NCBI RefSeq assembly: GCF_009789225.1 | Contig: NZ_WSTA01000001.1 | Location: 1-64,000, forward strand | DNA: 64,000 nt | Direction: 5' to 3' | DNA from: Agromyces seonyuensis | GTDB taxonomy: Bacteria > Actinomycetota > Actinomycetes > Actinomycetales > Microbacteriaceae | Part shown: piece after piece, positions 1 through 64,000 of the stretch | How positions within the stretch are numbered: position 1 is the stretch's first letter | Layout: each line of letters begins with the position of its first letter | Position numbers and translations under genes: made by a program | The notes under the pieces: model-generated | Database searches by the model: none | Told to the model about the DNA's origin: nothing | Seen by the model: the letters and a program-made list of their open reading frames with translations, nothing else

Positions 1-58
1 GGGCTCGCCTATCGTCGTGAACACGCGCGTGCGCGAGAAGCGCGACCGCCGCAAGTAA
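1..58 (+). CDS. C-terminal end of an unrecognised protein (partial)
   Basis: The window opens inside a reading frame that ends at TAA (56-58). The visible tail reads GSPIVVNTRVREKRDRRK, a strongly basic C-terminus. A strong hairpin terminator follows 23 bp downstream, which supports a real gene end. Eighteen residues are too few to name the family. Confidence 0.5.
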   Translation, partial: GSPIVVNTRVREKRDRRK

Positions 59-80
59 CGCCTCGGTCCGCAGACGCGAG

Positions 81-118
81 AACGGCGGCCCGCCCCCCCG
101 AGGGGGCGGGCCGCCGTT
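81..118. terminator. Strong bidirectional hairpin between convergent genes
   Basis: Perfect 17-bp arms (81-97 and 102-118) enclose a 4-nt loop. It lies between a gene ending at 58 on the plus strand and one ending at 139 on the minus strand, so it can serve both. The stem is almost pure G+C with no long T tract, as is common in high-GC actinobacteria. Confidence 0.85.
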
Positions 119-138
119 CGGCGTTCCGGATGCTCCGC

Positions 139-582
139 TCAGCGGGCGGCGGGGACCGTCTCGGTCTCGGTCGCCGGAGCAGCCTCGTCGGACGCGGGGG
201 TCTCGGCCGGAGCGGCGGTCGCCTCGTCGGCGGGCGTCTCGGTCGTCTCGAACTCGTCGTCGAGGTCGTCCTCGAGCTCGGGCCCGACGACCGCGGCGGG
301 GGCCGCGAGGGCCGCAGCCGAGTGGTTGCGGGCGTGCACGGCGAGGGCGACCAGCACGCCGACGATGCCGGCGAGCACGAGGAAGCCGCCGAGCGTCGAG
401 TTCGACTGGAGCGAGACGTACTCGAGGTAGTCGGTGCCGCCGTTGGTCATGAAGTCGGCGAACGCGGCGTTCGAGGACGAGAGGAACCAGAAGCCTCCGC
501 CGATGAGCCCGGCCGAGACGACCCAGAGGCCCAGCAGGGCGAAGTTGATCGAGCGGCGGGCGGGTGCAGTGGTGTCGGACAC
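139..582 (-). CDS. Small two-helix membrane protein, function unknown
   Basis: A 147-aa protein. The GTG at 582 is preferred over longer frames because GGAG lies about 9 nt upstream and the protein then begins VSDTTAPARRS just before the first hydrophobic helix. Two transmembrane segments are visible (about residues 11-35 and 63-85), joined by a loop rich in Asn, Thr and Tyr. The C-terminal 55 residues are acidic, Ala/Thr/Glu-rich and probably disordered. Similar short membrane proteins occur in Microbacteriaceae, sometimes under the misleading name 'dinucleotide-utilizing enzyme'; no catalytic motif is visible here. Confidence 0.7.
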   Translation of the reverse strand: MSDTTAPARRSINFALLGLWVVSAGLIGGGFWFLSSSNAAFADFMTNGGTDYLEYVSLQSNSTLGGFLVLAGIVGVLVALAVHARNHSAAALAAPAAVVGPELEDDLDDEFETTETPADEATAAPAETPASDEAAPATETETVPAAR

Positions 583-729
583 GAAGGGGTACTCCTCATC
601 GGTGGTGCGGTCGGGTGCGACGCTACGGAGCGAACCTCTCAGCAGCCTATGGAGGCGCCGTGCATCCGCCTGCCGTCGCGCCTCAATCCTGCCGTGCGAC
701 GGCACGCTTCGCGGAATCGTCGCCGTGGG

Positions 730-2169
730 TCAGGCGGGCTCGCCGGCCGGTGCGGGAGCGGTGTCGCGCTCGCGGCGGCCGTCGCGCGGCATCGCGCTGC
801 CGGCCAGCAGCATGAGCACGGCGGTCACGGCGACGGCGATGAAGACGCCCGTCGTGGCCTGGATGATCGTGGCCGGGTCGTGCTCGCCCGCGCCCGCCGA
901 GATGATGTTGTTCGAGATCGCGCCGTAGACGGCGACGCCGACGGCCGAGCCCGCCGAGCGGGCGAACGCGTTCGCGCCGGTCACGACGCCGCGTTCGGCC
1001 CAGTCGACGCTCGACTGGGCGGCGATGAGCGAGGGGGCGGCGACCCAGCCGAGGCCGAAGCCGATGACGAACGAGACGGCCGCGATGAGCCACGGGTTGG
1101 GGTACGGTCCGACGGCGATGAGCCCGAGCGCGCCGAGCACCGCGATCGACGAGCCGATCATGACCGTCGTGCGGAAGCCGAAGCGGAGGAAGAGCCGGCC
1201 GGCGATCGAGGTCGCGAGCGGCCAGCCGAGCGTGAGCGCCGCGACCGCGAGGCCGGAGAGCAGCGGGATCACGCCGATCGAGTTCTCGAGGTAGGTCGGC
1301 ACGAAGCTCGTGACGCCGGTGAGCAGCGCGCCGACCATGAGCGCGCCGAGCGTCGTGGTCAGGATCAGGCGGCGCTTCAGGATCGACACGTCGATGACGG
1401 GTTCGGCCGCACGGCGCTCGACGAACGCGAACGCGAGGAACGCCAGCAGCCCGATGCCGAAGCACGCGATGCTCGGCACCGAGTCCCACGCCCAGGCGTT
1501 GCCGCCCTCGAGCAGGCCGAGGATGAGCGCGGTGAGGGCGACCGTCAGGAGGCCCGCCCCGAGGTAGTCGATGCGGTGGCGGCGGCGCTCGATGCGCTCG
1601 TGGAACGAACGGATGAGCGCCCAGCCCGCGATGAGGCAGAGCGGGATGTTGATGAAGAAGATCCAGCGCCAGGCATCCAGCTGGCTGAAGATGCCGCCGA
1701 GCGCCGGGCCGAGCACGGAGGAGATCGCCCACACGCTCGCGATGTAGCCCTGCACCCGGGCACGCTCGGCGACGGTGTAGAGATCGCCGATGATCGTCAT
1801 GCTCATGGGCGCGACGGCGCCCGCACCGAGGCCTTGGACCACACGGAAGACGATGAGCGAGGTCATGTTCCACGCGAGCCCGCAGAGGATCGAGCCGACG
1901 AGGAAGAGGCCGACGCCGATGAGGATGATCGGCTTGCGCCCGATGGTGTCGGAGAGCTTCGAGTAGATCGGCACCGACACCGCCTGGGCGAGCAGGTAGA
2001 CCGAGAAGAGCCAGGGGAACTGGTCGAACTCGCCGAGTTCGCCGACGACGCTCGGGACGGCGGTGGCGAGGATCGTCGCGTCGATGGCGATGAGCGCCGT
2101 GGCGAGCATGAGGGCGATGAGGACGGGGCCGCGTTCCGAGCGGAACCCCACGGCGGGCAGATCAGTCAC
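730..2169 (-). CDS. MFS multidrug exporter, DHA2 (EmrB/QacA-like) family
   Basis: 479 aa with the hydrophobicity pattern of a 14-helix drug:proton antiporter in the cytoplasmic membrane. Typical family features are visible: the first helix reads ALIAIDATILATAVPSV, loop 2-3 has SKLSDTIGRKP (motif A), and helix 4 carries FRVVQGLGAGAVAPM. The start is GTG at 2169, with TAGCTT 9 nt upstream. It is divergent from the MarR-type gene at 2291, with a dyad between them, so the MarR protein probably represses the pump. Substrate cannot be read from the sequence. Confidence 0.9.
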   Translation of the reverse strand: MTDLPAVGFRSERGPVLIALMLATALIAIDATILATAVPSVVGELGEFDQFPWLFSVYLLAQAVSVPIYSKLSDTIGRKPIILIGVGLFLVGSILCGLAWNMTSLIVFRVVQGLGAGAVAPMSMTIIGDLYTVAERARVQGYIASVWAISSVLGPALGGIFSQLDAWRWIFFINIPLCLIAGWALIRSFHERIERRRHRIDYLGAGLLTVALTALILGLLEGGNAWAWDSVPSIACFGIGLLAFLAFAFVERRAAEPVIDVSILKRRLILTTTLGALMVGALLTGVTSFVPTYLENSIGVIPLLSGLAVAALTLGWPLATSIAGRLFLRFGFRTTVMIGSSIAVLGALGLIAVGPYPNPWLIAAVSFVIGFGLGWVAAPSLIAAQSSVDWAERGVVTGANAFARSAGSAVGVAVYGAISNNIISAGAGEHDPATIIQATTGVFIAVAVTAVLMLLAGSAMPRDGRRERDTAPAPAGEPA

Positions 2170-2255
2170 GATGAAGCCAAGCTATCGCGACGACGGGTCA
2201 TTCCCGGACCGGCCTGATGCGGGGAGGTGCGCCCGCCCGGGCGTCCACGCGGATT

Positions 2256-2288
2256 CGTGAAGTGCGCGAATAGTGCAGTACCTTCACG
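2256..2288. promoter_or_regulatory. MarR-type operator and leaderless promoter
   Basis: CGTGAAG (2256-2262) and CTTCACG (2282-2288) form an inverted repeat spaced by 19 bp. The right arm overlaps TACCTT (2279-2284), a -10 element placed 6 nt before ATG 2291, which implies a leaderless mRNA. Autoregulation by the MarR protein is inference. Confidence 0.5.
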
Positions 2289-2290
2289 AT

Positions 2291-2758
2291 ATGGATGTCA
2301 CCGTGCTCGACCGGCTGCTGCAGATCAGCGAGCTCTTCCAGCGCGACCTCGCGAACGCATTCGCCGGCACGCCGCTCACGACGGCTCGGGTGCGGGTGCT
2401 GTGGGTGCTCGCGCATCGCGGGCCGTCGGCCCAGCACGACCTCGCCGACGCGCTCGAGACGAGCCCGCGCAACGTCACCGGCCTCGTGGATGCGCTCGAG
2501 GCCGCCGGGTACGTGCGGCGCGCACCGCACCCGACCGATCGCCGTGCCTACCTCGTCGAACTCACGGCGGTCGCGTCCGAGCAGATGGAGCGGATGCGCG
2601 TCGACCACGCCGAACTCTCCGCCGCGCTCCTCGCGGCCGTGCCCGAATCCGACCGGGATGCCCTCGAGCGCGGCGTCGCCGCGATCGCCGACCGGCTCGA
2701 GACCCTCGTGCTCGCCGACGAGGCGGCGCGCGCCGCCGTCCGCGAGGCGAGCGCATGA
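2291..2758 (+). CDS. MarR-family transcriptional regulator
   Basis: 155 aa. The winged-helix domain is recognisable: helix-turn-helix around residues 48-72 (HDLADALETSPRNVTGLVDAL), followed by GYVRRAPHPTDRRAYLVELT, the wing with the conserved DRR. ATG 2291 is preferred over GTG 2273 because it sits 6 nt after the -10 element TACCTT. The gene is divergent from the DHA2 pump and overlaps the next gene by 4 nt (ATGA). It is most likely a ligand-responsive repressor of the pump. Confidence 0.88.
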   Translation: MDVTVLDRLLQISELFQRDLANAFAGTPLTTARVRVLWVLAHRGPSAQHDLADALETSPRNVTGLVDALEAAGYVRRAPHPTDRRAYLVELTAVASEQMERMRVDHAELSAALLAAVPESDRDALERGVAAIADRLETLVLADEAARAAVREASA

Positions 2759-3429
2759 GCCCGCCCGCCCCGCAGCCCGAGCCATCCGGTCTCGCGCGTC
2801 TCAGCGCGTTCGCGCTCCGAGCCGTCCGCATGGAACTGCGGATCTACACGAGCCTCGGCCGGTGGATCGGCCGCCGCCCCGACCTGCCCGCCGGAGCCCG
2901 CGGGTTCGGCTATCACCGGCCCGTGCAGACGATCCTGGTGATCTTCATCGTGCTCTCGGCGATCGAGATCCCGATCTTCGACCTCATCGTGCACCGCTGG
3001 CCCGTCGTGCGCATCACGCTGCTCGTGCTCGGCATCTGGGGGCTGACGTGGATGCTCGGGCTGCTCGCCGCCTACCTGATGCGGCCGATCGCCGTGGGGC
3101 CGGCGGGTATCCGGGTGCGCCACGGCATCGAGGTCGACGTGCCGCTCGCGTGGTCCGACATCGCCGACGTCCGCCGCGAGCGACGCATCGACGAGCCGAA
3201 GACGCCGTGCATCGTCGTCGCCGACGACGGCACGCGCACGCTCGCGTACCGGATGCAGGACGAGACGAACCTCCGCATCGAGCTCGCCGGGCCCCTCGAC
3301 GTGCGGCTGCCCGGCCGACCGCCGAAGGGCGGTGCGCAGACGATCGACTCGGTGCGGCTGTGGGTCGACGACCCCGACGGCTTCCTCGCGGCGGTCGCGG
3401 CGCTCCGCAGCGCCGAGTCGCCCCGCTGA
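2755..3429 (+). CDS. Membrane protein with PH-like C-terminal region, translationally coupled to marR
   Basis: 224 aa. The ATG overlaps the stop of the MarR gene (ATGA, 2755-2758), so the two are co-translated. Two adjacent transmembrane helices are visible (about residues 57-78 and 83-106). They are followed by a soluble segment (GPAGIRVRHGIEVDVPLAWSDI) whose alternating pattern resembles bacterial PH-like domains of membrane proteins. No enzyme motif is seen. The coupling suggests a role in envelope stress or drug response, but this is only context. Confidence 0.7.
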   Translation: MSPPAPQPEPSGLARLSAFALRAVRMELRIYTSLGRWIGRRPDLPAGARGFGYHRPVQTILVIFIVLSAIEIPIFDLIVHRWPVVRITLLVLGIWGLTWMLGLLAAYLMRPIAVGPAGIRVRHGIEVDVPLAWSDIADVRRERRIDEPKTPCIVVADDGTRTLAYRMQDETNLRIELAGPLDVRLPGRPPKGGAQTIDSVRLWVDDPDGFLAAVAALRSAESPR

Positions 3430-3445
3430 CGGCCCGGGCCGTCGC

Positions 3446-5200
3446 TCAGAGCCCCCGGAGGTGGCGGAGGTTCGAGCGGGCCATCGCGACGGCCTCGGCC
3501 GCGCCGCCGTGCAGCACGACCTTCGACATCGCGAGGGCGAAGCCCTTCACCTGCCCGCTCGTGATCGCCGGCGGCAACGAGAGGGCGCGGGGGTCCGTGA
3601 CGATGTCGACGAGCGCCGGGCCAGGATGCGCGAACGCGGCGCGCACGGCATCCTCGAGTTGCTTCGGGTCGTCGACGCGCACGGCATGGAAGCCGAGCGC
3701 GGCGGCGGCGCCCGCGTAGTCGACCGACGGCACGTCGACGCCGAAGTCGGGGAAGCCGTCGACGAGCATCTCGAGCTTGACGAGGCCGAGCGTCGAGTTG
3801 TTGAAGACCATCACCTTCACCGGCAGGTCGTAGGCCACCGCCGTGATCAGTTCGCCGAGCAGCATCGAGAGCCCGCCATCGCCGGAGATCGACACGACCT
3901 GGCGGCCCGGGTACGCGTACTGGGCGCCGAGCGCCTGGGGGAGTGCGTTCGCCATCGAGCCGTGGATGAGCGAACCGATGATGCGCCGATCCGGCCCCGG
4001 AGTGACGTACCGGGCCTGCCAGACGTTGCCCATGCCCGTGTCGGCGGTGACGATCGCGTCGTCCGCGAGCAGGTCGTCGATGACGGTGATCGCGAACTCC
4101 GGATGGATCGGGACCGTCGTGTCGACGTCGGTGTACTGTCCGACCACGGAGCCGAGGAGCTTCTCGTGCTTCTTCAGCATCCGATCGAGGAAGGCCCGGT
4201 CGGGCTTGGGTTGGACGAGCTCGGTCAGCCGGGCGAGCGTCGCGCGCACGTCGCCGTGCACCGGATGCGCCACGCTGACGCGCTTGCCGAGGTTCGCCGC
4301 GTTGCGGTCGATCTGGGCGATGACGACCTTCGACGGGTCGGGCAGGAACTGCTCGTAGGGGAAGTCGGTGCCGATCAGGAGCAGCAGATCGGCGTCGTGG
4401 ATGCCCGCGTGGGCGGCGCCGTAGCCGAGCAGTCCGGTCATCCCGACGTCGAACGGGTTGTCGTACTGGATCCACTGCTTGCCGCGCAGCGTATGTCCGA
4501 TCGGCGCGCCGAGCAGATCGGCGAAGGCCACGACCTCGTCGTGGGCGCCCTCGACGCCGGCGCCGGCGAAGATCGCGACGGTCTTGGCGGCATCGATCGC
4601 GGCGGCGAGGCGTTCTACGTCGCCGTCATCCGGGACCAGCACGGGGGCGGCGGTGCGCACGAGCGCCGGGAAGGCGGCCGACGACGGCAGTTCCGCGACA
4701 TCCCCGGACAGCACGATGACGCCGACGCCGCGATCGGCGATCGCGTGCCGCATGGCGGCGTTGACGACCCGAGGCGCCTGCGCGGGCGACTGGATGAGCT
4801 CGCAGTACACCGAGCACTCGACGAACAGGCGGTCCGGATGCGTCTCCTGGAAGTAGCCTGTGCCGATCTCGGGGCTCGGGATGTGGCTCGCGATGGCGAG
4901 CACCGGCGCCCCCGAGCGCTGCGCATCGTAGAGGCCGTTGATGAGGTGCAGGTTGCCGGGGCCGCAACTGCCGGCGCACACCGCGAGCTCGCCGGTGAGC
5001 TGCGCCTCGGCCGCCGCCATGAACGCCGCAGCCTCCTCGTGGCGGACGTGCACCCAGTCGATGCCGCCCTTGGCCGACCCGCCGGTCTTGCGCACGGCAT
5101 CCACGACGGGGTTCAGGCTGTCGCCCACGATCCCGTAGATGTGCCGCACCCCCGCATCCACGAGTTGGGCGACGAGCTGTTCGGCGATGGTCTGGGCCAT
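3446..5200 (-). CDS. poxB: Pyruvate:quinone oxidoreductase (pyruvate oxidase, PoxB-type)
   Basis: 584 aa, the family's usual size. Thiamine-diphosphate enzyme with three domains: an N-terminal PYR domain with the catalytic Glu in VRHEEAAAF (about residue 55), a central FAD-binding domain, and a C-terminal PP domain with the ThDP motif GDGG...FNN (ISGDGGLSML to VMVFNNSTLG). LRGKQWIQYDNPFDVGMTGLLG is typical of PoxB rather than acetolactate synthase. It decarboxylates pyruvate to acetate and CO2, passing electrons to the quinone pool at the membrane. GAGGGGAA lies about 4 nt before the ATG. It appears to be monocistronic. Confidence 0.92.
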   Translation of the reverse strand: MAQTIAEQLVAQLVDAGVRHIYGIVGDSLNPVVDAVRKTGGSAKGGIDWVHVRHEEAAAFMAAAEAQLTGELAVCAGSCGPGNLHLINGLYDAQRSGAPVLAIASHIPSPEIGTGYFQETHPDRLFVECSVYCELIQSPAQAPRVVNAAMRHAIADRGVGVIVLSGDVAELPSSAAFPALVRTAAPVLVPDDGDVERLAAAIDAAKTVAIFAGAGVEGAHDEVVAFADLLGAPIGHTLRGKQWIQYDNPFDVGMTGLLGYGAAHAGIHDADLLLLIGTDFPYEQFLPDPSKVVIAQIDRNAANLGKRVSVAHPVHGDVRATLARLTELVQPKPDRAFLDRMLKKHEKLLGSVVGQYTDVDTTVPIHPEFAITVIDDLLADDAIVTADTGMGNVWQARYVTPGPDRRIIGSLIHGSMANALPQALGAQYAYPGRQVVSISGDGGLSMLLGELITAVAYDLPVKVMVFNNSTLGLVKLEMLVDGFPDFGVDVPSVDYAGAAAALGFHAVRVDDPKQLEDAVRAAFAHPGPALVDIVTDPRALSLPPAITSGQVKGFALAMSKVVLHGGAAEAVAMARSNLRHLRGL

Positions 5201-5380
5201 GTGGTTCCCCCTCGGCTTCGACGGCCCGCCCCCGGCGAGCCTCGGTGACAGTCTTCACCCGGCGCCAGCGCCCGGACCAGGCTTCGGCGGGGGCACTGCG
5301 GGAGTTCCCAGCCTGCGAGGCGAGATGGTGCGCGGCATCCGTCGTGAAGTTGCTCGACCAGTGTTGCGGCGTCCACAGAC

Positions 5381-5426
5381 TTGTCATAGCTTGTGCACAG
5401 GAAATATGTCGCGCGGGCAAACATAT
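5381..5426 (+). promoter_or_regulatory. Candidate operator/promoter upstream of the ThuA-domain gene
   Basis: ATATGT (5404-5409) and ACATAT (5421-5426) form an inverted repeat with an 11-nt centre, conspicuous in otherwise GC-rich DNA. TTGTCA (about 5381) lies upstream and could act as a -35. The site is 48 bp before the start codon at 5474. The regulator is unknown. Confidence 0.4.
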
Positions 5427-5473
5427 CCCCGGGCGGCATTCGCAGCAGTCGACTCAAGGGGGAGTTCTCACTC

Positions 5474-6649
5474 ATGCAACGACGTTTCCAACGCCTCATC
5501 GCCGGGCCCGGTGCCGTCGGCGTCGCTCTGTCGCTCGGCCTCGTCGCGTCACCCGCCCACGCCGATGACGACGAGCGCTACCGGGTGCTCGTCGTCGGCG
5601 AGACGCTCGGGTTCCGGCACTCGCACATCGACGAAACGACGAACGCCGTCATCGCACTCGGCGCCGAGCACGGCTTCGACGTCGACGTCTGGGACCCGCC
5701 GCAGGGCAACTCGCCCGGCCAGCCGGCGCTCACCCTGCCGAGCAGTCCGTTCACGACCGCCGGCGATCTGGCGAAGTACGCGACGATCATCTTCGCGTCG
5801 CCCGTCGACGGCACCAACAACCTCGACCCCGCCCGCCCGCGCCTGCTCGACGACACCGAGGTCGCCGCCTTCCAGGGCTACATCCGCGGGGGCGGCGGCT
5901 ACGTCGGCCTGCACGCCGCGACCGACACCCTGCACACGGTGCCCTGGTACAGCGAACTCACCGGCGGCGGTGCGCGGTTCCGCAATCACCCGGCGCAGCA
6001 GACCGCGACGATGCGCGTCGAGAACCCGTCGCATCCCTCCACGCAGGGGCTGCCGGCCGAGTGGGTGCGCTTCGACGAGTGGTACAACTACACGACCAAC
6101 CCGCGCGAGGACGTCCACGTGCTCCTCACCCTCGACGAGTCGACGTACACCGGCGGCACGATGGGCGAGGACCACCCGCTGTCCTGGTGCCAGAACTTCG
6201 AGGGCGGGCGCTCCTGGTACGAGGGCGCGGGGCACACGGATGCCTCGTGGACCGACCCGGTGTTCCTCCAGCACATCCTGGGCGGCATCGAATGGACCGC
6301 GGGTCTCACGAGCGGCGGCGGCGACTGCGTGACCTTCGCCGAGGTGGACGCGGTGCTGGCCGGCGTCGGGCTCTCCGACAAGGTCGAGGCGGGCATCGTC
6401 AAGGTCGAGCGGAAGAACCCCACCGCGGGAGCGGCGCTCCGCAAGGCCGCCGAGCGCCTGCACGCGGCGCTCGTCGCGAAGGTCGCAGGCCAACTCGACG
6501 CCGCAGAACTCGCCGCCGACGCGGGGGACACCGCCGGTGCGATCAAGTCGCTCCAGAAGGCGGCCGTGCTCGGGTACGGGTTCGACGACGAGACGTTGCG
6601 CGCGAAGATCGCCGACCTCGTCGAATGGCAGCGAGGCCTCGCGGGCTGA
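5474..6649 (+). CDS. Secreted ThuA-domain protein with a C-terminal helical repeat
   Basis: 391 aa. ATG 5474 follows GGGGGAG (about 5457-5465). An Sec signal peptide is clear: basic MQRRFQR, a hydrophobic stretch, then a cleavage site near ASPAHA-DDDE. Residues about 35-285 form a ThuA (trehalose utilisation) class I amidotransferase-like fold: VLVVGETLGFRHSHI, FQGYIRGGGGYVGLHAATDT, and HPLSWCQNFEGGRSWYEGAGH. The last about 100 residues are alpha-helical with paired Leu/Ala heptads and resemble the FIMAH-type domain of actinobacterial surface enzymes. ThuA proteins are linked to sugar metabolism, but no catalytic role can be assigned here. Confidence 0.85.
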   Translation: MQRRFQRLIAGPGAVGVALSLGLVASPAHADDDERYRVLVVGETLGFRHSHIDETTNAVIALGAEHGFDVDVWDPPQGNSPGQPALTLPSSPFTTAGDLAKYATIIFASPVDGTNNLDPARPRLLDDTEVAAFQGYIRGGGGYVGLHAATDTLHTVPWYSELTGGGARFRNHPAQQTATMRVENPSHPSTQGLPAEWVRFDEWYNYTTNPREDVHVLLTLDESTYTGGTMGEDHPLSWCQNFEGGRSWYEGAGHTDASWTDPVFLQHILGGIEWTAGLTSGGGDCVTFAEVDAVLAGVGLSDKVEAGIVKVERKNPTAGAALRKAAERLHAALVAKVAGQLDAAELAADAGDTAGAIKSLQKAAVLGYGFDDETLRAKIADLVEWQRGLAG

Positions 6650-6662
6650 CGGGCTCGTGCGA

Positions 6663-6696
6663 GGGTGCCGTCCGGCCCGCCGGTCGGGCGGCACCC
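6663..6696 (+). terminator. Hairpin terminator after the ThuA-domain gene
   Basis: GGGTGCCG (6663-6670) pairs with CGGCACCC (6689-6696), extended by three more pairs including a G-T wobble. It begins 13 nt after the stop codon at 6649. Confidence 0.6.
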
Positions 6697-6841
6697 ATCG
6701 CTCGTGCGACGACCGGATGCCCGTTCCCGAGCCCGACTCAGGGACGCGCCCGGGCTGCGCGGCCGTGTTCGAACCACGCGTCCCGGTCCGCTATGATGGA
6801 CAAGTTGCAACCGCGGCGCGAGAGCGAAGCGGGGCCAGCCA

Positions 6842-6915
<74 letters not shown>

Positions 6916-6918
6916 CCG

Positions 6919-6954
6919 AAAAGTCCCGGAAACTCAAGGGTTTCCGGGACTTTT
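6919..6954 (+). terminator. Terminator of tRNA-Pro (copy 1 of a repeated hairpin)
   Basis: 15-bp arms (6919-6933 and 6940-6954) with a 6-nt loop, ending in TTTT. A nearly identical hairpin occurs at 7971-8004. Confidence 0.9.
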
Positions 6955-7067
6955 GAGGTTTGCAGTGGCTCTCTGGAAGCGGCCCGCGTGTGCAGAATTT
7001 CCATGACCGCGATCCGTTCACGACGCTTTTCAGCAAGCATCGCACCGTCACTGCTGCTCGAAGCACC

Positions 7068-7409
7068 ATGCTGGCGAGCCTCGCGGCCGGGAAATCCAAC
7101 TCTGTCCCCATGTCGTTGAGCCTGGGAGGCGCGGATGGAGTCAGTCTGTGCCTAGAGAACCTCGCAATGACTTACGTCGGATCGTATGCTGGCACGGTGC
7201 GGGCGATGGATATTCGGGGGCACACCGCGACCCTCATGTTCACCGCTACCAATACCTCGAGCCTGGCTTCCGCGTTGCATCTGCCGTACTACGGCATGAT
7301 CCCCGGTTACGAGAGTGTCGAGGCGTGGCAGAACTCGCTCGCGGGCGACTCCGGTCCGATGTCTCCGACGAGCCAGACGACCTCTTGGTCGGAGCAGGTG
7401 ACATTCTGA
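7068..7409 (+). pseudogene. C-terminal fragment of a hypothetical actinobacterial protein
   Basis: This frame has a plausible protein only over its last 85 residues (SYAGTVRAMDIRGHTATLMF to SQTTSWSEQVTF). The ending, W..SLAGDSGPMSPTSQTTSWSEQ, resembles the C-terminus of larger hypothetical proteins of Gram-positive bacteria as I remember them. No ribosome site or credible N-terminal domain precedes it, so it is probably the remnant of a longer gene truncated next to tRNA-Pro. The internal ATG at 7068 is only a formal start. Base composition is visibly less GC-biased than in the neighbours. The next ATG overlaps its stop (TGATG at 7407-7411). Confidence 0.5.
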
Positions 7410-7852
7410 TGGCGCTCAGGGTGCGGGCCATGATCGGAACCATCGCTGCGATTGGGCTGCTGCTCGGGACGTCTGGGTGTGTGTTCCGACCACCGATGCC
7501 GACTGCTGAGCAGCTTGTGGGTGAATGGATCGATGGGGACGGGGCGGTGCTCACATTGGATGCAGATGGGACGTTCACCGCGACACAAATGCCGGAAGCA
7601 GTCTTGCGACCGTTCTCCTACCCGCCAGCCACCCTCGATGGTCCATTGGGCGACGGCGCGGGCTCGTGGCAGATCGGCGGAATCATGGAGGAACGCAACA
7701 GTTGGGGAACGCCTCTCGTCTGGTTCTCCCCTGACGAAGATACGGGTTGGTTCTACTTCGAGGTGATCAATCGGCACGGCGAGGTTCAGCTCCGTGCCGA
7801 TGTCGGCGATCCCGAATCGGTTCCGGAATACTACGAGCTCCATCGAGACTGA
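7409..7852 (+). CDS. Small predicted lipoprotein, function unknown
   Basis: 147 aa. The signal peptide ends in a lipobox, LLLGTSGC, with Cys near residue 25, so the mature protein should be membrane-anchored on the cell surface. The mature part has VGEWIDGDGAVLTLDADGTFTA, a lipocalin-like or copper-resistance-like strand pattern common in small actinobacterial lipoproteins of the 'W-x-G-x-G-x-L-x-L-x-x-D-G-x-F' type. The start overlaps the preceding fragment. It is the only apparently intact gene of the accessory segment and ends 119 bp before the second hairpin copy. Confidence 0.75.
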   Translation: MALRVRAMIGTIAAIGLLLGTSGCVFRPPMPTAEQLVGEWIDGDGAVLTLDADGTFTATQMPEAVLRPFSYPPATLDGPLGDGAGSWQIGGIMEERNSWGTPLVWFSPDEDTGWFYFEVINRHGEVQLRADVGDPESVPEYYELHRD

Positions 7853-8216
7853 TCGAGGTGATCGCTCCTGGAGAGCGATGTGAGGCCGCTGTTCAGAATT
7901 GTGAAGTGCCCCGTCCGCAAGCGCACCTCCACGCGTAGAGGGCGTGAAGAACGAATTGGTGACATTGGTCAAGTCCCGGAAACCTAAGGGTTTCCGGGAC
8001 TTTTGCAGTTGACGAAGTCGATCCTTCCCTCGAAAACCATCCGTGCTTCTCCTCGGTTCGCGAGCGAGGTGCGCATGCGGGGTCGTTCTGTCGGCACCAG
8101 CACTTCTGGCGCTGTGCCCGGCGAACTCCGCGGAACCTTCACGCCCCGCTGAGATGCGCGGGCTGACGGCTCCCTCGTTCCTCGGTGGAGCGGTGCCGTC
8201 GCGACCCGATGGGCGC
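7853..8216. other. Intergenic stretch between the accessory lipoprotein gene and the ABC exporter
   Basis: The 364-bp interval between convergent genes holds the second copy of the AAGTCCCGGAAAC hairpin (7971-8004). I see no coding sequence, RNA gene or promoter that I can support in the remainder. Confidence 0.5.
7971..8004 (+). terminator. Terminator hairpin (copy 2)
   Basis: The arms AAGTCCCGGAAACC and GGTTTCCGGGACTT flank TAAG and end in TTTT. It matches 6921-6954 at 32 of 34 positions. It can terminate the lipoprotein gene. Confidence 0.85.
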
Positions 8217-9815
8217 TCAGGTGCGCGCGAGGTCGCGTCGGCGGAACCCGGCGAAGCCGATGGCGAGGAACAGCACGGTGACGAGGCTGATCCAGACCAG
8301 GCCCCACCAGTCCGCGTCCGGGTCGGTGACGCCGGGCACGTGCCAGAACGGGCTGATCGCCAGCACCCAGTCCCAGAGGTTGAAGGTGGGGCCGAGGATC
8401 GTGAGGCCGAATGAGGCGAGCACGCCGATCCAGGACGCCAGGACCACCTGGGGCCGTGCGCCGATGACGGCGACGGCGATGGCGATCACGGTCCACACGG
8501 CCGGGACGGTCGCCACGGCCTGCAGGAACGCGTCGCCGAACTCGACACCGATATCGGCCGATGCCGTCAGCGCGGCGATCAGGAGGCCGGCGATGAGGAC
8601 GTAGACGGCGGGTGCGGCGAGGGCGATCACGACGTTGCTCGCGAAGTAGCGGGCACGGGCGGTCGCGGTGGCGATGAGCGGTTCGACCCGGTCTTCGAGT
8701 TCTTCCGTGCGCACCTTCAGCATGGTCTGCACGCCCGGGATGGAGGCGAGGATGCCGACGAGGCTGAGGATCGTCACGAGGAATGCACTGACGAGCCCGG
8801 CGGAGTCCGCGGCCCCGGAGGCGAGCGCCTGTTGCAGCGCCGCGTCGCCGCCGAGGATGTCGTTCACCGACGTCGCGAGGTAGCCGAACACGAATCCCAG
8901 GCCGATGAAGGCGATCGTCCACGTCAGCAGCGGACCTCGGTTGATGCGCAGCGCGAGACGCCAGGTGGATCGTGCCGATCCGCGGGCCGGGCCGGGACGG
9001 GGAGCGATCGCGCCCGCACCGAACTCGCGGCGGGCTTGCAGCACGAACGCGACTGCGAGCAGCACGAGGGTGAGCGCTGCGGCGAGCAGGAGCGGCCACC
9101 AGTTGTCATCGACGGCCGGCTTGGTCTCGGTCATCCAGGCGAGCGGGTTGATCCAGATCGCCCAGTCGGGCGCCTCCAGTGCGTAGGCGACGCCGCGGGC
9201 GATGAAGAGCACGCCGAGCGTTCCGACGGCGAGGGAGTTCGCGGTGCGGGCGTCGGAGCCGAGCTGGGCGGTGACCGCGGCGACGCCGGTGAACATCCAG
9301 GCGGTCGCGCTCATCGTCGCGGCGATGAGCATCGACGCGTTCCAGCCGCCGCCGAACGCGACGGTCACGAGTCCCGTGACGAGTCCGAGCACGATCGAGA
9401 ACACGAGGCACATCCAGACGGCGGCCGCCAGCCTGCTCGCTCGTCCCATCACGCCGGAGGCGAGGAGTTCGGCCTGGCCGGAGTCCTCTTGGGCGCGGGT
9501 CGCACGGGTGACGGCGAAGATCACGCCGAGCGCCGCGAGCAGGCCGCCGAGGGAGAGCGCCCGCCAAGCGTTGAAGCCGTCGGCGGTGCTGAGGTCGTAC
9601 GCAGGACCGAAGATGATCGCCATCGCCGGGTTCGCACCGACTGCGGCGGCGAAGGCGGCCTTGTCCTGGTCGCTCGGGAACACCAGCGGGTAGATCATCG
9701 AGGACGCCGAGAGCAGCGTGGTCAGCAGAGCCCACGGAACGAGGAGCCGACCGTCCTGCTTGACCTCCGCCCGGAGCAGCGGTGGCGTGCCGGCGATCGC
9801 GGTCGCGCCCGCCAT
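8217..9815 (-). CDS. ABC exporter permease (antibiotic/polyketide exporter type)
   Basis: 532 aa with about 12 predicted helices in two homologous halves. The second half begins near residue 285 (NRGPLLTWTIAFIGLGFVFGYL), giving the duplicated ABC-2 layout of the TnrB/'exporter of polyketide antibiotics' family. The ends of both halves carry the typical W.NPLAWM and LWDWVLAISPFWHVPG segments. The ATG (9813-9815) overlaps the last base of the ATPase stop codon, so translation is coupled. With the ATPase at 9815-10726 it forms a complete exporter. Substrate unknown; drug, lipid or peptide export is possible. Confidence 0.88.
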   Translation of the reverse strand: MAGATAIAGTPPLLRAEVKQDGRLLVPWALLTTLLSASSMIYPLVFPSDQDKAAFAAAVGANPAMAIIFGPAYDLSTADGFNAWRALSLGGLLAALGVIFAVTRATRAQEDSGQAELLASGVMGRASRLAAAVWMCLVFSIVLGLVTGLVTVAFGGGWNASMLIAATMSATAWMFTGVAAVTAQLGSDARTANSLAVGTLGVLFIARGVAYALEAPDWAIWINPLAWMTETKPAVDDNWWPLLLAAALTLVLLAVAFVLQARREFGAGAIAPRPGPARGSARSTWRLALRINRGPLLTWTIAFIGLGFVFGYLATSVNDILGGDAALQQALASGAADSAGLVSAFLVTILSLVGILASIPGVQTMLKVRTEELEDRVEPLIATATARARYFASNVVIALAAPAVYVLIAGLLIAALTASADIGVEFGDAFLQAVATVPAVWTVIAIAVAVIGARPQVVLASWIGVLASFGLTILGPTFNLWDWVLAISPFWHVPGVTDPDADWWGLVWISLVTVLFLAIGFAGFRRRDLART

Positions 9816-10726
9816 CAGGAGGCCGCCCGGTCGGTCGAATCGGTCTCGTAGAGACGCAGGAACAGGGACTCCAGCGAGGGCGGCTCGACCGTGAGCGCGG
9901 TGATGCCGAGCGGCGCGAGCCGGGTCATGGCGGCGCCGACCTCGGCGGAATCGACCGTCGCCCGGAGCCGGTCGCCGTCGACGTGGATGTCGCTCAGCCC
10001 CTCGAGTGCGGACTGCGGCACCGGAGCGGACAGCGTCGCGTGGATGGTGCTGCGGCTGCCCTGCTGCAGATCGGCGAGAGTACCGGTCTGCACGACGGCG
10101 CCCTCGCGGATGATCGAGAGCCGATCGGCGAGGGACTCGACTTCGGAGAGGATATGGCTCGAGAGCAGCACGGTGGCGCCGTTCGCCTTCGCCTCGCCGA
10201 TGACCTCCTGGAAGACGTTCTCCATGAGGGGGTCGAGGCCGCTCGTCGGTTCATCCAGAATCAACAGCTCGACGTTCGACGACAGCGCCGCGACGATGGC
10301 GACCTTCTGACGATTGCCCTTCGAGTACTGCCGGCCGCGCTTGCTCGGATCGAGTTCGAAGCGCTCGATGAGGTCGGCACGCCGGCGCTCGTCGAGCCCG
10401 CCGCGCAGCGAGCCGAGCAGGTCGATCGCCTCGCCGCCGGTCATCCCCGGCCACAGGGACACGTCACCCGGCACGTACGCGAGACGGCGGTGCAGGTCGA
10501 CGACGTGCTTCCACGGGTCGTGCCCGAGCACCTGCGCCGAGCCGCCGTCGCCCTTGAGCAGGCCGAGCAGTACCCGGATCGTCGTCGACTTCCCGGCGCC
10601 GTTCGGGCCGAGGAAGCCGTGGACCTGTCCCCGCTCGACGTGGAGATCCAACCCCTGCAGGGCTTTGAACTTGCCGTAGGACTTCGTCAGCCCCCGCACG
10701 TCGATGACGGCTTCGCCAGCACTCAT
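9815..10726 (-). CDS. ABC exporter ATP-binding protein
   Basis: 303 aa. Walker A GPNGAGKST (about residues 40-48), the Q-loop region, a signature-like YSKGNRQKVAI and Walker B LLILDEPTSGLDP are all visible, with the switch His in LLSSHILSEVE. The signature is SKGNRQ rather than LSGGQ, as is usual in drug-export ATPases of this group. The C-terminal 75 residues resemble the accessory domain of DrrA-like ATPases. ATG 10726 has GGAAGC 4 nt upstream. Its promoter faces that of the TetR gene across three dyads. Confidence 0.9.
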   Translation of the reverse strand: MSAGEAVIDVRGLTKSYGKFKALQGLDLHVERGQVHGFLGPNGAGKSTTIRVLLGLLKGDGGSAQVLGHDPWKHVVDLHRRLAYVPGDVSLWPGMTGGEAIDLLGSLRGGLDERRRADLIERFELDPSKRGRQYSKGNRQKVAIVAALSSNVELLILDEPTSGLDPLMENVFQEVIGEAKANGATVLLSSHILSEVESLADRLSIIREGAVVQTGTLADLQQGSRSTIHATLSAPVPQSALEGLSDIHVDGDRLRATVDSAEVGAAMTRLAPLGITALTVEPPSLESLFLRLYETDSTDRAAS

Positions 10727-10784
10727 CACAGCTTCCAATCGGATCGCTCACCTGGTGCGGCCAGCCTAGGACGCACCTCCACGC

Positions 10785-10848
10785 ATGGGGAACTCCCCAC
10801 GCGCGGAGTTATCGTACGCCATAACTCTACGGGTGGGGAATTCCTCAC
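10785..10848. promoter_or_regulatory. TetR operators: two matching dyads around a third palindrome
   Basis: ATGGGGAACTCCCCAC (10785-10800) and GTGGGGAATTCCTCAC (10833-10848) are near-perfect palindromes that match each other at 13 of 16 positions, with centres 48 bp apart. Between them lies GAGTTAT-N8-ATAACTC (10806-10827). They sit between the divergent ABC operon and the TetR gene, upstream of the TetR -10 TACGAT (10859-10864). This is the expected layout for a TetR autorepressor that also controls the exporter. Confidence 0.7.
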
Positions 10849-10871
10849 CCGGCGGGGCTACGATTGCTCCC

Positions 10872-11492
10872 GTGGCCGAGCAACCGAACCTCGCACCGCG
10901 AGCGAAGCGACCGACGGGCCGACGCGCGGGCGACAGCGGAACGCGCGACGCGATCCTCGACGCCGCGCGGGACCTGTTCGCCGCCCGCGGCTACGACGGC
11001 GCCTCCGTACGCGCGATCGCGACCGCCGCCGGTGTCGACCCCGCGCTCATCCGCCACTTCTTCGGCGACAAGGACGGCCTGTTCGCCGCGACCATGGCCG
11101 ACCGCACGGTCATCCCCGCCCGCATCGCCGAGCACCTCCAGGGCGACCCCGCGACGGCCGGCAACCGGATCGTCGACGCCTACTTGCGGATGTGGGAGGA
11201 ACCCGAGACCCGGCCGGTGCTCATGGCCCTCATCCGGTCGGCAACCACGTCGGAGCAGGCGGTCGGCATGCTCTTCGACGTGCTCGGCGGGCGAATCCGC
11301 GAGCAGTCCGGCATCACCGACCCGGACGGCGAACGAATGCGACGCGTCGCGCTCGCCGGTACCCAGATGCTCGGCGTCGCAGTCGCCCGCTATGTGATCA
11401 AGCTCCCACCGATCGCCGCGATGACGCATGCCGAACTGGTCGAACAGATCGGGCCGACCATCCAGCGTTACCTCGACGGCGAGAACATCTGA
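10872..11492 (+). CDS. TetR-family regulator of the adjacent ABC exporter
   Basis: 206 aa. GTG 10872 lies 7 nt after the -10 TACGAT, implying a leaderless transcript; an upstream in-frame start would run through the operators. The N-terminal helix-turn-helix is clear: TRDAILDAARDLFAARGYDGASVRAIATAAGVDPALIRHFFGDKDGLF (about residues 26-73). The C-terminal ligand domain contains MWEEPETRPVLMALIRSA and GTQMLGVAVARYVIKLPPIA, typical of the large actinobacterial TetR subgroup found beside DrrAB-like exporters. It most likely represses the divergent exporter until the exported ligand binds. Confidence 0.9.
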   Translation: MAEQPNLAPRAKRPTGRRAGDSGTRDAILDAARDLFAARGYDGASVRAIATAAGVDPALIRHFFGDKDGLFAATMADRTVIPARIAEHLQGDPATAGNRIVDAYLRMWEEPETRPVLMALIRSATTSEQAVGMLFDVLGGRIREQSGITDPDGERMRRVALAGTQMLGVAVARYVIKLPPIAAMTHAELVEQIGPTIQRYLDGENI

Positions 11493-11533
11493 CCGCCACG
11501 GGCTCGCTCGGAGAGGCCGCACTCGGAGCCGAT

Positions 11534-11549
11534 CGAGGCGACGGCCTCG
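11534..11549. terminator. Small hairpin between convergent tetR genes
   Basis: CGAGGC-GACG-GCCTCG, a 6-bp stem with a tetraloop, lies in the 159-bp gap between convergent genes ending at 11492 and 11652. A weak but plausible terminator. Confidence 0.35.
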
Positions 11550-11651
11550 GCCGGCCGCTCGGTGCGGCGAATCGCCCGGTGTTGGATGCCCCTGCTGGAA
11601 TGCGGCGCTGCGGAGTCCGCAGGCGAGCCGGTTGACGGGGCGGTCGAGACG

Positions 11652-12293
11652 TCAGGCGAGTGCCTGCTCGAAGGCGCTCTTCGCCTCCATCAGGTTCTGG
11701 CCGCTGAGTTGGCGGAACGCCGCGTTGATCTCCGCGGCGAGATCGAATGACGGGTCGACGAGCCACTGCGACTGCAGGCCGTCCCAGACGGCGACGAGTC
11801 GGCGGGCTACCGACTCCGGTTCGAGGTCGGGGTGGGCGAGCCCGCGGTGCTGGCGGTGTCGGAGCATGTTGGCGAAGGAGCTGATCGCGGCGCTGTTGTG
11901 TCGGAGGAAGTACTCGTGGGCCGGATGCTCGACCTCCTGCGCCCGGGCGTTCAGGTAGACGGTGAGGCGGGTCCTCCAGAGCATCTCGGGACTCCGCCGC
12001 GCGAGGCGGGCCACGACGTCGTTGACGTCGCCGAGATCGCTGTCGTCGCGGCTGCCGAGATCGTCGGCCATCCGCTGGTCCGCGAGTTCGAGTGCGGCGA
12101 CCAGGACGTGCTCCCTCGTCGGGAAGTGGTAGAACAGCGCTCGTTCGCTCACTCCGGCGGCCGCAGCGACCTTCGCCAGGGAGAGGTCGACGTGCCCGGA
12201 CTCCGCGATCAGGTCGAGCGCGGCGCCCGCGATCACGGCACGCCGTCGGGCGCTTTTCGCGTACTGTCCGCGGGTGCTTCGAGTCATGGCCAT
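11652..12293 (-). CDS. TetR/AcrR-family transcriptional regulator
   Basis: 213 aa. The DNA-binding domain is at residues about 12-60: KSARRRAVIAGAALDLIAESGHVDLSLAKVAAAAGVSERALFYHFPTREHVL. The C-terminal domain ends in WDGLQSQWLVDPSFDLAAEI, the 'L.dGL..q.l..p..d' ending common in BetI/TetR_C_6-type regulators. It is divergent from the GH78 rhamnosidase transcription unit across 144 bp and is therefore its likely regulator, though control of an unlinked pump is also possible. Confidence 0.85.
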   Translation of the reverse strand: MAMTRSTRGQYAKSARRRAVIAGAALDLIAESGHVDLSLAKVAAAAGVSERALFYHFPTREHVLVAALELADQRMADDLGSRDDSDLGDVNDVVARLARRSPEMLWRTRLTVYLNARAQEVEHPAHEYFLRHNSAAISSFANMLRHRQHRGLAHPDLEPESVARRLVAVWDGLQSQWLVDPSFDLAAEINAAFRQLSGQNLMEAKSAFEQALA

Positions 12294-12437
12294 ACGTTAC
12301 GCCAAAGTTGCAGTTGGGTACATGTTTGAGTCGCCTCCCGCCTCGACGCCGCGTGTCGATCTCGGTTCAATGGTCGAGAAGTAGCAGTTCACTACGTTTT
12401 GGTGAGATCGCTCTCTCGACGACAAAGGAGTCGAAAC

Positions 12438-12518
12438 ATGAGCACGCCCGACCACGCGTCCGCACCCGCTGTCGCGGTCGCGTCCGGCATCGAGGCTCGA
12501 CGAATGGAGCCCCGATGA
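12438..12518 (+). CDS. 26-aa leader ORF with a strong ribosome site
   Basis: A start ATG at 12438 with AAAGGAG 7 nt upstream opens a 26-codon frame: MSTPDHASAPAVAVASGIEA and then RRMEPR. It ends at TGA 12516-12518, overlapping the ATG of the next mini-ORF (ATGA). It has no recognised domain. This is the best ribosome site before the rhamnosidase, so the leader is probably translated. It may be a leader peptide or the stump of a deleted first gene of the operon. Confidence 0.5.
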   Translation: MSTPDHASAPAVAVASGIEARRMEPR

Positions 12519-12553
12519 CGACGCCTGAGCCCCGCCGAATGGAGCTGCCGTGA
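12515..12553 (+). CDS. 12-aa coupled mini-ORF before the rhamnosidase
   Basis: MTTPEPRRMELP, starting in the ATGA overlap with the 26-aa leader and ending in a GTGA overlap with the rhamnosidase GTG at 12550. Its end (CGAATGGAGCTGCCGTGA) nearly duplicates the end of the first leader (CGAATGGAGCCCCGATGA). Translation of the rhamnosidase therefore appears to depend on re-initiation through two short ORFs. Confidence 0.4.
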   Translation: MTTPEPRRMELP

Positions 12554-15171
12554 AAGCCGTCCGACTGCGCACCGAGTACCTGGACCGGCCCCTCGGTCTC
12601 GGCACCGCCGCGCCCGGCCTGTCCTGGAACTGCGATGGCGGCACGACGCAGACCGCCTACCGGATCACCGCCACGCGCGCCGGCGAACCGGTCTGGGACT
12701 CCGGCAAGATCGTCTCCTCGAGGATGACGCACGTCGCGTGGGAGGGTGCAGTGCTGGGCAGCCGCGATCGCGTCGAGTGGGCGGTACGTGTCTGGGACGA
12801 GCACGACGTCCCGGGCGAGCCGGCCTCCTCGTGGTTCGAGGTCGGGCTGCTCGATGCCTCGGATTGGTCGTCCGGCTGGATCACCGGCGACTACCGGCCC
12901 CGGAAGCACGAGCGACGCCCGGTCGATCACTTCCGGCGGACGTTCGCCGTGGACGGCGACGTCGTGCGCGCCCGCCTGTACGCCACGGCGCGCGGTGTCT
13001 TCGACGCCCAACTGAACGGCCATCGCGTCGGCGACATCGAGCTCGCGCCCGGCAGCACCGACTACCGCCGTCGCATCCAGTACCACGCGTTCGACGTCGC
13101 CGACCTGCTCGGCTCCGAGAACACCCTCGAGCTGCGCCTGGCCGACGGCTGGTTCCGCGGCTCGCTCGGCGCGTACGGGCAGACCAACGTCTTCGGCCGG
13201 CGCTCGTCGGTGCTCGCGCAGCTCGAGATGACGTACGCCGACGGCCGGCGCGAGACCATCGGCACGGATGACTCGTTCGCGTGGAGCTGCGACGGCCCGA
13301 TCCGCTTCGCCGACCTCCAGGACGGCGAGATCGTGGACGCCCGGATGACGCCGACCTACGGCGGGCGGGCAGCGCGCGCGGCCGCGCCCGACGTCGTGCC
13401 GACCGCCTCCGACAATGTCGTCCCGCGCACGCACGAGGAGTTCTCGCCGACGCTGCTGACGACGCCGAGCGGCGCCCGCGTGCTCGACTTCGGTCAGAAC
13501 CTCGCCGGTTTCGTCGGCTTCACCGTCACCGCGCGGGCCGGGCAGCGGATCCGCCTGCGGATGGGGGAGATCCTCGACGAGGAGGGCGAGTTCACGCAGG
13601 CGAACTTCCAACTGCGCAAGCCCGTCCGTGAGTTCGGACGCGTGAGCGAGCTGCTCCTGATGACGCAGCAGGAGCAGCGCATCCGCGGCGAGCTGCAGCC
13701 GACCCCGAAGCAGGAGGTCGAGTACATCTGCGCCGACGGCGTCAACGAGTACCGCACGAGGTTCGCCGTCTTCGGGTTCCGGTACGCGCTCGTGGAGACC
13801 GACCTGGACATCGATCCGGCCGACTTCCGTGCGATCGCGGTCTACTCCGACCTGGAGCAGACGGGGGACTTCGAGTGCTCCCACCCCGGCGTCAACCAGC
13901 TCGTCTCGAACACCCGATGGTCGATGAAGGGCAACTTCCTCGACGTGCCCACCGACTGCCCGACGCGCGAGCGGCTCGGCTGGACCGGCGACATGCAGGT
14001 CTTCTTCGACACCGCGGCCTCCTTCATGGACGTCGCCGCGTTCACCCGCAAGTGGCTGCGCGACCTCCGCGACGCGCAGAACCGGAAGGGCGTGGCCCCC
14101 GCCGTGGTGCCCTACAACGGCGTGGCGATGATGTACGACGCGACCGGCGGGTCGGTCGGCTGGGCCGACGCCCTCGTGCTCGTGCCGTACCGGTTCTGGA
14201 AGCGGTACGGGGACGACGACCTGCTCCGCGAGTGCTACCCGATGATGCGCGCCTACGGCGAGTACCTGATCGGCCGCACCGGCCGCAAGGACCGCAAGGC
14301 GGCCGCCGCCGACCCGCTCGACCGGTTCGTGTACGAGAAGGGCATGCACCTGGGGGAGTGGCTGGAGCCCGAGGAGTTCCGTGACGACGTCCGCGGCAAG
14401 ACGCCGCGCACCGAGGAGGCCACGGCGTACCTGCACGCCACGATGGCCCACCTGGCGGAGATCGCCGCCTTCCTCGGCGAGCCGGCCGACGCGGCCCGCT
14501 ACACCGAGTACGCCGACGGCGCCAAACAGGCCTACCGCCGGATGTTCGTCGTGGACGGCAGCATCGACACCGACCGGCAGGCCAAGCTCGTCCGGCCCCT
14601 CGCCCTGGGACTGCTGGAAGAGGACGAACGGGCCCGGGTCGCCGAGCGACTCGTCACAGCCGTCGAGTCCCGCGGGCACCGCATCGGCACCGGGTTCCTG
14701 TCGACGCCGTTCGTGCTGCCGGTGCTCTCCGAGGCCGGCCGGGCGGACGTCGCCTATGCGATGCTCGAGAACCCGAGATCCCCGAGCTGGCTCGCAGAGG
14801 TCGAGGCCGGCGCCACCACGGTCTGGGAGGACTGGGAGGGCGAGGAGAGCCGCAACCACTACTCGCCGGGCGCCGTGTGCCAGTGGCTGTTCGACACCGT
14901 CGCGGGCATCCGGGTGGCCGGCGAGAACCGGTTCGAGATCGCCCCGGTTCCGGGCGGCTCGCTCACCTCGGCGTCGGCGACGTACACGAGCCAGTACGGC
15001 ACGGTGCGCTCCGCTTGGCGGATCTACGGCGACGGGACGGCGTTCGAGGTGGACATCCCGTCGAACACGACGGCGACCCTCCGCCTTCCCGACGGCACCG
15101 AGGCCGAACTCGGCGCCGGCCGGTGGCGCTACGCGGTCCCCGAGGGCGAGGTGACGCCCGACCGACGATAG
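12550..15171 (+). CDS. Glycoside hydrolase family 78, alpha-L-rhamnosidase
   Basis: 873 aa with no signal peptide, so it is probably cytoplasmic. N-terminal beta-sandwich domains lead into the (alpha/alpha)6 barrel, which contains DVPTDCPTRERLGWTGDMQ (about residues 463-481), the GH78 signature with catalytic acids, and TVWEDWEGE near residue 757. The C-terminal beta domain ends with ATLRLPDGTEAELGAGRW. It should release terminal rhamnose from plant glycosides or pectic oligosaccharides. GTG 12550 overlaps the upstream mini-ORF. No transporter is linked, so substrate entry must be encoded elsewhere. Confidence 0.92.
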   Translation: MKAVRLRTEYLDRPLGLGTAAPGLSWNCDGGTTQTAYRITATRAGEPVWDSGKIVSSRMTHVAWEGAVLGSRDRVEWAVRVWDEHDVPGEPASSWFEVGLLDASDWSSGWITGDYRPRKHERRPVDHFRRTFAVDGDVVRARLYATARGVFDAQLNGHRVGDIELAPGSTDYRRRIQYHAFDVADLLGSENTLELRLADGWFRGSLGAYGQTNVFGRRSSVLAQLEMTYADGRRETIGTDDSFAWSCDGPIRFADLQDGEIVDARMTPTYGGRAARAAAPDVVPTASDNVVPRTHEEFSPTLLTTPSGARVLDFGQNLAGFVGFTVTARAGQRIRLRMGEILDEEGEFTQANFQLRKPVREFGRVSELLLMTQQEQRIRGELQPTPKQEVEYICADGVNEYRTRFAVFGFRYALVETDLDIDPADFRAIAVYSDLEQTGDFECSHPGVNQLVSNTRWSMKGNFLDVPTDCPTRERLGWTGDMQVFFDTAASFMDVAAFTRKWLRDLRDAQNRKGVAPAVVPYNGVAMMYDATGGSVGWADALVLVPYRFWKRYGDDDLLRECYPMMRAYGEYLIGRTGRKDRKAAAADPLDRFVYEKGMHLGEWLEPEEFRDDVRGKTPRTEEATAYLHATMAHLAEIAAFLGEPADAARYTEYADGAKQAYRRMFVVDGSIDTDRQAKLVRPLALGLLEEDERARVAERLVTAVESRGHRIGTGFLSTPFVLPVLSEAGRADVAYAMLENPRSPSWLAEVEAGATTVWEDWEGEESRNHYSPGAVCQWLFDTVAGIRVAGENRFEIAPVPGGSLTSASATYTSQYGTVRSAWRIYGDGTAFEVDIPSNTTATLRLPDGTEAELGAGRWRYAVPEGEVTPDRR

Positions 15172-15390
15172 GGCACCGCGGAGGACGACTACCGTGCCGC
15201 TCTGCCGGACTCCGACGTGGGCACCGGGCTCGCCGTTCGCGGCTCGACACTGCACCCACCTCGAGCACACGCCGCCATCCGAAGCGTCCGCGTGCATCAG
15301 CGCGCGTGAACCGCTCGACTCGCTGCGTTCACCGGGACCCGCCGGACAGGGCAGTCTGGTCTCGCACGCATTCGGCGATAGGAGAGCACG

Positions 15391-15663
15391 ATGACGACAC
15401 CTCAGGACGAGTTCGACGACCTGCTCAGCCGGGCCGCGCTCGCCGCGCTGTTCTTCGACCCCGAGATGACGGCCGACGACGAGGAGTACGACCTCCAGTC
15501 CGACGTCGCCTTCTGCCTCGAGGCGGTCGAGGGCGTCGAGCTCGACGGCGACACCAGGGCCGAGCTCCGGATGCTCGTGGGCCTCGTGATCGCCGACCCC
15601 ACGGCCCATCGCCAGGCACTCGTCGACTTCGCGATGGAGTTCGCCCCGCCCGAGGCGGACTGA
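15391..15663 (+). CDS. Small acidic hypothetical protein
   Basis: 90 aa with a good ribosome site (AGGAGA, 5 nt before ATG 15391). The protein is strongly acidic (QDEFDDLLSR, MTADDEEYDLQSDV) and probably all-helical, with no membrane segment and no motif I recognise. It stands alone between the rhamnosidase and a convergent serine hydrolase. Confidence 0.7.
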   Translation: MTTPQDEFDDLLSRAALAALFFDPEMTADDEEYDLQSDVAFCLEAVEGVELDGDTRAELRMLVGLVIADPTAHRQALVDFAMEFAPPEAD

Positions 15664-15741
15664 CTCCGGGCGCCGATCCCGGCGTCGCGCGAGAGCCGGG
15701 GGTGCTCGCGACGACCGCGATCCCCGCCGCCGGCGGAGTGG

Positions 15742-16608
15742 TCAGCTCGTCGCGAGCTCCGCGATGGCCCAGGCTGCGACTGCGTCGGCCCCGAAGTGGT
15801 CGTCGGCGGTGATCGTCACGACCCCGTCGGCGGCGAAGAGCAGCAGCTGGCCGTAGGCGCCGTGCAGGCGCCAGCCGTCGCCCGGGCCGTCCCAGCCGGC
15901 GAGGGCGTAGCGCTCGTATCCGTCGCCGTCGCCGGCGGGCACCCAGTCCGTGTGCATCCCGTCGATCCAGTGCGCCGAGACGAGCGGCTCGCCCTTCCAT
16001 CGCCCGCGGTCCCGGATCAGCAGGCCGAGCCGCGCCAGCTCCTCGGTGCGCATCGCGATGCCGCCGCCCGCCGCGATCCGGCCGTTGGGGCAGCGCTCCC
16101 ACTCGGTTCCGTGGATGCCGAGGGGCGTCAGGATGCGGGGCTCGAGGTACGCGCCGACGTCGCCGACGACTTCCGAGAGCACGAACATCGCGGTGTACGA
16201 GCTCGCGTTGGAGTACTGGAAGGTGCGGCCGGAGCTGGGGCGCCCGAGGAACTCGAGCGCGAGGTCGGGCCAGTCGGTCAGGAGCGTCTCCGACCAGGGC
16301 AGGTCGACGCCGCTCGTCATCGTGAGGAGATGGCGGAGCGTCACCTGTTCGACGCCGGCGCCGAGGGGCACCGCGGGGAGGTACTGCGCCACCGGTGCGT
16401 CGAGGTCGACGAGGTCCTCGTCGGCGGCGCATCCGGCGGCGAGCACCGTGAGGGCTTTCGCGACGGACTGGACGTCCCGGCGTTCGTCGGGCGACCAGCG
16501 GTGCTCGGCGATGTCGTCGCCGATGCGGACGTGCAGGCCGTGTGCGCCGAAACCCGTCGCATCCACTCGTTCGACGATCCTGTCGCGCAGCTGCCGGGCT
16601 CGATCCAC
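15742..16608 (-). CDS. Serine hydrolase, class C beta-lactamase/PBP-like family
   Basis: 288 aa. The active-site motifs are present: SVAK (S-x-x-K, about residues 48-51), YSN (about residue 131, in QYSNASSYTAMFVLSEVV) and a late HGAYGQ in place of the usual H-x-G. It lacks a signal peptide and is shorter than AmpC, so it is more likely a cytoplasmic esterase or peptidase of the family than a lactamase. GTG 16608 lies 6 nt after the -10 TAGACT on this strand. It is divergent from an AraC regulator across 48 bp. Confidence 0.82.
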   Translation of the reverse strand: MDRARQLRDRIVERVDATGFGAHGLHVRIGDDIAEHRWSPDERRDVQSVAKALTVLAAGCAADEDLVDLDAPVAQYLPAVPLGAGVEQVTLRHLLTMTSGVDLPWSETLLTDWPDLALEFLGRPSSGRTFQYSNASSYTAMFVLSEVVGDVGAYLEPRILTPLGIHGTEWERCPNGRIAAGGGIAMRTEELARLGLLIRDRGRWKGEPLVSAHWIDGMHTDWVPAGDGDGYERYALAGWDGPGDGWRLHGAYGQLLLFAADGVVTITADDHFGADAVAAWAIAELATS

Positions 16609-16614
16609 CCGCCG

Positions 16615-16650
16615 AGTCTAGGGGGGCCGTCTCGGAGAGCTTCCTAGAAT
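16615..16650. promoter_or_regulatory. Two back-to-back leaderless promoters
   Basis: TAGACT on the minus strand (16620-16615) lies 6 nt before GTG 16608. TAGAAT on the plus strand (16645-16650) lies 6 nt before GTG 16657. The -10 elements are only 24 bp apart, so each -35 region overlaps the other promoter and the two should interfere or be co-regulated. Confidence 0.65.
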
Positions 16651-16656
16651 CGAGGG

Positions 16657-17505
16657 GTGGATGACTCGCCTGCGCCGGTGCCCCGCGGCGCCTGGCGCCG
16701 CGAGGCCGACACGGTGGTCCTCGAGGGCGTGCACGTGCCCGAGCGGATCGCGGAGCCGTTCGCGATCTACTCCGAGAGCGCGTACGTGCGGGTGCCGCTG
16801 GAGTTCGAGCCGCACTCCCACCCGCTGCACGAGCTCGTCTGGGTGCGCGGCGGCACCATGACCGTGCGGCTCGCGGACTCGGTCGTGACCGTGCCGGAGG
16901 GGCACGGGCTCTGGATCCCCGCGGGGATGCTCCACTCCGGTCGGACCACCGCGCGCACCGCCCTGTGCGACGCGCTCTTCGACCCGGATCGCTCGCCGCT
17001 CGGCTTCCCGGATCCCGTCGCGATCGAGATCACCCCGCTGCTCGGCTCGCTGCTGCGGCATCTGGAACGTCTCGACCTCTCGGCGGCGGAACGCCTCCGC
17101 GCCGAGGCCGTCGTCTTCGACGTCCTCGGGCCGTCCGATCGGCAGCTCGCACTCCAGGTCCCGCCGGACGAGCGCATCGCGCCCATCGTCGCGGCGCTGC
17201 TCGAGGACCCGGCCGATCCGCGGGCGCTGCCGGAGTGGGCGGGCCTCGTCGGAGCGAGCGAGCGCACCGTCTCCCGCCTCTTCCGCGCCCGCACAGGACT
17301 CTCGTTCCTGCAGTGGCGCCAGGTGCTGCGGGTGCACCACGCGGTGTCGCTGCTGTCGGAGGGCCTGGCGGTGCACGAGGTGTCGGACCTGCTGGGGTAC
17401 GCGCAGTCGAGCACATTCATCGCCTCGTTCAAGCGCGTCATGGGGGCGACGCCCGGCGCCTACGTCGATGCCCGGGAGGCGGCGTCCGATCGCCTCGAGC
17501 CGTAG
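16657..17505 (+). CDS. AraC-family regulator with an N-terminal cupin domain
   Basis: 282 aa. The cupin half contains FEPHSHPLHELVWVRGGTMTVRL and GHGLWIPAGMLHSG (about residues 47-98), the effector-binding pattern. The C-terminal double helix-turn-helix includes WAGLVGASERTVSRLFRARTG and the AraC signature EVSDLLGYAQSSTFIASFKRVMGATPGAY (about residues 240-270). GTG 16657 follows TAGAAT by 6 nt. Its nearest candidate target is the divergent serine hydrolase. Confidence 0.9.
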   Translation: MDDSPAPVPRGAWRREADTVVLEGVHVPERIAEPFAIYSESAYVRVPLEFEPHSHPLHELVWVRGGTMTVRLADSVVTVPEGHGLWIPAGMLHSGRTTARTALCDALFDPDRSPLGFPDPVAIEITPLLGSLLRHLERLDLSAAERLRAEAVVFDVLGPSDRQLALQVPPDERIAPIVAALLEDPADPRALPEWAGLVGASERTVSRLFRARTGLSFLQWRQVLRVHHAVSLLSEGLAVHEVSDLLGYAQSSTFIASFKRVMGATPGAYVDAREAASDRLEP

Positions 17506-17559
17506 CTCGGCAACGAAGCGCGTGTCCGAAACTCCGTATCGGATGTCGCCGGACGACGA

Positions 17560-17610
17560 TTGTGGACGCGCAGGGCGGCGACGTATTCTCATTAGGCAAG
17601 GCAGCCCTTA
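17560..17610 (+). promoter_or_regulatory. DtxR/IdeR-type iron box over a sigma-A promoter
   Basis: TTAGGCAAGGCAGCCCTTA (17592-17610) matches 13 of 19 positions of the DtxR/IdeR consensus as known from corynebacteria and mycobacteria. Just upstream are TTGTGG (17560-17565) and TATTCT (17584-17589), spaced by 18 bp, so the box covers the transcription start. Iron-loaded DtxR would repress the downstream siderophore operon. Confidence 0.75.
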
Positions 17611-17692
17611 CTTCCCGCGATCCGGCTTCGCCCCGATCGCCTCGGCATGGGGATGCCGCCCCCCAATCTCCCCTCCGAATCAGGATCCCCGC

Positions 17693-18592
<900 letters not shown>

Positions 18593-18651
18593 CCCGGCAT
18601 CCACCCGAACCACCCCCGCTTCCCGAACCGCCCCCTCCCGAGAGGACCACC

Positions 18652-19707
18652 ATGAATCGACCACGCCTGCTCGCGGCCGCCGCGACCGTCGGCATCGCCG
18701 CGCTCGCGCTGACCGGCTGCGGCACGACCGACGTCGCCACGACCGGGGACGCCGAGGCCGCCGTGAGCTCGAAGAGCTGCGCCGCCGACACGACGACGAC
18801 CTCGACGGGGCCCGTCTCCCTGACCGACAGCCTCGGCCGCACGGTCGAGCTCGACGAGCCCGCCGAGCGGGTCGTCGTGCTCGAATGGCAGCAGACCGAG
18901 GACCTCCTCACGCTCTGCGTCACGCCCGTCGGCGCCGCCTCGACCGCCGACTACGCGACATACGTCAGCGCCGAGACCCTGCCGGAGAGCGTCGTCGACG
19001 TCGGCGAGCGGGGCACGCCCGACCTCGACGCCCTCTACGCCACCGACCCCGACCTCATCGTCATCGAGGCCTACAGCGCCGACGACGAACTGCTGCAGCA
19101 GCTCGAGGAGCGCGATGTGCCGGTGCTCGCGACGATCGGCGCCGATGCGAGCGGGCAGATCGACAACATGAAGCAGGTCTTCTCCCTGATCGCCGAGGCC
19201 ACCGGCCGCACCGAGCGCGCCGACGCGGTGCTCGCCGAGTTCGACGCGCACCTGGCCGAGGCCAAGGAGCAGGTCGCCGACGCCGACCTCGCGACGACCG
19301 ACTTCGTCTTCTTCGACGGCTGGATCGAGAGCGGCAACGTCGTCATCCGTCCCTACGGGACGGGCGCGCTCTTCACCGAGCTCGGCGAGGAACTCGGACT
19401 GACGGGCGCGTGGACCGACGAAGTCGACGAGTCCTACGGCAGCGGCGGCGTCGACCCCGCCTACGGCCTCGCGCAGACCGACCTCGAGGGTCTGACGGCC
19501 GTCGGCGACGCGAACCTCGTGTACTCCGACGACGGGCTGCCCGACAGCTACGTCACCGAGCTGGAGAAGAGCACCATCTGGACCTCCCTCCCGGCCGTGC
19601 AGGAGGGTCGTGCCTTCGCGTTCCCCCCTGGCGTGTGGGGTGCCGGAGGCCCGCGCTCGGGCGAGCAGGCCATCGACGCGTTCGTCGAGGTCATCGTCGG
19701 CACGTGA
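18652..19707 (+). CDS. Iron-siderophore substrate-binding lipoprotein
   Basis: 351 aa. The signal peptide ends in ALALTGC, with the lipid-anchored Cys at residue 23. The mature part is a periplasmic-binding-protein type III (FecB/BtuF-like) fold: SLTDSLGRTVELDEPAERVVVLEWQQTEDLL, LDALYATDPDLIVIEAY and the long linker helix GRTERADAVLAEFDAHLAEAKEQV. A ribosome site GAGAGGA precedes the ATG. The stop overlaps the permease GTG (GTGA, 19704-19707). Confidence 0.92.
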   Translation: MNRPRLLAAAATVGIAALALTGCGTTDVATTGDAEAAVSSKSCAADTTTTSTGPVSLTDSLGRTVELDEPAERVVVLEWQQTEDLLTLCVTPVGAASTADYATYVSAETLPESVVDVGERGTPDLDALYATDPDLIVIEAYSADDELLQQLEERDVPVLATIGADASGQIDNMKQVFSLIAEATGRTERADAVLAEFDAHLAEAKEQVADADLATTDFVFFDGWIESGNVVIRPYGTGALFTELGEELGLTGAWTDEVDESYGSGGVDPAYGLAQTDLEGLTAVGDANLVYSDDGLPDSYVTELEKSTIWTSLPAVQEGRAFAFPPGVWGAGGPRSGEQAIDAFVEVIVGT

Positions 19708-21830
19708 CCGCTCGTACCACCGTGCCGCGCACCGGCCGGACCCTCGCACTCGAGGGCCCGGCCGGTGCCGCGGCACCCGCTGCACGGGGCCGGACCCTCG
19801 GAGGGATCGGCGTCCTCGTCGCCCTCGCCGCGATCGTCGTCGCCGTCGGGCTGTCGCACCTCACCCAGGGCACGTCGGGGATCGGCGGCCTCGACCTGCT
19901 CCGCTGGCTCGGCGGAACCGACGTCGGCGTCGGCGGCGTGTCCGTCGGCGACATCTTCACGGGGTCCCGGCTGCCGCGACTGCTCGCCGGCATCGCCGTC
20001 GGATTCGCGCTCGGCGTCGCCGGCGCCCTCCTGCAATCCATCACGCGCAACTCGCTCGCCGCCCCCGACACCCTCGCCGTGACCGCGGGAGCCTACTTCG
20101 CGCTCACGGCGGTCGCGGCGTTCGGCCTGAGCGTGCCCCTCTGGGCCTCGAGCGGCGTCGCGTTCGTCGGCGGCCTCCTCGCGGCCGCGCTCGTGCTCGG
20201 CCTCACCGGACGCGCCGCGGGCACCGCCACCACTCGGCTGATCCTCGCCGGCTCGGCGATCGCCATGGCGCTCGACGCCGGCACCGCCGCGCTCCTCATC
20301 CTCTTCAAGGAGAACACCACCGGGCTCTTCGCCTGGGGCAGCGGTTCGCTCTCGCAGCTGAACCTCGACGCGTCGGCCCGGGCGATGCCGATGATCGTGG
20401 CCGTCCTGCTCGTCGCCCTCCTGATGTCCCGTCGCCTCGACGTGCTCGGCCTCGGCGAGGACGCCGCCGCGACGCTCGGCGTGCCCGTGCGCGCGACCCG
20501 GGGGATCGCCGTGCTGGCGGCCGTGCTCCTGACCAGCACCTCGGTCACGCTCGCCGGTCCGATCGCGTTCGTCGGGCTCGGCGCCCCGGTGCTCGCGCGC
20601 CTCATCGCCCATCGGGTCCCGGCGCTCCGCCGGCACGTGTTCCTCCTACCCGCGTCGGGACTGCTCGGCGCCGCCCTCATCCTGATCGCCGACGTCGCGC
20701 TGCGCGCGATCCTCGGCGCCGGGGCCGCGACCGCCATCCCCACCGGCATCCCGACCGCGATGCTCGGCGGCCTCGTGATCGTGCTGCTCGCCCTGCGTCT
20801 GCCCGACGCCGGTGCGGCACGCGCCGTCAAGGCCGCCCACTCCACCCTGCGCACCCACCGGCGCTTCGTCGTCGTGCTCACCGCCTCCGTGCTGCTGCTC
20901 GTCGTCGCGATCCTGGTCGCGCTGCTGGCCGGCAGCCTCTGGCTCCAGCTCGGCGACATCGCGCTCTGGGTGCAGGGGAGCGCGCCGGACCTCGTCGCCC
21001 GGGCCCTCGACGAACGCGCGGCCCGGATCGCGGCGGCCGTGCTCGCCGGCGCGGCGCTCGCGCTCGCCGGCGTGGCGGTGCAGGGCACCGTGCGCAACCC
21101 CCTGGCTGAGCCGAGCCTGCTCGGCATCACCGCGGGCGCGGGGCTCGGCGCCGTCTTCGTGACGACGACGCTCGGCGGCGGACGCCCGGCGCTCATCGCG
21201 GCCGCGGTCGCCGCGGGCCTCATCACGTTCGCCCTCATCACCGCGCTCGCCTGGCGCGGCGGCCTGCGGCCCGACCGCTTCGTGCTCGTCGGCATCGGGA
21301 CGAGCTACGCGCTCACCGCGGTGACCGCGTTCCTGCTGCTGCGCTCGGATCCGTGGGAGACCCCGCGCATCCTGACGTGGCTCTCGGGGACGACGTACGG
21401 GCGTTCGCTCGCCGACGTGGTCCCGGTCGCGATCGTGCTGCTCGTCGCGCTGCCGGTGCTCGGCGGGATGCGCCACCGGCTCGACCTGCTCGCGATCGAC
21501 GAGGACACCCCGCGCATCCTCGGCGTCGAGACCGACCGGACGCGCCTCGGCATCCTCGCCCTCGCCGCCGTGCTCGCCTCGGTGGCCGTCGTCGCCGTCG
21601 GGACGGTGGGCTTCGTCGGGCTCGTGGCGCCGCATCTCGCCCGCAGCCTCGTCGGCGCCCGGCACGGGCGCGTGATCCCCGTCGCCGCCGTGCTCGGCGC
21701 GCTGCTCGTGCTCGTCGCGGACACGCTGGGGCGCACGGTGATCGCCCCGTCGCAGCTGCCGGCCGGGCTCATGATCGCCCTCGTCGGCGCGCCCTACTTC
21801 GTGTGGATGCTGCGCCGCGTCCGCGACTGA
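19704..21830 (+). CDS. Fused double FecCD-type siderophore permease (FhuB-like)
   Basis: 708 aa, twice the size of an ordinary FecC or FecD subunit. Two complete FecCD domains are visible. The first (about residues 25-350) has SRLPRLLAGIAVGFALGVAGALLQSITRNSLAAPDTLAV and FVGLGAPVLARLI. The second (about 365-708) has ARIAAAVLAGAALALAGVAVQGTVRNPLAEPSLLGI and FVGLVAPHLARSL. Each has about ten helices. The two halves replace a heterodimer and form the whole translocation pore. GTG 19704 overlaps the binding-protein stop codon. An alternative start would run far inside the previous gene. Confidence 0.92.
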   Translation: MTARTTVPRTGRTLALEGPAGAAAPAARGRTLGGIGVLVALAAIVVAVGLSHLTQGTSGIGGLDLLRWLGGTDVGVGGVSVGDIFTGSRLPRLLAGIAVGFALGVAGALLQSITRNSLAAPDTLAVTAGAYFALTAVAAFGLSVPLWASSGVAFVGGLLAAALVLGLTGRAAGTATTRLILAGSAIAMALDAGTAALLILFKENTTGLFAWGSGSLSQLNLDASARAMPMIVAVLLVALLMSRRLDVLGLGEDAAATLGVPVRATRGIAVLAAVLLTSTSVTLAGPIAFVGLGAPVLARLIAHRVPALRRHVFLLPASGLLGAALILIADVALRAILGAGAATAIPTGIPTAMLGGLVIVLLALRLPDAGAARAVKAAHSTLRTHRRFVVVLTASVLLLVVAILVALLAGSLWLQLGDIALWVQGSAPDLVARALDERAARIAAAVLAGAALALAGVAVQGTVRNPLAEPSLLGITAGAGLGAVFVTTTLGGGRPALIAAAVAAGLITFALITALAWRGGLRPDRFVLVGIGTSYALTAVTAFLLLRSDPWETPRILTWLSGTTYGRSLADVVPVAIVLLVALPVLGGMRHRLDLLAIDEDTPRILGVETDRTRLGILALAAVLASVAVVAVGTVGFVGLVAPHLARSLVGARHGRVIPVAAVLGALLVLVADTLGRTVIAPSQLPAGLMIALVGAPYFVWMLRRVRD

Positions 21831-21905
21831 ACTCCCGACCGGGACCGTCCGTCGTACCGGTGACCGGCACGGCCGTGCCCGCGACCGTGGTCGACCGCTG
21901 GGGTG

Positions 21906-23096
21906 TCAGGCGAGGTCGGCCGTCCGGGGCCGGACCGGTCGGAGCAGGCCGGCGAGGAACAGCGACACGATCGGGACGGCGAGGCAGCACAGCAGCGCCA
22001 GGCGAAGCCCGCCGGCTTCCGCGACGGCGCCGACGAGGAGGGGCGACGCGAGGAACCCGATCCGCATGATCGTCGCCGCGACGGCCAGCCCCGTGCCGGG
22101 GCCGAGGCCGGGAACGCGATCCGCGGCATCCATGGCGAGGGGGATCATCGGCGCGATGCCGAGCCCGACCAGGCCGAAACCGAGGATGACCGCGGGCTGC
22201 GCGGGCGCGTGGACGAGCAGGAGCATGCCGGCGAGGGCGACGACCGATCCGACCCGGACGGTGGCGACGGCGCCGATGCGATCCACGAGCCGGTCGGACG
22301 CGAAGCGTCCGAGGGTCAACGCCGCCATCATCGCGACGAACGGGGCGGCGGACGCCGCGAGATCCGCCCCGGCCTCCGCCGTGACGTAGACGCCGCCCCA
22401 GGTGGACCCGAGGTCTTCGAGGAAGGCGCCGATCACGGCGATGCCGCACGAGGCGACCAGCATCGCACCGATGCTGCGGCCGGCTCCGCCGCCGGCCGCG
22501 GGTTGCGCGGCCGCCGCCCCGGGAAGGGCGAGCGACCTGGATGCGACGAGCGTGCCGGCCACGATGAGCACCCCGAGGATCAGGAAGTGGAGGCCGATCG
22601 GCAGGCCGGACTGCAGCGCGAGCAGCCCCAGGAGACCGCCGGCGATCGCGCCCGCGCTCCAGGCGCCGTGCAGACCGTTGATGATGGAGCGGTCGAGGCG
22701 GCGCTGCACCTCGAGCCCGTGCGCGTTGTTGCCGACGTCGCCGGTCGCGTCGGCGAAGCCCACGGCGAAGAGGATGACCCCGAGCAGCACCGGCCCCCCG
22801 GCGAAGCCGGCGAGTGCGAGGAGTGCGCCGAGCACCACGGACGACGTGACGGCGACGGGGACGGCTCCCGCTCGTGCGACCAGCCGCCCGGCGAGCACGC
22901 TGCCGAGGATCGAACCGACGGGACCGCAGGCGACCATGAGCCCGAAGGCCAGATCGCTGAGCCCGAAGGCATCCTTCAGTTCGGGATACCGGGTCACGAT
23001 CGTGGCGAACACGAGCGCGTTCGCCACGAAGAGCGCGCCGACGCCTCGCTGCGCGGCGGAGGCCCGCAGCAGTGCGTGGGAGGAGGGGCTCGACAT
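21906..23096 (-). CDS. MFS transporter, YbjJ-like sugar/drug family
   Basis: 396 aa with about 12 predicted helices and a short central loop. Motifs: FVANALVFATIVTRYPELKDAFGLSDLAFG at the N-terminus and GNNAHGLEVQRRLDRSIINGLHGAWSAGAI in the middle, which resemble the fucose permease/YbjJ type of MFS. It is convergent with the siderophore permease and divergent from the epimerase-like gene, sharing its 150-bp upstream region. Substrate is uncertain; sugar or multidrug export are both possible. Confidence 0.8.
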   Translation of the reverse strand: MSSPSSHALLRASAAQRGVGALFVANALVFATIVTRYPELKDAFGLSDLAFGLMVACGPVGSILGSVLAGRLVARAGAVPVAVTSSVVLGALLALAGFAGGPVLLGVILFAVGFADATGDVGNNAHGLEVQRRLDRSIINGLHGAWSAGAIAGGLLGLLALQSGLPIGLHFLILGVLIVAGTLVASRSLALPGAAAAQPAAGGGAGRSIGAMLVASCGIAVIGAFLEDLGSTWGGVYVTAEAGADLAASAAPFVAMMAALTLGRFASDRLVDRIGAVATVRVGSVVALAGMLLLVHAPAQPAVILGFGLVGLGIAPMIPLAMDAADRVPGLGPGTGLAVAATIMRIGFLASPLLVGAVAEAGGLRLALLCCLAVPIVSLFLAGLLRPVRPRTADLA

Positions 23097-23138
23097 GCGA
23101 TCAGACTGCCATCGATGCGCGGGTCAGATGCGCGCGAT

Positions 23139-23195
23139 CGTCCAGCACGGCAGTGGTTTCGTCCAGGACGCGCTCGTCGTCCACCGTCGTAACCT
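23139..23195 (+). promoter_or_regulatory. Regulon site 1: 21-bp direct repeat upstream of the epimerase-like gene
   Basis: CGTCCAGCA (23139-23147) is repeated as CGTCCAGGA (23160-23168), exactly 21 bp later. TAACCT (23190-23195) is a candidate -10, 49 bp after the TCC of the first repeat. The same arrangement, with motif CGTCCATGC, recurs before 24143, 27441 and (minus strand) 35212. Confidence 0.6.
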
Positions 23196-23246
23196 GCCGG
23201 TTGGCCGTGCCGCAGGGGCGCGGCGTCCAGGAAACGGGTGCCGTGC

Positions 23247-24017
23247 ATGATCCGACTCGAGAGCGCGCAGTTGCAGGTCGAGGTGGATGCGTCCCGCGGC
23301 GGCCGGGTCACGAGCATCCGCACCGACCGGGAGTGGCTCGCCCCGTCGTCCGACGCCCGACCAGGCGCGCGCTACGGGGATGAGGGCGCGGGAGGGTGGG
23401 ACGAGGCGCTGCCGACGATCGGCGGCGAGCCCGACCACGGCGACCTCTGGGACGTCGAGTGGGAGATCCGGCGAGCGACCCGGTCGACGGCGGTGCTCGC
23501 GGCGACGTCGTCGTCGGCCGGCATCGAGCTCGAGCGCACGTTGAGCGTGCAGGGGCGGCGGCTCGGGGCCTCCTACGTCGCGCGGAACATGGGGACCGCG
23601 CCGTCGACGTTCCTCTGGGCGGCGCATGCCCTGTTCGCCGCCGACGACGGGACGATCGCAACGCCGGTCGGGGGCGGACGCTGGTACGTGGAGTATCCGG
23701 CCGGAACCGACCTGCAACGGATGCCCGCGCGCTGGGCGTCGACCCCGCGTTCCGGCGTCAAGGCGTTCGTCCCTGCGGCGGAGGGGGTCGACCTCGTGCA
23801 CGCGGACGGCCCACGCGCCGAGATGCGCTGGCGTCCGAGCGAGATCCCGTGGCTCGGGCTCTACTGGGATACCGGCGAGTTCGGTCCGGGGCCGGTGGTC
23901 GGCCTCGAGCCCACCAACACCGGATCCGACCGTCGGACGTCGTCCTCGTGGACGCTCGCAGCGTCGGCGGAACGACGCTGGCGGTTCGCGCTCGAACTGC
24001 ACCCGGCGCAGCGCTGA
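23247..24017 (+). CDS. Aldose 1-epimerase-like protein (galactose mutarotase superfamily)
   Basis: 256 aa from ATG 23247, with no signal peptide. The beta-sandwich pattern of the galactose mutarotase superfamily is visible: LEVD-like ASRGGRVTSIRTD, WDEALPTIGG, ELERTLSVQGRRLGASYVARNMGTAPSTFLWAAHALF (with the conserved His), and LGLYWDTGEFGPGPVVGLEPTN near the end. It probably interconverts anomers of a sugar released by the cluster enzymes or acts as a carbohydrate-binding homologue. A regulon site lies upstream. Confidence 0.82.
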   Translation: MIRLESAQLQVEVDASRGGRVTSIRTDREWLAPSSDARPGARYGDEGAGGWDEALPTIGGEPDHGDLWDVEWEIRRATRSTAVLAATSSSAGIELERTLSVQGRRLGASYVARNMGTAPSTFLWAAHALFAADDGTIATPVGGGRWYVEYPAGTDLQRMPARWASTPRSGVKAFVPAAEGVDLVHADGPRAEMRWRPSEIPWLGLYWDTGEFGPGPVVGLEPTNTGSDRRTSSSWTLAASAERRWRFALELHPAQR

Positions 24018-24036
24018 TTCCACCATCCCGTCGAAT

Positions 24037-24092
24037 CGTCCATGCTCCGTCCGCTTCCGTCCTGTGGGCGCCCGGGCCCGGCGAGTTAGTTT
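24037..24092 (+). promoter_or_regulatory. Regulon site 2: promoter of the sugar ABC operon
   Basis: CGTCCATGC (24037-24045) is followed 21 bp later by CGTCCTGTG (24058-24066). The -10 TAGTTT (24087-24092) lies exactly 48 bp after the TCC of the first repeat (24039). This is the geometry expected of an AraC-type activator bound next to the -35. Confidence 0.7.
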
Positions 24093-24142
24093 TGCTCGCG
24101 CCCCCAAGAGGCGATCACTACAAGGACGTAAGGACGATCACA

Positions 24143-25444
24143 GTGAAACAACGAAAGATCCTCGCCGGAATCGTCGCGGCCGGAGCGGTCGTCACGATGC
24201 TCGCCGGCTGCAGCAGCGCGAGCGGCGGCTCGGACTCCGGTTCGGTGACGCTCGGCTACATGGGCTGGGTTCCGAAGGCCGACGAGGCCGTCGCCATCTG
24301 GAACGAGGCCCACCCGGACATCCAGGTCGAGTACTCGCCGGTCGCCAACGGGCAGGAGGCGTATCCGAAGATCCGCTCGTCCGTCCAGGCCGGCAACGCG
24401 GGCTGCCTCGCGCAGCTGACCTACGACCAGGTCCCGAGCTTCGTCGCCGACGGCATGCTGCTGGACGTCACGGACGAGACGGCCGACGTCGCGGACACGT
24501 TCCTCGACTGGACGTGGTCGCAGGTCAGCCCGGGCGGCAAGACCTACGCGATCCCGCAGGACACCGGCCCGGTCGCGCTCTACTACCGCGCGGACCTCTT
24601 CGAGCAGTACGGCATCGACGTCCCGGCGACCTGGGACGACTTCGCCGCAGCGGCCGAGCAGGTGCACGCCGCCGACCCCGAGGTCACCCTCAGCTACCTC
24701 GCGACCGACGACTCGAGTACGGTCGCCGCCTACGCCTGGCAGCGCGGCGCCTCCTGGTTCTCGATCGACGGCGACAGCTGGAAGGTCGGCATCGATGACG
24801 CCGCGAGCCTCGAGTCCGCCGAGTACTGGCAGGGCCTGCTCGACTCCGGCGCCATCGCCACGACGAAGCGCTGGGACCCCGGCTTCTACAGCGAGCTGGC
24901 CAGCGGCAAGTACCTCTCCATGATCGGCGCCGCGTGGAACACCGCGCTCATCACCGCGAACGTCGGCGACACCGCCGGCGCCTGGCGCGTCGCCCCGATG
25001 CCTACGGACGGCGACTCCACGGACACCGCGAACTCCGGCGGCTCCGCCGTGGCCGTGCTGAAGGGCTGCGAGCACCCCGAGCAGGCGGTCGAGTTCGCGA
25101 CCTGGCTGAACTCGTCGGAGGAGAGCCTCGACATCCTGGCCGCCTCCGACGGCGGCGGCCTGTACCCCGCGGCGACCGAGGCCCTCGACTACGACGTCGT
25201 CAACCAGGCCGACGACTTCTTCGGCGGGCAGAACCTCAACGAGGTCTTCAAGGAATCCGCGCAGAACGTCAACACGTCCTGGGCGTGGGGCCCGACCTAC
25301 TCGTCGACCGACACCGCCCTGACCGACGGGCTCTCGAAGGTCGCCACGGGATCGTCGACGCTGCCCGACCTCATGGGCTCGCTCCAGGACTCGACGCTCA
25401 GCGACATGGAAGACCGAGGGATCTCGGCCATCCCCGCGGACTGA
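24143..25444 (+). CDS. Sugar ABC transporter substrate-binding lipoprotein
   Basis: 433 aa. GTG 24143 has AGGA 8 nt upstream. The signal peptide VKQRKILAGIVAAGAVVTMLAGC ends at a lipobox, Cys 23. The mature protein is an extracellular solute-binding protein of family 1 (MalE-like): LGYMGWVPKADEAVAIWNEAHPDIQVEY, KTYAIPQDTGPVALYYRADLFEQYGI and AWRVAPMPTDGD. It delivers an oligosaccharide to the two permeases that follow. The ATPase is not encoded here, as is common for actinobacterial sugar transporters that share MsiK. Confidence 0.93.
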   Translation: MKQRKILAGIVAAGAVVTMLAGCSSASGGSDSGSVTLGYMGWVPKADEAVAIWNEAHPDIQVEYSPVANGQEAYPKIRSSVQAGNAGCLAQLTYDQVPSFVADGMLLDVTDETADVADTFLDWTWSQVSPGGKTYAIPQDTGPVALYYRADLFEQYGIDVPATWDDFAAAAEQVHAADPEVTLSYLATDDSSTVAAYAWQRGASWFSIDGDSWKVGIDDAASLESAEYWQGLLDSGAIATTKRWDPGFYSELASGKYLSMIGAAWNTALITANVGDTAGAWRVAPMPTDGDSTDTANSGGSAVAVLKGCEHPEQAVEFATWLNSSEESLDILAASDGGGLYPAATEALDYDVVNQADDFFGGQNLNEVFKESAQNVNTSWAWGPTYSSTDTALTDGLSKVATGSSTLPDLMGSLQDSTLSDMEDRGISAIPAD

Positions 25445-25447
25445 TCG

Positions 25448-26392
25448 ATGACCGCAGCACCGCTGATCGACCGCAGGGCGGGTTCGGAACTCCGACCCGC
25501 CCTGCGGCGCAGGCCGACGCGCTTCCGCGGCGCGATCCTTATGTTCACCGTGCCCTTCATGGCGCTGTTCGTGTTCGTCTACGTCGCCCCGATCATCTAC
25601 TCGGTGGTCCAGAGCCTGTTCGCGACCCAATCCAGCGGCCTCGGCTTCGGCGAGCCGGAACAGGTGTTCGTGGGAGCGGCCAACTACGCGAAGGCCCTCG
25701 GCGATACCGAATTCTGGGCGGCCCTCGGGCGCATCCTGCTCTTCGGGATCGTCCAGGTTCCCGTCATGCTCGGCGGCGCCCTGCTCCTGGCGCTGCTGCT
25801 CGACTCCGCCGCCGCACGCTGGGTGAGCGTGTACCGGGTGCTCTACTTCCTCCCGTACGCGGTGCCCGGCGTGATCGCCGCGGTGCTCTGGGCGTACCTG
25901 TACTCGCCGGCGCTCAGTCCGTTCGTGGCCTGGGGCGATTCGATGGGCATCGACCTCGACTTCCTCGGCCCGAACGTCGTGCTGTGGTCGATGGCGAACA
26001 TCACCACCTGGGTGTTCATGGGCTACAACCTCTTGATCATCCTGTCCTCGCTGCAGGCGATCCCGCGCGACCAGTTCGAGGCGGCCCGCCTCGACGGCGC
26101 GTCCGAATGGCGCATCGCCTGGTCGATCAAGGTGCCGCAGGTGCGGCCCGCCCTGGTGCTGACCGGCGTCAACTCGATCATCGGCACGTTGCAGCTCTTC
26201 AACGAGCCCCAGGTGATGCACGTCATCGCCGACGCCGTGAGCAGCAGCTACGTGCCGACGATGCTCGCCATGGGCGCGGCCTTCGTGAAGAACGACTTCG
26301 GGTACGCCTCGGCGGTCTCGGTGCTGCTCGCCATCGTCGCGGGGCTCATCTCGATCGTCTACTACCGGATCGCCATGAGGAGCGACGCGTGA
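25448..26392 (+). CDS. Sugar ABC transporter permease (MalF-type)
   Basis: 314 aa, six helices. The cytoplasmic EAA loop is visible: RDQFEAARLDGASEWRIAWSIKVPQVRPAL (about residues 208-237), which contacts the ATPase. It starts 3 nt after the binding-protein stop and overlaps the second permease by 4 nt (GTGA). Together they form the pore for the sugar bound by the lipoprotein. Confidence 0.93.
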   Translation: MTAAPLIDRRAGSELRPALRRRPTRFRGAILMFTVPFMALFVFVYVAPIIYSVVQSLFATQSSGLGFGEPEQVFVGAANYAKALGDTEFWAALGRILLFGIVQVPVMLGGALLLALLLDSAAARWVSVYRVLYFLPYAVPGVIAAVLWAYLYSPALSPFVAWGDSMGIDLDFLGPNVVLWSMANITTWVFMGYNLLIILSSLQAIPRDQFEAARLDGASEWRIAWSIKVPQVRPALVLTGVNSIIGTLQLFNEPQVMHVIADAVSSSYVPTMLAMGAAFVKNDFGYASAVSVLLAIVAGLISIVYYRIAMRSDA

Positions 26393-27309
26393 CCGCAACA
26401 CTTCCCCCGAAGGCCGCCGTCGACGAGGGGGCGCGGCGTCAGCGGCGCCGGCGCGACGACGCCGAACCCGAGCTCACCGTGAGCCGCGGCGCCGCCATCG
26501 CGACGCTGGGCGCGCTGACTCTCGCGGCCGTCTACTTCCTCATCCCGATCTGGTGGCTGATCGTCTCCTCCACGAAGAGCAACACCGCCCTGTTCAACTC
26601 GAACGGCTTCTGGTTCTCGGATCTGAGCCTGATCGACAACGTCGTGGACGTCTTCACCCGGCAGAACGGGCTCTTCAGCCGCTGGCTGCTGAACTCGGTG
26701 CTCTACGCCGGGGTGGGCGGCATCCTCGCGACGCTCCTCGGCGTCGCATGCGGCTACGCGATCGCGAAGTACGAGTTCCGCGGGCGCGGCCTGCTCTTCG
26801 GCACGATCCTCGGCGGGCTCCTGCTCCCGGCGGCGCTGCTGACGGTGCCGCTGTACCTGATGTTCTCGCAGATCGGGCTCGTGAACTCCGTCTGGGCGGT
26901 CATCATCCCCGCTCTGGTCAACCCGTTCGCCGTCTACCTCGGCCGGGTCTACGCGGCTGCGAGCGTGCCCGACGAGCTGATCGAGGCGGCGCGCCTGGAC
27001 GGCGCCGGGGAGCTGCGGATCTTCTTCACCATCGGACTGCGGCTCATGTCGCCGGCGCTCGTGACGGTGTTCCTGTTCACGTTCGTGTCCATCTGGAACA
27101 ACTTCTTCCTGCCGCTCATCATGCTCACCGATCAGTCGCTCTACCCGGTCACGCTCGGCCTCTACAACTGGTACACGGCCACGCGCGAGGCGAACTACAA
27201 CGTCGTCATCACGGGCTCGCTGATCTCGGTGATCCCGCTCGTGGTGGCGTTCCTCAGCCTCCAGCGCTTCTGGCGCGCCGGCCTGTCGGCCGGAAGCGTC
27301 AAGTCCTGA
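26389..27309 (+). CDS. Sugar ABC transporter permease (MalG-type)
   Basis: 306 aa from GTG 26389. After a basic cytoplasmic N-terminus (RRQRRRRDDAE) come six helices and the EAA loop PDELIEAARLDGAGELRIFFTIGLRLMSPALV (about residues 195-226). It ends with LQRFWRAGLSAGSVKS, the typical C-terminal tail of the family. It is the last gene of the binding protein-permease operon; the next promoter begins 70 bp later. Confidence 0.93.
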   Translation: MTATLPPKAAVDEGARRQRRRRDDAEPELTVSRGAAIATLGALTLAAVYFLIPIWWLIVSSTKSNTALFNSNGFWFSDLSLIDNVVDVFTRQNGLFSRWLLNSVLYAGVGGILATLLGVACGYAIAKYEFRGRGLLFGTILGGLLLPAALLTVPLYLMFSQIGLVNSVWAVIIPALVNPFAVYLGRVYAAASVPDELIEAARLDGAGELRIFFTIGLRLMSPALVTVFLFTFVSIWNNFFLPLIMLTDQSLYPVTLGLYNWYTATREANYNVVITGSLISVIPLVVAFLSLQRFWRAGLSAGSVKS

Positions 27310-27325
27310 CCTGCGATCGAATGCG

Positions 27326-27433
27326 TCCATACCGCCGCCCGCAATCCTGATTCCACCGGCAACGCGCCGGAGCGATTCATCCATGCACGTCCACCGATCG
27401 GCCTGTCTGCCGTTCTCGGTGCCGAACTAGCTT
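27326..27433 (+). promoter_or_regulatory. Regulon site 3: promoter of the DUF5107-TPR gene
   Basis: CATCCATGC (27378-27386) is followed 21 bp later by CGGCCTGTC (27399-27407). The -10 TAGCTT (27428-27433) lies exactly 48 bp after the TCC at 27380 and 7 nt before ATG 27441 (leaderless). A further copy, CGTCCATAC (27324-27332), lies upstream. CTGATTCCACC occurs here (27347-27357) and also at 24014-24024 before site 2. Confidence 0.7.
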
Positions 27434-27440
27434 GAGAGAC

Positions 27441-30400
27441 ATGAGCGACCGAACCTCCCACATCCGACTCCCCGCTCCGCCCCCCGCCGAGCAGGCGCTC
27501 CTCGACGACGGCGGAGTCGCCTGCTGGGAGGAGGACGTCGAGATCGACACCTACGAGCCCGGTGCCCCGGACCGGTTCCCGATGTTCTTCGACCACCGCG
27601 TCTACCAGGGCTCGGACGGCCGCGTCTACCCGCTCCCGTTCGTCGACCGCATCGAGACCGAGCCGGTGCGGCGCACCTGGAAGGCGATCCACCTGGAGAA
27701 CCGGTGGGTGCGGCTCATGCTCCTGCCGGAGATCGGCGGGCGGATCCACATCGGCTACGACAAGACCCGCGACTACGACTTCTTCTACCGCAACAACGTG
27801 ATCAAGCCGGCGCTCGTCGGTCTCGGCGGGCCGTGGATCTCGGGCGGCGTCGAGTTCAACTGGCCCCAGCATCACCGACCGGGCACGTATCTGCCGGTGG
27901 ACGTGCACGTCGAACGCGGCGACGACGGCAGCGCGACCGTCTGGCACAGCGATCTCGACCCGCTGCAGCGCATGCGGGGCACGCACGGGGTCCGTCTGCG
28001 GCCCGACTCGTCGACCATCGAGGTCGAGGCGAAGCTCTTCAATCGCACCGACGAGCCCCAGACGTTCCTCTGGTGGGCCAACGTCGCCGCGGCCGTCCAC
28101 GAGGAGTACCAGTCGTTCTTCCCGACGGACGTCCGCTACGTCGCCGATCACGCGCGCCGCGCGATCACCGCCTTCCCGCGCGCCGACCGCCCGTACTACG
28201 GGGTCGACTATCCGGAACTGGCGGCGCACGACGCGGATGCCGATCGCCTCGACGTGTATTCGCACATCCCGGTGCCGACCTCGTACATGGTCACCGAGAC
28301 GGCCGACGAGTTCTTCGGCGGCTACGACCACCGCGCGGGGGCGGGATTCGTGCACTGGGCGGATCGCGACATCGCACCCGGGAAGAAGCAGTGGACGTGG
28401 GGCAACGGGCCCATCGGCCACGCCTGGGACCGGCAGCTCACCGACGGCGACGGCCCCTACGTCGAGCTCATGGCCGGGGTCTTCACCGACAACCAGCCCG
28501 ACTTCAGCTACCTCCTGCCCGGCGAGACCCGGTCGTTCAGCCAGTTCTGGTACCCGATCCAGGACGTCGGCGTCATCCACCAGGCCTCGCGCGACGCCGC
28601 GCTCAGCGTGCGCGTCGACGGTACGGACGTCGTCGTGGGCATCGCGCCCTCCCGCCCGGTGGACGCGGAGGCGGTCGTGGAACTCGAGGGTCGGATCGTG
28701 GCGCGCGCGCAGTTCCGGGCGGAGCCCGGGTCGCCCTATTCGCTCAGCGCCGCGGTCCCGCCCGGCACCACGCGGGACGACCTCGTCGTCACCGTGCACG
28801 AGGGCGGCCGGGAGCTCGTGACCTGGCGGCGCCACGCCCCGATCGACGGCGAGCCGTGGGCGGCGACCGAGCCTCCGGCCGCCGCGAGCCTCGACTCGAT
28901 CGACGAACTGCTGCTCACCGCGCAGCACCTCGTGCAGTACCGCCACCCGACCCGTGCCGCCGAGCCCTATCTGCGCCGGGCGCTCGAACTCGATCCGGAT
29001 GACTCGCGGGCCCACCTGGCCCTCGCCGAACTGGCGTTGGTCCGGGGCAGCTATGATGACGCCCTCGGCCACGTCGAGGATGCCGCCCGACGGCTGACGC
29101 GACGGAACCTGAACCCGCGAACCGGCGAGCTGCACTACCGTCGCGGACTCGTCCTCGAGCGGCTCGGCGATCTCGAGGAGGCGGCCCGTTCCTTCGCCAA
29201 GGCCGGGTGGGACGGCGCCTTCGCCGTCGCCGCCCGACTCGGGCTGGCCCGGGTGCTGCTGCGGCTGGGCCGGAACGAGCAGGCGGAGGCCGCCGCGGCC
29301 CGGGCGGTCGAGCTCGATGCGGCCAACACGACCGCGATCGCCGCCCTGGTGCTCGCGCGACGGCGCCTCGGTGCCGCCGAGGCCGCCGCGAGCGTGCTCG
29401 ACGCGGCGCGCGCCGCCGACCCCCTCGACCCGTTCCTCGCGGCCCTCGCCGGCGACCTCGGACTGCGCGACCCGCGCACCGCCCTGACGATCGCCCAGGA
29501 CTTCGCCCGGCACGGCGAAGTCGAGTCGTCCCTCGAGTGGGCCGCGCGCTCGGAGCTCGCCGGGCCGACGGTCTTCGGCAACACGGGCCCGGTCGCCGGC
29601 TACACCCGCGCGCTCGTCCTCGATCGCGCCGGCCGCGCGGCGGAAGCCGTCGAGGCGCGGGAGGCGGCACGTCGCGCGAACCGCGACCTGGCGTTCCCCG
29701 CCGGGCTCGACGACCTCGATGCGCTGACGGCGGCGATCGCCGCGGGCGAGACGGCCGGCGAGCCCGACACCGTGGCGCTCGGGCTGCTGGGCAGTCTCCT
29801 CCTCGGCGTCCGCCGCCACGAGGAAGCGCGGGACGTCCTCGTCGCAGCCGTGCTCGGCGGCAGCGACGACCCGGTGGTGCTCCGCAATGCGGCGGTCGCA
29901 GTCGCGAACACCGGCGGAGACCTGGACCTCGCCGACGGCTTCCTGGCGCAGGCGTTCCGCGCCGACGGCCCGGTGCCGAGCGCCCGCCTCGTCTACGAGC
30001 GCGACCAGCTCGCACGGCTGCGCGGGATCGACGGCGCGGCGCGCCTGGCCGCGATCGAATCCTCCGGCGTCGACGTCTTCCGTCGCGACGACCTGACGAT
30101 CGCCGTGCTCGGGCTCCTGCTCGACGTCGACCGGGTCGAGGAGGCCCGCGCGATCCTCGCTTCGCGTCGGTTCCAGCCCTTCGAAGGAGGTGAGGGTCTG
30201 GTGATCGCCGCCTTCGACCGCGCCACGCTCGTGACCGCGCGCCGCCTGCTCGACGTCGATCCGGCGGCCGCCGCCGCGCTGCTGGAGGCCGCCGTCGACG
30301 TGCCGGAGAATCTCGGCGAGGGCCGTCATCCGGCCGACCCCGCTGCGGAACTGCTGGTGCTCGCCGGCGACGCGCACCTTGCCACCGGCGCCGTGGAATC

Positions 30401-30734
30401 CGCGGAAGCGCGCTGGCGGGCCGCGCGCGACGCGGGCGGCCCGCTGGCCGTCGCACCGCGACCGGCCCGGCCCGACGACTTCTGGATCGGCGCGGCGCAC
30501 CTCCGGCTGGGGGAGTACCCGGAGGCCGACGCGGTGTGGGCCGCGCTGGATGCCTCGGCGCTCGCGCTCGAGGATGCCTACCCGACACCGGACTACTTCG
30601 CGACGTCGCTGCCCGAGACGCTGCTGTTCGCCGTCGACGACGCGCGAGGTCGTACCGCCGCGGCCGCGGAGCTGCGCGAGGCTGCTTCCCGCGGACGCGC
30701 CCTCTCGGCCGAGCGGGCGGAGGTGCGCGCGTGA
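27441..30734 (+). CDS. DUF5107 and TPR-repeat protein of a carbohydrate cluster
   Basis: 1097 aa, no signal peptide. Residues about 45-375 form the DUF5107 domain, a galactose-mutarotase-like beta-sandwich: WKAIHLENRWVRLMLLPEIGGRI, YDKTRDYDFFYRNNVIKPALVGLGGPWISGGVEFNWPQHHRP and ETRSFSQFWYPIQDVG. From about residue 480 to the end are tetratricopeptide-type helical pairs (AEPYLRRALELDPDDSRAHLALAELALVRGSYDDAL). ATG 27441 is 7 nt after TAGCTT. It is followed by GH35 with a GTGA overlap. DUF5107-TPR proteins recur in saccharide loci, but their reaction is not established. Confidence 0.88.
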   Translation: MSDRTSHIRLPAPPPAEQALLDDGGVACWEEDVEIDTYEPGAPDRFPMFFDHRVYQGSDGRVYPLPFVDRIETEPVRRTWKAIHLENRWVRLMLLPEIGGRIHIGYDKTRDYDFFYRNNVIKPALVGLGGPWISGGVEFNWPQHHRPGTYLPVDVHVERGDDGSATVWHSDLDPLQRMRGTHGVRLRPDSSTIEVEAKLFNRTDEPQTFLWWANVAAAVHEEYQSFFPTDVRYVADHARRAITAFPRADRPYYGVDYPELAAHDADADRLDVYSHIPVPTSYMVTETADEFFGGYDHRAGAGFVHWADRDIAPGKKQWTWGNGPIGHAWDRQLTDGDGPYVELMAGVFTDNQPDFSYLLPGETRSFSQFWYPIQDVGVIHQASRDAALSVRVDGTDVVVGIAPSRPVDAEAVVELEGRIVARAQFRAEPGSPYSLSAAVPPGTTRDDLVVTVHEGGRELVTWRRHAPIDGEPWAATEPPAAASLDSIDELLLTAQHLVQYRHPTRAAEPYLRRALELDPDDSRAHLALAELALVRGSYDDALGHVEDAARRLTRRNLNPRTGELHYRRGLVLERLGDLEEAARSFAKAGWDGAFAVAARLGLARVLLRLGRNEQAEAAAARAVELDAANTTAIAALVLARRRLGAAEAAASVLDAARAADPLDPFLAALAGDLGLRDPRTALTIAQDFARHGEVESSLEWAARSELAGPTVFGNTGPVAGYTRALVLDRAGRAAEAVEAREAARRANRDLAFPAGLDDLDALTAAIAAGETAGEPDTVALGLLGSLLLGVRRHEEARDVLVAAVLGGSDDPVVLRNAAVAVANTGGDLDLADGFLAQAFRADGPVPSARLVYERDQLARLRGIDGAARLAAIESSGVDVFRRDDLTIAVLGLLLDVDRVEEARAILASRRFQPFEGGEGLVIAAFDRATLVTARRLLDVDPAAAAALLEAAVDVPENLGEGRHPADPAAELLVLAGDAHLATGAVESAEARWRAARDAGGPLAVAPRPARPDDFWIGAAHLRLGEYPEADAVWAALDASALALEDAYPTPDYFATSLPETLLFAVDDARGRTAAAAELREAASRGRALSAERAEVRA

Positions 30735-33028
30735 GCGCCGCCTCGCCGCGCAGGGCGCCGCTCACGCTCCGGCACACGCCGTGGGGAGCGCCGCCGTCTC
30801 CGCCGGCGATGGCGAACGAGATCGACGCCCGACCCGGACTGGCCCTGACCTCCCGCTCCCTCGTGCGCAACGGTCGCCCCTGGATCCCGGTCTCCGGCGA
30901 ACTGCACTATTCGCGGGTTCCGCGGGAGCGCTGGCGCGAGCGGCTCCAGCTCATGCGCTCGGGCGGCATCGACGTCGTCGCGACCTACGTGTTCTGGCTC
31001 CACCACCAGCCGCAGCCGGGCGAAGCCCGGTTCGACGGCCGGCTCGACGTCGCCGAGTTCATCCGGCTGTGCGCGGAGCTCGAGCTCGAGCTGATCCTGC
31101 GGATCGGCCCCTGGTGCCATGGGGAGGCGCGCAACGGCGGGTTCCCCGACTGGGTGCAGGCCGCGCCGGTGGCCCATCGCACCGACGATCCGGGCTATCT
31201 CGAGCTCGTCGCGGACTGGTTCGCCCGCCTCTCGGCCGAGATCGCACCGCTGTGCGGTCCCGACGGCCCGATCATCGGCATCCAGATCGAGAACGAGCTC
31301 TACGACCAGCCGCAGCACCTCGCCACGCTGAAGGGCATGGCCCGCGAGCTCGGCATGACGGCGCCGCTGTACACCGCGACCGCATGGGGCGGTGCGGAAC
31401 TGCCCGGAGCAGAGCTCTTCCCGCTGTACTCCGGCTACGGCGACGGCTTCTGGGTCGACGCCGACGCCCCGTGGGACGCGACGTTCCGCCAGCACTTCTT
31501 CTTCAGCGACCAGTGGGACGACCCCGGCGTCGGCGCCGACGTCCGCGGCGTCGACATCACGGACGTCGCGGTCAAGGAGCGGGACGACCGGTTCCCCCCG
31601 GCCACGTGCGAACTCGGCGGCGGCATGGCGACGCCGTACCATCGTCGGGTCGTGCCGGCAGGAGCGGACATCGCGGCCGTGGCGAATGCGAAGCTCGGCA
31701 GCGGTTCCGCGTGGCAGGGCTACTACATGTACGCGGGCGGCACGAACCCCGCCGACCGCGGCCCGATGCAGGAGTCGCACGAGACGGGGTATCCCAACGA
31801 CCTGCCCGTCTTCGACTACGACTTCCACGCGGCGATCGGCGCCGCCGGCGATCTCGGTCCGAGCCACTCGGCCCTGCGACGCCAGCACGCCTTCATCGCC
31901 GCGTTCGGGGCCGAGCTCGCCGGGATGCCGGCGAGCTTCCCGGATGCGTCGCCGAGCGGACCCGAGGATGCCACGACCCTCCGGTGGGCCCTCCGCAGCG
32001 ACGGCCGCCGCGGGTTCGTCTTCGTCAACTGGCACCAGCCGCACGTGCCGCTGCCGCCGCGGCACGGGGTCCGATTCCGCCTCGAGCTCCCCGGCGGCGA
32101 GCGGACCATCGGCGGCGCCGGCCTCGACATCCGGCCCGGCGTCGTGGCGCGTTGGCCCTTCGGCCTCGACGTCGGCGGCGTCGAGCTGCTGTGGGCCAGC
32201 GCCAGCGCCCTCACGGTGCTGGGCGAGGACACCCTGGTGCTCGTCGCCGACTCGGTCGATGACGTGCGGTTCGCGGTCGATCCGGGGGTCGACGTCGTCG
32301 GCGCCGAACTCGGGCTCGACGGCGCGTTCGTCGTCGACGGCGAGACGGGCGGCCTCGTGGAACTCGTCCGCGGCGACGCGCGCGGCACGCTCCTCGTCGT
32401 CGGCCACGAGGACGCCGAGCGGGTCTGGGTCCTCGAGCGTCCGCATCGCCGGCTGCTCCGGTCCGCCTCGCCGATCTGGAGCGACGGCGACCGCCTCGGC
32501 GTGCGATCGGCGTCGCTCCCGGCGGTCTCGGAATGGCGGGGGGCGTGGATGCCTCTCGACCTCGCCGCGGAGGCGACGGGCACGGGCCGCGACGACGTGG
32601 CGATCCTGCAGACCCGCGACGCGGGTGAGCCGTCGGCGGGCTACGGCACGTTCGCGGGGCGTCCCTCCGCACCGGACACGGCATGGCGAGCCGGCATCGG
32701 CGCCACCTGGCGGCTCGGGGATCTCGGGGCTCCGGTCGACGGGCTCCGGCGCACCCTCGAAGTCGTGTGGGCGGGCGACGTCGCCGAACTCCTCGTGGAC
32801 GACGTCGTGGTGGCCGACCGGTTCTGGGACGGCACCGTCTGGCGCATCGACCTCGACGCCCTCGACGGGGCCGTCGCGGACCGAGCGGTCATCCGCATCA
32901 CCCCGATCGCCCGTGAGAGCCCGGTCTGGCTGGCTCCGGCGGCCGCGGACCGGTTGCGGGCGGGTGCCGCCGCGACGGCCTCCCTCGACGGCGTCGTGCT
33001 CGTGCGCTCCGCGATCTGGCGGGCATGA
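30731..33028 (+). CDS. Glycoside hydrolase family 35 beta-galactosidase
   Basis: 765 aa, cytoplasmic. Family signatures: VSGELHYSRVPRERWRERL at the start of the barrel, IGPWCHGEARNGGFPDW, the acid/base in IGIQIENELYDQP (Glu about 187-189) and the nucleophile in CELGGGM (Glu about 294). The later domains are beta-rich. It releases beta-linked galactose from the imported oligosaccharide. It overlaps both neighbours by 4 nt (GTGA and ATGA), so the DUF5107-TPR protein, GH35 and the AraC regulator are one operon. Confidence 0.92.
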   Translation: MSAASPRRAPLTLRHTPWGAPPSPPAMANEIDARPGLALTSRSLVRNGRPWIPVSGELHYSRVPRERWRERLQLMRSGGIDVVATYVFWLHHQPQPGEARFDGRLDVAEFIRLCAELELELILRIGPWCHGEARNGGFPDWVQAAPVAHRTDDPGYLELVADWFARLSAEIAPLCGPDGPIIGIQIENELYDQPQHLATLKGMARELGMTAPLYTATAWGGAELPGAELFPLYSGYGDGFWVDADAPWDATFRQHFFFSDQWDDPGVGADVRGVDITDVAVKERDDRFPPATCELGGGMATPYHRRVVPAGADIAAVANAKLGSGSAWQGYYMYAGGTNPADRGPMQESHETGYPNDLPVFDYDFHAAIGAAGDLGPSHSALRRQHAFIAAFGAELAGMPASFPDASPSGPEDATTLRWALRSDGRRGFVFVNWHQPHVPLPPRHGVRFRLELPGGERTIGGAGLDIRPGVVARWPFGLDVGGVELLWASASALTVLGEDTLVLVADSVDDVRFAVDPGVDVVGAELGLDGAFVVDGETGGLVELVRGDARGTLLVVGHEDAERVWVLERPHRRLLRSASPIWSDGDRLGVRSASLPAVSEWRGAWMPLDLAAEATGTGRDDVAILQTRDAGEPSAGYGTFAGRPSAPDTAWRAGIGATWRLGDLGAPVDGLRRTLEVVWAGDVAELLVDDVVVADRFWDGTVWRIDLDALDGAVADRAVIRITPIARESPVWLAPAAADRLRAGAAATASLDGVVLVRSAIWRA

Positions 33029-33957
33029 GCTCGGCCGTACCGATCCGGTCGGCTCCCCGGGTTACTGCGGTCGACCCGTGGCACGATATCCGGATGAAAC
33101 TCGCCGAGGGGTTCGCGAACGAGCGCGTCTGCATCGTGCCGCGGCCGCTCGTGCAGGAGGCGCTCGCCCGCCCCGTGACCCGACGGCTCGTCGTCACCGA
33201 CGCCGGGCTCTTCCCGGAAGCACGCCATCACGAGCGCGCCCGCCCGAACGGCGCGGACGAGGCGATCGTCATCGTCTGCACGAGCGGCGCGGGCTGGGTC
33301 GAGGTCGCGGGGGTCCGTGCCGGGGTCGGCGCCGGGTCGGCGGTCGTCATCCCGAGCGGCGTTCCGCACCGCTACGCCTCCTCCGACACGTCGCCCTGGA
33401 CGATCTGGTGGTGCCACCTGCGCGGATCGGACGTCGACGAACTGCTCGCCGCAGCCGGCGCGAGTGCCGAGCGGCCGGTGCTCCAGTTGCGCGGCGTCGA
33501 ACGGATCGTCGCGCTGATCGACGAGATCATCACGTCGATGGAGCGCTCGACCTCGCCCGTGCGGCTGCTCGCGGCAGCCGGGAACGCGTGGAAGCTGCTG
33601 ACCCAGATCGCCGTGGACCGTGCGACGCCCGAACGCGGCGACCCGCTCGAGCGGGCGATGTCCTACCTCGAGGAGCGCGTCGACGGTGCGGTGAAAGTGC
33701 CCGAGCTCGCGGCGATGGTCGGCGTGTCCTCCTCGCACCTGGGCGCGCTGTTCCGCGCCGCCACCGGCGGGGGAGTGCTGGCCTACCAGACCGGGCTCCG
33801 GATGTCGCGGGCTCGGCAACTGCTGGACGGGAGCACCCTCGGCATCGCGGAGATCGCGATCGCGACCGGCTACCAGGACCCGCTCTACTTCTCGCGGCTC
33901 TTCAGCCGGACCCACGGCACGAGCCCGAGCCGGTACCGGGCGCAGCGGAAGGGATAG
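33025..33957 (+). CDS. AraC-family regulator, candidate activator of the galactoside cluster
   Basis: 310 aa from the ATG overlapping the GH35 stop (33025); ATG 33094 (MKLAEGFANERVCIVPRPL) is a possible alternative start. The N-terminal cupin (AIVIVCTSGAGWVEVAGVRAGVGAGSAVVIPSGVPHRYASSD) senses the sugar. The C-terminal helix-turn-helix pair has LAAMVGVSSSHLGALFRAATGGG and IAEIAIATGYQDPLYFSRLFSRTHGTSPSRYR. It is the only AraC protein in the cluster and so the likely reader of the four 21-bp repeat sites. Confidence 0.9.
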   Translation: MSSAVPIRSAPRVTAVDPWHDIRMKLAEGFANERVCIVPRPLVQEALARPVTRRLVVTDAGLFPEARHHERARPNGADEAIVIVCTSGAGWVEVAGVRAGVGAGSAVVIPSGVPHRYASSDTSPWTIWWCHLRGSDVDELLAAAGASAERPVLQLRGVERIVALIDEIITSMERSTSPVRLLAAAGNAWKLLTQIAVDRATPERGDPLERAMSYLEERVDGAVKVPELAAMVGVSSSHLGALFRAATGGGVLAYQTGLRMSRARQLLDGSTLGIAEIAIATGYQDPLYFSRLFSRTHGTSPSRYRAQRKG

Positions 33958-33973
33958 CAGCCCGAGGGGGCCG

Positions 33974-35212
33974 TCACGCCCGGCCGAGGATGATCGCGTT
34001 CGCGCGGCGCTGCCAGGCCGTGTCCGCCCACATCGGGTGGTGGGGTGCTGCGTTCGACGTCGGCACCGCCCCCCAGGCGCCCTCCGCGGCCGCCGCCCTC
34101 AGGCCGGTCTCGGCGAGGTCGGTGCCGACCGGGCCGTCCTCGAACCGCGCATGGAGGGGCGTGTAGCCGACCCAGCCCTCGCCGATCACGAACGGCACGT
34201 CGCGACGGCGGGACCACGCCCCGATCGCCTGGACGCGCGAGCGGATCTCGCGGTGCATGAGTTCGCGGTAGTCGCCGTAGTGGTCGTAGAGCCAGAGATC
34301 CCACCGTCGCGGATCGATGCAGTCGTACGTGTACAGCATCTGGTCGGTGATCACGGTCGCCTCGAGCCGCCAGGCCTCGGGCCGCCCGTACTCGGCGAAC
34401 GACGGCGCGTCCTCGCGCAGCAGCGCACGCAGTTCCGAGTTCGGGAAGCCGGCGGAGCCGGTCTCGCGGACGTCGATCCGATCCTGCAGCGCTTCCAGCA
34501 CCCCGTAGGCGTAGACGTGGAACTGGCCGACCGCGAGGCGCGACGGGAGCCCGGCGAGATCGAGATGGGGCGGCTTGCCGTAGCTCACCGTCGCCGGGAC
34601 CGTCGGATGCCGGAGGGTGAGCGCTTCGAGGGCGTCGTCGACGGCCTCGGCCGCACTCGGGGTTCCGGAGAAGTCGACCTCGTTGTGCAGTTCGACGAAT
34701 GCCACGCGTTCGAGGTGCCCGGCCGCTTCGAGCGCATCGAGCAGGTCGCCGGTCGCGTCCGCGAGCGCGTGCAGGCGTTCGTCGTGGGGCACCCCGGCGA
34801 GGTAGCGCCACCAGTCCGGATCGGCGGCGAAGGCCGCCGACTGCTGGTACTCCCAGGAGGAGAGGATGACGACCACCTCGTGCCGAGCCGCCGCGTCGAA
34901 GAGCCGGAGCAGCCGGTCGCGCAGGTCGATCGCGAAGCCGCCGCGCACGTCGTACCACCGTGTGGCGTCGCCGTAGAAGCCGCCGTCGCGGGCTCCGAGG
35001 CCCGAGATGCCGAGCCGCGGCGGCAGCGCTCCGTCCCCGGACGCCGCGAGGTGCATCGGGGCGGCGCAGATCCGGACCGCGTTGTAGCCGCGATCGACCG
35101 CTTCGCGCATCGCCAGATCCAGATCGGCGTAGGGCTCGCCGGTTCCCGCACGCGTGTACCAGGAGAAATCCCACAGGGTGATGGCCAGTCGATCGGGCAG
35201 GTGAGCACGCAC
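33974..35212 (-). CDS. Cellulase-like TIM-barrel glycoside hydrolase
   Basis: 412 aa with no signal peptide. It begins LAITLWDFSWYTRAGTGEPYADLDLAMREAVDRGYNAVRIC, the opening of 'cellulase-like' (GH5-related) proteins of actinobacteria. FVELHNEVDFSG (about residue 175) carries the likely acid/base Glu after Asn, and FVIGEGWVGYTPL near residue 320 the likely nucleophile. GTG 35212 is 7 nt after the -10 TAGCGT. The shared promoter motif puts it in the galactoside regulon. Its glycosidic bond specificity is not known. Confidence 0.8.
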   Translation of the reverse strand: MRAHLPDRLAITLWDFSWYTRAGTGEPYADLDLAMREAVDRGYNAVRICAAPMHLAASGDGALPPRLGISGLGARDGGFYGDATRWYDVRGGFAIDLRDRLLRLFDAAARHEVVVILSSWEYQQSAAFAADPDWWRYLAGVPHDERLHALADATGDLLDALEAAGHLERVAFVELHNEVDFSGTPSAAEAVDDALEALTLRHPTVPATVSYGKPPHLDLAGLPSRLAVGQFHVYAYGVLEALQDRIDVRETGSAGFPNSELRALLREDAPSFAEYGRPEAWRLEATVITDQMLYTYDCIDPRRWDLWLYDHYGDYRELMHREIRSRVQAIGAWSRRRDVPFVIGEGWVGYTPLHARFEDGPVGTDLAETGLRAAAAEGAWGAVPTSNAAPHHPMWADTAWQRRANAIILGRA

Positions 35213-35219
35213 CGTCCCG

Positions 35220-35275
35220 ACGCTAGCCGCCGCACCTCCGGACCGGGATGGGCGGACGGATGCTCCGCATGGACG
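35220..35275 (-). promoter_or_regulatory. Regulon site 4: leaderless promoter of the cellulase-like gene
   Basis: On the minus strand, CGTCCATGC (35275-35267) is followed 21 bp later by CGCCCATCC (35254-35246). The -10 TAGCGT (35225-35220) starts exactly 48 bp after the TCC at 35273 and lies 7 nt before GTG 35212. Confidence 0.7.
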
Positions 35276-35405
35276 ATCTGCGGGCTCGAGGCGACGGGTG
35301 CCGTTCGCGGACGGCGCGGTGCCCGTCGCGTCTCGTCGGGTTCGATGCCCACGCGGCATCCTGCCTCGGTACCCCCGTCGCCGCACGGGAGGGCATGATT
35401 TCGAT

Positions 35406-36203
35406 GTGAGCCCCGACATCCCCGGCATGACCGACATGCCCGCGCCCCTGTACGTCATGAGCACCAACGGTCGTCGCATCGCGACGTACACGTGGGGCGA
35501 CGAGGAGGCCGAGACCGTGCTGCTCGTGCATGGCTTCGCGTCGAGCGCACGGGACAATTGGGTGATCACGGGGTGGGTGCGCGACCTCCTGCGGGCCGGC
35601 TACCGGGTGATGGCGATCGATCAGCGCGGGCACGGCGCGAGCGACAAGCCGTACCACGATCGGGCCTACGTCATGGATCTGTTCGTCGAGGACATCGTCA
35701 CCGTCCTCGACGACTACCTGCTCGAACGCGTCCACTACATCGGGTACTCGCTGGGCGCCCGGGTGGGCTGGCAGGTCGCCGTCGCCCATCCCGAGCGCAT
35801 CGACCGGGCAGTGCTCGGCGGCATCCCCGACGGCCGCCCGCTCGCGCGACTGCAGACCGAGCAGGCCCGGGCGTTCCTCAAGGACGGCACGCCCGTCGAG
35901 GACACGGTCACGAACAACTACGTGATGCTGACCGCTCGCGTGCCCGGCAACGACCTCGGCGCGCTCATCTGCCTCGCCGAGGGGATGCGGATCGGCGACG
36001 CAGACCCGGACACCGCGAACCCGCCGACGCAGCCCGTGCTGTTCGCGACCGGCAGCGAGGATGCGATCCTCGAGCGCTCGCGTCGGCTCGCCGAGGCGAC
36101 GCCCGGCAGTCGCTTCCTCGAACTGCCGGGCCGCCACCACTTCAACGCACCGGTCTCCCGCGAGTTCCGGACCGCGGCGATCGGCTTCCTCGCCGAGGGC
36201 TGA
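35406..36203 (+). CDS. Alpha/beta hydrolase
   Basis: 265 aa. The oxyanion loop HGFASSARDNW, the strand-helix AIDQRGHGASDKPYHD, the nucleophile elbow GYSLGAR (G-x-S-x-G, Ser about 118), a late Asp (TGSEDAILERS) and the His in GRHHFNAP complete the triad. GTG 35406 lies 6 nt after CATGAT, a -10-like element, so a leaderless start is preferred; ATG 35430 (MTDMPAPLYV) is the alternative. Esterase, lactonase or dehalogenase activity is possible. It is divergent from the cellulase-like gene. Confidence 0.85.
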   Translation: MSPDIPGMTDMPAPLYVMSTNGRRIATYTWGDEEAETVLLVHGFASSARDNWVITGWVRDLLRAGYRVMAIDQRGHGASDKPYHDRAYVMDLFVEDIVTVLDDYLLERVHYIGYSLGARVGWQVAVAHPERIDRAVLGGIPDGRPLARLQTEQARAFLKDGTPVEDTVTNNYVMLTARVPGNDLGALICLAEGMRIGDADPDTANPPTQPVLFATGSEDAILERSRRLAEATPGSRFLELPGRHHFNAPVSREFRTAAIGFLAEG

Positions 36204-36215
36204 GTCGCCCGCGCC

Positions 36216-36246
36216 GCGCTCCGGCGATCGGCGATCGGCGGAGCGC
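36216..36246. terminator. Hairpin between convergent genes
   Basis: GCGCTCCG (36216-36223) pairs with CGGAGCGC (36239-36246), with a 15-nt loop, between convergent stops at 36203 and 36258. Confidence 0.45.
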
Positions 36247-36257
36247 AGCGAGAGCGC

Positions 36258-37097
36258 TCAGCCGTGGAACTCCATCGGATGCGGGCCCGTGCGGCCGTCG
36301 CGCTCGAGGGCGTCGATCGCGAGAAGATCGGCTTCGCCGAGTGCGAAGTCGAAGACCGCCAGGTTCTCGGCGATGCGGCGCGGCGTCACGGACTTGGGGA
36401 TGACGATCCGGCCCTGCTGCAGGTGCCAGCGCAGCACGACCTGTGCGGGCGTCTTCCCATGGGTGGCGGCGATCGCCGAGATCACGGGGTCGCCGAGCAC
36501 CGCGCCTTGGGCGAGCGGGCTCCACGCTTCGGTGGCGATGCCGTAGCGCTCGTTCGCCGCGACGACATCGCGGTTCTGCAGCGCCGGGTGCAGCTCGACC
36601 TGGTTCACGGCGGGTACGACCGAACCCGCGTCGACGAGGCGTTCGAGGTGCTCCGGCTCGAAGTTCGAGACGCCGATCGCCCGCACCCGCCCATCGGCGT
36701 GCAGCCGTTCGAGCGCACGCCAGGTGTCGAGGTAGAGCCCGCGACCCGGAGCCGGCCAGTGGATGAGGTAGAGGTCGAGCGACTCGAGGCCGAGCGCCGC
36801 AAGGCTCGCGTCGAACGCCCGCAGGGTGCGGTCGTACCCGTGCTCGCTGTTCCAGACCTTCGAGGTGACGAACACCTCGTCGCGGGCGAGGCCGGACTCG
36901 GCCAGCGCCTCTCCGACGCCCGCTTCATTGCCGTAGATCGCGGCGGTGTCGATACTGCGGTAGCCCGACTGGAGGGCCGCGGCGACTGCGTCCGTCGTCG
37001 CAGCGTCCGGCACCTGGAAGACGCCGAAGCCGAGCTGGGGGATCGTGACGCCGTTGTTCAGGGTGATCGTCGGAACGGTGGCGGCGGTGGTGTTCAT
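36258..37097 (-). CDS. Aldo/keto reductase (2,5-diketo-gluconate reductase type)
   Basis: 279 aa. ATG 37097 has GAAGGAAG 7 nt upstream. The AKR signature elements are in place: GYRSIDTAAIYGNEAGVGEAL with catalytic Asp and Tyr, VFVTSKVWNSEHGYD with Lys, LYLIHWPAPG with His, and the NADPH-binding IVIPKSVTPRRIAENLAVFDF near the end. It reduces a carbonyl compound with NADPH in the cytosol. It lies 47 bp downstream of the MFS gene on the same strand, probably in one operon. Confidence 0.92.
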   Translation of the reverse strand: MNTTAATVPTITLNNGVTIPQLGFGVFQVPDAATTDAVAAALQSGYRSIDTAAIYGNEAGVGEALAESGLARDEVFVTSKVWNSEHGYDRTLRAFDASLAALGLESLDLYLIHWPAPGRGLYLDTWRALERLHADGRVRAIGVSNFEPEHLERLVDAGSVVPAVNQVELHPALQNRDVVAANERYGIATEAWSPLAQGAVLGDPVISAIAATHGKTPAQVVLRWHLQQGRIVIPKSVTPRRIAENLAVFDFALGEADLLAIDALERDGRTGPHPMEFHG

Positions 37098-37144
37098 CGA
37101 GTTGCTTCCTTCGTGCTGCATGGCGATGCGGGTGGTGGGAGGGG

Positions 37145-38350
37145 TCAGCGGGTCGGTGCGGAGGTCGCTGCGAGGGCGACATCCTCGGCGGGCGCCGCTG
37201 CGGGGGAGCGCCGTGCCCGTGCGGCGGCGACGGCCAGGACGACGACCGCGCTCGCCGTGATGACGGCGCCGATCCAGATGGGCGAGGTGTAGCCGAGGCC
37301 GGCGGCGATACCGAGTCCGCCGGCCCAGGCGCCGAGGGCGTTGCCCACGTTGAACGCGCCGATGTTGGCGCCGGATGCGAGCGTCGGCGCGTCGCCGGCG
37401 TAGGTCATGATCCGGCTCTGCAGACCGGGCACGGTTCCGAAACCGAACCCGCCCATGAGGAACAGCGCGACGATCGTGGCGGGCTGCGATGCAGCGAGCA
37501 GTGCGAAGAGCGCGAGCACGACGATGAGTGCGGAGACGAACCAGAGGAGGGTCGCATCGACGGAGCGGTCGGCGAGTCGGCCGCCGAGGAAGTTGCCGAG
37601 CACGAGTCCCGCGCCGAAGAGCACGAGCAACCACGGCACGGCGCCGGGCGCGAAGCCGCCGACCTCGGTGAGCGTGTAGGCGATGTACGTGAAGGCGCCG
37701 AACATCCCGCCGTAGGCGAGCACGGTGACGGTGAGGGAGAGCCAGACCTGGCCGGAGCGGAAGGCTCGGAGTTCGCTCCGCAGGCGCACCCGGTGCTCGG
37801 GTGCGGGGAGCTTCGGGACCAGCAGTGCGATGCCGATGAACGCGAGCACGCCGATCGCCGAGATCGCCCAGAAGGTCGAGCGCCATCCGAACTGCTGGCC
37901 GAGGAAGGTCCCGAACGGCACGCCGAAGACGTTCGCGGCGGTGAGGCCGGTGAACATGATCGCGATGGCCCGGGCCTGCTGCGCCGGTGCGACGAGGCTC
38001 GCGGCGACGACGGAGCCGATGCCGAAGAACGCGCCGTGGCAGAGTGCGGCGATGATCCGGCCGAGCATGGCGACCCCGTAGTCCTCGGCGAGCGCGGTGA
38101 GCACGTTGCCGACGATGAAGAGCACGACGAGACCGAGCAGCACGGGTTTGCGGGGGAGCCGGGTGGTGGCGGCGGTCAGTCCGAGCGCGCCGATGACGAC
38201 GCTGAGCGCGTAGCCGGAGATCAGCCAGCCGGCGGTGGTCTCCGAGACGGCGAAGTCGCTCGCGACCTCGGGGAGGAGTCCCATGATGACGAACTCGGTC
38301 AGTCCGATCCCGAAGGCGCCGAGCGCAAGGGCGATCAATCCTGGAGGCAT
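37145..38350 (-). CDS. MFS efflux transporter, DHA1 (AraJ/YdhP-like) family
   Basis: 401 aa with 12 helices. It starts PPGLIALALGAFGIGLTEFVIMGLLPEVASDFAVS, the hallmark of the AraJ/YdhP branch, and has GYALSVVIGALGLTAATTRLPRKP at loop 2-3. ATG 38350 is preceded by CAGGGAG. It is divergent from a MarR gene across 119 bp containing a duplicated motif, and is followed by an aldo/keto reductase. This suggests a MarR-controlled detoxification unit. Confidence 0.9.
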   Translation of the reverse strand: MPPGLIALALGAFGIGLTEFVIMGLLPEVASDFAVSETTAGWLISGYALSVVIGALGLTAATTRLPRKPVLLGLVVLFIVGNVLTALAEDYGVAMLGRIIAALCHGAFFGIGSVVAASLVAPAQQARAIAIMFTGLTAANVFGVPFGTFLGQQFGWRSTFWAISAIGVLAFIGIALLVPKLPAPEHRVRLRSELRAFRSGQVWLSLTVTVLAYGGMFGAFTYIAYTLTEVGGFAPGAVPWLLVLFGAGLVLGNFLGGRLADRSVDATLLWFVSALIVVLALFALLAASQPATIVALFLMGGFGFGTVPGLQSRIMTYAGDAPTLASGANIGAFNVGNALGAWAGGLGIAAGLGYTSPIWIGAVITASAVVVLAVAAARARRSPAAAPAEDVALAATSAPTR

Positions 38351-38380
38351 GGTGGTGCTCCCTGTTACCTTAGTGGGGTA

Positions 38381-38430
38381 GTTGCAGACGCGGGATATTG
38401 CGAGTGCGGGACATATCGTTGCACACGCAA
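38381..38430. promoter_or_regulatory. Repeated MarR-type motif between divergent MFS and marR
   Basis: GTTGCAGACGC (38381-38391) and GTTGCACACGC (38418-38428) differ at one position and are 37 bp apart. The second is part of the dyad TTGC-ACAC-GCAA (38419-38430). Binding by the adjacent MarR protein is inference. Confidence 0.45.
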
Positions 38431-38469
38431 ATAGTCCGCGCAAGCAAGTAATCTGAGGAGAGGCTGGCC

Positions 38470-38931
38470 ATGGGGATCGCCGACGACGCCGTCGAGGTGC
38501 GCGCACGCGGGTGGCGCACCCTTGCCGCCCTGCACGGGCTGATCGAGTCGACGCTCGAGCGCCGCCTCGGGGAGGCGGTCGGGCTTTCCGTGGTGGAATA
38601 CACCGTGCTCGACGCGCTCGACCGTCAGGACGGCTGGCATATGCGCATGCAGCAGCTCGCCGGGGCGACCGCGCTGAGCGCGAGCGCGACGACGCGGCTC
38701 GTGACGCGGCTGGAGGACCGAGGCCTGCTCACCCGTGTGCTCTGCGCCGACGACCGTCGCGGCATCTACACCGAGTTGACGCCCGCGGGCCGTGAGCTCT
38801 ACGAACGGGCACGCCCCATCCACGACGAGACGCTCGAGCGGGTGCTCGGGGAGGCGGCGGCACGGCCCGAGCTCGCGCCCCTCGTCGATGCGCTGCACGT
38901 CGTCGCGCCGTCGGAGGCAGCGCTCGCCTGA
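38470..38931 (+). CDS. MarR-family transcriptional regulator
   Basis: 153 aa with GAGGAGAG upstream of ATG 38470. Winged helix: VVEYTVLDALDRQDGWHMRMQQLAGATALSASATTRLVTRLEDRGLLTRVLCADDRRGIYTELTPAG (about residues 41-106), with the DRR wing motif. It is divergent from the DHA1 transporter, its probable target. Confidence 0.9.
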   Translation: MGIADDAVEVRARGWRTLAALHGLIESTLERRLGEAVGLSVVEYTVLDALDRQDGWHMRMQQLAGATALSASATTRLVTRLEDRGLLTRVLCADDRRGIYTELTPAGRELYERARPIHDETLERVLGEAAARPELAPLVDALHVVAPSEAALA

Positions 38932-38951
38932 TCGGCCTGCTCGGGCATCCT

Positions 38952-38988
<37 letters not shown>

Positions 38989-39009
38989 GTGCGTGTCGCG
39001 GCGACGCGC

Positions 39010-40425
39010 TCAGACGTGCAGCGTCGTGGCCCCGCGCGAACGGGCGCGCTGGAGTTCCAGCTGCTCGTCGAACTGCGCCTGCCAGTCCGGGCTGAGCTCG
39101 ATGCCCTGGCTCTGGGCCTCCTCCACGGCCAGTTCCAGGGGGAACCCGAACGTGTCGGAGAGGACGAAGAGCTCGACCCCCGTCATGCCGCTGCCGCGGA
39201 ACCCCGTGAGCTGCTTGAGTCCCTTGCGGAGCGTCCGCCGGAACGACTGCTCCTCCTTGACGAGCACCCGCTCGACGTATTCCGCGTGCTCGGCGACCTG
39301 TGGGAAGTGCGCCTCGTAGATGCTCGCGATCGTCGGGATGATCTGCGGGAAGAAGTTCTCCTCGAGCCCGAGGTCGAACGCGAAGCGGATGGCCCGGCGC
39401 ACGAGCCGGCGCATCACGTAGCCCTGCGCCTTGTTGCTCGGTTTCACGCCGTCGACGGCGAGGAACGTCGCCCCGCGCAGGTGGTCGGCGATCACCCGCA
39501 TCGCGCGCTGCTCGTCGTCGTAGGACCTGCCCGAGAGCTCCTCGAGGCGTTCGATGATCGGCCGCAGCAGGCTGATGCGGAAGACGTCTGGCGTGTCCAT
39601 CGCCGCGGCAGCGATGCGGGCGAGGCCGCCGCCGTAGTCGACGTTGCGGCGGGGGAGCGGCTCGAAGCCGTCGGCGGCGCGCCGGTACTCCATGAAGACC
39701 GAGTTGCCGAGCTCGATGAAGCGCCCGCAATCGCAGTTCTGGTGGCAGTGCTCGCCGAACGCCGGGTCGTGCGCGATCTGCGGGAAGAGGTAGAACATCT
39801 CCGTGTCGGGGCCGCCGGGTTCGCCGATCGGCATGTCCTCGGCCTTGCCGCCGCGGCACCACCAGTTCTTCTTGCTGTAGAAGGCGATGCGGGCCCCGCC
39901 TGTGCCGACCGCCGCCGCGTGCTCCTCGGTGCCGAGATCGACCTGGTCGGTCGTCGCACCGGCCGCGGCGAAGAGCCCGGTCCAGATCGCCGCCGACTCC
40001 TCGTCCTTCGGGATTCCGTGCTCGGGATCCCCGCTGAAGCACGAGACGTAGATGCGGTGCGGATCGAGCCCGACCCGCCCGGTGAGGAACTCCCACACCT
40101 GGGGGATCTGCTCCTGCTTGAAGTAGTCGCCGAGGCTCCAGTTGCCGAGCATCTCGAAGAACGTCGTGTGGCGGTTGTCGCCGACCTCGTCGATGTCCTG
40201 TACGCGCAGGCAGGTCTGACTGTCGGCGAGTCGGCGACCCGCCGGATGCTCGGCGCCGAGCAGGTATGGCAGCAGCGGCTGCATCCCGCTGCCCGTGAAG
40301 AGCGTCGTCGGATCGTCGTGCGGCACGAGCGGCGCCCGTGGGATGACGACGTGGCCGCGTTCGACCATGAGTTCGAGGAAGGCGGATCGGATGTCGTCGG
40401 CGGTGAGTGGCTGAGCGCGCTCCAT
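39010..40425 (-). CDS. Alanyl-tRNA synthetase homologue lacking editing and C-terminal domains
   Basis: 471 aa from ATG 40425 (40443 is an alternative). It aligns from memory with the first about 460 residues of E. coli AlaRS and then stops. The aminoacylation domain has motif 2 NRHTTFFEMLGNWSLGDYFK (84-103) and motif 3 as GGGLARIAA (265-273, usually GLERI). The tRNA-recognition domain has GVKPSNKAQGYVMRRLVRRA and SDTFGFPLEL. Asn331 (PSN) and Asp424 correspond to the residues known in AlaRS to read the G3:U70 pair. The region around 205-235 differs: PGGPDTEMFY replaces the usual GPCGP..EI and is followed by a His/Cys cluster (H226, C227, H228, C231, C233), perhaps a metal site. There is no HxxxH editing domain. 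It is divergent from a tRNA-like RNA. It is unlikely to be the housekeeping AlaRS. Confidence 0.88.
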   Translation of the reverse strand: MERAQPLTADDIRSAFLELMVERGHVVIPRAPLVPHDDPTTLFTGSGMQPLLPYLLGAEHPAGRRLADSQTCLRVQDIDEVGDNRHTTFFEMLGNWSLGDYFKQEQIPQVWEFLTGRVGLDPHRIYVSCFSGDPEHGIPKDEESAAIWTGLFAAAGATTDQVDLGTEEHAAAVGTGGARIAFYSKKNWWCRGGKAEDMPIGEPGGPDTEMFYLFPQIAHDPAFGEHCHQNCDCGRFIELGNSVFMEYRRAADGFEPLPRRNVDYGGGLARIAAAAMDTPDVFRISLLRPIIERLEELSGRSYDDEQRAMRVIADHLRGATFLAVDGVKPSNKAQGYVMRRLVRRAIRFAFDLGLEENFFPQIIPTIASIYEAHFPQVAEHAEYVERVLVKEEQSFRRTLRKGLKQLTGFRGSGMTGVELFVLSDTFGFPLELAVEEAQSQGIELSPDWQAQFDEQLELQRARSRGATTLHV

Positions 40426-40479
40426 TTCCACATTCGACACCATGGGAGGCGCGGGTGTCGAGGTTCTCTCAGGCCCTGC

Positions 40480-40509
40480 TTGCCGGTTCGCGTTTCGTCG
40501 GGATAGGTT
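40480..40509 (+). promoter_or_regulatory. Promoter of the tRNA-like RNA
   Basis: TTGCCG (40480-40485) and TAGGTT (40504-40509) are spaced by 18 bp. Transcription should start near 40516, only about 3 nt before the 5' end of the tRNA-like fold at 40519. Confidence 0.55.
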
Positions 40510-40518
40510 CTCCTGCAC

Positions 40519-40569
40519 GGGGGATGCGGATTCAAGTCGCCTCGCCAGGTGCGATTCCTGGGTCCTCCA
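40519..40569 (+). ncRNA. tRNA-like minihelix RNA without a D-arm, G3:U70 wobble
   Basis: A 51-nt element. GGGGGAT (40519-40525) pairs with GTCCTCC (40562-40568) in a 7-bp acceptor stem; the third pair is G40521-T40566, the G3:U70 wobble that specifies alanine. The T-arm CCAGG-TGCGATT-CCTGG (40545-40561) abuts the acceptor directly, as in tRNA, and its loop matches TTCRANY except at T55. The discriminator is A (40569), the AlaRS preference. Between them GCGG-ATTCAAG-TCGC (40526-40540) gives a 4-bp, 7-nt-loop hairpin with TCA at the anticodon position; there is no D-arm. CCA is not encoded (CAC follows). A promoter ends just upstream and a terminator follows. Likely a substrate of the divergent AlaRS-like enzyme. 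Confidence 0.65.
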
Positions 40570-40610
40570 CACTGGCGCTGCTCAGCCGGAGCCGTGGAGC
40601 ACCGACAGCG

Positions 40611-40638
40611 GATGCCGTGCCCGGCTGGGCACGGCATC
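40611..40638. terminator. Strong hairpin between the tRNA-like RNA and the mannosidase gene
   Basis: Perfect 12-bp arms GATGCCGTGCCC (40611-40622) and GGGCACGGCATC (40627-40638) around GGCT. It can end both the plus-strand RNA from about 40516 and the minus-strand mannosidase operon ending at 40668. Confidence 0.85.
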
Positions 40639-40667
40639 CTCGGTTCTGGGCGATCCGGCCGCGAGGA

Positions 40668-43600
40668 TCAGCGCGCGAAGCGCAGCGTCACGATCTGGAA
40701 GGGACGCAGGCTCAACTGCGCGCTCGCCGAACCGGCGTCGACGTACGTCTCGGCGAGCGCAGTCCGCTCGACCTCGCGCTCGAGCAGGTCGGTCTCCTCG
40801 ATGCCCCGCGCTTCGAAGCCGGCCGCGACCGTGGCCGACGTGCGGACGCCGAGCGCCTCGTAGAGCCGGACGACGACGTCGCCGCTGCCGTCTTCGGCGA
40901 GTTTGACGGCCTCGACGACGACGCCGGGCGCGTCCACCCGCACCAGCGGCGCGATCTCGGCGACGGCCGCCCCCTCGATCACGCGGACGGGCAGGTTGCA
41001 GCGGTAGCCCTCCGCGACCGCGTCGACGACGTCGGCGCCGATCGCGAGGCCCACCCGGAGCGAGTGCTCGCCCTGGTCCTGGGTGGGGTCCGGGAAGAGC
41101 GCCGCGCGGATGAGGGAGAGGCGCACGGTGCTGACCGTGCCGCCGCCGGTTGCCCGGGCCCGCCGGGTGACGTCGTGCCCGTACGTGGAGTCGTTGACGA
41201 CGGCGACGCCGAAATCGGGCTCCGCGACGCGGATCCAGCGGTGCGCGACCGTCTCGAAGCGCGCGGCGTCCCAGGACGTGTTCGTGTGGGTCTTTCGCTC
41301 GATGTGGCCGAACTGGATCTCGGAGACGGCCGAGTCGGTGTGCACGTCGATCGGGAAGGCGAGCTTCAGCAGCTTCTGCGTCTCGTGCCAGTCGAGGTCG
41401 AACCCGAACTCGAGTACCCGCGATCCGGCCGGCAGCGCGAGCCGCTCGACGACCCTCGACGCCCCGAACGAGCGCACCACGACGATCGCATCGCCGTCGA
41501 CGCCCACCGAGTCCGCCTCGACCAGATCGGTGACCGTGTCGCGGTAGGTGACGTCCACGTCCCAGGCATCCCACTGCGTCGGGGTGTCCCGGTGCAGCTG
41601 CAGCAGACCCGCGGCCTCCCCGGGCGCGACCGCCTCGCGCCCCGAGACGACGTCGACGGCGGAGGTCACGAGGCCGCGGGCATCCACGACCACCCGCACG
41701 ACGCCGTTGTCGAGCACCCAGCCGTCGCCGAGCGGCTCGGGCGTCGTGAGCGCTGCGACGTCGGCGACCGCCGCCCCGAGCGCCGGGATGCCGTCGCGCT
41801 CGTGCGGGGCGGCGTTCACCCGGAGCGTCCCCTCGCCCGAGCCGGCGAGCGCCCGCAGGCTCGTCGCGATGATGTCCTCGAGCTCACGTGCGATCGCGGC
41901 GTAGTTGCGCTCGGCGTCCTGGTAGACCCAGGCGATCGACGAGCCGGGCAGGATGTCGTGGAACTGCTGGAGCAGCACCGTCTCCCACGCGCGGGCGAGC
42001 CGCTCGGCCGGGTACTCGGCGCCCGTGCGCACGGCCGCCGCGGCCGCCCACAGCTCCGCCTCGCGCAGCAGGTGCTCGCTGCGGCGGTTTCCCTGCTTCG
42101 TCGCGAGCTGGCTCGTGTAGGTGCCGCGGTGGAACTCGAGGTAGAGCTCGCCCACCCACACCTCGGGATCGGCGTACTCGCCCTCGGCGGTCTCGAAGAA
42201 GTCCCGTGGCGTCGAGTGCACGACCCGCGGCGAGCCCTCGAGGGAAGCAGTGCGCGCGACCGCCTGGGTCATCTCCCGCGTCGGGCCGCCGCCGCCGTCG
42301 CCGAAGCCGTAGGGCAGGAGCGACACGGTGCCGTGCCCCTTGTCGGCGTAGTTGCGCTCGGCGTGGGCGAGCTCGGCCGCCGAGACCACCGAGTTGTAGG
42401 TGTCGACCGGCGGGAAGTGCGTGAACAGGCGCGTGCCGTCGATGCCCTCCCAGCTGAACGTGTGGTGGGGTACCCGGTTCGTCTCGTTCCACGAGATCTT
42501 CTGCGTGAGGAACCAGCGGGCGCCCGCCGCCTTCGCGATCTGGGGGAGCGCGCCCGTGTAGCCGAACGAGTCGGGCAGCCACACCTCGGGGGTGTCGAGG
42601 CCGAACTCGCGCAGGAAGAAGCCCTTGCCAGCGACGAACTGTCGCGCCATCGCCTCGCTGCCCGGCAGGTTCGTGTCGGACTCGACCCACATGCTGCCGA
42701 CCGGGACGAAGCGGCCCTCGGCGACGCGGGCACGGATGCGCTCGAACAGGTGCGGGTACGTCGCCTTGATCCACGCGTACTGCTGCGCCGAGGAGGCCGC
42801 GAAGACGAAGTCGGGGTCCTCGTCCATGAGCGAGAGCACGTTCGAGAAGGTGCGGGCGACCTTGCGCACCGTCTCGCGCACGGGCCACAGCCAGGCCGAG
42901 TCGATGTGCGCGTGCCCGACGGCGTGCAGGGTGTGCGCGCTCGCCGCGGCCGGGCTCGCGAGCAGCGGGGCGAGCACCGCACGCCCGGCGGCCGCCGTGC
43001 CGGCGACGTCGTGCGGGTCGACCGCGTCGATCATGCGTTCGAGCGCGACGAGGAGGTCCGCGCGGCGCGGCGACCCGGCATCCAATTGCCCGACGAGCCC
43101 GCGCAGCGCCCGGGTGTCGGCGAGCAGCGCCGCGACCTCGAGATCGCGCAGCGCCACGTCGACGTGCCGCAGCGTGTAGATCGCCTCGGTCCCCGCGGTC
43201 GCACGGTCGCCGACGGGCGTCGGGTCGAAGGTGAAGAGACTGCCGACATCGGGATTGGAGGCGCCCTCGATGAACACGTCGATCGTGCCGTCCGCCGCCA
43301 CGGCCTCGGCGACGGCGTTGTTCAGGGGGGCGATGCCGCGGATCGGGTGCCCGGCCGGGCTCCACACCATCGCCTCGCACTGGAAGCCCGGCTGCCCGTT
43401 CGTGTAGCCGAGGTCGACGACGAGCTCGGCGCGGGTACCCGGCGGCAGTGCGCCGTCGACGAGCCATTCGGCCGGGACGGCGCCGCCGACGCGGAACCAC
43501 GTGGTGCCCCATGGGCGGCCCCAGCGTTCGCCGGCGGCGATCGGACGATACTCGCCGGCCGCGGCTTCCTCGAAGGGGACGGGCTCGCCCGGGGCATCCC

Positions 43601-43706
43601 AGTATTCGAGCCCGAGCGGGGCGGCGGCGCGGTAGACGTTGCGTTCGAGGCGTTCCCGGAGGAAACGGTCGACGCGGAGTTCGGCGAGCGCGGAACGGTC
43701 GTGCAT
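40668..43706 (-). CDS. Glycoside hydrolase family 38 alpha-mannosidase
   Basis: 1012 aa, cytoplasmic. Catalytic-domain signatures are clear: HAVGHAHIDSAWLWPVRETVRK with zinc-binding His and Asp, and GSMWVESDTNLPGSEAMARQ with the nucleophile Asp (about residue 345), then LPDSFGYTGALPQI and QQFHDILPGSSI. The C-terminal half is the large beta-rich domain of bacterial GH38. ATG 43706 is preceded by AAAGG. It is the last gene of a ROK-controlled operon with a sugar ABC importer, so it should trim imported alpha-mannosides. It ends at a strong hairpin. Confidence 0.94.
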   Translation of the reverse strand: MHDRSALAELRVDRFLRERLERNVYRAAAPLGLEYWDAPGEPVPFEEAAAGEYRPIAAGERWGRPWGTTWFRVGGAVPAEWLVDGALPPGTRAELVVDLGYTNGQPGFQCEAMVWSPAGHPIRGIAPLNNAVAEAVAADGTIDVFIEGASNPDVGSLFTFDPTPVGDRATAGTEAIYTLRHVDVALRDLEVAALLADTRALRGLVGQLDAGSPRRADLLVALERMIDAVDPHDVAGTAAAGRAVLAPLLASPAAASAHTLHAVGHAHIDSAWLWPVRETVRKVARTFSNVLSLMDEDPDFVFAASSAQQYAWIKATYPHLFERIRARVAEGRFVPVGSMWVESDTNLPGSEAMARQFVAGKGFFLREFGLDTPEVWLPDSFGYTGALPQIAKAAGARWFLTQKISWNETNRVPHHTFSWEGIDGTRLFTHFPPVDTYNSVVSAAELAHAERNYADKGHGTVSLLPYGFGDGGGGPTREMTQAVARTASLEGSPRVVHSTPRDFFETAEGEYADPEVWVGELYLEFHRGTYTSQLATKQGNRRSEHLLREAELWAAAAAVRTGAEYPAERLARAWETVLLQQFHDILPGSSIAWVYQDAERNYAAIARELEDIIATSLRALAGSGEGTLRVNAAPHERDGIPALGAAVADVAALTTPEPLGDGWVLDNGVVRVVVDARGLVTSAVDVVSGREAVAPGEAAGLLQLHRDTPTQWDAWDVDVTYRDTVTDLVEADSVGVDGDAIVVVRSFGASRVVERLALPAGSRVLEFGFDLDWHETQKLLKLAFPIDVHTDSAVSEIQFGHIERKTHTNTSWDAARFETVAHRWIRVAEPDFGVAVVNDSTYGHDVTRRARATGGGTVSTVRLSLIRAALFPDPTQDQGEHSLRVGLAIGADVVDAVAEGYRCNLPVRVIEGAAVAEIAPLVRVDAPGVVVEAVKLAEDGSGDVVVRLYEALGVRTSATVAAGFEARGIEETDLLEREVERTALAETYVDAGSASAQLSLRPFQIVTLRFAR

Positions 43707-43741
43707 GGAGAGTTGCCTTTCGGAGTGGAACGTCGGCCTGA

Positions 43742-44635
43742 TCAGCCCTTGACCGAACCGGCGAGCGCGAATGCGCCGCCGGACAGCCGCTGGACCAGGA
43801 CGTAGAGGAGGACCATCGGCGTCGCGTAGAGCACCGAGTACGCGGCCAGTTGGCCGTACGCGATCGAGCCGTACTGCCCGAAGAAGTTGAAGATCGAGAC
43901 GGCGGCCGGGAACTTGTCGGCCGAGAACAGCAGCACGAACGGGACGAAGAAGTTCCCCCACGCGGTCGTGAACACGAAGATGAACACGACGCCGAGCCCC
44001 GGACGCATGAGCGGCAGCACGATGCGCCCGAGCGCCTGCATCGAGTTCGCTCCGTCGACCCACGCGGCTTCCTCGAGGGAGATCGGCACCGAGTCCATGA
44101 AGTTCTTCAGCATCCAGATCGCCATCGGCAGCGACGTCGCGGCCATGAAGAGGATGACGCCCCAGGTCGAGTCGAGCAGCTTGAGCGAGACGAACAGCGA
44201 GTAGACGGGCACCATCATCGCGGTGATGGGCAGGCCGGTGCCGAAGAGGATCGCGTACATGAACGAGCGCTGGAACCGCATCCGGTACCGCGACAGCGGG
44301 TAGGCGGCGAGGACGCCGACGACCACGGTGATGAGCGCGGTGCCGAAGGAGATCGCGATGGAGTTCAGCAGCGGCAGCCACGTCTGGTCCCAGTTCATGA
44401 CCTGCGCGTAGTTGTCGAGCGTCCAGTGCTCGGGCAGCGACATCGACACGGTGGCGCTCTCGTCGAAGGACGAGAAGACGATCCAGAGCAGCGGGACGAG
44501 GAACAGGATGCCGATGGCGGACAGGATCAGCGAGGAGACGAGCTTCGCGGAGCTCTTGCGGGGCGAGGCGACGGTGATCGGCCGCTCGCGTTCGCGCTGG
44601 GTGACGATGCTGATCGTCGAGGTGCGGTCGGTCAT
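43742..44635 (-). CDS. Sugar ABC transporter permease (MalG-type)
   Basis: 297 aa with six helices after a basic cytoplasmic tail. The EAA loop is PISLEEAAWVDGANSMQALGRIVLPLMRPGLG (about residues 181-212), and the C-terminus LVQRLSGGAFALAGSVKG is the typical family ending. It starts 2 bp after the MalF-type gene and precedes the mannosidase by 35 bp. It forms the mannoside importer with its neighbours. Confidence 0.93.
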   Translation of the reverse strand: MTDRTSTISIVTQRERERPITVASPRKSSAKLVSSLILSAIGILFLVPLLWIVFSSFDESATVSMSLPEHWTLDNYAQVMNWDQTWLPLLNSIAISFGTALITVVVGVLAAYPLSRYRMRFQRSFMYAILFGTGLPITAMMVPVYSLFVSLKLLDSTWGVILFMAATSLPMAIWMLKNFMDSVPISLEEAAWVDGANSMQALGRIVLPLMRPGLGVVFIFVFTTAWGNFFVPFVLLFSADKFPAAVSIFNFFGQYGSIAYGQLAAYSVLYATPMVLLYVLVQRLSGGAFALAGSVKG

Positions 44636-44637
44636 GG

Positions 44638-45570
44638 TCAGTCCACCTCCGGCTTGAGGATCCTGATGTAGACGATCGAGAAGATCGCCCCGATCAGGAG
44701 GGTGACGGTGGCGATCGCGGTGCCGTAGCCGACCTGCGCGAACTTGAAGGCCTCCTGGTAGGCGAGCACGGGCAGCGTCGAGGACTGCGTGCCGGGGCCG
44801 CCGCCGGTCATCACCCAGATGAGCGTGAAGACGCCGAGGGTCTGCAGGGTCGTCAGCAGCAGGTTCGTCGAGATCGAGCGGCGGATGACCGGCAGCGTGA
44901 CCTGCGTGAAGCGCTGCCACGCGCCGGCGCCGTCGATGGTGGCGGCTTCCGTCAGCTCCGGCGGCACCTCGGCGAGGGCGGCGTTGTAGACCATCATCGA
45001 GAACGCGGTGCCCCGCCAGATGTTGGCGATGATGACCGTCGCCATCGGCAGGTAGTAGAGCCAACTCGTGCCCTCGAGCCCGACCCAGCCGAGCAGCACG
45101 TTGAGCGTGCCGTCGGTGGAGAAGAACGCGTAGAGGGCGAACGCCGCGACGATCTCGGGCAGCACCCACGCGAGCACGACGAGCCCGCCGACGAGGGAGC
45201 GCAGCGGCTTGACCGAGGAGCGCAGCAGCACGGCGAGTGCCATGCCGAGCACGTTCTGGCCGATGACGGCCGAGGCGAGGATGAAGAGCACCGTCAGCCA
45301 CAGCGAGTTCCAGAACTCCGCCGAGGAGAAGAGCGCGGTGTAGTTGTCGAGGCCGATGAACTCGGGGTTCGCGGCGTTGGGCCCCGTCAGGGTGCGGTTC
45401 GTCAGCGACCCGTAGAGCGAGTAGACGATGGGGCCGAGCATGAAGGCCGCCAGCAGGAGCACCGCCGGCAGCAGCGGGAGGATGCGGGTGAATGTGCGGC
45501 TGCCGCGGCGCGGCCGGGGGTCGGACCCCCGGCCGCGCGCGACCGTGCCGCTCGGAGCGAGCGCGGTCAT
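44638..45570 (-). CDS. Sugar ABC transporter permease (MalF-type)
   Basis: 310 aa. Six helices; EAA loop PPELTEAATIDGAGAWQRFTQVTLPVIRRSI (about residues 207-237). ATG 45570 lies 7 bp after the binding-protein stop. Codons about 11-21 (RGRGSDPRPRR) are written by a perfect 31-bp palindrome (45508-45538), so the start of this gene should form a very stable mRNA hairpin, which could lower its expression relative to the binding protein. Confidence 0.93.
   Translation of the reverse strand: MTALAPSGTVARGRGSDPRPRRGSRTFTRILPLLPAVLLLAAFMLGPIVYSLYGSLTNRTLTGPNAANPEFIGLDNYTALFSSAEFWNSLWLTVLFILASAVIGQNVLGMALAVLLRSSVKPLRSLVGGLVVLAWVLPEIVAAFALYAFFSTDGTLNVLLGWVGLEGTSWLYYLPMATVIIANIWRGTAFSMMVYNAALAEVPPELTEAATIDGAGAWQRFTQVTLPVIRRSISTNLLLTTLQTLGVFTLIWVMTGGGPGTQSSTLPVLAYQEAFKFAQVGYGTAIATVTLLIGAIFSIVYIRILKPEVD
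45508..45538. repeat. Perfect 31-bp palindrome at the 5' end of the permease gene
   Basis: The 15-bp arms 45508-45522 and 45524-45538 are perfect inverted copies around a single G. The palindrome lies entirely within codons near the start of the MalF-type permease, just after the binding-protein gene. Confidence 0.9.
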
Positions 45571-45577
45571 GTGCGGA

Positions 45578-46930
45578 TCAGCCTGCCTGCGTGTTTTCCT
45601 CGCCGACGATGCCGACGAGCGCCTCATCGTACTGCGCCTGCGCGTCCTCGGGCGCCGCCTGGCCGGTGAAGACCGACTCGGTCGCGACAGGGATGTTCGA
45701 GGAGATCTGCGAGTAGTCGGGCGTGGCAGGGCGGAAGTGCGTGTACGGCACGAGCGAGGAGAAGAACTCGAACGACGGGTTGTAGTCGAGGTACTCCTGG
45801 TTCTCGGCGACGTCGCTGCGCACGGCGATCTGGCCGGCTTCCTGGTGGTACTGGAGGGCGTTCTCCGGCGTCAGCGCCGCGGCGATGAAGTCGAACGCGG
45901 CGTCGGGGTCGGCGGCGTTGGCGCCGAGGGCGAGGGTCCAACCGCCGGACATCGAGGTGAAGCCGTCGCCGCCGCCGTCCTGGGTCGGCATGGCCGCGAA
46001 GCCCATGGTGTCCTGCCACTCGGGCCACTCGTTCTCGCCGGAGATCCACTGGCTGGGCAGCCAGGAGCCGTCGAGGGCGATGGCGAGCCCGCCCTGCGGA
46101 AGCAGCTCGGTGCTGACCTTCGAGCCCCAACCGGCGTCGAGCGCCTGGGCGGGGTCCGGGCCGAGCTCTTCGTCGGCGAGGGTCTGGTAGAACGCGAGCG
46201 AGTCGAGGAAGCCCTTCGAGCCGGTCACCCACTTGTTGGTGTCGGTGTCGAGGAGCTGGTCGTCGGTGCCGTAGAGCAGCATCTCGAAGCCCTGCATCGA
46301 GGTAGCCTCGCCGAGCGCGTTGGACGCGTAGGCGTTGAAGGGGATGACGTCGGGGTCGCTCGCCTTGATGGTGCGCGCCGCGTCGAGGATGTCGTCCCAG
46401 CTCTCGGGAGCCCAGTCGGTCGGCAGGCCGGCGGCTTCGAAGATCTGCTTGTTGTAGTACAGGCCACGGGTGTCGGTGCCGAGGGAGATGCCGTAGGTCT
46501 TGCCGTCGTCGCCGAGGCCGGCCTGCTTGGCGCCGTCGTCGTAGAGGTCCCAGCCGTCCCAGTCGGTGAGGTAGTCGTCGATGGGCTGGAGGTAGCCGGC
46601 GCCGGCGTCGGAGCGGATCTGGAAGGTGTCCTCGTAGATGACGTCGGGCGCCGTGTCGGGCGAGCCGTTCATGAGGGCGAGTTTGGTGAAGTACTGGTCC
46701 TGCTCGGCCTCGATCGGGATGAGCTCGACCGTCCGGTCGGTGTACTCGGCCTCGTACTCCTTCTTGACCTGCTGCATGAGCTCGTCCATCGCCGTGAAGG
46801 AGGACGTCTTCTGGTACGCGACTTTGATGGTGCCGTCGTCGCTGCCCGAGTCGCCCGTGCTGCACCCGGTGAGGCCGAGGGCGAGCGAGGCGACGCCGAT
46901 CAGGCCGAGCGTCGTCAGTGATCTCTTCAT
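45578..46930 (-). CDS. Sugar ABC transporter substrate-binding lipoprotein
   Basis: 450 aa. AAGGAG 6 nt before the ATG. The signal peptide ends in LALGLTGC (Cys about 23). It is a family-1 solute-binding protein: IKVAYQKTSSFTAMDELMQQVKKEYEAEY, KTYGISLGTDTRGLYYNKQIFEAAGLP and GGWTLALGANAADPDAAFDFIAAAL. It probably binds an alpha-mannoside, judging from the GH38 in the same operon. It is transcribed from a promoter with a palindrome between -35 and -10. Confidence 0.93.
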   Translation of the reverse strand: MKRSLTTLGLIGVASLALGLTGCSTGDSGSDDGTIKVAYQKTSSFTAMDELMQQVKKEYEAEYTDRTVELIPIEAEQDQYFTKLALMNGSPDTAPDVIYEDTFQIRSDAGAGYLQPIDDYLTDWDGWDLYDDGAKQAGLGDDGKTYGISLGTDTRGLYYNKQIFEAAGLPTDWAPESWDDILDAARTIKASDPDVIPFNAYASNALGEATSMQGFEMLLYGTDDQLLDTDTNKWVTGSKGFLDSLAFYQTLADEELGPDPAQALDAGWGSKVSTELLPQGGLAIALDGSWLPSQWISGENEWPEWQDTMGFAAMPTQDGGGDGFTSMSGGWTLALGANAADPDAAFDFIAAALTPENALQYHQEAGQIAVRSDVAENQEYLDYNPSFEFFSSLVPYTHFRPATPDYSQISSNIPVATESVFTGQAAPEDAQAQYDEALVGIVGEENTQAG

Positions 46931-46978
46931 TCGCAGCTCCTTTGCTGTGGTTCGCGCGGTGGGCGCCGCGCCTCCCCT

Positions 46979-47007
46979 TTTCTAAATCAAATGGATTTAA
47001 AGGTCAA
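46979..47007 (-). promoter_or_regulatory. Promoter with ROK-type operator for the mannoside operon
   Basis: On the minus strand TTGACC (47007-47002) and TAGAAA (46984-46979) are spaced by exactly 17 bp. The palindrome TAAATC-AAATG-GATTTA (46983-46999) fills the spacer and touches the -10. Its AT-rich character stands out strongly. The ROK protein encoded immediately upstream is the likely repressor. Confidence 0.78.
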
Positions 47008-47036
47008 GAGATTGGCTCGAAACGATCCGAACGGGA

Positions 47037-48248
47037 TCAGCGAGGCGTGATCATCAGGCCGGCCGGACGCGCCGTGAAGGCGCTGTCGAGCACCAGGCAG
47101 GCCGCGCCCATCGCGGTCACGTCGGTGTGCAGCCGCGTGTCGAGCAGGGTGATCCCGCGCGTCGTCGTGAGTTCCGTGCTGTCCGCTAGGGATCGCACGA
47201 GGTGCGGCTCGAGGGCCGGTGCGATCCGGCTCCACATGGGGCCGCCGATGACGACGACGTCCGCGTCGAGGAGGTTGTTCATCAGCACCATCGCCCGCGC
47301 GAGGGCGGCCGCGGTGCGCTCGAAGACGGCCGCGATCGCCGTGTCCCCGGCGACCGCCGACTGGGCGAGGCGGCCCAGCGCGCTCCGCCACTCGGCCGGA
47401 TTCGTCGCGCCGGGCAGACCGGCGTCCGCCATGATGCGCTCGGGCGCGACCGCGACGCCGAGGCAGCCGTGCTGGCCGCAGTGGCACAGCGGTCCGCCGG
47501 GTTCGACGACGAGGTGGGCGACGTCGCCCGCGTTGCCGGTGCGACCGCGCACCGGGGTCGCGTCCACGGCGAGACCGACGCCGACGCCGGCGCCGTAGTA
47601 GAAGAACATCGCTTCGCTGAGCTGCTGCGACCCATCGACCCAGAGTTCGCCCACCATGGCCGCGACGACGTCCTTCTCGACCATCACGGCGAGCGACGTC
47701 GCCTCCTGGAGACCGTCGCGCAGCGGCACGTTGTGCCACGCGGGCAGCAGGGGCGGCTCGAGCATCGCGCCGCGCTCCGCGTCGATCGGCCCCGGCACCG
47801 CGACGCCGATGCCGAGCACCAGATCCCGACGCACGCCGGCGCGGTCGAGCAATTCGTTCACCCGCGCCGCGAGTTCCGCGAGCATCCGATCGGGGGCGGC
47901 GCCCGGTCGCGGGGCGTGCTCCGCGTGCGCGACGACCGACCCGCCCATGTCCACGAGCACGACGGTGTCGACGGCCGGGTCGAGGTGGATGCCGACGGCG
48001 TAGCGCGCTTGCGGGTTCAGCTGGAGCGGCGTGGGCGGTTTGCCTTTGCCGGAGACGACCGGCGCCCCCTCGACGACCATGCCCTCGTCGACGAGCTTGC
48101 GGGCGACGTTGCTGAGCGTCTGGGCGGACAGGCCCGTGCGCTCGGCCAGTTCGCTCCGGCTGAGGCCAGCGGAGGATCGCCGGATCAGGTCGAGCACGAG
48201 CGTCTGGTTGTACGTGCCGACCGCGGGCAGGTTGGAACCGCGTCTCAT
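47037..48248 (-). CDS. ROK-family transcriptional repressor (XylR/NagC-type)
   Basis: 403 aa from ATG 48248 (MRRGSNLPAVGTYNQ); ATG 48269 is an alternative. The N-terminal winged helix is LVLDLIRRSSAGLSRSELAERTGLSAQTLSNVARKLVDEGMV (about residues 18-59). The ROK sugar-kinase-like domain contains LGIGVAVPGPID, GNAGDVAHLVV and the zinc motif PLCHCGQHGCLG (CxCGxxGCxx, about residue 265). It senses a sugar and represses the adjacent binding protein-permease-mannosidase operon. Confidence 0.92.
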   Translation of the reverse strand: MRRGSNLPAVGTYNQTLVLDLIRRSSAGLSRSELAERTGLSAQTLSNVARKLVDEGMVVEGAPVVSGKGKPPTPLQLNPQARYAVGIHLDPAVDTVVLVDMGGSVVAHAEHAPRPGAAPDRMLAELAARVNELLDRAGVRRDLVLGIGVAVPGPIDAERGAMLEPPLLPAWHNVPLRDGLQEATSLAVMVEKDVVAAMVGELWVDGSQQLSEAMFFYYGAGVGVGLAVDATPVRGRTGNAGDVAHLVVEPGGPLCHCGQHGCLGVAVAPERIMADAGLPGATNPAEWRSALGRLAQSAVAGDTAIAAVFERTAAALARAMVLMNNLLDADVVVIGGPMWSRIAPALEPHLVRSLADSTELTTTRGITLLDTRLHTDVTAMGAACLVLDSAFTARPAGLMITPR

Positions 48249-48349
48249 CGTGCTCCGACCGTACGCCATGGCGCCGCCGCGATCGGCGAGGACGCGGTCC
48301 GCCTCGCCGTGATCCGGTGCGGGCCGGCGCATGGCCGGCCCGCACCGGG

Positions 48350-49996
48350 TCACCGGGCCTCGACCGCGGCGGTCCGCTTCGCGCCGACGCCGAGCAGCAG
48401 GTCGGCGGCCTTCTCGCCGATGACGATCGCGGGGGCGTTCGTGTGCCCGCGGATGATCGTCGGCATGATCGACGCGTCGGCGACGCGGAGCCCGGTCACG
48501 CCACGCACCCGCAGCGCTTCGTCGACCACGGACCCGGCGTCCGAGCCCATGCGGGCCGTGCCGACCGGGTGGTAGAGCGTGTGCGCGTGGTCGACGAGCG
48601 CACGCTCGTCGCGCTCCGCGCGCGTCAGCGCCTCGCCGCCGGCCGGCTGCACGAACGCACCCGTCGTCGCGGCACGGAGCGAAGGCGTGACGAGCAGCTC
48701 CTCGCACAGTCCGAGCCCGGCGAGGAGTGCGGCGCGGTCCTTGCCCTCGGGGTCGCTCAGGTAGCGCGGGTCGATGATCGGCTTCTCGAGCGGATCGGCG
48801 CTCGCGAGCGAGATCGAGCCGGTGCTCTCGGGCTGCACCAGGATCGCACCGAGGGTCAGCGCGTGCCCGTCGTGCGCGATGAGCCCTTCGCCGATGAAGG
48901 CGACCGGCGCGAAGATGAGCTCGACGTCCGGCACGTCGATCGAGGGGTCGGACGAGATGAACCCGTAGGCCTCGCCGACGTTGGAGGTCAGCATCCCGCG
49001 CTTGCGCGCGAGGTACTGCACGAGCTCGCCCGGCTTCTCCGCGACGAAGAGGGTGTCGTCCTTCGCTTCGACGGCGAGCACCGCCATGAGGTGGTCGCGC
49101 AGGTTCTTGCCGACCTCGGGGCTGTGGGCGACCACGGGGATGCCGAGGGCGTCGAGCTTTTCGCGGTCGCCGATGCCGGAGAGCAGGAGGAGCTGCGGCG
49201 TGTTCACGGCGCCGCCGGAGAGCACGACCTCGCGCCGGGCGCGGGCGGTCTTCGTCACCCCGCCCTGCACGTACTCCACGCCGACGGCCTGAGTGCCCTG
49301 GAAGCGCACCCGGGTCGCCTGGGCTCCCGTGACGACCGTGAGGTTCGGCCGCTTCCGCGCCGGCTTGAGGTAGGCGTCGGCGGCGCTGAAGCGCGAGCCG
49401 TTCTCCTGGCTGAGCGTCGTGCGGCTGAAGCCGCGCTGGTCCCGCCCGTTCGCCGGGACGACGCGCTGGCCGGCCTCCGCGGCCGCCTGCAGGTACGTCG
49501 CGGTGTGCGAGCGGGGGCTGCGCGGTTCGTTGACGTGCACCGCGCCGCCGCGGCCGGTCTCGTCCTCGTTGTCGCGCACGACGTCGGCGGCGACGTGCTC
49601 GACGCGCTGGAAGTAGGGGCGCAGTCCCGCCCACGACCAGTCCGCACCGGCCGCCTCGCCCCAGGCGTCGTAGTCCTCGGGGAAGCCGCGCACCCACATC
49701 ATCGCGTTGATCGACGAGCTGCCGCCGAGCACCTTGCCGCGGGGCCAGAAGACGCGACGTCCGCCGAGGTGCTCCTGCGGTTCGGTGTCGTAGTCCCAGT
49801 CGACCTCGGAGCGGAAGAGCTTCGAGAACGCGGCCGGGATGCGGATCTCCGTCTTGGAGTCCTTGGGGCCGGCCTCGAGCAGCAGCACGCTGACGGACGG
49901 GTCGGCGCTCAGCCGGCCCGCGAGCGCAGCGCCCGCCGAGCCGGCGCCGACGATGACGTAGTCGTGGGGCGCCAGCGCCCGATCCGCGCGGCTCAC
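48350..49996 (-). CDS. GMC-family FAD alcohol oxidoreductase
   Basis: 548 aa. The dinucleotide fold DYVIVGAGSAGAALAGRLSADPSVSVLLLEAG opens the protein. GMC signature 1 is in PRGKVLGGSSSINAMMWVRG and signature 2 in GGAVNTPQLLLLSGIG. The C-terminus has YHPVGTARMG (with catalytic His) and NAPAIVIGEKAADLLLG. It resembles choline and polyethylene-glycol dehydrogenases and should oxidise a primary alcohol to an aldehyde. GTG 49996 overlaps the CoA-ligase stop (GTGA), so the genes are coupled. Confidence 0.92.
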   Translation of the reverse strand: MSRADRALAPHDYVIVGAGSAGAALAGRLSADPSVSVLLLEAGPKDSKTEIRIPAAFSKLFRSEVDWDYDTEPQEHLGGRRVFWPRGKVLGGSSSINAMMWVRGFPEDYDAWGEAAGADWSWAGLRPYFQRVEHVAADVVRDNEDETGRGGAVHVNEPRSPRSHTATYLQAAAEAGQRVVPANGRDQRGFSRTTLSQENGSRFSAADAYLKPARKRPNLTVVTGAQATRVRFQGTQAVGVEYVQGGVTKTARARREVVLSGGAVNTPQLLLLSGIGDREKLDALGIPVVAHSPEVGKNLRDHLMAVLAVEAKDDTLFVAEKPGELVQYLARKRGMLTSNVGEAYGFISSDPSIDVPDVELIFAPVAFIGEGLIAHDGHALTLGAILVQPESTGSISLASADPLEKPIIDPRYLSDPEGKDRAALLAGLGLCEELLVTPSLRAATTGAFVQPAGGEALTRAERDERALVDHAHTLYHPVGTARMGSDAGSVVDEALRVRGVTGLRVADASIMPTIIRGHTNAPAIVIGEKAADLLLGVGAKRTAAVEAR

Positions 49997-51585
49997 GCGC
50001 TGACCGCCTCGGCGGCGCGGAGGTCCTTGCGGAGGATCTTGCCGCTCGCGGACTTCGGGACGACGTCGAGGAACGCGACCTGTCGGACCTTCTTGTACGG
50101 AGCGACGTGCTCGGCGACGAAGGCCATGACGTCGGCTTCCGAGAGCTCGGCGCCCGCCTGCAGCACGACGAAGGCCTTCGGCACTTCCTCGCCCTCGGCG
50201 TCGCGTCCGGCGATGACGGCGGCGTCCGCGATGCCGGGGTGGGTGAGCAGCAGCGCCTCGAGCTCGGCCGGCGCGACCTGGTAGCCCTTGTACTTGATGA
50301 GCTCCTTGAGCCGGTCGATGACGGTGACGTAGCCCTCGGCGCTCACCGTGGCGATGTCGCCCGTGTGCAGCCAGCCGTCGGCGTCGATCGTCTCGGCAGT
50401 GGCCCCCGGGTTGCCGAGGTAGCCGACCATGACGTTCGGCCCCATGACGAGCAGTTCGCCGGGGGCGCTCACGCCGGAGTCCGGGTAGTCGATCTCCGCG
50501 CCGGTCTCGGGGTCGACGAGTTTGCAGACGACGTTCGGGATGGTCACGCCGACGCTCGAGAGCGGGATGCCGGTCGCGGCGAACGGGATGATCTGCGCGA
50601 CGGGGCTGAGCTCGGTCATCCCGTAGCCCTGCAGCATGACGCAGTCGAGGCGGCGGCCGACGGCGGCGCCGAGCTCGCCGTCGAGCGGCGCCGCGCCCGA
50701 GAGGATCGCCCGGACGCTCGAGAGGTCGTACTGGTCGACGAGCGGATGCTTCGCGAGCGCGACCGCGATGGGCGGCGCGATGAAGAGGTACGTGCAGCGC
50801 TCGTCCTGCGTGATGCGGAGGAACTCGGTCAGGTCGAAGCGCGGCATCGTGACGAGGGTCGCGCGGCGCAGCATCGCGAGGTTCAGCAGCACCGTCATCC
50901 CGTAGATGTGGAAGAAGGGCAGCACGGCGAGCAGCTTGTCCTCGCGCTGGACGTCGAGGTGGTCGACGACCTGCACGACGTTCGCGACGAGGTTGCGGTG
51001 CGTGAGCATGACGCCCTTGGGCCGGCCGGTCGTCCCCGACGAGTAGGGCAGCACCGCGAGGTGCGTCGACGGGTCGATCTCGACCGTGGGAGCCGGATGC
51101 GACTCGCCGAGCAGGTCGCGGAGCGAGGCGTAGCCGTCGGCGCCGTCGAGGACGACGATCTGCTCGCCGTCGAGGCCGACGCCGCTCGCGCCCTCGAGGG
51201 CGGCCGGCAGCAGCGGCGAGACGGTGAACAGGAAGCGGGCATCGGCGTCCTGGAGCTGGCGGGCGATGTCCGAACCGGTGGCGAGCGCGGCGACAGTCGT
51301 GACGGTCGCGCCGGCACGGAGGATGCCGTGGAAGACCGCCACGAAGGCCGGCACGTTGGGCGAGTGCAGGGCGACGACGTCGCCGGGGCGGATGCCTCGG
51401 GCGGCGAGGGCGCCGGCGACCAGGTCGATCTGGGCGCGCAGCGCGCCGTAGGTCGTCGCGGCGCCGGACGCGCCGTCGACGACGGCGGTGCGCTCGAGGT
51501 CGTCGTCGGCGAGGCCGGCGAAGAGGAGGTCGTAGAGGCTGACGTCGGGGATCTCGACGTCGGGAAGGGGGCTCGTGAAGGGCAT
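49993..51585 (-). CDS. Acyl-CoA synthetase, 4-coumarate:CoA ligase-like
   Basis: 530 aa. ANL-superfamily motifs: YSSGTTGRPKGVMLTHRN (P-loop, about residue 177), LQGYGMTELSPV, GWLHTGDIA, and IDRLKELIKYKGYQVAPAELE, with the catalytic Lys in KSASGKILRKDL near the end. It activates a carboxylic acid to its CoA thioester with ATP. AAAGGAG lies 7 nt before the ATG. It sits between aldehyde dehydrogenase and GMC oxidoreductase, so its substrate is probably the acid they produce. Confidence 0.93.
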   Translation of the reverse strand: MPFTSPLPDVEIPDVSLYDLLFAGLADDDLERTAVVDGASGAATTYGALRAQIDLVAGALAARGIRPGDVVALHSPNVPAFVAVFHGILRAGATVTTVAALATGSDIARQLQDADARFLFTVSPLLPAALEGASGVGLDGEQIVVLDGADGYASLRDLLGESHPAPTVEIDPSTHLAVLPYSSGTTGRPKGVMLTHRNLVANVVQVVDHLDVQREDKLLAVLPFFHIYGMTVLLNLAMLRRATLVTMPRFDLTEFLRITQDERCTYLFIAPPIAVALAKHPLVDQYDLSSVRAILSGAAPLDGELGAAVGRRLDCVMLQGYGMTELSPVAQIIPFAATGIPLSSVGVTIPNVVCKLVDPETGAEIDYPDSGVSAPGELLVMGPNVMVGYLGNPGATAETIDADGWLHTGDIATVSAEGYVTVIDRLKELIKYKGYQVAPAELEALLLTHPGIADAAVIAGRDAEGEEVPKAFVVLQAGAELSEADVMAFVAEHVAPYKKVRQVAFLDVVPKSASGKILRKDLRAAEAVSA

Positions 51586-51634
51586 GGGTCGTCTCCTTTG
51601 ACGGGTGTTCGTTGGGACTCTCGGACTGCAGGGA

Positions 51635-53392
51635 TCAGGCGCGGAACGCCGCGGCGAACACCGCGGGCATCTTCAGCCAGCCGGGCTTCGCGGCGAAGCC
51701 GGCGAGGCGGCGGCCGGTCGTGGCCGCGCTGCGCGCCGTGACGAACCACGGCGGCTTCGGGAACAGGGCGAACTCGCCGCCGGCGAAGGAGCGCGGGAAC
51801 GGACGGAACGGGCCGGTCACGACGGTGCGTTCGGTGGCGTCGAGCAGCAGCGCGTTGTGCACGACGCCGCGGCCGCTCTGGATGTCGTCGAGGGTGTGCC
51901 CCGGGAATGCCCCCCACGGCGCCGTCGCCGTGAGATAGCCGACGCCCGTCCAGGCGTTGATGCCGATCGTGCCGTAGCGCAGTTCGGCGATCGCCTCCCG
52001 GAACCCCGGGCCCATCGACCGCTTCGTGCGCGGGTCGATGACGACGTTGGCGCCGAGGGTGCCGACGAGGTCGCGATTGGATGCCTCGATCGCGGTGTCG
52101 AGGAACGTCCGGCCCGTGCCGGGCAGTTCGACGACGCCGAGCACGGGAGCGAAGTACTCGGTGCGCTGCAGCGGTGCGGCATCACCGCCGGCGCCGACCT
52201 CGACGAGCACGCGGCAGCCGTCCGGGCCGAGGCGGGCGGCATCCGGGTAGGCGACGAGGGCCGACGCGGCCCGCGCGTTGCTGCCGGGGTACCACGCCGG
52301 TCGGGCAGGCGCCCGGTCGACGGCGGAGCGCAGCTCGGCGAGGAACGCGTCCTTGAGCTTCCAGTCGGAGCTGAGGATGACGACCTGCCCGGCGATGCAG
52401 TTGTAGCCGCCGTTGTGCAGGCGCATCGTCGCGACGTGCTCGGCCTGGAATCGCAGGTCCGCCGCCGACCAGTCGCCCGGCACCACGATGATGGGGGAGA
52501 CCCCGCCGAGCTCGCTCGTGATCGGCTTGTCGAGCACCGGCGCGTTCGCCGCCTTCCGGGCGCGACCCTCGGCGCCGGAGCCGTAGACGATGGCGTCGTG
52601 GGTGATCGCGCTGCCGGTGATGTGCACGTGGGCGACCCGCGGGTGCTGCACGAGGTAGGCGCCGGCCTCGGCGCCGCCGCGCACGATGCGCAGCACGCCG
52701 GCGTCGATGAGCGGCGCGAGGGCCTTCGTGAAGACCCCGGCCATCCCGTCCATCGTCGGGTTGAGCTTCAGCAGCACGACCCGGTTGCGGGCGACGAGTT
52801 CGTATGCGACGTCGAGCGGCGCGATCGAGGTGATGTTGCCCGCGCCGAGCACGAGGGCGATGCCGCCGGTGCGGCTCGGGTGGTGCTGCGCGAGCCCGGC
52901 CCGCGAGCGGGCGGTGGACGCGGCCGTGCCGGGCGTCAGCCACACCTCGGCGCCGAAGCCGTGCAGCAGGATCGACTCGTACGCGTTGTGCGGGAGCACC
53001 TGCACCGTCGTGCGGCGCCCCGGCGCGGTGCCGAACTTCGCGCCATCGAGCGGGCTGGCGCCCTTCGCGAGCGCGTCGAGCGAGTGCGCGAGCTGGCCGA
53101 AGCCGGTCAGCGCCGGGTACGGTCCCGAGATCCACTCCTCGCCGACGAGCGGGGAGTCCGGGGCGAGTCCCTTGAGATCGGCGGCGGTCTCGGCCCATTC
53201 GGTCGCATTCGCCGCGATCGTCGCGTGCGTGCGCGCGAGGAGGGCGGCGCGGGCGTGCAGCGGCATCGCGGCCCAGCGGCGCTCGCCGGCTGCGAGGGCG
53301 TCGAGGCAGCCGTCGAGGGCGACCTGCTCGGAGCGGGGGAACTCTGCCCGGTCCGCGGCGGCGGACGGCGAGTCGGCGGTGACGAGGGTCAT
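51635..53392 (-). CDS. Aldehyde dehydrogenase
   Basis: 585 aa, longer than the usual 480-500 because of N- and C-terminal extensions. The catalytic Cys is in GGYNCIAGQVV (about residue 333), the general-base Glu in TSELGGVSPI, and NAD-binding residues in HITGSAITHDAIVYG. The C-terminus ends in FPKPPWFVTARSAATTGRRLAGF. ATG 53392 has AGGAGA 3 nt upstream. It is first in the operon with CoA ligase and GMC oxidoreductase and divergent from PucR. It should oxidise an aldehyde to the acid. Confidence 0.9.
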   Translation of the reverse strand: MTLVTADSPSAAADRAEFPRSEQVALDGCLDALAAGERRWAAMPLHARAALLARTHATIAANATEWAETAADLKGLAPDSPLVGEEWISGPYPALTGFGQLAHSLDALAKGASPLDGAKFGTAPGRRTTVQVLPHNAYESILLHGFGAEVWLTPGTAASTARSRAGLAQHHPSRTGGIALVLGAGNITSIAPLDVAYELVARNRVVLLKLNPTMDGMAGVFTKALAPLIDAGVLRIVRGGAEAGAYLVQHPRVAHVHITGSAITHDAIVYGSGAEGRARKAANAPVLDKPITSELGGVSPIIVVPGDWSAADLRFQAEHVATMRLHNGGYNCIAGQVVILSSDWKLKDAFLAELRSAVDRAPARPAWYPGSNARAASALVAYPDAARLGPDGCRVLVEVGAGGDAAPLQRTEYFAPVLGVVELPGTGRTFLDTAIEASNRDLVGTLGANVVIDPRTKRSMGPGFREAIAELRYGTIGINAWTGVGYLTATAPWGAFPGHTLDDIQSGRGVVHNALLLDATERTVVTGPFRPFPRSFAGGEFALFPKPPWFVTARSAATTGRRLAGFAAKPGWLKMPAVFAAAFRA

Positions 53393-53474
53393 GGATCTCC
53401 TTTGATCGTGCAAGGAGTCTGCGTGATCGTCGATCGCGCCCCTATGGGCGGGCGCCCCGGATTCGCCCGGCGAG

Positions 53475-53518
53475 ATTGTGCTGGCGCACAATGCGGCCGG
53501 GGAGCACTCGTGTAGCCT
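53475..53518. promoter_or_regulatory. Palindromic operator and leaderless pucR promoter
   Basis: ATTGTGC-TGGC-GCACAAT (53475-53492) has perfect 7-bp arms and lies between the divergent aldehyde dehydrogenase and PucR genes. TAGCCT (53513-53518) is 7 nt before the PucR ATG at 53526. PucR binding is inference. Confidence 0.65.
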
Positions 53519-53525
53519 TCCCCGC

Positions 53526-54767
53526 ATGACGATCCACGACGACGTGGTCGCGGCGCCGACCGAGCCGCGTCCGTCCACCGCCGGCCTCTTCCGCGGACTG
53601 CTGGTCTCGGTCGACCGGCTCGCCGACCGCGTGGTCGCGCAGATCCTCGCCGGCGAGCACGCCTACGTCGAGGCCGCCATCCCCGAGGGCGCCCTGCGCC
53701 GCATCGTCGCCGTCAACATCGCGGCGCTGCTGCGCAGCATGAGCGGCGACGGCGTCGCACTCGAACCCGCTCGCGACGCCGGCCGCCTCAAAGCCGAGTA
53801 CGGCATCCCGCTGGCGAGCCTGCTGCACGCCTACCGGCTCGCGGGCCTCGCGCTCTGGGACGAGATGGTCGCGAGCGCCGCCGCCGAGCACCGCTCCGAG
53901 GAACTGCTCCGCGCCTCCTCCGACGTGTGGGGCATCATCGACCGCTTCTCCGGCGTCGCCGCCGATGCGTACCGCGAGGTCACCGACGAGCGCGCTCGCC
54001 GCGATCAGCACTCGAGGAGCATCCTGCTGCTCGCGCTGCTCGACGCCGACACCCCGACCCGCGAGGCGGCGGGCATCCTGCGCACCCTCGGCCTCGCCGA
54101 GCGCGGCCTCTTCGTCGTCGTGACCGCCGAGCTCGACGGGTCCGGCGCCGACCCGCTGCCCGGCATCGAGGAGAAGCTGCGGCGGCGCGGCCTCGGCTCG
54201 TCGTGGTCGACGTGGAGCGCCGAAGAGGTCGGGGTCGTCGCGTGCCGCACCGCCGCCGAGGCCGCCGCCGTGTTCGAGGCGGTCTCGGCCGTCGCGACGA
54301 CCCGTGCCGGCGTCTCGACCGCCGTTCCGGCGATCGCCGGGGCAGCCGCGGCGCTCGGCGAAGCCCGTCTCGCGCTCGAGTGCCTGCCGCGCGGGGCCGC
54401 CGGCGCCCACCGCTACGGCTCGGCGCCCCTGGACGCCCTGCTCGTCGCCGACCCCCGCCGCGCCGACGAACTGCGGAGCCGTGTGCTCGGCGGCCTCGAC
54501 GCATCCCCGGATGCCGCCCTGCTGCTCGACACGCTCGAGGTGTGGTTCCAGGCGAACGGCTCGACCTCCGAAGCGGCACTCGTGCTGCACTGCCACCGCA
54601 ACACCGTCGGCCACCGGCTCCACCGCATCGAGGAGCTCACGGGCCGTTCGGTGGCCCGGCACTCCGACGCGGCGGAGCTCTACGCGGCACTGCGTGCCGC
54701 GCGCCTCGGCTGGGGCGCGTCGGTGCAGGAGGCCGCCCGCACGGCGGCGTCGAGCCTGGCGTCCTAG
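53526..54767 (+). CDS. PucR-family transcriptional regulator
   Basis: 413 aa. The layout is that of PucR/CdaR proteins: an N-terminal helical domain (about residues 20-160), a GGDEF-like middle region ([33 protein letters not shown] onward), and the C-terminal PucR helix-turn-helix, [44 protein letters not shown] (about residues 338-381). ATG 53526 follows TAGCCT by 7 nt. It is divergent from the alcohol-to-acyl-CoA operon and probably activates it. Confidence 0.92.
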
Positions 54768-54943
54768 CCCGCCGATGGCCGCTGCGGGCGGCGGCGGCCA
54801 GGCGTCGCCGACGCCCCGTGTGTGCGCACGCCGCCGCATCTTGCAGGCCGTCCGCGGATCGGAACCGAACCGGCATGCGATCGTGACGGGACCGCGACTC
54901 CCGCGGTATTCCGGGCCGCACGGGCCAGCCCTAGCCTGACCGC

Positions 54944-55837
54944 ATGACCTCGCGCATCGTTCCCACGGCCGTCGCCGCAGTGCTCCTCCTCGGACTCCTG
55001 AGCGGCTGCTCGGCGAGCGGCGCCTCGGATGCGGTGGGGCCGGAGGCCGGCGGATACGCCGAGTCCGGTGCCTCCGCGGGCTCCGCCGGCCTTCCCGCCG
55101 AGGCCGTCGGCTCCGACGAGTCCGAGGGCGCCCCCGTCGCCGACCGCAGCGTCGTCACCACGGGCCGGGCCTCGGTGACGGTCGAGGATCCGATCGCGGG
55201 CGCGGAGACCGCGGTCGGGATCGTGACGGAAGCCGGCGGGCGCGTCGAGTCCCGCCGGGAGACGCCCGGCACGGACTCGCGCGACGCGTACGCCGAACTC
55301 GTGCTCCGCATCCCGGCCGACGCGTTCGAGGCGACGCTGACCGAGCTCCGAGCGCTCGGGTCGGTGAACGACCTCTCGCTGGACGCCGCCGACGTCACCG
55401 CGCAGCGCGCCGACCTCGGCGCCCGAGTCGACGCGCTCCAGGCGTCCGTCGACCGGCTCACCGCGCTGCTCGGCCAGGCCGGCACGACGCGCGACCTCAT
55501 CGAGATCGAAGCCGAGATCACGACGCGCCAGGCCGAGCTCGACAGCCTCGCGCGGCAGCGCGACGTGCTCGTCGACCAGGTCGAGTACTCCTCGCTCGCC
55601 CTCGAACTCGTGACGGTCGAGGCGGCCCCCGTCGCAGCCGCCGCCACCTTCCTCGACGGGCTCGCGGGCGGGTGGGCCGCACTGCTCGCGTTCGGCGGCG
55701 CGCTCGCCGTGGCGTTCGGCGCGATGCTGCCGTGGCTCGTCGTGGCGGGCATCCTCGCCGGCATCGTCCTCGCGGTGATCCGGGCGACGAAGGCGGCCCG
55801 GGCCGCGCGGGCGGCCAAAGCGGAGCAGGGCGCCTGA
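54944..55837 (+). CDS. DUF4349-domain lipoprotein
   Basis: 297 aa. The signal peptide ends in LGLLSGC (Cys about 19), followed by a Gly/Ser/Ala-rich linker. The DUF4349 domain (about residues 65-225) has ASVTVEDPIAGAETAVGIVTEAGGRVES, LRIPADAFEATLTELRALGSV and a coiled-coil stretch (LGARVDALQASVDRLTALL). One transmembrane helix near residues 255-283 precedes a basic cytoplasmic tail. ATG 54944 lies 6 nt after TAGCCT (leaderless). The domain's role is not established. Confidence 0.88.
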   Translation: MTSRIVPTAVAAVLLLGLLSGCSASGASDAVGPEAGGYAESGASAGSAGLPAEAVGSDESEGAPVADRSVVTTGRASVTVEDPIAGAETAVGIVTEAGGRVESRRETPGTDSRDAYAELVLRIPADAFEATLTELRALGSVNDLSLDAADVTAQRADLGARVDALQASVDRLTALLGQAGTTRDLIEIEAEITTRQAELDSLARQRDVLVDQVEYSSLALELVTVEAAPVAAAATFLDGLAGGWAALLAFGGALAVAFGAMLPWLVVAGILAGIVLAVIRATKAARAARAAKAEQGA

Positions 55838-55843
55838 GCCGGC

Positions 55844-56011
55844 TCAGACGAACGGGTCGACGAGGGCCGTGTAGCCGCACGTCAGGCACGTGAGGGTGAG
55901 CGTGAGGTCGTTGCCGTCGGCCACGAGCACCCCGCCGTCGAGCACGTCGCCGCACCTCGGACACGGGTCCGGGCTGCGGAAGCGGGGCTCGTCTCCCTCG
56001 TCGACCTCCAC
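55844..56011 (-). CDS. Small zinc-ribbon protein
   Basis: 55 aa from GTG 56011. Two CxxC knuckles, CPRCG (about residues 15-19) and CLTCG (about 44-48), make a four-Cys zinc ribbon. Strands LTLTLTCLTCGYTALVDPFV end the protein. It lies 8 bp after the glyoxalase-fold gene on the same strand and is probably co-transcribed. Function unknown. Confidence 0.6.
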   Translation of the reverse strand: MEVDEGDEPRFRSPDPCPRCGDVLDGGVLVADGNDLTLTLTCLTCGYTALVDPFV

Positions 56012-56019
56012 GACGGAGC

Positions 56020-56424
56020 TCAGTCGGACTCGCGCGGCGGGTTGTGCATGAACTCGAGCCGGATGCCGTTGTCGTCCTCGACGAACGAGGCGTAGTAGCG
56101 CTCGTTGAACCGCGGGTAGACCTTCGGCTCGCGCACGGCCGACCAGCCGGCGGCGATCGCGATGCCGTGGAGGGGGTCGACGTCGGCGCGGGAGCCGACC
56201 GCGAACGCGAGGTGCTGCCAGCCGACCCGACCGTGGCGGTGCGGTGCGGTGCCGGCCTCGCGCGCCGGGAAGAGGATGAGCTGCGATTCGTCGCCCGCAT
56301 CCCAGGCGACCGAGTTCTCCGCGTCCTCGCGGGTGTAGCCGAGCGCGCTGAGCACGGGATCGAACTGCGCGATGCCGCGGGGAAGGTCGTCGACGGTGAT
56401 GCCGAGGTGGTCGAGCAGGGCCAT
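56020..56424 (-). CDS. Glyoxalase/bleomycin-resistance fold protein (VOC superfamily)
   Basis: 134 aa. The paired beta-alpha-beta-beta-beta modules are visible: LLDHLGITVDDLPRGIAQFDPVLSALGY and WQHLAFAVGSRADVDPLH, ending YYASFVEDDNGIRLEFMHNP, with metal-ligand-like His and Glu. ATG 56424 lies 6 nt after the minus-strand -10 TACGCT (56436-56431). Substrate unknown; family members include lyases, dioxygenases and binding proteins. Confidence 0.85.
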   Translation of the reverse strand: MALLDHLGITVDDLPRGIAQFDPVLSALGYTREDAENSVAWDAGDESQLILFPAREAGTAPHRHGRVGWQHLAFAVGSRADVDPLHGIAIAAGWSAVREPKVYPRFNERYYASFVEDDNGIRLEFMHNPPRESD

Positions 56425-56530
56425 GGGCACAGCGTAGCCAGCGCGTCCGACACGGCGGGCGCCCGCCCTCTTCCGGCCGTGGGCGCGCAGTGCGAGCATG
56501 GGTGCAGGAAGCGAACGAAGGGGGACGGTC

Positions 56531-56767
56531 ATGGGCGACTCGGACGAGGAGATCGATTTCACGATCGAAGAGGTCGTCGTGGATGCCGACGAGATCGAGG
56601 GGGAGTACACGCAGACCGGCGACGAGGCCGGCGTGCTCCGCGGCGTCGAGGGCCAGTACACCGAGACCGAGGGCGTCGGCCCCGACGAGGCCGTCGAGGG
56701 CTCGTACACGGGCGAGCAGGTCGATTCGCGGGCGCCGCAAGGGGAGTACACCGACGCCGACGAGTAG
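56531..56767 (+). CDS. Acidic protein with four EGxYT repeats
   Basis: 78 aa with a good ribosome site (AAGGGGGA) before ATG 56531. It is very acidic (MGDSDEEIDFTIEEVVVDADE) and contains four spaced repeats: EGEYT, EGQYT, EGSYT and QGEYT, about 14-17 residues apart. It has no cysteine, membrane segment or known domain. It is probably disordered. I do not recognise the family. Confidence 0.65.
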   Translation: MGDSDEEIDFTIEEVVVDADEIEGEYTQTGDEAGVLRGVEGQYTETEGVGPDEAVEGSYTGEQVDSRAPQGEYTDADE

Positions 56768-56783
56768 CGCGCTGCCGGGGCCG

Positions 56784-57836
56784 CTGCCGCGTGGCACCAC
56801 GCGTCAGCGGCTCGGGCGCGTACGCACCGAGGATGGCGTCGGCCTCGCCTACGCGGAGGTCGGGCGGGGGCGGGCGCTCTTGTCCGTGTCCGGATGGCTC
56901 AGCCACCTGGAAACCGGTTGGTCGATCCCCGAGGAGCGCGCGTTCCAGCTCGCGCTCGGCGAGGGATGCCGCTCGGTGCGCTACGACCGCGCCGGTTGCG
57001 GGCTCTCCGACCCGTTGCCCGATCCGCCGTCGATTGACGGAGAGCTGCGCCAGCTCGACGCGCTCGCCGGGCTGCTCGGGCCCGAGCCGTTCGATCTCTT
57101 CGGCTCCTCGCTCGGGGCGCCGGTCGCGGTCGCGTGGGCGGCGGAGCATCCGGAGCGGGTCCGCCGGCTCGTCCTCTCCGGCGGCTGGGTCCGCGGCGGC
57201 GACCTCGCGCCGCCCGACGTCCGCGAGCACCTCCTCGGGCTCGTCGGGGCGCACTGGGGGCTCGGCGCCGACGTGCTCACCGACGTCTTCGCCCCGGATG
57301 CCTCCGCCGCGCTGCGCGCGCGGGTCGGCCGCTACCAGCGCGACAGTTCGGATGCCGACACCGCGGTCGGGCTCCTCGCGCTCGGCTACCGCCTCGACGT
57401 GTCCGACGTCCTCGGCCGGGTGCGGGCTCCGACGCTCGTCGTGCACCGCGAGCACGACCGCGCGGCGCCGCTCTCCGGGGGCGTCGCGCTCGCCGCGGGC
57501 ATCCTGGACGCCGAGCTCGTCGTCCTGCCCGGCCGCTCGCACCTGCCCTTCGTCGGCGACACCGCTGCGCTGCTCGCGCCGATCCGCCGTTTCCTCGGGC
57601 TGCGCGCGCCGGTGCGCGACGCGCTCGGCCTGACGAGCCGCCAGCGGGAGGTCGCCGCCCTCGTCGGCGCGGGCTGCACGAACCGCGAGATCGGCCTGCG
57701 GCTCGGCATCGCCGAACGGTCGGCGGAAGGGCACGTCGAACGCATCCGCGATCGGCTCGGGTTCCGCACCCGCAGCGAGATCGCCGCCTGGTACGCCGCC
57801 GAGACCGACTCCACGGCGAGCGGCCAGGTGGGGTGA
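56784..57836 (+). CDS. Alpha/beta hydrolase fused to a LuxR-type helix-turn-helix
   Basis: About 350 aa. The hydrolase part has VRYDRAGCGLSDPLPDPPSI, the elbow LFGSSLGAPVAV (Ser), VVHREHDRAAPL (Asp) and GRSHLPFVG (His). The C-terminal about 65 residues are a LuxR/GerE helix-turn-helix: LTSRQREVAALVGAGCTNREIGLRLGIAERSAEGHVERIRDRLGFRTRSEIAAWY. The start is unclear: no ATG, GTG or TTG occurs in frame between the previous stop and the conserved region, and CTG 56784 is given only as a guess. It is probably a ligand-sensing regulator. It overlaps the next frame by 4 nt. Confidence 0.78.
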   Translation: MPRGTTRQRLGRVRTEDGVGLAYAEVGRGRALLSVSGWLSHLETGWSIPEERAFQLALGEGCRSVRYDRAGCGLSDPLPDPPSIDGELRQLDALAGLLGPEPFDLFGSSLGAPVAVAWAAEHPERVRRLVLSGGWVRGGDLAPPDVREHLLGLVGAHWGLGADVLTDVFAPDASAALRARVGRYQRDSSDADTAVGLLALGYRLDVSDVLGRVRAPTLVVHREHDRAAPLSGGVALAAGILDAELVVLPGRSHLPFVGDTAALLAPIRRFLGLRAPVRDALGLTSRQREVAALVGAGCTNREIGLRLGIAERSAEGHVERIRDRLGFRTRSEIAAWYAAETDSTASGQVG

Positions 57837-57880
57837 TTCCACCCGTGCGGCCGCCGCCACCTCCCGGGAGCGTGGCACGC

Positions 57881-58549
57881 ATGATCACGACCACGTACCC
57901 GCCGCCGCCGCCCGGCCGCTTCCGTCCCCATCCCATCCGCGGACGCGCGAACGCCGCGTTCTTCCACGCCCTCGCACCCGTGCTCGAACGCAGCCTCGGC
58001 CCGCGCAAGCGCCGGGTCTACGCGGACCTGCCGAGCGACCTGGTCGAGATCGGGCCCGGCGCCGGAGCGAACCTGCGGCACGTCCCGCCGGGCACGACGC
58101 TCATCGCGTTGGAACCCAACCCGCACATGCACCCCGCGCTGCGCGCCGCCGCCCGCCGCCGGGGCGTGCGCCTCCGATTGCACGCCGTCGGCGCCGAGCG
58201 CACCGGCCTGTCGGACGGGAGCGCGGACGCCGTGATCTCCTCCCTCGTGCTGTGCTCCGTCGCCGACCCGGCGGCCGCGCTCGCCGAGATCCGCCGCATC
58301 CTCCGCCCCGGCGGCACGTTCCGCTTCGTCGAGCACGTCGCCGCCCCGCCCGGCACCGCGACCCGCGCCCTCCAGCGCGCGCTCCGCCGCCCCTGGGCGT
58401 GGGCCTTCGAAGGATGCTCGTGCGAACGCGATCTCGAGGGGCTGCTGCGGCAGGCCGGATTCGTGCTCGACGACCTGGAGCGCTACCGGATCCGGACCCC
58501 GTTCGTCACGTTCAACACCCAGATCGCCGGCATCGCCCGGGTCGCCTGA
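57881..58549 (+). CDS. Class I SAM-dependent methyltransferase
   Basis: 222 aa from ATG 57881; GTG 57833, overlapping the previous stop, is an alternative. The SAM-binding fold is visible: DLVEIGPGAGANLRHVPPGTTLIALEPN (motif I and acidic end of strand 2), GLSDGSADAVISSLVLCSVADP and ILRPGGTFRFVEHV. It resembles the UbiE/Methyltransf_11 type that methylates small molecules or quinones. Substrate unknown. Confidence 0.9.
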   Translation: MITTTYPPPPPGRFRPHPIRGRANAAFFHALAPVLERSLGPRKRRVYADLPSDLVEIGPGAGANLRHVPPGTTLIALEPNPHMHPALRAAARRRGVRLRLHAVGAERTGLSDGSADAVISSLVLCSVADPAAALAEIRRILRPGGTFRFVEHVAAPPGTATRALQRALRRPWAWAFEGCSCERDLEGLLRQAGFVLDDLERYRIRTPFVTFNTQIAGIARVA

Positions 58550-58612
58550 GCAACGGGCCGCCCCGGCCGCCCGGAGTCCATCACGGCCGGCGCTGCCCAG
58601 GTCGCCGCGGGA

Positions 58613-58637
58613 CGCCCCCGGGGATACCACGGGGGCG
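58613..58637 (+). terminator. Hairpin terminator after the methyltransferase gene
   Basis: CGCCCCCG (58613-58620) pairs with CGGGGGCG (58630-58637) around a 9-nt loop in the gap before the next gene. Confidence 0.45.
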
Positions 58638-58708
58638 GCCCCGGGGCGGTCACGGGACCGCACCCGTCGGGCCGGGGGCTGCCGACCCTCGCCGGTAGCG
58701 TGGACCGC

Positions 58709-59944
58709 ATGCTGCACCGACGGGTCCGACCGCTCACTCCGACGCACGTCCCGGTCCGGCGCCGCGCACGGGGCATCCGTCTCGTGGGCGCCTCGGCGCT
58801 CGTCCTCGCGCTCGCCGGGTGCGCGGCGGCGGCCCCCGAGCCCACCGCTTCGCCGATCGCGACGCGCACTCCGACGCCGACCCCGACGCCCACCCCGGAG
58901 CCGACCTGCGCGGAGCGCCTCGTCGCCGCCATGAGCCTCGACGAGCAGGCGGGACAGCTCGTCATGGTGGGCGCGAACGCGGGGCATCCGGTCGACGCGC
59001 TCGACGGCGTCGTGACCCAGCACCACCTCGGCGGCGCGGTGCTGCTCGGCGGTTGGCACGACGGGGCGGCACCGGTGCGGGGGCTCGCCGACCACCTGCA
59101 GTCCCTCGTCCCGGACGGCGGGCCCGGCATCCTCCTCGCCGCCGACCAGGAGGGCGGGCAGATCCAGCAGTTGCAGGGCGACGGGTTCAGCGACATCCCC
59201 TCGGCGCTCGAGCAGGGCGCCCTCGACCCGGCGACCCTCACCGCCGACGCGGCCGTCTGGGCGGGCGAGCTGGTGGACGCGGGCATCGGCCTCAACCTCG
59301 CGCCCGTCGCCGACACGGTGCCGGCCGAACTCGGCGCGGCCAACGCGCCGATCGGCGCCTACGACCGCGAGTACGGCCACGACCCCGCCGTCGTCGCACC
59401 GCACGTGTCGGCGTTCGTCGCCGGGATGACGCAGGGCGGCGTCGCCTCGACGCTCAAGCACTTCCCGGGTCTCGGCCGGGTGACCGGCAATACCGACGTC
59501 ACCTCCCAGGGCATCACCGACGCGCAGACGAACGCGTCCGACCCGTACCTCGATCCGTTCGCGGCCGGCATCCGGGCCGGTGCGCCCGTCGTCATGGTGA
59601 GCTCCGCGGACTACCCGCAGCTCGACCCCGCGAATCAGGCGGTCTTCTCGCCCGCGATCATCACCGATCTGCTGCGCGGGAGCCTCGGATTCGAGGGCGT
59701 CGTCATCAGCGACGATCTCGGTGCGGCGGCCTCGGTCGCGTCGGTGCCGATCGCCGAGCGGGCGACGGCGTTCGTGGGCGCCGGCGGCGACATCCTCCTC
59801 TCCGCGAGCGCGGACACGGCCGGCCAGTTCCAGCAGGACCTCGTCGCGGCCGCCGCCGACCCGGTGTTCGCGGCGAAGGTTCAGGCCGCCGCAGAACGGG
59901 TGCTCGCACTCAAGGTCGAGGCGGGCCTGGCGTCCTGCGGCTGA
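58709..59944 (+). CDS. GH3 lipoprotein, beta-N-acetylhexosaminidase (NagZ)-like
   Basis: 411 aa. The signal peptide ends in LVLALAGC (Cys about 36), then a TPTPTPTPTPEPT linker. The GH3 domain has LVMVGANAGHPVDAL, AADQEGGQIQQL (NagZ-type), KHFPGLGRVTGNTDVTS and the nucleophile in VVISDDLGAAASV. It is a cell-surface enzyme that could remove GlcNAc from muropeptides or chitooligosaccharides. The His of the usual KHFPG.GD....DSH loop is replaced here (NTDVTS). ATG 58709 is 7 nt after TAGCGT (58696-58701), leaderless. Confidence 0.9.
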   Translation: MLHRRVRPLTPTHVPVRRRARGIRLVGASALVLALAGCAAAAPEPTASPIATRTPTPTPTPTPEPTCAERLVAAMSLDEQAGQLVMVGANAGHPVDALDGVVTQHHLGGAVLLGGWHDGAAPVRGLADHLQSLVPDGGPGILLAADQEGGQIQQLQGDGFSDIPSALEQGALDPATLTADAAVWAGELVDAGIGLNLAPVADTVPAELGAANAPIGAYDREYGHDPAVVAPHVSAFVAGMTQGGVASTLKHFPGLGRVTGNTDVTSQGITDAQTNASDPYLDPFAAGIRAGAPVVMVSSADYPQLDPANQAVFSPAIITDLLRGSLGFEGVVISDDLGAAASVASVPIAERATAFVGAGGDILLSASADTAGQFQQDLVAAAADPVFAAKVQAAAERVLALKVEAGLASCG

Positions 59945-59962
59945 GGATCCGGACCGGACCGC

Positions 59963-60610
59963 TCAGGCGCGGACGGCGATCGGGCGGCTCACGCCGGCCA
60001 GGATCCTCGGCAGCGTGTGCGTCGTGAACGGCGAGGCGGGGAAGTCGCGTTCGTCGCCGCCGGCGAGCGCCCAGGCCTCGAACGATCGCTCGTAGGCGAG
60101 GGTGATGACCCGCGCCGCCAGGAGCGGCTCCCACACGAACTCGCGCCCGATGCGCGTGAAGACGCCGACGAGCGCCTCGAGGATGGCGGGCGCGTAGCCG
60201 CGCTCGGTGTCGAGGAGGGCGTCGGGGCGGCTCCCGTCGCGCGCCATCAGGGCGGCGGCCCGTTCGCGGCTGCGGATCGTCAGCGTCGCCCAGTCCATGG
60301 GCCACGCCTCGGCGAGGGCCCGGGCGGCGCTCTGGAGGTCGAGGGCCTCGTCGCCGGATGCCTCGACGCCGCCGGCCGCGCCCTGGAGCCGTTCGGCGCA
60401 CTCGTCGAGGATCTGCTGGTTCACGGCGCGGATGAGGTCGTCGTCGGTGGGGAAGAGCCCGCGGAACGCCCGCACCGAGATGTCGGTCTGCCGGCACAGT
60501 TCGTCGACGAGGCGCTCGGTGGCGACGTCGGCGAGGGGCAGCAGCGCCCGGGCGAGGCGCGCGATGCGCGCGCGCATCCGGTTGCGGGTGTCGGCTTCCT
60601 TGGGGTGCAT
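59963..60610 (-). CDS. TetR-family regulator
   Basis: 215 aa from ATG 60610, with GGAGA just upstream. The N-terminal DNA-binding region is RMRARIARLARALLPLADVATERLVDELCRQTDISVRAFRGLFPTDDDLIRAV (about residues 9-63), a TetR-type three-helix domain with FRGLFPTDDDL in the place of the usual FYYHFGSKEEL. The C-terminal domain is helical (LEALVGVFTRIGREFVWEPLLAARVI). It is convergent with the GH3 gene and follows the YibE/F gene on the same strand. Confidence 0.75.
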   Translation of the reverse strand: MHPKEADTRNRMRARIARLARALLPLADVATERLVDELCRQTDISVRAFRGLFPTDDDLIRAVNQQILDECAERLQGAAGGVEASGDEALDLQSAARALAEAWPMDWATLTIRSRERAAALMARDGSRPDALLDTERGYAPAILEALVGVFTRIGREFVWEPLLAARVITLAYERSFEAWALAGGDERDFPASPFTTHTLPRILAGVSRPIAVRA

Positions 60611-60665
60611 GTTTCTCCGCTCGCTTCCGTGACGCCCCGGAGTCCTCCGGAGGCGGCCGGGAGGT

Positions 60666-61979
60666 TCAATACTCGGGCAGGTGGCGGAACTCGTCGCTCG
60701 AGCGCGTCGGGGCGCTGCTGCGTCGTCGAGGCCCGGGGGCCGGTTCGGGGTCCGGGTCGGGCGCGGGCGGCTCGTCGACGCCCGCACCGGCGACGACGAG
60801 CGTGCCGAGGGCGGTCGTGATCGGCATCGCGAGCACGAGGGCGAGGCCGCCGACGAGGGCGCGGACGATCTCGGCGGCGACGTCTTCGGAGGTGATGAAG
60901 TCGGCGGCCGTGCCGCCGTAGAGCTGCACCGCGACGATGAGCACGAGGGCCGTGCCGAGATAGGCGAAGACGAGCGTGTAGACGGTCGAGGCGACGTGGT
61001 CGCGGCCGATCCGCATGGCGCTGCGGAAGAGCTCCCACCGGGTCATGGTCGCCGAGGCCGCCCGGAGCTCCCAGAGGGCCGACGCCTGGGTGACGGTGAC
61101 GTCGTTGAGGGTGCCGAGCCCGGCGAGGATCACGGAGGCCACGACGAGCTGCTGGATGTGGATCCACGGCACGTTGAAGAGCAGCAGGCCCGCGGCCTCG
61201 TCGCCGAGCCCGCCGAGTCGCGACCCGATGACGCCGTACCAGGCGAACACGGTCGACAGGCCGACGCCGATGAGCGCGCCGGCGAGCGCGACGGAGGTGC
61301 GCATCGAGATGCCGTGCGTGACGTAGAGCATGACGATGAGGATGACCGTGGATGCGGCGAGGGTGACGAGGATCGGCGGTTGGCCGCTGAGCAGCGCCGG
61401 GATGAGATAGCCGAGCACGACGAGTCCGGCGAACCCGAGGCTGATGAGCGCGAGGACGCCCCGGCGCCACGCCACGAGCACGACGGCGACGACGAAGAGG
61501 ATCGTCAGCCACAGCATCGAGCCCCCGCGATCGGCCCGGTAGAACGAGATCGCCTCGGCCTCGTCGCTCTGCTGCACGGCGGTCGCGTCGAAGAGGAGCA
61601 CCCGGTCGCCCGGCGACAGTCCGGTCGCCGCGACGGACGGCGCGAGCGTGATGGGCACGGTCGAGCCCGCGTTCGGCCCGTCGAGCACCTCGACCTGGGA
61701 CGGGCCGCACTCGACCGCCTCGGTCTCGGTCTCCGCGCCCGTGCAGGCGGGCTGCACCTCGACGAGTTCGCCGTGCACGACTTCGAGGCCCTCGACGGCG
61801 AACGGCACGAGGCCGCGCACCTCGTCGACGCGGTCGGAGTCCGGCCACCACGCGACGATCCCCGCGACCGCGGCGATGCCGCAGAGGGCGATGAGCCCGA
61901 GGATGAGGACCTTCGGCCAGCCCTGCACCCGCAGTCTCGTCGGGGAACCGCCGTGCGCGTGCGAGTGAGCGTCGACCAT
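60666..61979 (-). CDS. YibE/F-family membrane protein
   Basis: 437 aa with an N-terminal helix, an extracytoplasmic domain with two Cys (PACTGAETETEAVECGPSQ) and about seven further helices. Family motifs: WRRGVLALISLGFAGLVVLGYLIPALLSG, VTHGISMRTSVALAGALIGVGLSTVFA and GLGTLNDVTVTQASALWELR. The C-terminal tail is Pro-rich (PAPDPDPEPAPGPRRR). ATG 61979 lies 6 nt after the -10 TACGCT (61991-61986). The family's transported or processed substrate is not known. Confidence 0.9.
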   Translation of the reverse strand: MVDAHSHAHGGSPTRLRVQGWPKVLILGLIALCGIAAVAGIVAWWPDSDRVDEVRGLVPFAVEGLEVVHGELVEVQPACTGAETETEAVECGPSQVEVLDGPNAGSTVPITLAPSVAATGLSPGDRVLLFDATAVQQSDEAEAISFYRADRGGSMLWLTILFVVAVVLVAWRRGVLALISLGFAGLVVLGYLIPALLSGQPPILVTLAASTVILIVMLYVTHGISMRTSVALAGALIGVGLSTVFAWYGVIGSRLGGLGDEAAGLLLFNVPWIHIQQLVVASVILAGLGTLNDVTVTQASALWELRAASATMTRWELFRSAMRIGRDHVASTVYTLVFAYLGTALVLIVAVQLYGGTAADFITSEDVAAEIVRALVGGLALVLAMPITTALGTLVVAGAGVDEPPAPDPDPEPAPGPRRRSSAPTRSSDEFRHLPEY

Positions 61980-62080
61980 GCCTCCAGCGTAGGAGGCCGG
62001 GAGCCGCCCCGGTGCGCGCCGCGGAACGGGCCGTCCGCCCTCACGGCTGCGGTCAGGCGCGGCGAACTAGGCTGAGCGCC

Positions 62081-62425
62081 ATGGCCCACCGGATCTTCGC
62101 ACTGCCCTTCGCGAACCTCTACCCGCTCTACGAGGCGAAGCTCGAGCGCAAGGGCCGCACGACCGCGGAACTCGACGAGGTCATCGAGTGGCTCACCGGG
62201 TTCGACGAGGACGACCTCCGCCGCCTCATTCAGGACGGCACGACCCTGGAGGCGTTCTTCGCCGAGGCCGAGCTCAACCCCAACGCGGGCCTCATCACCG
62301 GGGTGATCTGCGGCATCCGCGTCGAGGAGATCGAGGACCCCCTCATGCAGCAGATCCGCTACCTCGACAAGCTCGTCGACGAGCTCGCCCGCGGCAAGGC
62401 CATGGCGAAGGTCCTGCGCGCCTGA
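62081..62425 (+). CDS. DUF2200 protein
   Basis: 114 aa, cytoplasmic. The DUF2200 pattern is strong: RIFALPFANLYPLYEAKLERKGRTTAELDEVIEWLTGFDEDDL, FFAEAELNPNAGLITGVICGIRVEEIEDPLMQQIRYLDKLVDELARGK. ATG 62081 lies 7 nt after TAGGCT (62068-62073), so it is leaderless. Function unknown. Confidence 0.92.
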   Translation: MAHRIFALPFANLYPLYEAKLERKGRTTAELDEVIEWLTGFDEDDLRRLIQDGTTLEAFFAEAELNPNAGLITGVICGIRVEEIEDPLMQQIRYLDKLVDELARGKAMAKVLRA

Positions 62426-62464
62426 GCCCGCACCGGCGACGGCACGGGCCCAGGCGCCGCGGGC

Positions 62465-64000
62465 TCACTCCCGCAGGGGCCGTCCCTCGCGCATCCGCCC
62501 GCCGGCATCCAGTTCGATGACGGTGTCGATGCCGAGCCGCGCGAGGAAGCGCTCGTCGTGGCTGACGACGAGGAGTGCGCCCCGGTAGGCGTCCAGCGCC
62601 TGCGCGAGCTGGTCGACGCTCGAGAGATCGAGGTTGTTCGTCGGCTCGTCGAGGACGAGCAGCTGCGCCGGCGGGGTCGCCAGCAGCAGCCGCGCGAGCA
62701 CCACCCGGAACCGTTCGCCGCCCGAGAGCGAGCCGACGGGCCGGTCGGCCGTGTCGCCGCGCAGCAGCAGCCGCGCCAGCCGGTTCCGGATATCGCCCGG
62801 CGTCATCCCCGGTGCGGCCGACTGCACGTTGGCGATCGCGCTCGCCGTGTCGTCGAGGCCGTCCAGGCGCTGGGGCAGGTACCCGACGTGCTCCACGAGG
62901 AGCCGGCCGTGCGGACGTCCCGGTACCGGCGGGGCGCCCGCCAGCAGGCCCTCGATGAACGTCGACTTGCCGGCGCCGTTCGGCCCGACCAGGGCGACCC
63001 GCTCGGGGCCCTGCACGACGATCGTGCTGCCGTCGTCCTCGAACTCGGCGATGCGACGGCTCCGCGGCACGCCCGGGTCGGGCAGCACGAGGCTGATGCG
63101 CTCGTCGTCGCGGAGCCGGGCGTCGGCGGCGTCCACGGCGGACTGCGCCGCGGACACGCGATCGTCGAGCGTGGCGCGCAGCGACGCCGCCGACCCCTGC
63201 GCCTTGTTCGCGAGGTTGCCGGCGAAGATCTTCGGGATGCCGCCGTCCCGCTGCGCCTGCTTGGCGGTGCGCTCGCGTCGGGCGAGCTTCGTCTCCGCCT
63301 CGATGCGCTGCCGCTTCTCGGCCTTCAGGGTCTGCTGCGCGGAGCGCGCGGCCTGGGCGGCGGCGGCCTGCTCCTGCTCCTGGTGCGCCGCCCAGGCGCT
63401 GTAGGGGCCGCCGAACGTCTCGAGGCCGCCGCGGTAGAGCTCGGCCGTCTCGTCCATCCGTTCGAGCAGGTCGAGGTCGTGGCTGACGACGACGAGCGCC
63501 CCCGGCCAGTCGTCGACGAACTCGGCGAGCTTGGCGCGCGTCGGCCGGTCGAGGTTGTTCGTCGGCTCGTCGAGGAGGGTGATGGGCGTGCGGCCGAGCC
63601 GCAGCCCCGTGATGGCGATGAGCATCGCCTCCCCGCCGGAGACCTCGGCCACGCGCCGGTCGAGGTCCGCCGCCGAGAAGCCGAGGCGGTGCAGGGCCTC
63701 GTCGGCGCGCGACTCGACGTCCCACTCGTCGCCGATCGTGTCGAAGTGCGCCGCGTCGACGTCGCCCGACTCGACGGCCCGGATCGCCGCGAGGATCGCC
63801 TCGATGCCGAGCAGCCCGGCGATCGTCGTCTCCCGCGTGAGCGTGAGCGTCTGCGGGAGGTAGCCGACGTCGCCCGTCGTGTCGATGCGGCCGGACGTCG
63901 GCGCGAGGCGCCCGGCGATGAGTTTCAGGAGGGTCGACTTGCCGGCGCCGTTGCGGCCGATGAGGCCCGTGCGACCGGCGCCGAACGTGCCGTTCAGGCC
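62465..64000 (-). CDS. ABC-F family ATPase (5' end outside the window)
   Basis: At least 511 aa, with the start beyond 64000. Two ATPase domains on one chain and no membrane segment: the first has Walker A GRNGAGKST (near 63925), signature VSGGE and ITLLDEPTNNLD; the second has GPNGAGKST, LSGGERFRV and LLVLDEPTNNLD. Between them is a charged linker helix (AARSAQQTLKAEKRQRIEAETKLARRERTAKQAQRD), the ABC-F P-site tRNA-interaction motif region. Such proteins act on the ribosome, either in translation or in antibiotic protection; which applies here cannot be told. Confidence 0.92.
   Translation of the reverse strand, partial: GLNGTFGAGRTGLIGRNGAGKSTLLKLIAGRLAPTSGRIDTTGDVGYLPQTLTLTRETTIAGLLGIEAILAAIRAVESGDVDAAHFDTIGDEWDVESRADEALHRLGFSAADLDRRVAEVSGGEAMLIAITGLRLGRTPITLLDEPTNNLDRPTRAKLAEFVDDWPGALVVVSHDLDLLERMDETAELYRGGLETFGGPYSAWAAHQEQEQAAAAQAARSAQQTLKAEKRQRIEAETKLARRERTAKQAQRDGGIPKIFAGNLANKAQGSAASLRATLDDRVSAAQSAVDAADARLRDDERISLVLPDPGVPRSRRIAEFEDDGSTIVVQGPERVALVGPNGAGKSTFIEGLLAGAPPVPGRPHGRLLVEHVGYLPQRLDGLDDTASAIANVQSAAPGMTPGDIRNRLARLLLRGDTADRPVGSLSGGERFRVVLARLLLATPPAQLLVLDEPTNNLDLSSVDQLAQALDAYRGALLVVSHDERFLARLGIDTVIELDAGGRMREGRPLRE

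Follow-up and report, generated by a model that had tools for sequence, protein, structure and literature searches.

The window analyzed here, a stretch of 64,000 nucleotides from Agromyces seonyuensis, contains a sugar-utilization locus that encodes an ABC transporter, a DUF5107-TPR protein, a putative beta-galactosidase of the GH35 family, an AraC-family regulator and, on the opposite strand, a cellulase-like protein (Table 1). Three promoters of this locus, those of the ABC operon, the DUF5107 operon and the cellulase-like gene, are preceded by the same element, a 21-bp direct repeat of the form GAATCGTCCATG-N9-GATCGgCCATG. As the initial annotation had read it, the distance from TCC to the TANNNT -10 hexamer downstream is exactly 48 bp at all three sites (24037, 27378 and, on the reverse strand, 35275). 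Alignment of the three window sites with 28 sites from relatives resolves two similar half-sites in direct orientation, approximately 21 bp apart. The true repeat unit is GATCGtCCATG; the second half originally described, CGNCC, is a degenerate form of this unit.

Table 1. Operators, promoters and genes of the sugar-utilization locus (positions in the window).
Feature	Positions	Strand	Comments
Candidate site A, before epimerase-like gene	23133..23170	+	TCGTCCAG twice, at an interval of 21 bp; TAACCT at 49; unproven
Operator B, before ABC operon	24031..24068	+	Half-sites 24033-24044 (GAATCGTCCATG) and 24054-24065 (weaker); matrix rank 3, 14.5 bits
-10 TAGTTT	24087..24092	+	48 bp from TCC; from sequence and spacing test
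Sugar ABC operon	24143..27309	+	SBP 24143-25444, permeases 25448-26392 and 26389-27309; Pfam SBP_bac_1, BPD_transp_1
Operator C, before DUF5107 operon	27372..27409	+	Half-sites 27374-27385 and 27395-27406; matrix rank 2, 16.8 bits; footprint in relatives
-10 TAGCTT	27428..27433	+	48 bp from TCC; ATG 27441 after 7 nt
DUF5107-TPR gene, first in operon	27441..30734	+	Pfam DUF5107, E 3.5e-47; start predicted from homologs and the location of the -10
GH35 family glycoside hydrolase (putative beta-galactosidase)	30734..33028	+	Pfam Glyco_hydro_35, E 7.9e-51
AraC-family protein, predicted to read the operators	33094..33957	+	Pfam HTH_18, AraC_binding
Cellulase-like gene	33974..35212	-	Pfam Cellulase-like, E 2e-24
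-10 TAGCGT	35220..35225	-	48 bp from TCC; GTG 35212 after 7 nt; from sequence and spacing test
Operator D, before cellulase-like gene	35244..35281	-	Half-sites 35279-35268 and 35258-35247; matrix rank 1, 19.9 bits

The start codons of the DUF5107 and cellulase-like genes follow the -10 hexamer after only 6-7 nt, and the same gap is found at DUF5107 in most relatives, which implies that the mRNAs of these two genes are probably leaderless. The leader of the ABC operon is roughly 45-50 nt long. An additional CGTCCATAC word (27318-27355), located 54 bp upstream of operator C, is weak (2.0 bits, rank 12 in the window) and is possibly an accessory half-site.

The word itself proves nothing, given that the bare CGTCCATGC with one mismatch occurs at background frequency, without enrichment in the window (29 found and 30.5 expected). 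Likewise, when up to two mismatches are allowed, the two-part pattern CGTCCATGC-N12-CGNCC has about 1,100 matches genome-wide and is useless by itself; its only two exact matches in the genome are sites B and D. The spacing is far more selective. Pattern searches of the 3.9 Mb genome yielded 15 matches to TCCATGC-N{26,56}-TANNNT, with spacings of 33-63, and the spacing of 48 occurs only at B, C and D (binomial P ~0.01 for at least three matches at one given spacing, computed before counting the clustering of these three sites within ~11 kb). The initial annotation had called for such a search and had stated that a motif frequent among unrelated promoters at random spacing would speak against a common operator; B, C and D do not show this pattern.

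Furthermore, with a matrix built exclusively from 28 sites of other Agromyces genomes, D, C and B come first, second and third among the ~128,000 window positions, and these sites again occupy the top three ranks when the matrix is extended to include the -10. An earlier matrix, based on just 10 DUF5107 sites, placed B fifth in the window. A sequence-only covariance model, applied to the organism's own genome, gave 24 bits for D, 14.8 for C and 12.2 for B amid partial chance matches, and was less selective than the ungapped matrix.

The repeat had originally been assigned to four promoters, and the fourth of these, before the epimerase-like gene, did not fare as well. With the 28-site matrix, site A (23139) reaches -0.1 bits and rank 31; a phylum-wide matrix gives it 1.4 bits and rank 13. 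The epimerase-like gene has only distant relatives, with at most 39% identity, in 4 of the 59 other Agromyces genomes, too distant for footprinting of site A within the genus. Given these low scores and distant relatives, site A is an unproven candidate, inseparable from background. It is nevertheless kept as a candidate because, in relatives, epimerase-like genes are found behind such sites (L078:6032 and L080:11701, by reading of the sequence, and L241, with an epimerase homolog downstream).

The regulator shows the domain organization typical of the AraC family, namely an N-terminal sugar-binding cupin (Pfam AraC_binding, E 2.6e-17) and a C-terminal double HTH (HTH_18, E 1e-19; HTH_AraC, E 2.3e-12), and its best match in PDB is the AraC DNA-binding domain (2k9s). 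The best NCBIfam match is the E. coli AraC model NF007860, at 89.9 bits, below the curated cut-off of 208. By this test, the protein is classified as a relative and not as an arabinose AraC. Two candidate starts were identified, ATG 33094, which agrees with the homologs, and ATG 33025, which forms an ATGA overlap with the GH35 stop codon.

Orthologs of the DUF5107 protein are encoded in 25 other Agromyces genomes, and upstream of ten of these genes we find GAATCGTCCATGC, followed, 21 bp from its start, by a GATCGgCCATGT-like word and then by a TAGCGT-like hexamer. In most close relatives, the locus begins with a site, followed by the solute-binding protein (SBP) gene, two permease genes and the AraC gene in reverse orientation; a second site and DUF5107 come next, often with the cellulase-like and GH35 genes behind them. 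In the window, the AraC gene is instead located behind the GH35 gene and the cellulase-like gene lies outside the operon, and all three separate promoters still have their own site. The site of operator B is also present at the promoters of SBP orthologs in relatives, and those of four genomes (G056, G041, G021 and G050) were recovered by a model trained without them. AraC and DUF5107 are present in exactly the same 26 of the 60 Agromyces genomes, i.e., DUF5107 is found in all 26 AraC-positive genomes and in none of the 34 AraC-negative ones. Sites above 26.1 bits occur in 18 of the AraC-positive genomes and in none that lack AraC (Fisher P 1.7e-9); since AraC-positive loci had served to train the model, only the absence elsewhere counts as independent evidence. 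One genome that lacks both AraC and DUF5107 (G037; L158:4736, G037:C1 near 616735) has a single orphan operator with no TANNNT at 48. Its two flanks correspond to the sequences that border the locus on either side in relatives, so that it is apparently a deletion scar.

The same arrangement extends beyond the genus. Among 80 actinobacterial loci (Microbacterium, Demequina, Herbiconiux, Cryobacterium, Planotetraspora and others, including a few Agromyces loci that had already served for training), 91 sites score above 14 bits, compared to 0-4 for each of 20 column-permuted matrices. In these 91 sites, TANNNT is located at 48 bp in 51 cases and at 49 bp in 16, with no occurrence elsewhere in the range of 24 to 75; in the non-redundant set of 80 sites, 62 have TANNNT at 48 or 49, and none has it at another distance between 24 and 70. 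Most of the sites that lack it contain TTGACT in the same position, and because the start codon in most cases follows 6-7 nt further on, we interpret TTGACT as a variant -10. For example, TTGACT replaces TANNNT at 48/49 in the loci of AraC orthologs from Streptosporangiaceae and Asanoa (L222, L238, L241, L245 and L254, near 5978-5988), where the target also differs, being a short-chain dehydrogenase, judged by sequence, in L245, L254 and L238 and an epimerase homolog in L241.

In 90 of 124 distinct AraC orthologs, a site above 8 bits is found in the divergent 320 bp, compared to 2.6% of random segments. Approximately one quarter of the orthologs have no scoring site in this region, including most of the Arthrobacter-type loci in the set. 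Eight loci of the latter type (L230, L231, L235, L236, L240, L244, L250 and L258) encode both AraC and DUF5107 and have no site above 14 bits; the operator may have diverged in this group.

Very probably, the three sugar-utilization promoters constitute one AraC regulon in the Agromyces genome, and an arrangement of this kind recurs beside the regulator in many actinobacteria. With the -10 set at -12 to -7, the two TCC words map to about -60 and -39. The centre of the repeat is then close to -49, a fixed position that places the proximal half-site over the -35 region; in most sites, no good -35 hexamer is found under this half-site. The repeat, the phasing, the conservation and the co-occurrence are all apparent in the sequences themselves. 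Given the ranks obtained with the window-free matrix, the spacing test, the conservation, the co-occurrence, the divergent sites and the 21-bp direct-repeat form, which has been reported for other AraC-family motifs (PMC3870299), we conclude with considerable confidence that the operators are read by the AraC-family protein encoded at 33094-33957, which would activate from a half-site over the -35 region. Thus, for three of the four promoters, no other explanation is as well supported as the original proposal of AraC-type half-sites next to the -35, and its choice of the AraC gene (given at 33025) as the predicted reader agrees with the position of this gene, divergent from the operator in most relatives, and with its co-occurrence with DUF5107 and strong operators. 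The weak second half of operator B, and the AraC orthologs in which the divergent region has no scoring site, are points against this reading.

We propose that one subunit of an AraC dimer would bind each of the half-sites and that, with a sugar in the N-terminal cupin, AraC would recruit RNA polymerase to the promoters of the ABC transporter, of DUF5107-GH35-araC and of the cellulase-like gene. The GH35 gene suggests that the sugar is plausibly a galactoside. If araC is co-transcribed at the end of one of its own target operons, positive feedback would result.

Conservation by itself does not separate activation from repression, and the sign of regulation is deduced from the geometry. It is conceivable, albeit unlikely, that AraC binds the operator but for the most part represses, or represses until the ligand turns it into an activator: the operator is located near the divergent araC start in relatives, which makes autorepression geometrically easy, and E. 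coli AraC has a dual action (PMC7408454). However, simple repression allows varied positions, whereas the strict 48/49 phasing and the lack of good -35 hexamers fit activation. We consider it quite improbable that the operator belongs to another regulator that travels with the locus while the AraC protein reads something else. The orthologs without a nearby scoring site are compatible with such a scenario, and so is the analysis of covariation between AraC orthologs and their sites, where the signal was dominated by phylogeny and yielded no base-residue contact. Nevertheless, the shared neighbour is the AraC gene, with sites in its divergent upstream region in many genera; in loci of the Streptosporangiaceae type, which yielded no DUF5107 gene, the site is still found next to AraC; and the 21-bp direct repeat is itself a form known in the AraC family. 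The constant distance to the -10 and the missing consensus -35 could also suggest that the block is part of a promoter for a sigma factor (e.g., of the ECF type), but promoter -35 boxes are located ~16-19 bp from the -10, whereas this element begins more than 48 bp upstream, is ~33 bp long and contains a 21-bp direct repeat, so that we give this explanation very little credence. Chance similarity in a GC-rich genome, to which the background frequency of the bare 9-mer and perhaps site A could be attributed, is contradicted for B, C and D by the spacing test, the conservation in relatives and the permuted-matrix control, and can practically be dismissed.

Activation by the AraC-family protein would mean that a regulator, its operator and the geometry of the promoters can be assigned to a conserved sugar-utilization locus, the central protein of which, DUF5107, has no known function. 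The rigid spacing translates into a simple search rule for additional target genes and into a natural test set for the action of AraC-type activators on leaderless mRNAs and where a promoter lacks a good -35. A broader generalization, on which we see the chances as evenly balanced, is that leaderless sugar-degradation genes are under the control of a phylum-wide AraC subfamily by way of a composite promoter, where the operator takes the place of the -35 at a rigid distance of 48 or 49 bp from the -10, such that the targets of this subfamily, including DUF5107, could be called from sequence alone. A literature search, to which subscription journals were mostly inaccessible, did not recover a description of this regulon, and for DUF5107 it returned a sole mention, in a marine protist genomics paper.

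Among known systems, E. coli AraC at araBAD is similar in that an AraC-family protein employs two direct-repeat half-sites, the downstream one over the -35 region (PMC7408454). The araI1-I2 repeat is centred at -52.5 and partly overlaps the -35 (PMC7408454), compared to a centre near -49 in Agromyces. The half-site sequence is different, and the Agromyces regulon consists of GH35, DUF5107 and ABC genes, with targets that are probably leaderless. The AraC-family rhamnose regulators characterized by comparative genomics (PMC3870299) belong to Bacillales, Bacteroides and Enterococcus, and differ in their motifs and in controlling rhamnose genes. RhaS and RhaR of E. coli are likewise AraC-family activators of sugar operons, but their operators are inverted repeats (with 17-bp half-sites for RhaR; PMC3870299), in contrast to the direct repeats of Agromyces.

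Follow-up and report, generated by a model that had tools for sequence, protein, structure and literature searches.

A short RNA gene beside a truncated AlaRS gene

In the window, by which we mean the whole 64,000-nucleotide stretch of Agromyces seonyuensis DNA that was analysed, a small RNA gene lies between the minus-strand gene of a truncated alanyl-tRNA synthetase (AlaRS) paralog, here named AlaRS-lite, and another minus-strand open frame with a weak likeness to mannosylglycerate hydrolase (Table 1). With its 7-bp acceptor and its 5-7-5 T-arm, the loop of which has the form T..[AG]A, the RNA shares these parts with canonical tRNAs, and we refer to it as the mini-tRNA. Its 3' end encodes ACAC, not CCA; CCA addition would be needed, as it would for the four tRNA-Ala genes that were read in the same genome. 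The window also carries a gene for a Cmx/CmrA-like MFS exporter (37145-38506, minus strand; 349 bits against a 400-bit cut-off) and, divergent from it, one for a MarR-type regulator (38470-38931, plus strand).

Table 1. Features of the mini-tRNA locus, in window coordinates
Feature	Position	Strand	Remarks
Truncated AlaRS paralog (AlaRS-lite)	39010..40443	-	477 aa; ATG at 40443 or 40425
Promoter-like TTGCCG-N18-TAGGTT	40480..40509	+	9 nt upstream of the RNA; by eye
Mini-tRNA-Ala	40519..40569	+	51 nt; acceptor, hairpin, 4-nt linker, T-arm, A73; covariation in 39 loci
Acceptor 5' strand GGGGGAT	40519..40525	+	G3 (40521) pairs with U70 (40566)
Hairpin GCGG-ATTCAAG-TCGC, 4 bp, D-arm-like	40526..40540	+	TCA at 40532-40534
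Linker CTCG, 4 nt	40541-40544	+	between hairpin and T-arm
T-arm CCAGG-TGCGATT-CCTGG, 5-7-5	40545..40561	+	
Acceptor 3' strand GTCCTCC and discriminator A73	40562..40569	+	GTCCTCC at 40562-40568; 7-bp acceptor
Perfect 13-bp hairpin, terminator-like without T-run	40610..40639	+	3' of the RNA; by eye

The annotation tools that we tried do not see this gene. On the window, ARAGORN missed it and called only a tRNA-Pro at 6842, and Rfam at gathering scores likewise returned that tRNA-Pro and no family at the mini-tRNA; no tRNA was called by ARAGORN on seven related mini-tRNA loci or by Rfam on six. Several sub-threshold Rfam matches were taken as chance: nrdJ (E 0.009) at the 13-bp hairpin 3' of the RNA, two that span the RNA on the opposite strand, dauA (E 1.9) and CRISPR-DR29 (E 8), and mir-26 (E 0.22) at a hairpin beside the L080 copy, extending 12 nt into that copy. 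A strict promoter and terminator scan called neither at the window RNA, so the flanking elements in Table 1 rest on reading by eye, and the 13-bp hairpin may equally serve the convergent gene. When promoters were compared over all loci, the top-scoring hexamer pairing in the window was TTGCCG-N16-GATAGG, and a TTG-type first hexamer scored best upstream of 12 of the 13 loci that, like the window, have 19 nt between acceptor and T-arm, as against one of the 26 others.

Conservation of the fold

The same 51-nt RNA was present upstream or downstream of the gene in four of the first six AlaRS-lite loci, the window included, and covariance models found it also in places apart from AlaRS-lite genes and in other genera, Williamsia and Pseudonocardia among them. 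Our alignment A6 comprises 39 loci with 33 distinct sequences, namely the window, L078, L080 and 36 of the 40 other fetched stretches; outside it are two AlaRS-lite stretches without the RNA (L215 and L216) and two that did not pass the structural scan (L221 and L222). L076, which is the same place as L214, was left out of the neighbour and ACCA counts, and three weak covariance-model matches (L070, L182 and contig C80 of G000) were judged false.

Taken by itself, the window sequence gives weak folds. By minimum energy, the 54-nt RNA forms the acceptor and neither hairpin nor T-arm, with 9 of 200 shuffles as good; for 71 nt, 116 of 200 shuffles were equally good or better, and for the 19-nt insert, where the hairpin does not stand out from random sequence, 74 of 200. 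Such folds, and the decayed copy in genome G066, would agree with a pseudogene fragment of tRNA-Ala or tmRNA, or with a chance fold, and the alignment speaks strongly against both. Over the 33 distinct rows, 99.2% of the 528 cells are standard pairs, compared with 37-60% for slid pairing partners as a control; cells with changes on both sides number 76 against 14.8 in shuffles, a count reached in none of 500 shuffles, and both sides have changed at 11 of the 16 pairs. RNAalifold on A6 recovered the same structure. The acceptor and T-arm also differ from those of the four tRNA-Ala genes read and of the tmRNA that the genome carries, with other stems, next to tRNA genes (ARAGORN). A chance fold or pseudogene, a very improbable reading, is contradicted by compensatory changes in three helices over 33 distinct sequences, and a tmRNA fragment by the differing stems and the separate tmRNA gene; an mRNA-like domain with a tag would find no room in 51 nt. 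Judged by its covariation, the RNA is a genuine mini-tRNA, all three helices of which are kept by compensatory changes, and the suggestion of the earlier note that an arm-reduced tRNA-like RNA is encoded here in a bacterium is borne out over the 39 loci.

Within the acceptor, pairs 5-7 covary while G3:U70 is the same in 33 of 33 distinct rows, although this invariance, like that of A73, is partly built in by the scan that collected the loci, which itself required G3, U70 and A73. Every fetched R2 match with E up to 2.7e-6 passed that scan.

The hairpin and the question of decoding

The earlier note had read the hairpin as an anticodon-like arm, perhaps a relic, with a 4-bp stem and a 7-nt loop in which T33 and the triplet TCA would read UGA. 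The hairpin, T33 and TCA are present as described, and the arm is no relic: in the 33 distinct rows 100% of its cells are paired, and all four pairs are maintained through both-side changes. The loop behaves differently. In 13 loci the insert has 19 nt; of these, seven carry TTG at positions 34-36, three CTG, two ATG and one, the window, TCA, while 12 have a C at position 33 and the window alone has T33. The remaining 26 loci have inserts of 20-21 nt and 8-nt loops, 17 of which are CTATCGGG, and in this second group the T-loop is often 8 nt. An anticodon arm would have a 5-bp stem, a 7-nt loop, T33 and a fixed triplet; here the stem has 4 bp, and neither T33 nor the triplet is conserved, which is the outcome expected of a plain minihelix. 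That the RNA inserts alanine at UGA codons is therefore hardly credible, and we regard it as contradicted by the loop variation among homologs. The genome moreover has a tmRNA, an AlaRS and ordinary tRNAs, including tRNA-Ala with UGC, CGC and GGC anticodons and tRNA-Trp(CCA) (ARAGORN on 30 of the 50 tRNA matches).

At its 3' end the hairpin loop varies together with the start of the T-loop. The 3' end of the hairpin loop and the start of the T-loop read GGG/TTC in 22 of the 33 distinct sequences, GAG/TGC in nine, AAG/TGC in one (the window) and GAG/TTT in one. In ordinary tRNAs, G18 and G19 of the D-loop dock on the T-loop, and the paired variation, underlain by few independent changes, fits a hairpin that docks on the T-loop here too. 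Since the 4-bp stem directly follows the acceptor and the loop end tracks the start of the T-loop, the hairpin probably resembles a D-arm, in which case the RNA that had been called D-less would have its labels reversed, the missing arm being the anticodon arm.

AlaRS-lite

The only Pfam match of AlaRS-lite is PF01411 (tRNA-synt_2c, E 3.8e-101). Against the NCBIfam alaS model TIGR00344 it scores 350 bits, below the cut-off of 457, because the protein stops after the recognition domain; the matches end at profile positions 430-435, and the editing and C-Ala domains are absent. What remains appears intact at motif level, with the core motif RH.TFFEMLGN.S.GDYFK kept and with N337 and D430 aligned to N303 and D400 of the E. 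coli enzyme, the residues that read G3:U70 according to the available text of PMC10036535. The equivalents of both are invariant in 18 paralogs. A separate full-length AlaRS is encoded on contig C23 of the window genome.

Close paralogs (78-82% identity) are present in five of 59 other genomes of the genus, and 37 of 398 Microbacteriaceae genomes have a match at E 1e-90 or lower. When 54 sequences were placed in a tree, the paralogs from actinobacteria fell into two groups, both within Saccharibacteria AlaRS and distant from the eight host AlaRS included (branch 4.83), the group of the window joining L077 with support 98/92 and the second joining L144 with 99/86; the long-branched L096, from an Actinomycetes metagenome bin, falls outside both. 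The simplest reading of this topology is that AlaRS-lite was transferred twice, probably from Saccharibacteria, a direction which we infer from the tree. A literature search for Saccharibacteria, AlaRS and gene transfer found no paper. Elsewhere, AlaRS-lite lies close to the cobalamin gene CobG in Rhodococcoides fascians (L072, 9626-12205) and to CobI/CobJ in Rhodococcus sp. G-MC3 (L074, 7800-12671).

Distribution and gene neighbours

By covariance model the mini-tRNA is found in 39 of the 398 Microbacteriaceae genomes, a count from a search whose filters can lose weak matches and which includes G066, the decayed copy of which (L221) is not among the 39 loci. That copy (about 7933-7986) has a disordered region 3' of the acceptor 5' strand. 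Two genomes have two copies, Williamsia G823 with L213 and L214, which lie on separate contigs and differ in one linker base, and G197 with L190 and L191, of different sequence. A phylum-wide covariance search of 271 genomes matched only two, the window's own and G452. The G452 copy resembles that of Williamsia in its T-arm and comes with a terminator-like hairpin, and in its 16-kb stretch no AlaRS-lite, esterase or MprF gene was found. When genomes without a hit, including those of Rhodococcus and Plantibacter, were searched for the RNA next to AlaRS-lite or MprF, the sole match was the known copy of G132, and none of three Rhodococcus AlaRS-lite genomes had a match. A loose scan of CPR loci gave scattered weak matches only, judged by eye to be non-comparable.

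Three kinds of gene recur near the RNA. An esterase gene (Pfam PF00756) lies within 3.8 kb in 20 of the 39 loci, AlaRS-lite within 8.5 kb in 10, a count biased by the use of AlaRS-lite as the seed gene, and an MprF gene (Pfam PF09924) nearby in five; at least one of them is present in 24 loci and none within about 8.5 kb in 15, the stretches being of unequal length owing to contig ends. Six of the 20 esterase loci (L207, L208, L212, L214, L078 and L080) and three of the five MprF loci were reached via AlaRS-lite, the rest through genome-wide searches for the RNA. An esterase of the L208 type was not found in the window genome (E 1e-15, one query) but was found in all nine other genomes searched, two of which (G043 and G054) have no detected RNA. 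In the window stretch only AlaRS-lite accompanies the RNA, with neither transferase nor esterase linked to it.

The window arrangement, in which the RNA lies divergently at 112 nt from the AlaRS-lite coding homology, might suggest a tRNA mimic with a regulatory role, acting in cis on AlaRS-lite or its neighbours or by sequestering AlaRS. We consider this improbable, given that the RNA can lie upstream or downstream of AlaRS-lite and is not near it in 29 of the 39 loci, that ACCA is encoded in 22 of the 39, and that neither T-box nor any other Rfam family reaches threshold on the RNA.

The RNA, the esterase gene and the MprF gene follow one another in this order on one strand in L187, L199 and L214, MprF also adjoins the RNA in L078 and L080, and in Pseudonocardia the esterase and MprF genes lie on its other side. 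In L199 (9454-11988, genome G207) the MprF gene is broken by a single in-frame TAG. From the side of AlaRS-lite, a PF09924-type gene is in the stretch of six of the 13 distinct loci examined, those of Plantibacter, another Microbacteriaceae genus (L257), Williamsia, two Pseudonocardia and Rhodococcus rhodnii, where the gene is LysX; no RNA was detected at the first two. In R. rhodnii (L071, 9611-11008 and 12098-15580) AlaRS-lite is near a full LysX, an MprF-LysRS fusion.

Co-occurrence with MprF

Over the 398 genomes, PF09924 is present in all 39 that have the mini-tRNA, as against 146 of 359 others (about 41%; Fisher 1e-14), and in all 37 that have AlaRS-lite, as against 148 of 361 others (Fisher 6e-14); 10 genomes have both the mini-tRNA and AlaRS-lite (odds ratio 4.2, p 0.001), the Fisher p-values being overstated in that related genomes are treated as independent. 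No mini-tRNA match was obtained in 27 of the 37 AlaRS-lite genomes and no AlaRS-lite match in 29 of the 39 mini-tRNA genomes, and since most genomes thus hold one alone, neither strictly requires the other. MprF in turn does not require the mini-tRNA, as the 146 genomes with PF09924 and no detected mini-tRNA indicate. The only PF09924 protein of the window genome is encoded on another contig, C125. It is 51-52% identical over 381-426 aa to the AlaRS-lite-linked MprFs of Plantibacter (L260) and L257. With the Williamsia and Pseudonocardia proteins it shares 41% in alignments of about 700 aa; five further MprFs, that of L187 among them, have 38-42% over 313-382 aa, and LysX has 23%.

These data bear on the possibility that the charged RNA serves another aminoacyl-tRNA-dependent transferase, such as a Fem-type cell-wall or natural-product ligase, with the linkage to MprF incidental. 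Ala-tRNA is the substrate of Weissella FemX, which recognises it by its acceptor arm, as the available part of PMC4052509 has it, and 34 of the 39 loci have no MprF nearby. The full co-occurrence with PF09924 and the recurrent gene order and adjacency at the five MprF loci make this alternative unlikely in our view, and no Fem or PEARL gene was seen by eye among the neighbour clusters listed.

A proposed alanine carrier

The best explanation of these findings, which we hold to be reasonably probable, is that the mini-tRNA carries alanine outside translation, for lipid alanylation of the MprF type; its transcription, charging and transfer, and the role of the esterase, we infer from sequence. 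What was observed is that the structure is conserved, that the RNA has the identity elements for alanine, that AlaRS-lite keeps its recognition residues, and that the genes are linked and co-occur. It can be hypothesized that AlaRS-lite, or the canonical AlaRS where AlaRS-lite is absent, reads G3:U70 and A73 and attaches alanine to the 3' end, CCA having been added first where it is not encoded. With the D-arm-like hairpin packed on the T-loop and no anticodon presented, the alanine would be unavailable to decoding, and an MprF-type membrane aminoacyltransferase could pass it to a membrane lipid, phosphatidylglycerol or diacylglycerol, from which the linked esterase may take it off again. In C. 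glutamicum, the esterase gene pesT is linked to alaDAGS.

By analogy, charging by an acceptor-reading AlaRS followed by MprF transfer has a precedent at each step. The available text of PMC10036535 reports that AlaRS without the editing and C-Ala domains charges microhelix-Ala, and that of PMC4052509 that MprF1 efficiently recognises minihelix-Ala; in the accessible portion of PMC10580965, Corynebacterium AlaDAGS makes Ala-DAG, and a strain lacking both pesT and alaDAGS is named.

Relation to known systems

The proposed system shares the PF09924 transferase with MprF (AlaPGS), Corynebacterium AlaDAGS and LysX, the last of which likewise couples a dedicated synthetase domain with an MprF domain. 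All of these draw on cellular tRNA, whereas here its place would be taken by a mini-tRNA made for the purpose, with a truncated AlaRS as a protein of its own; the new part is a conserved minihelix that serves as carrier in nature. The tRNA-like domain of tmRNA also has an Ala-type acceptor with G3:U70, a T-arm and no anticodon arm, but the mini-tRNA has no mRNA part. Francklyn and Schimmel are said to have found in 1989 that an acceptor-type RNA with G3:U70 suffices for alanylation. Synthetic Ala minihelices and microhelices (Francklyn and Schimmel 1989, as cited in the available text of PMC9976931) resemble the mini-tRNA in this respect but are laboratory constructs, while the mini-tRNA is encoded in genomes, conserved, and has the additional D-arm-like hairpin.

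Among synthetases, the mini-AlaRS of Tupanvirus, in the part of PMC10036535 available, likewise does without editing and C-Ala domains and targets the acceptor stem; it is described there as of the eukaryotic group and without the N and D residues, both of which AlaRS-lite, branching among Saccharibacteria, keeps. The actinobacterial AcmF of the ascamycin cluster also has only aminoacylation and tRNA-recognition domains, but according to the text at hand of PMC12945691 is without most of the residues that activate ATP and alanine; the core motif of AlaRS-lite, compared at motif level, is kept. Armless mitochondrial tRNAs, for instance those of Romanomermis (PMC7730189, PMC12221289), are likewise strongly reduced. 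They are without D- and T-arms and are used in translation, whereas the mini-tRNA keeps the acceptor and the T-arm and is without the anticodon arm.

A literature search on Ala minihelices, AlaRS paralogs, mini-tRNAs, lipid aminoacylation and armless tRNAs, carried out on titles and the beginnings of abstracts with few subscription journals covered, returned no such bacterial RNA among the matches listed. Within the literature searched, this would make it the first minihelix-type tRNA known to occur naturally in bacteria. That AlaRS charges minihelices is a classic finding of the laboratory and a centrepiece of thinking about the origin of tRNA. If the proposal is true, an alanine minihelix that is encoded in genomes, conserved and served by a synthetase of its own would be the natural counterpart of those laboratory molecules and a possible source of an orthogonal tRNA-synthetase pair. 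It would also show, for one system, how membrane enzymes that consume aminoacyl-tRNA avoid competition with the ribosome. On balance, we lean towards the view that some free-living actinobacteria have a second aminoacyl-carrier system beside translation, in which an anticodon-less mini-tRNA and a separate, probably Saccharibacteria-derived AlaRS would supply alanine for the modification of membrane lipids and spare the translational tRNA.
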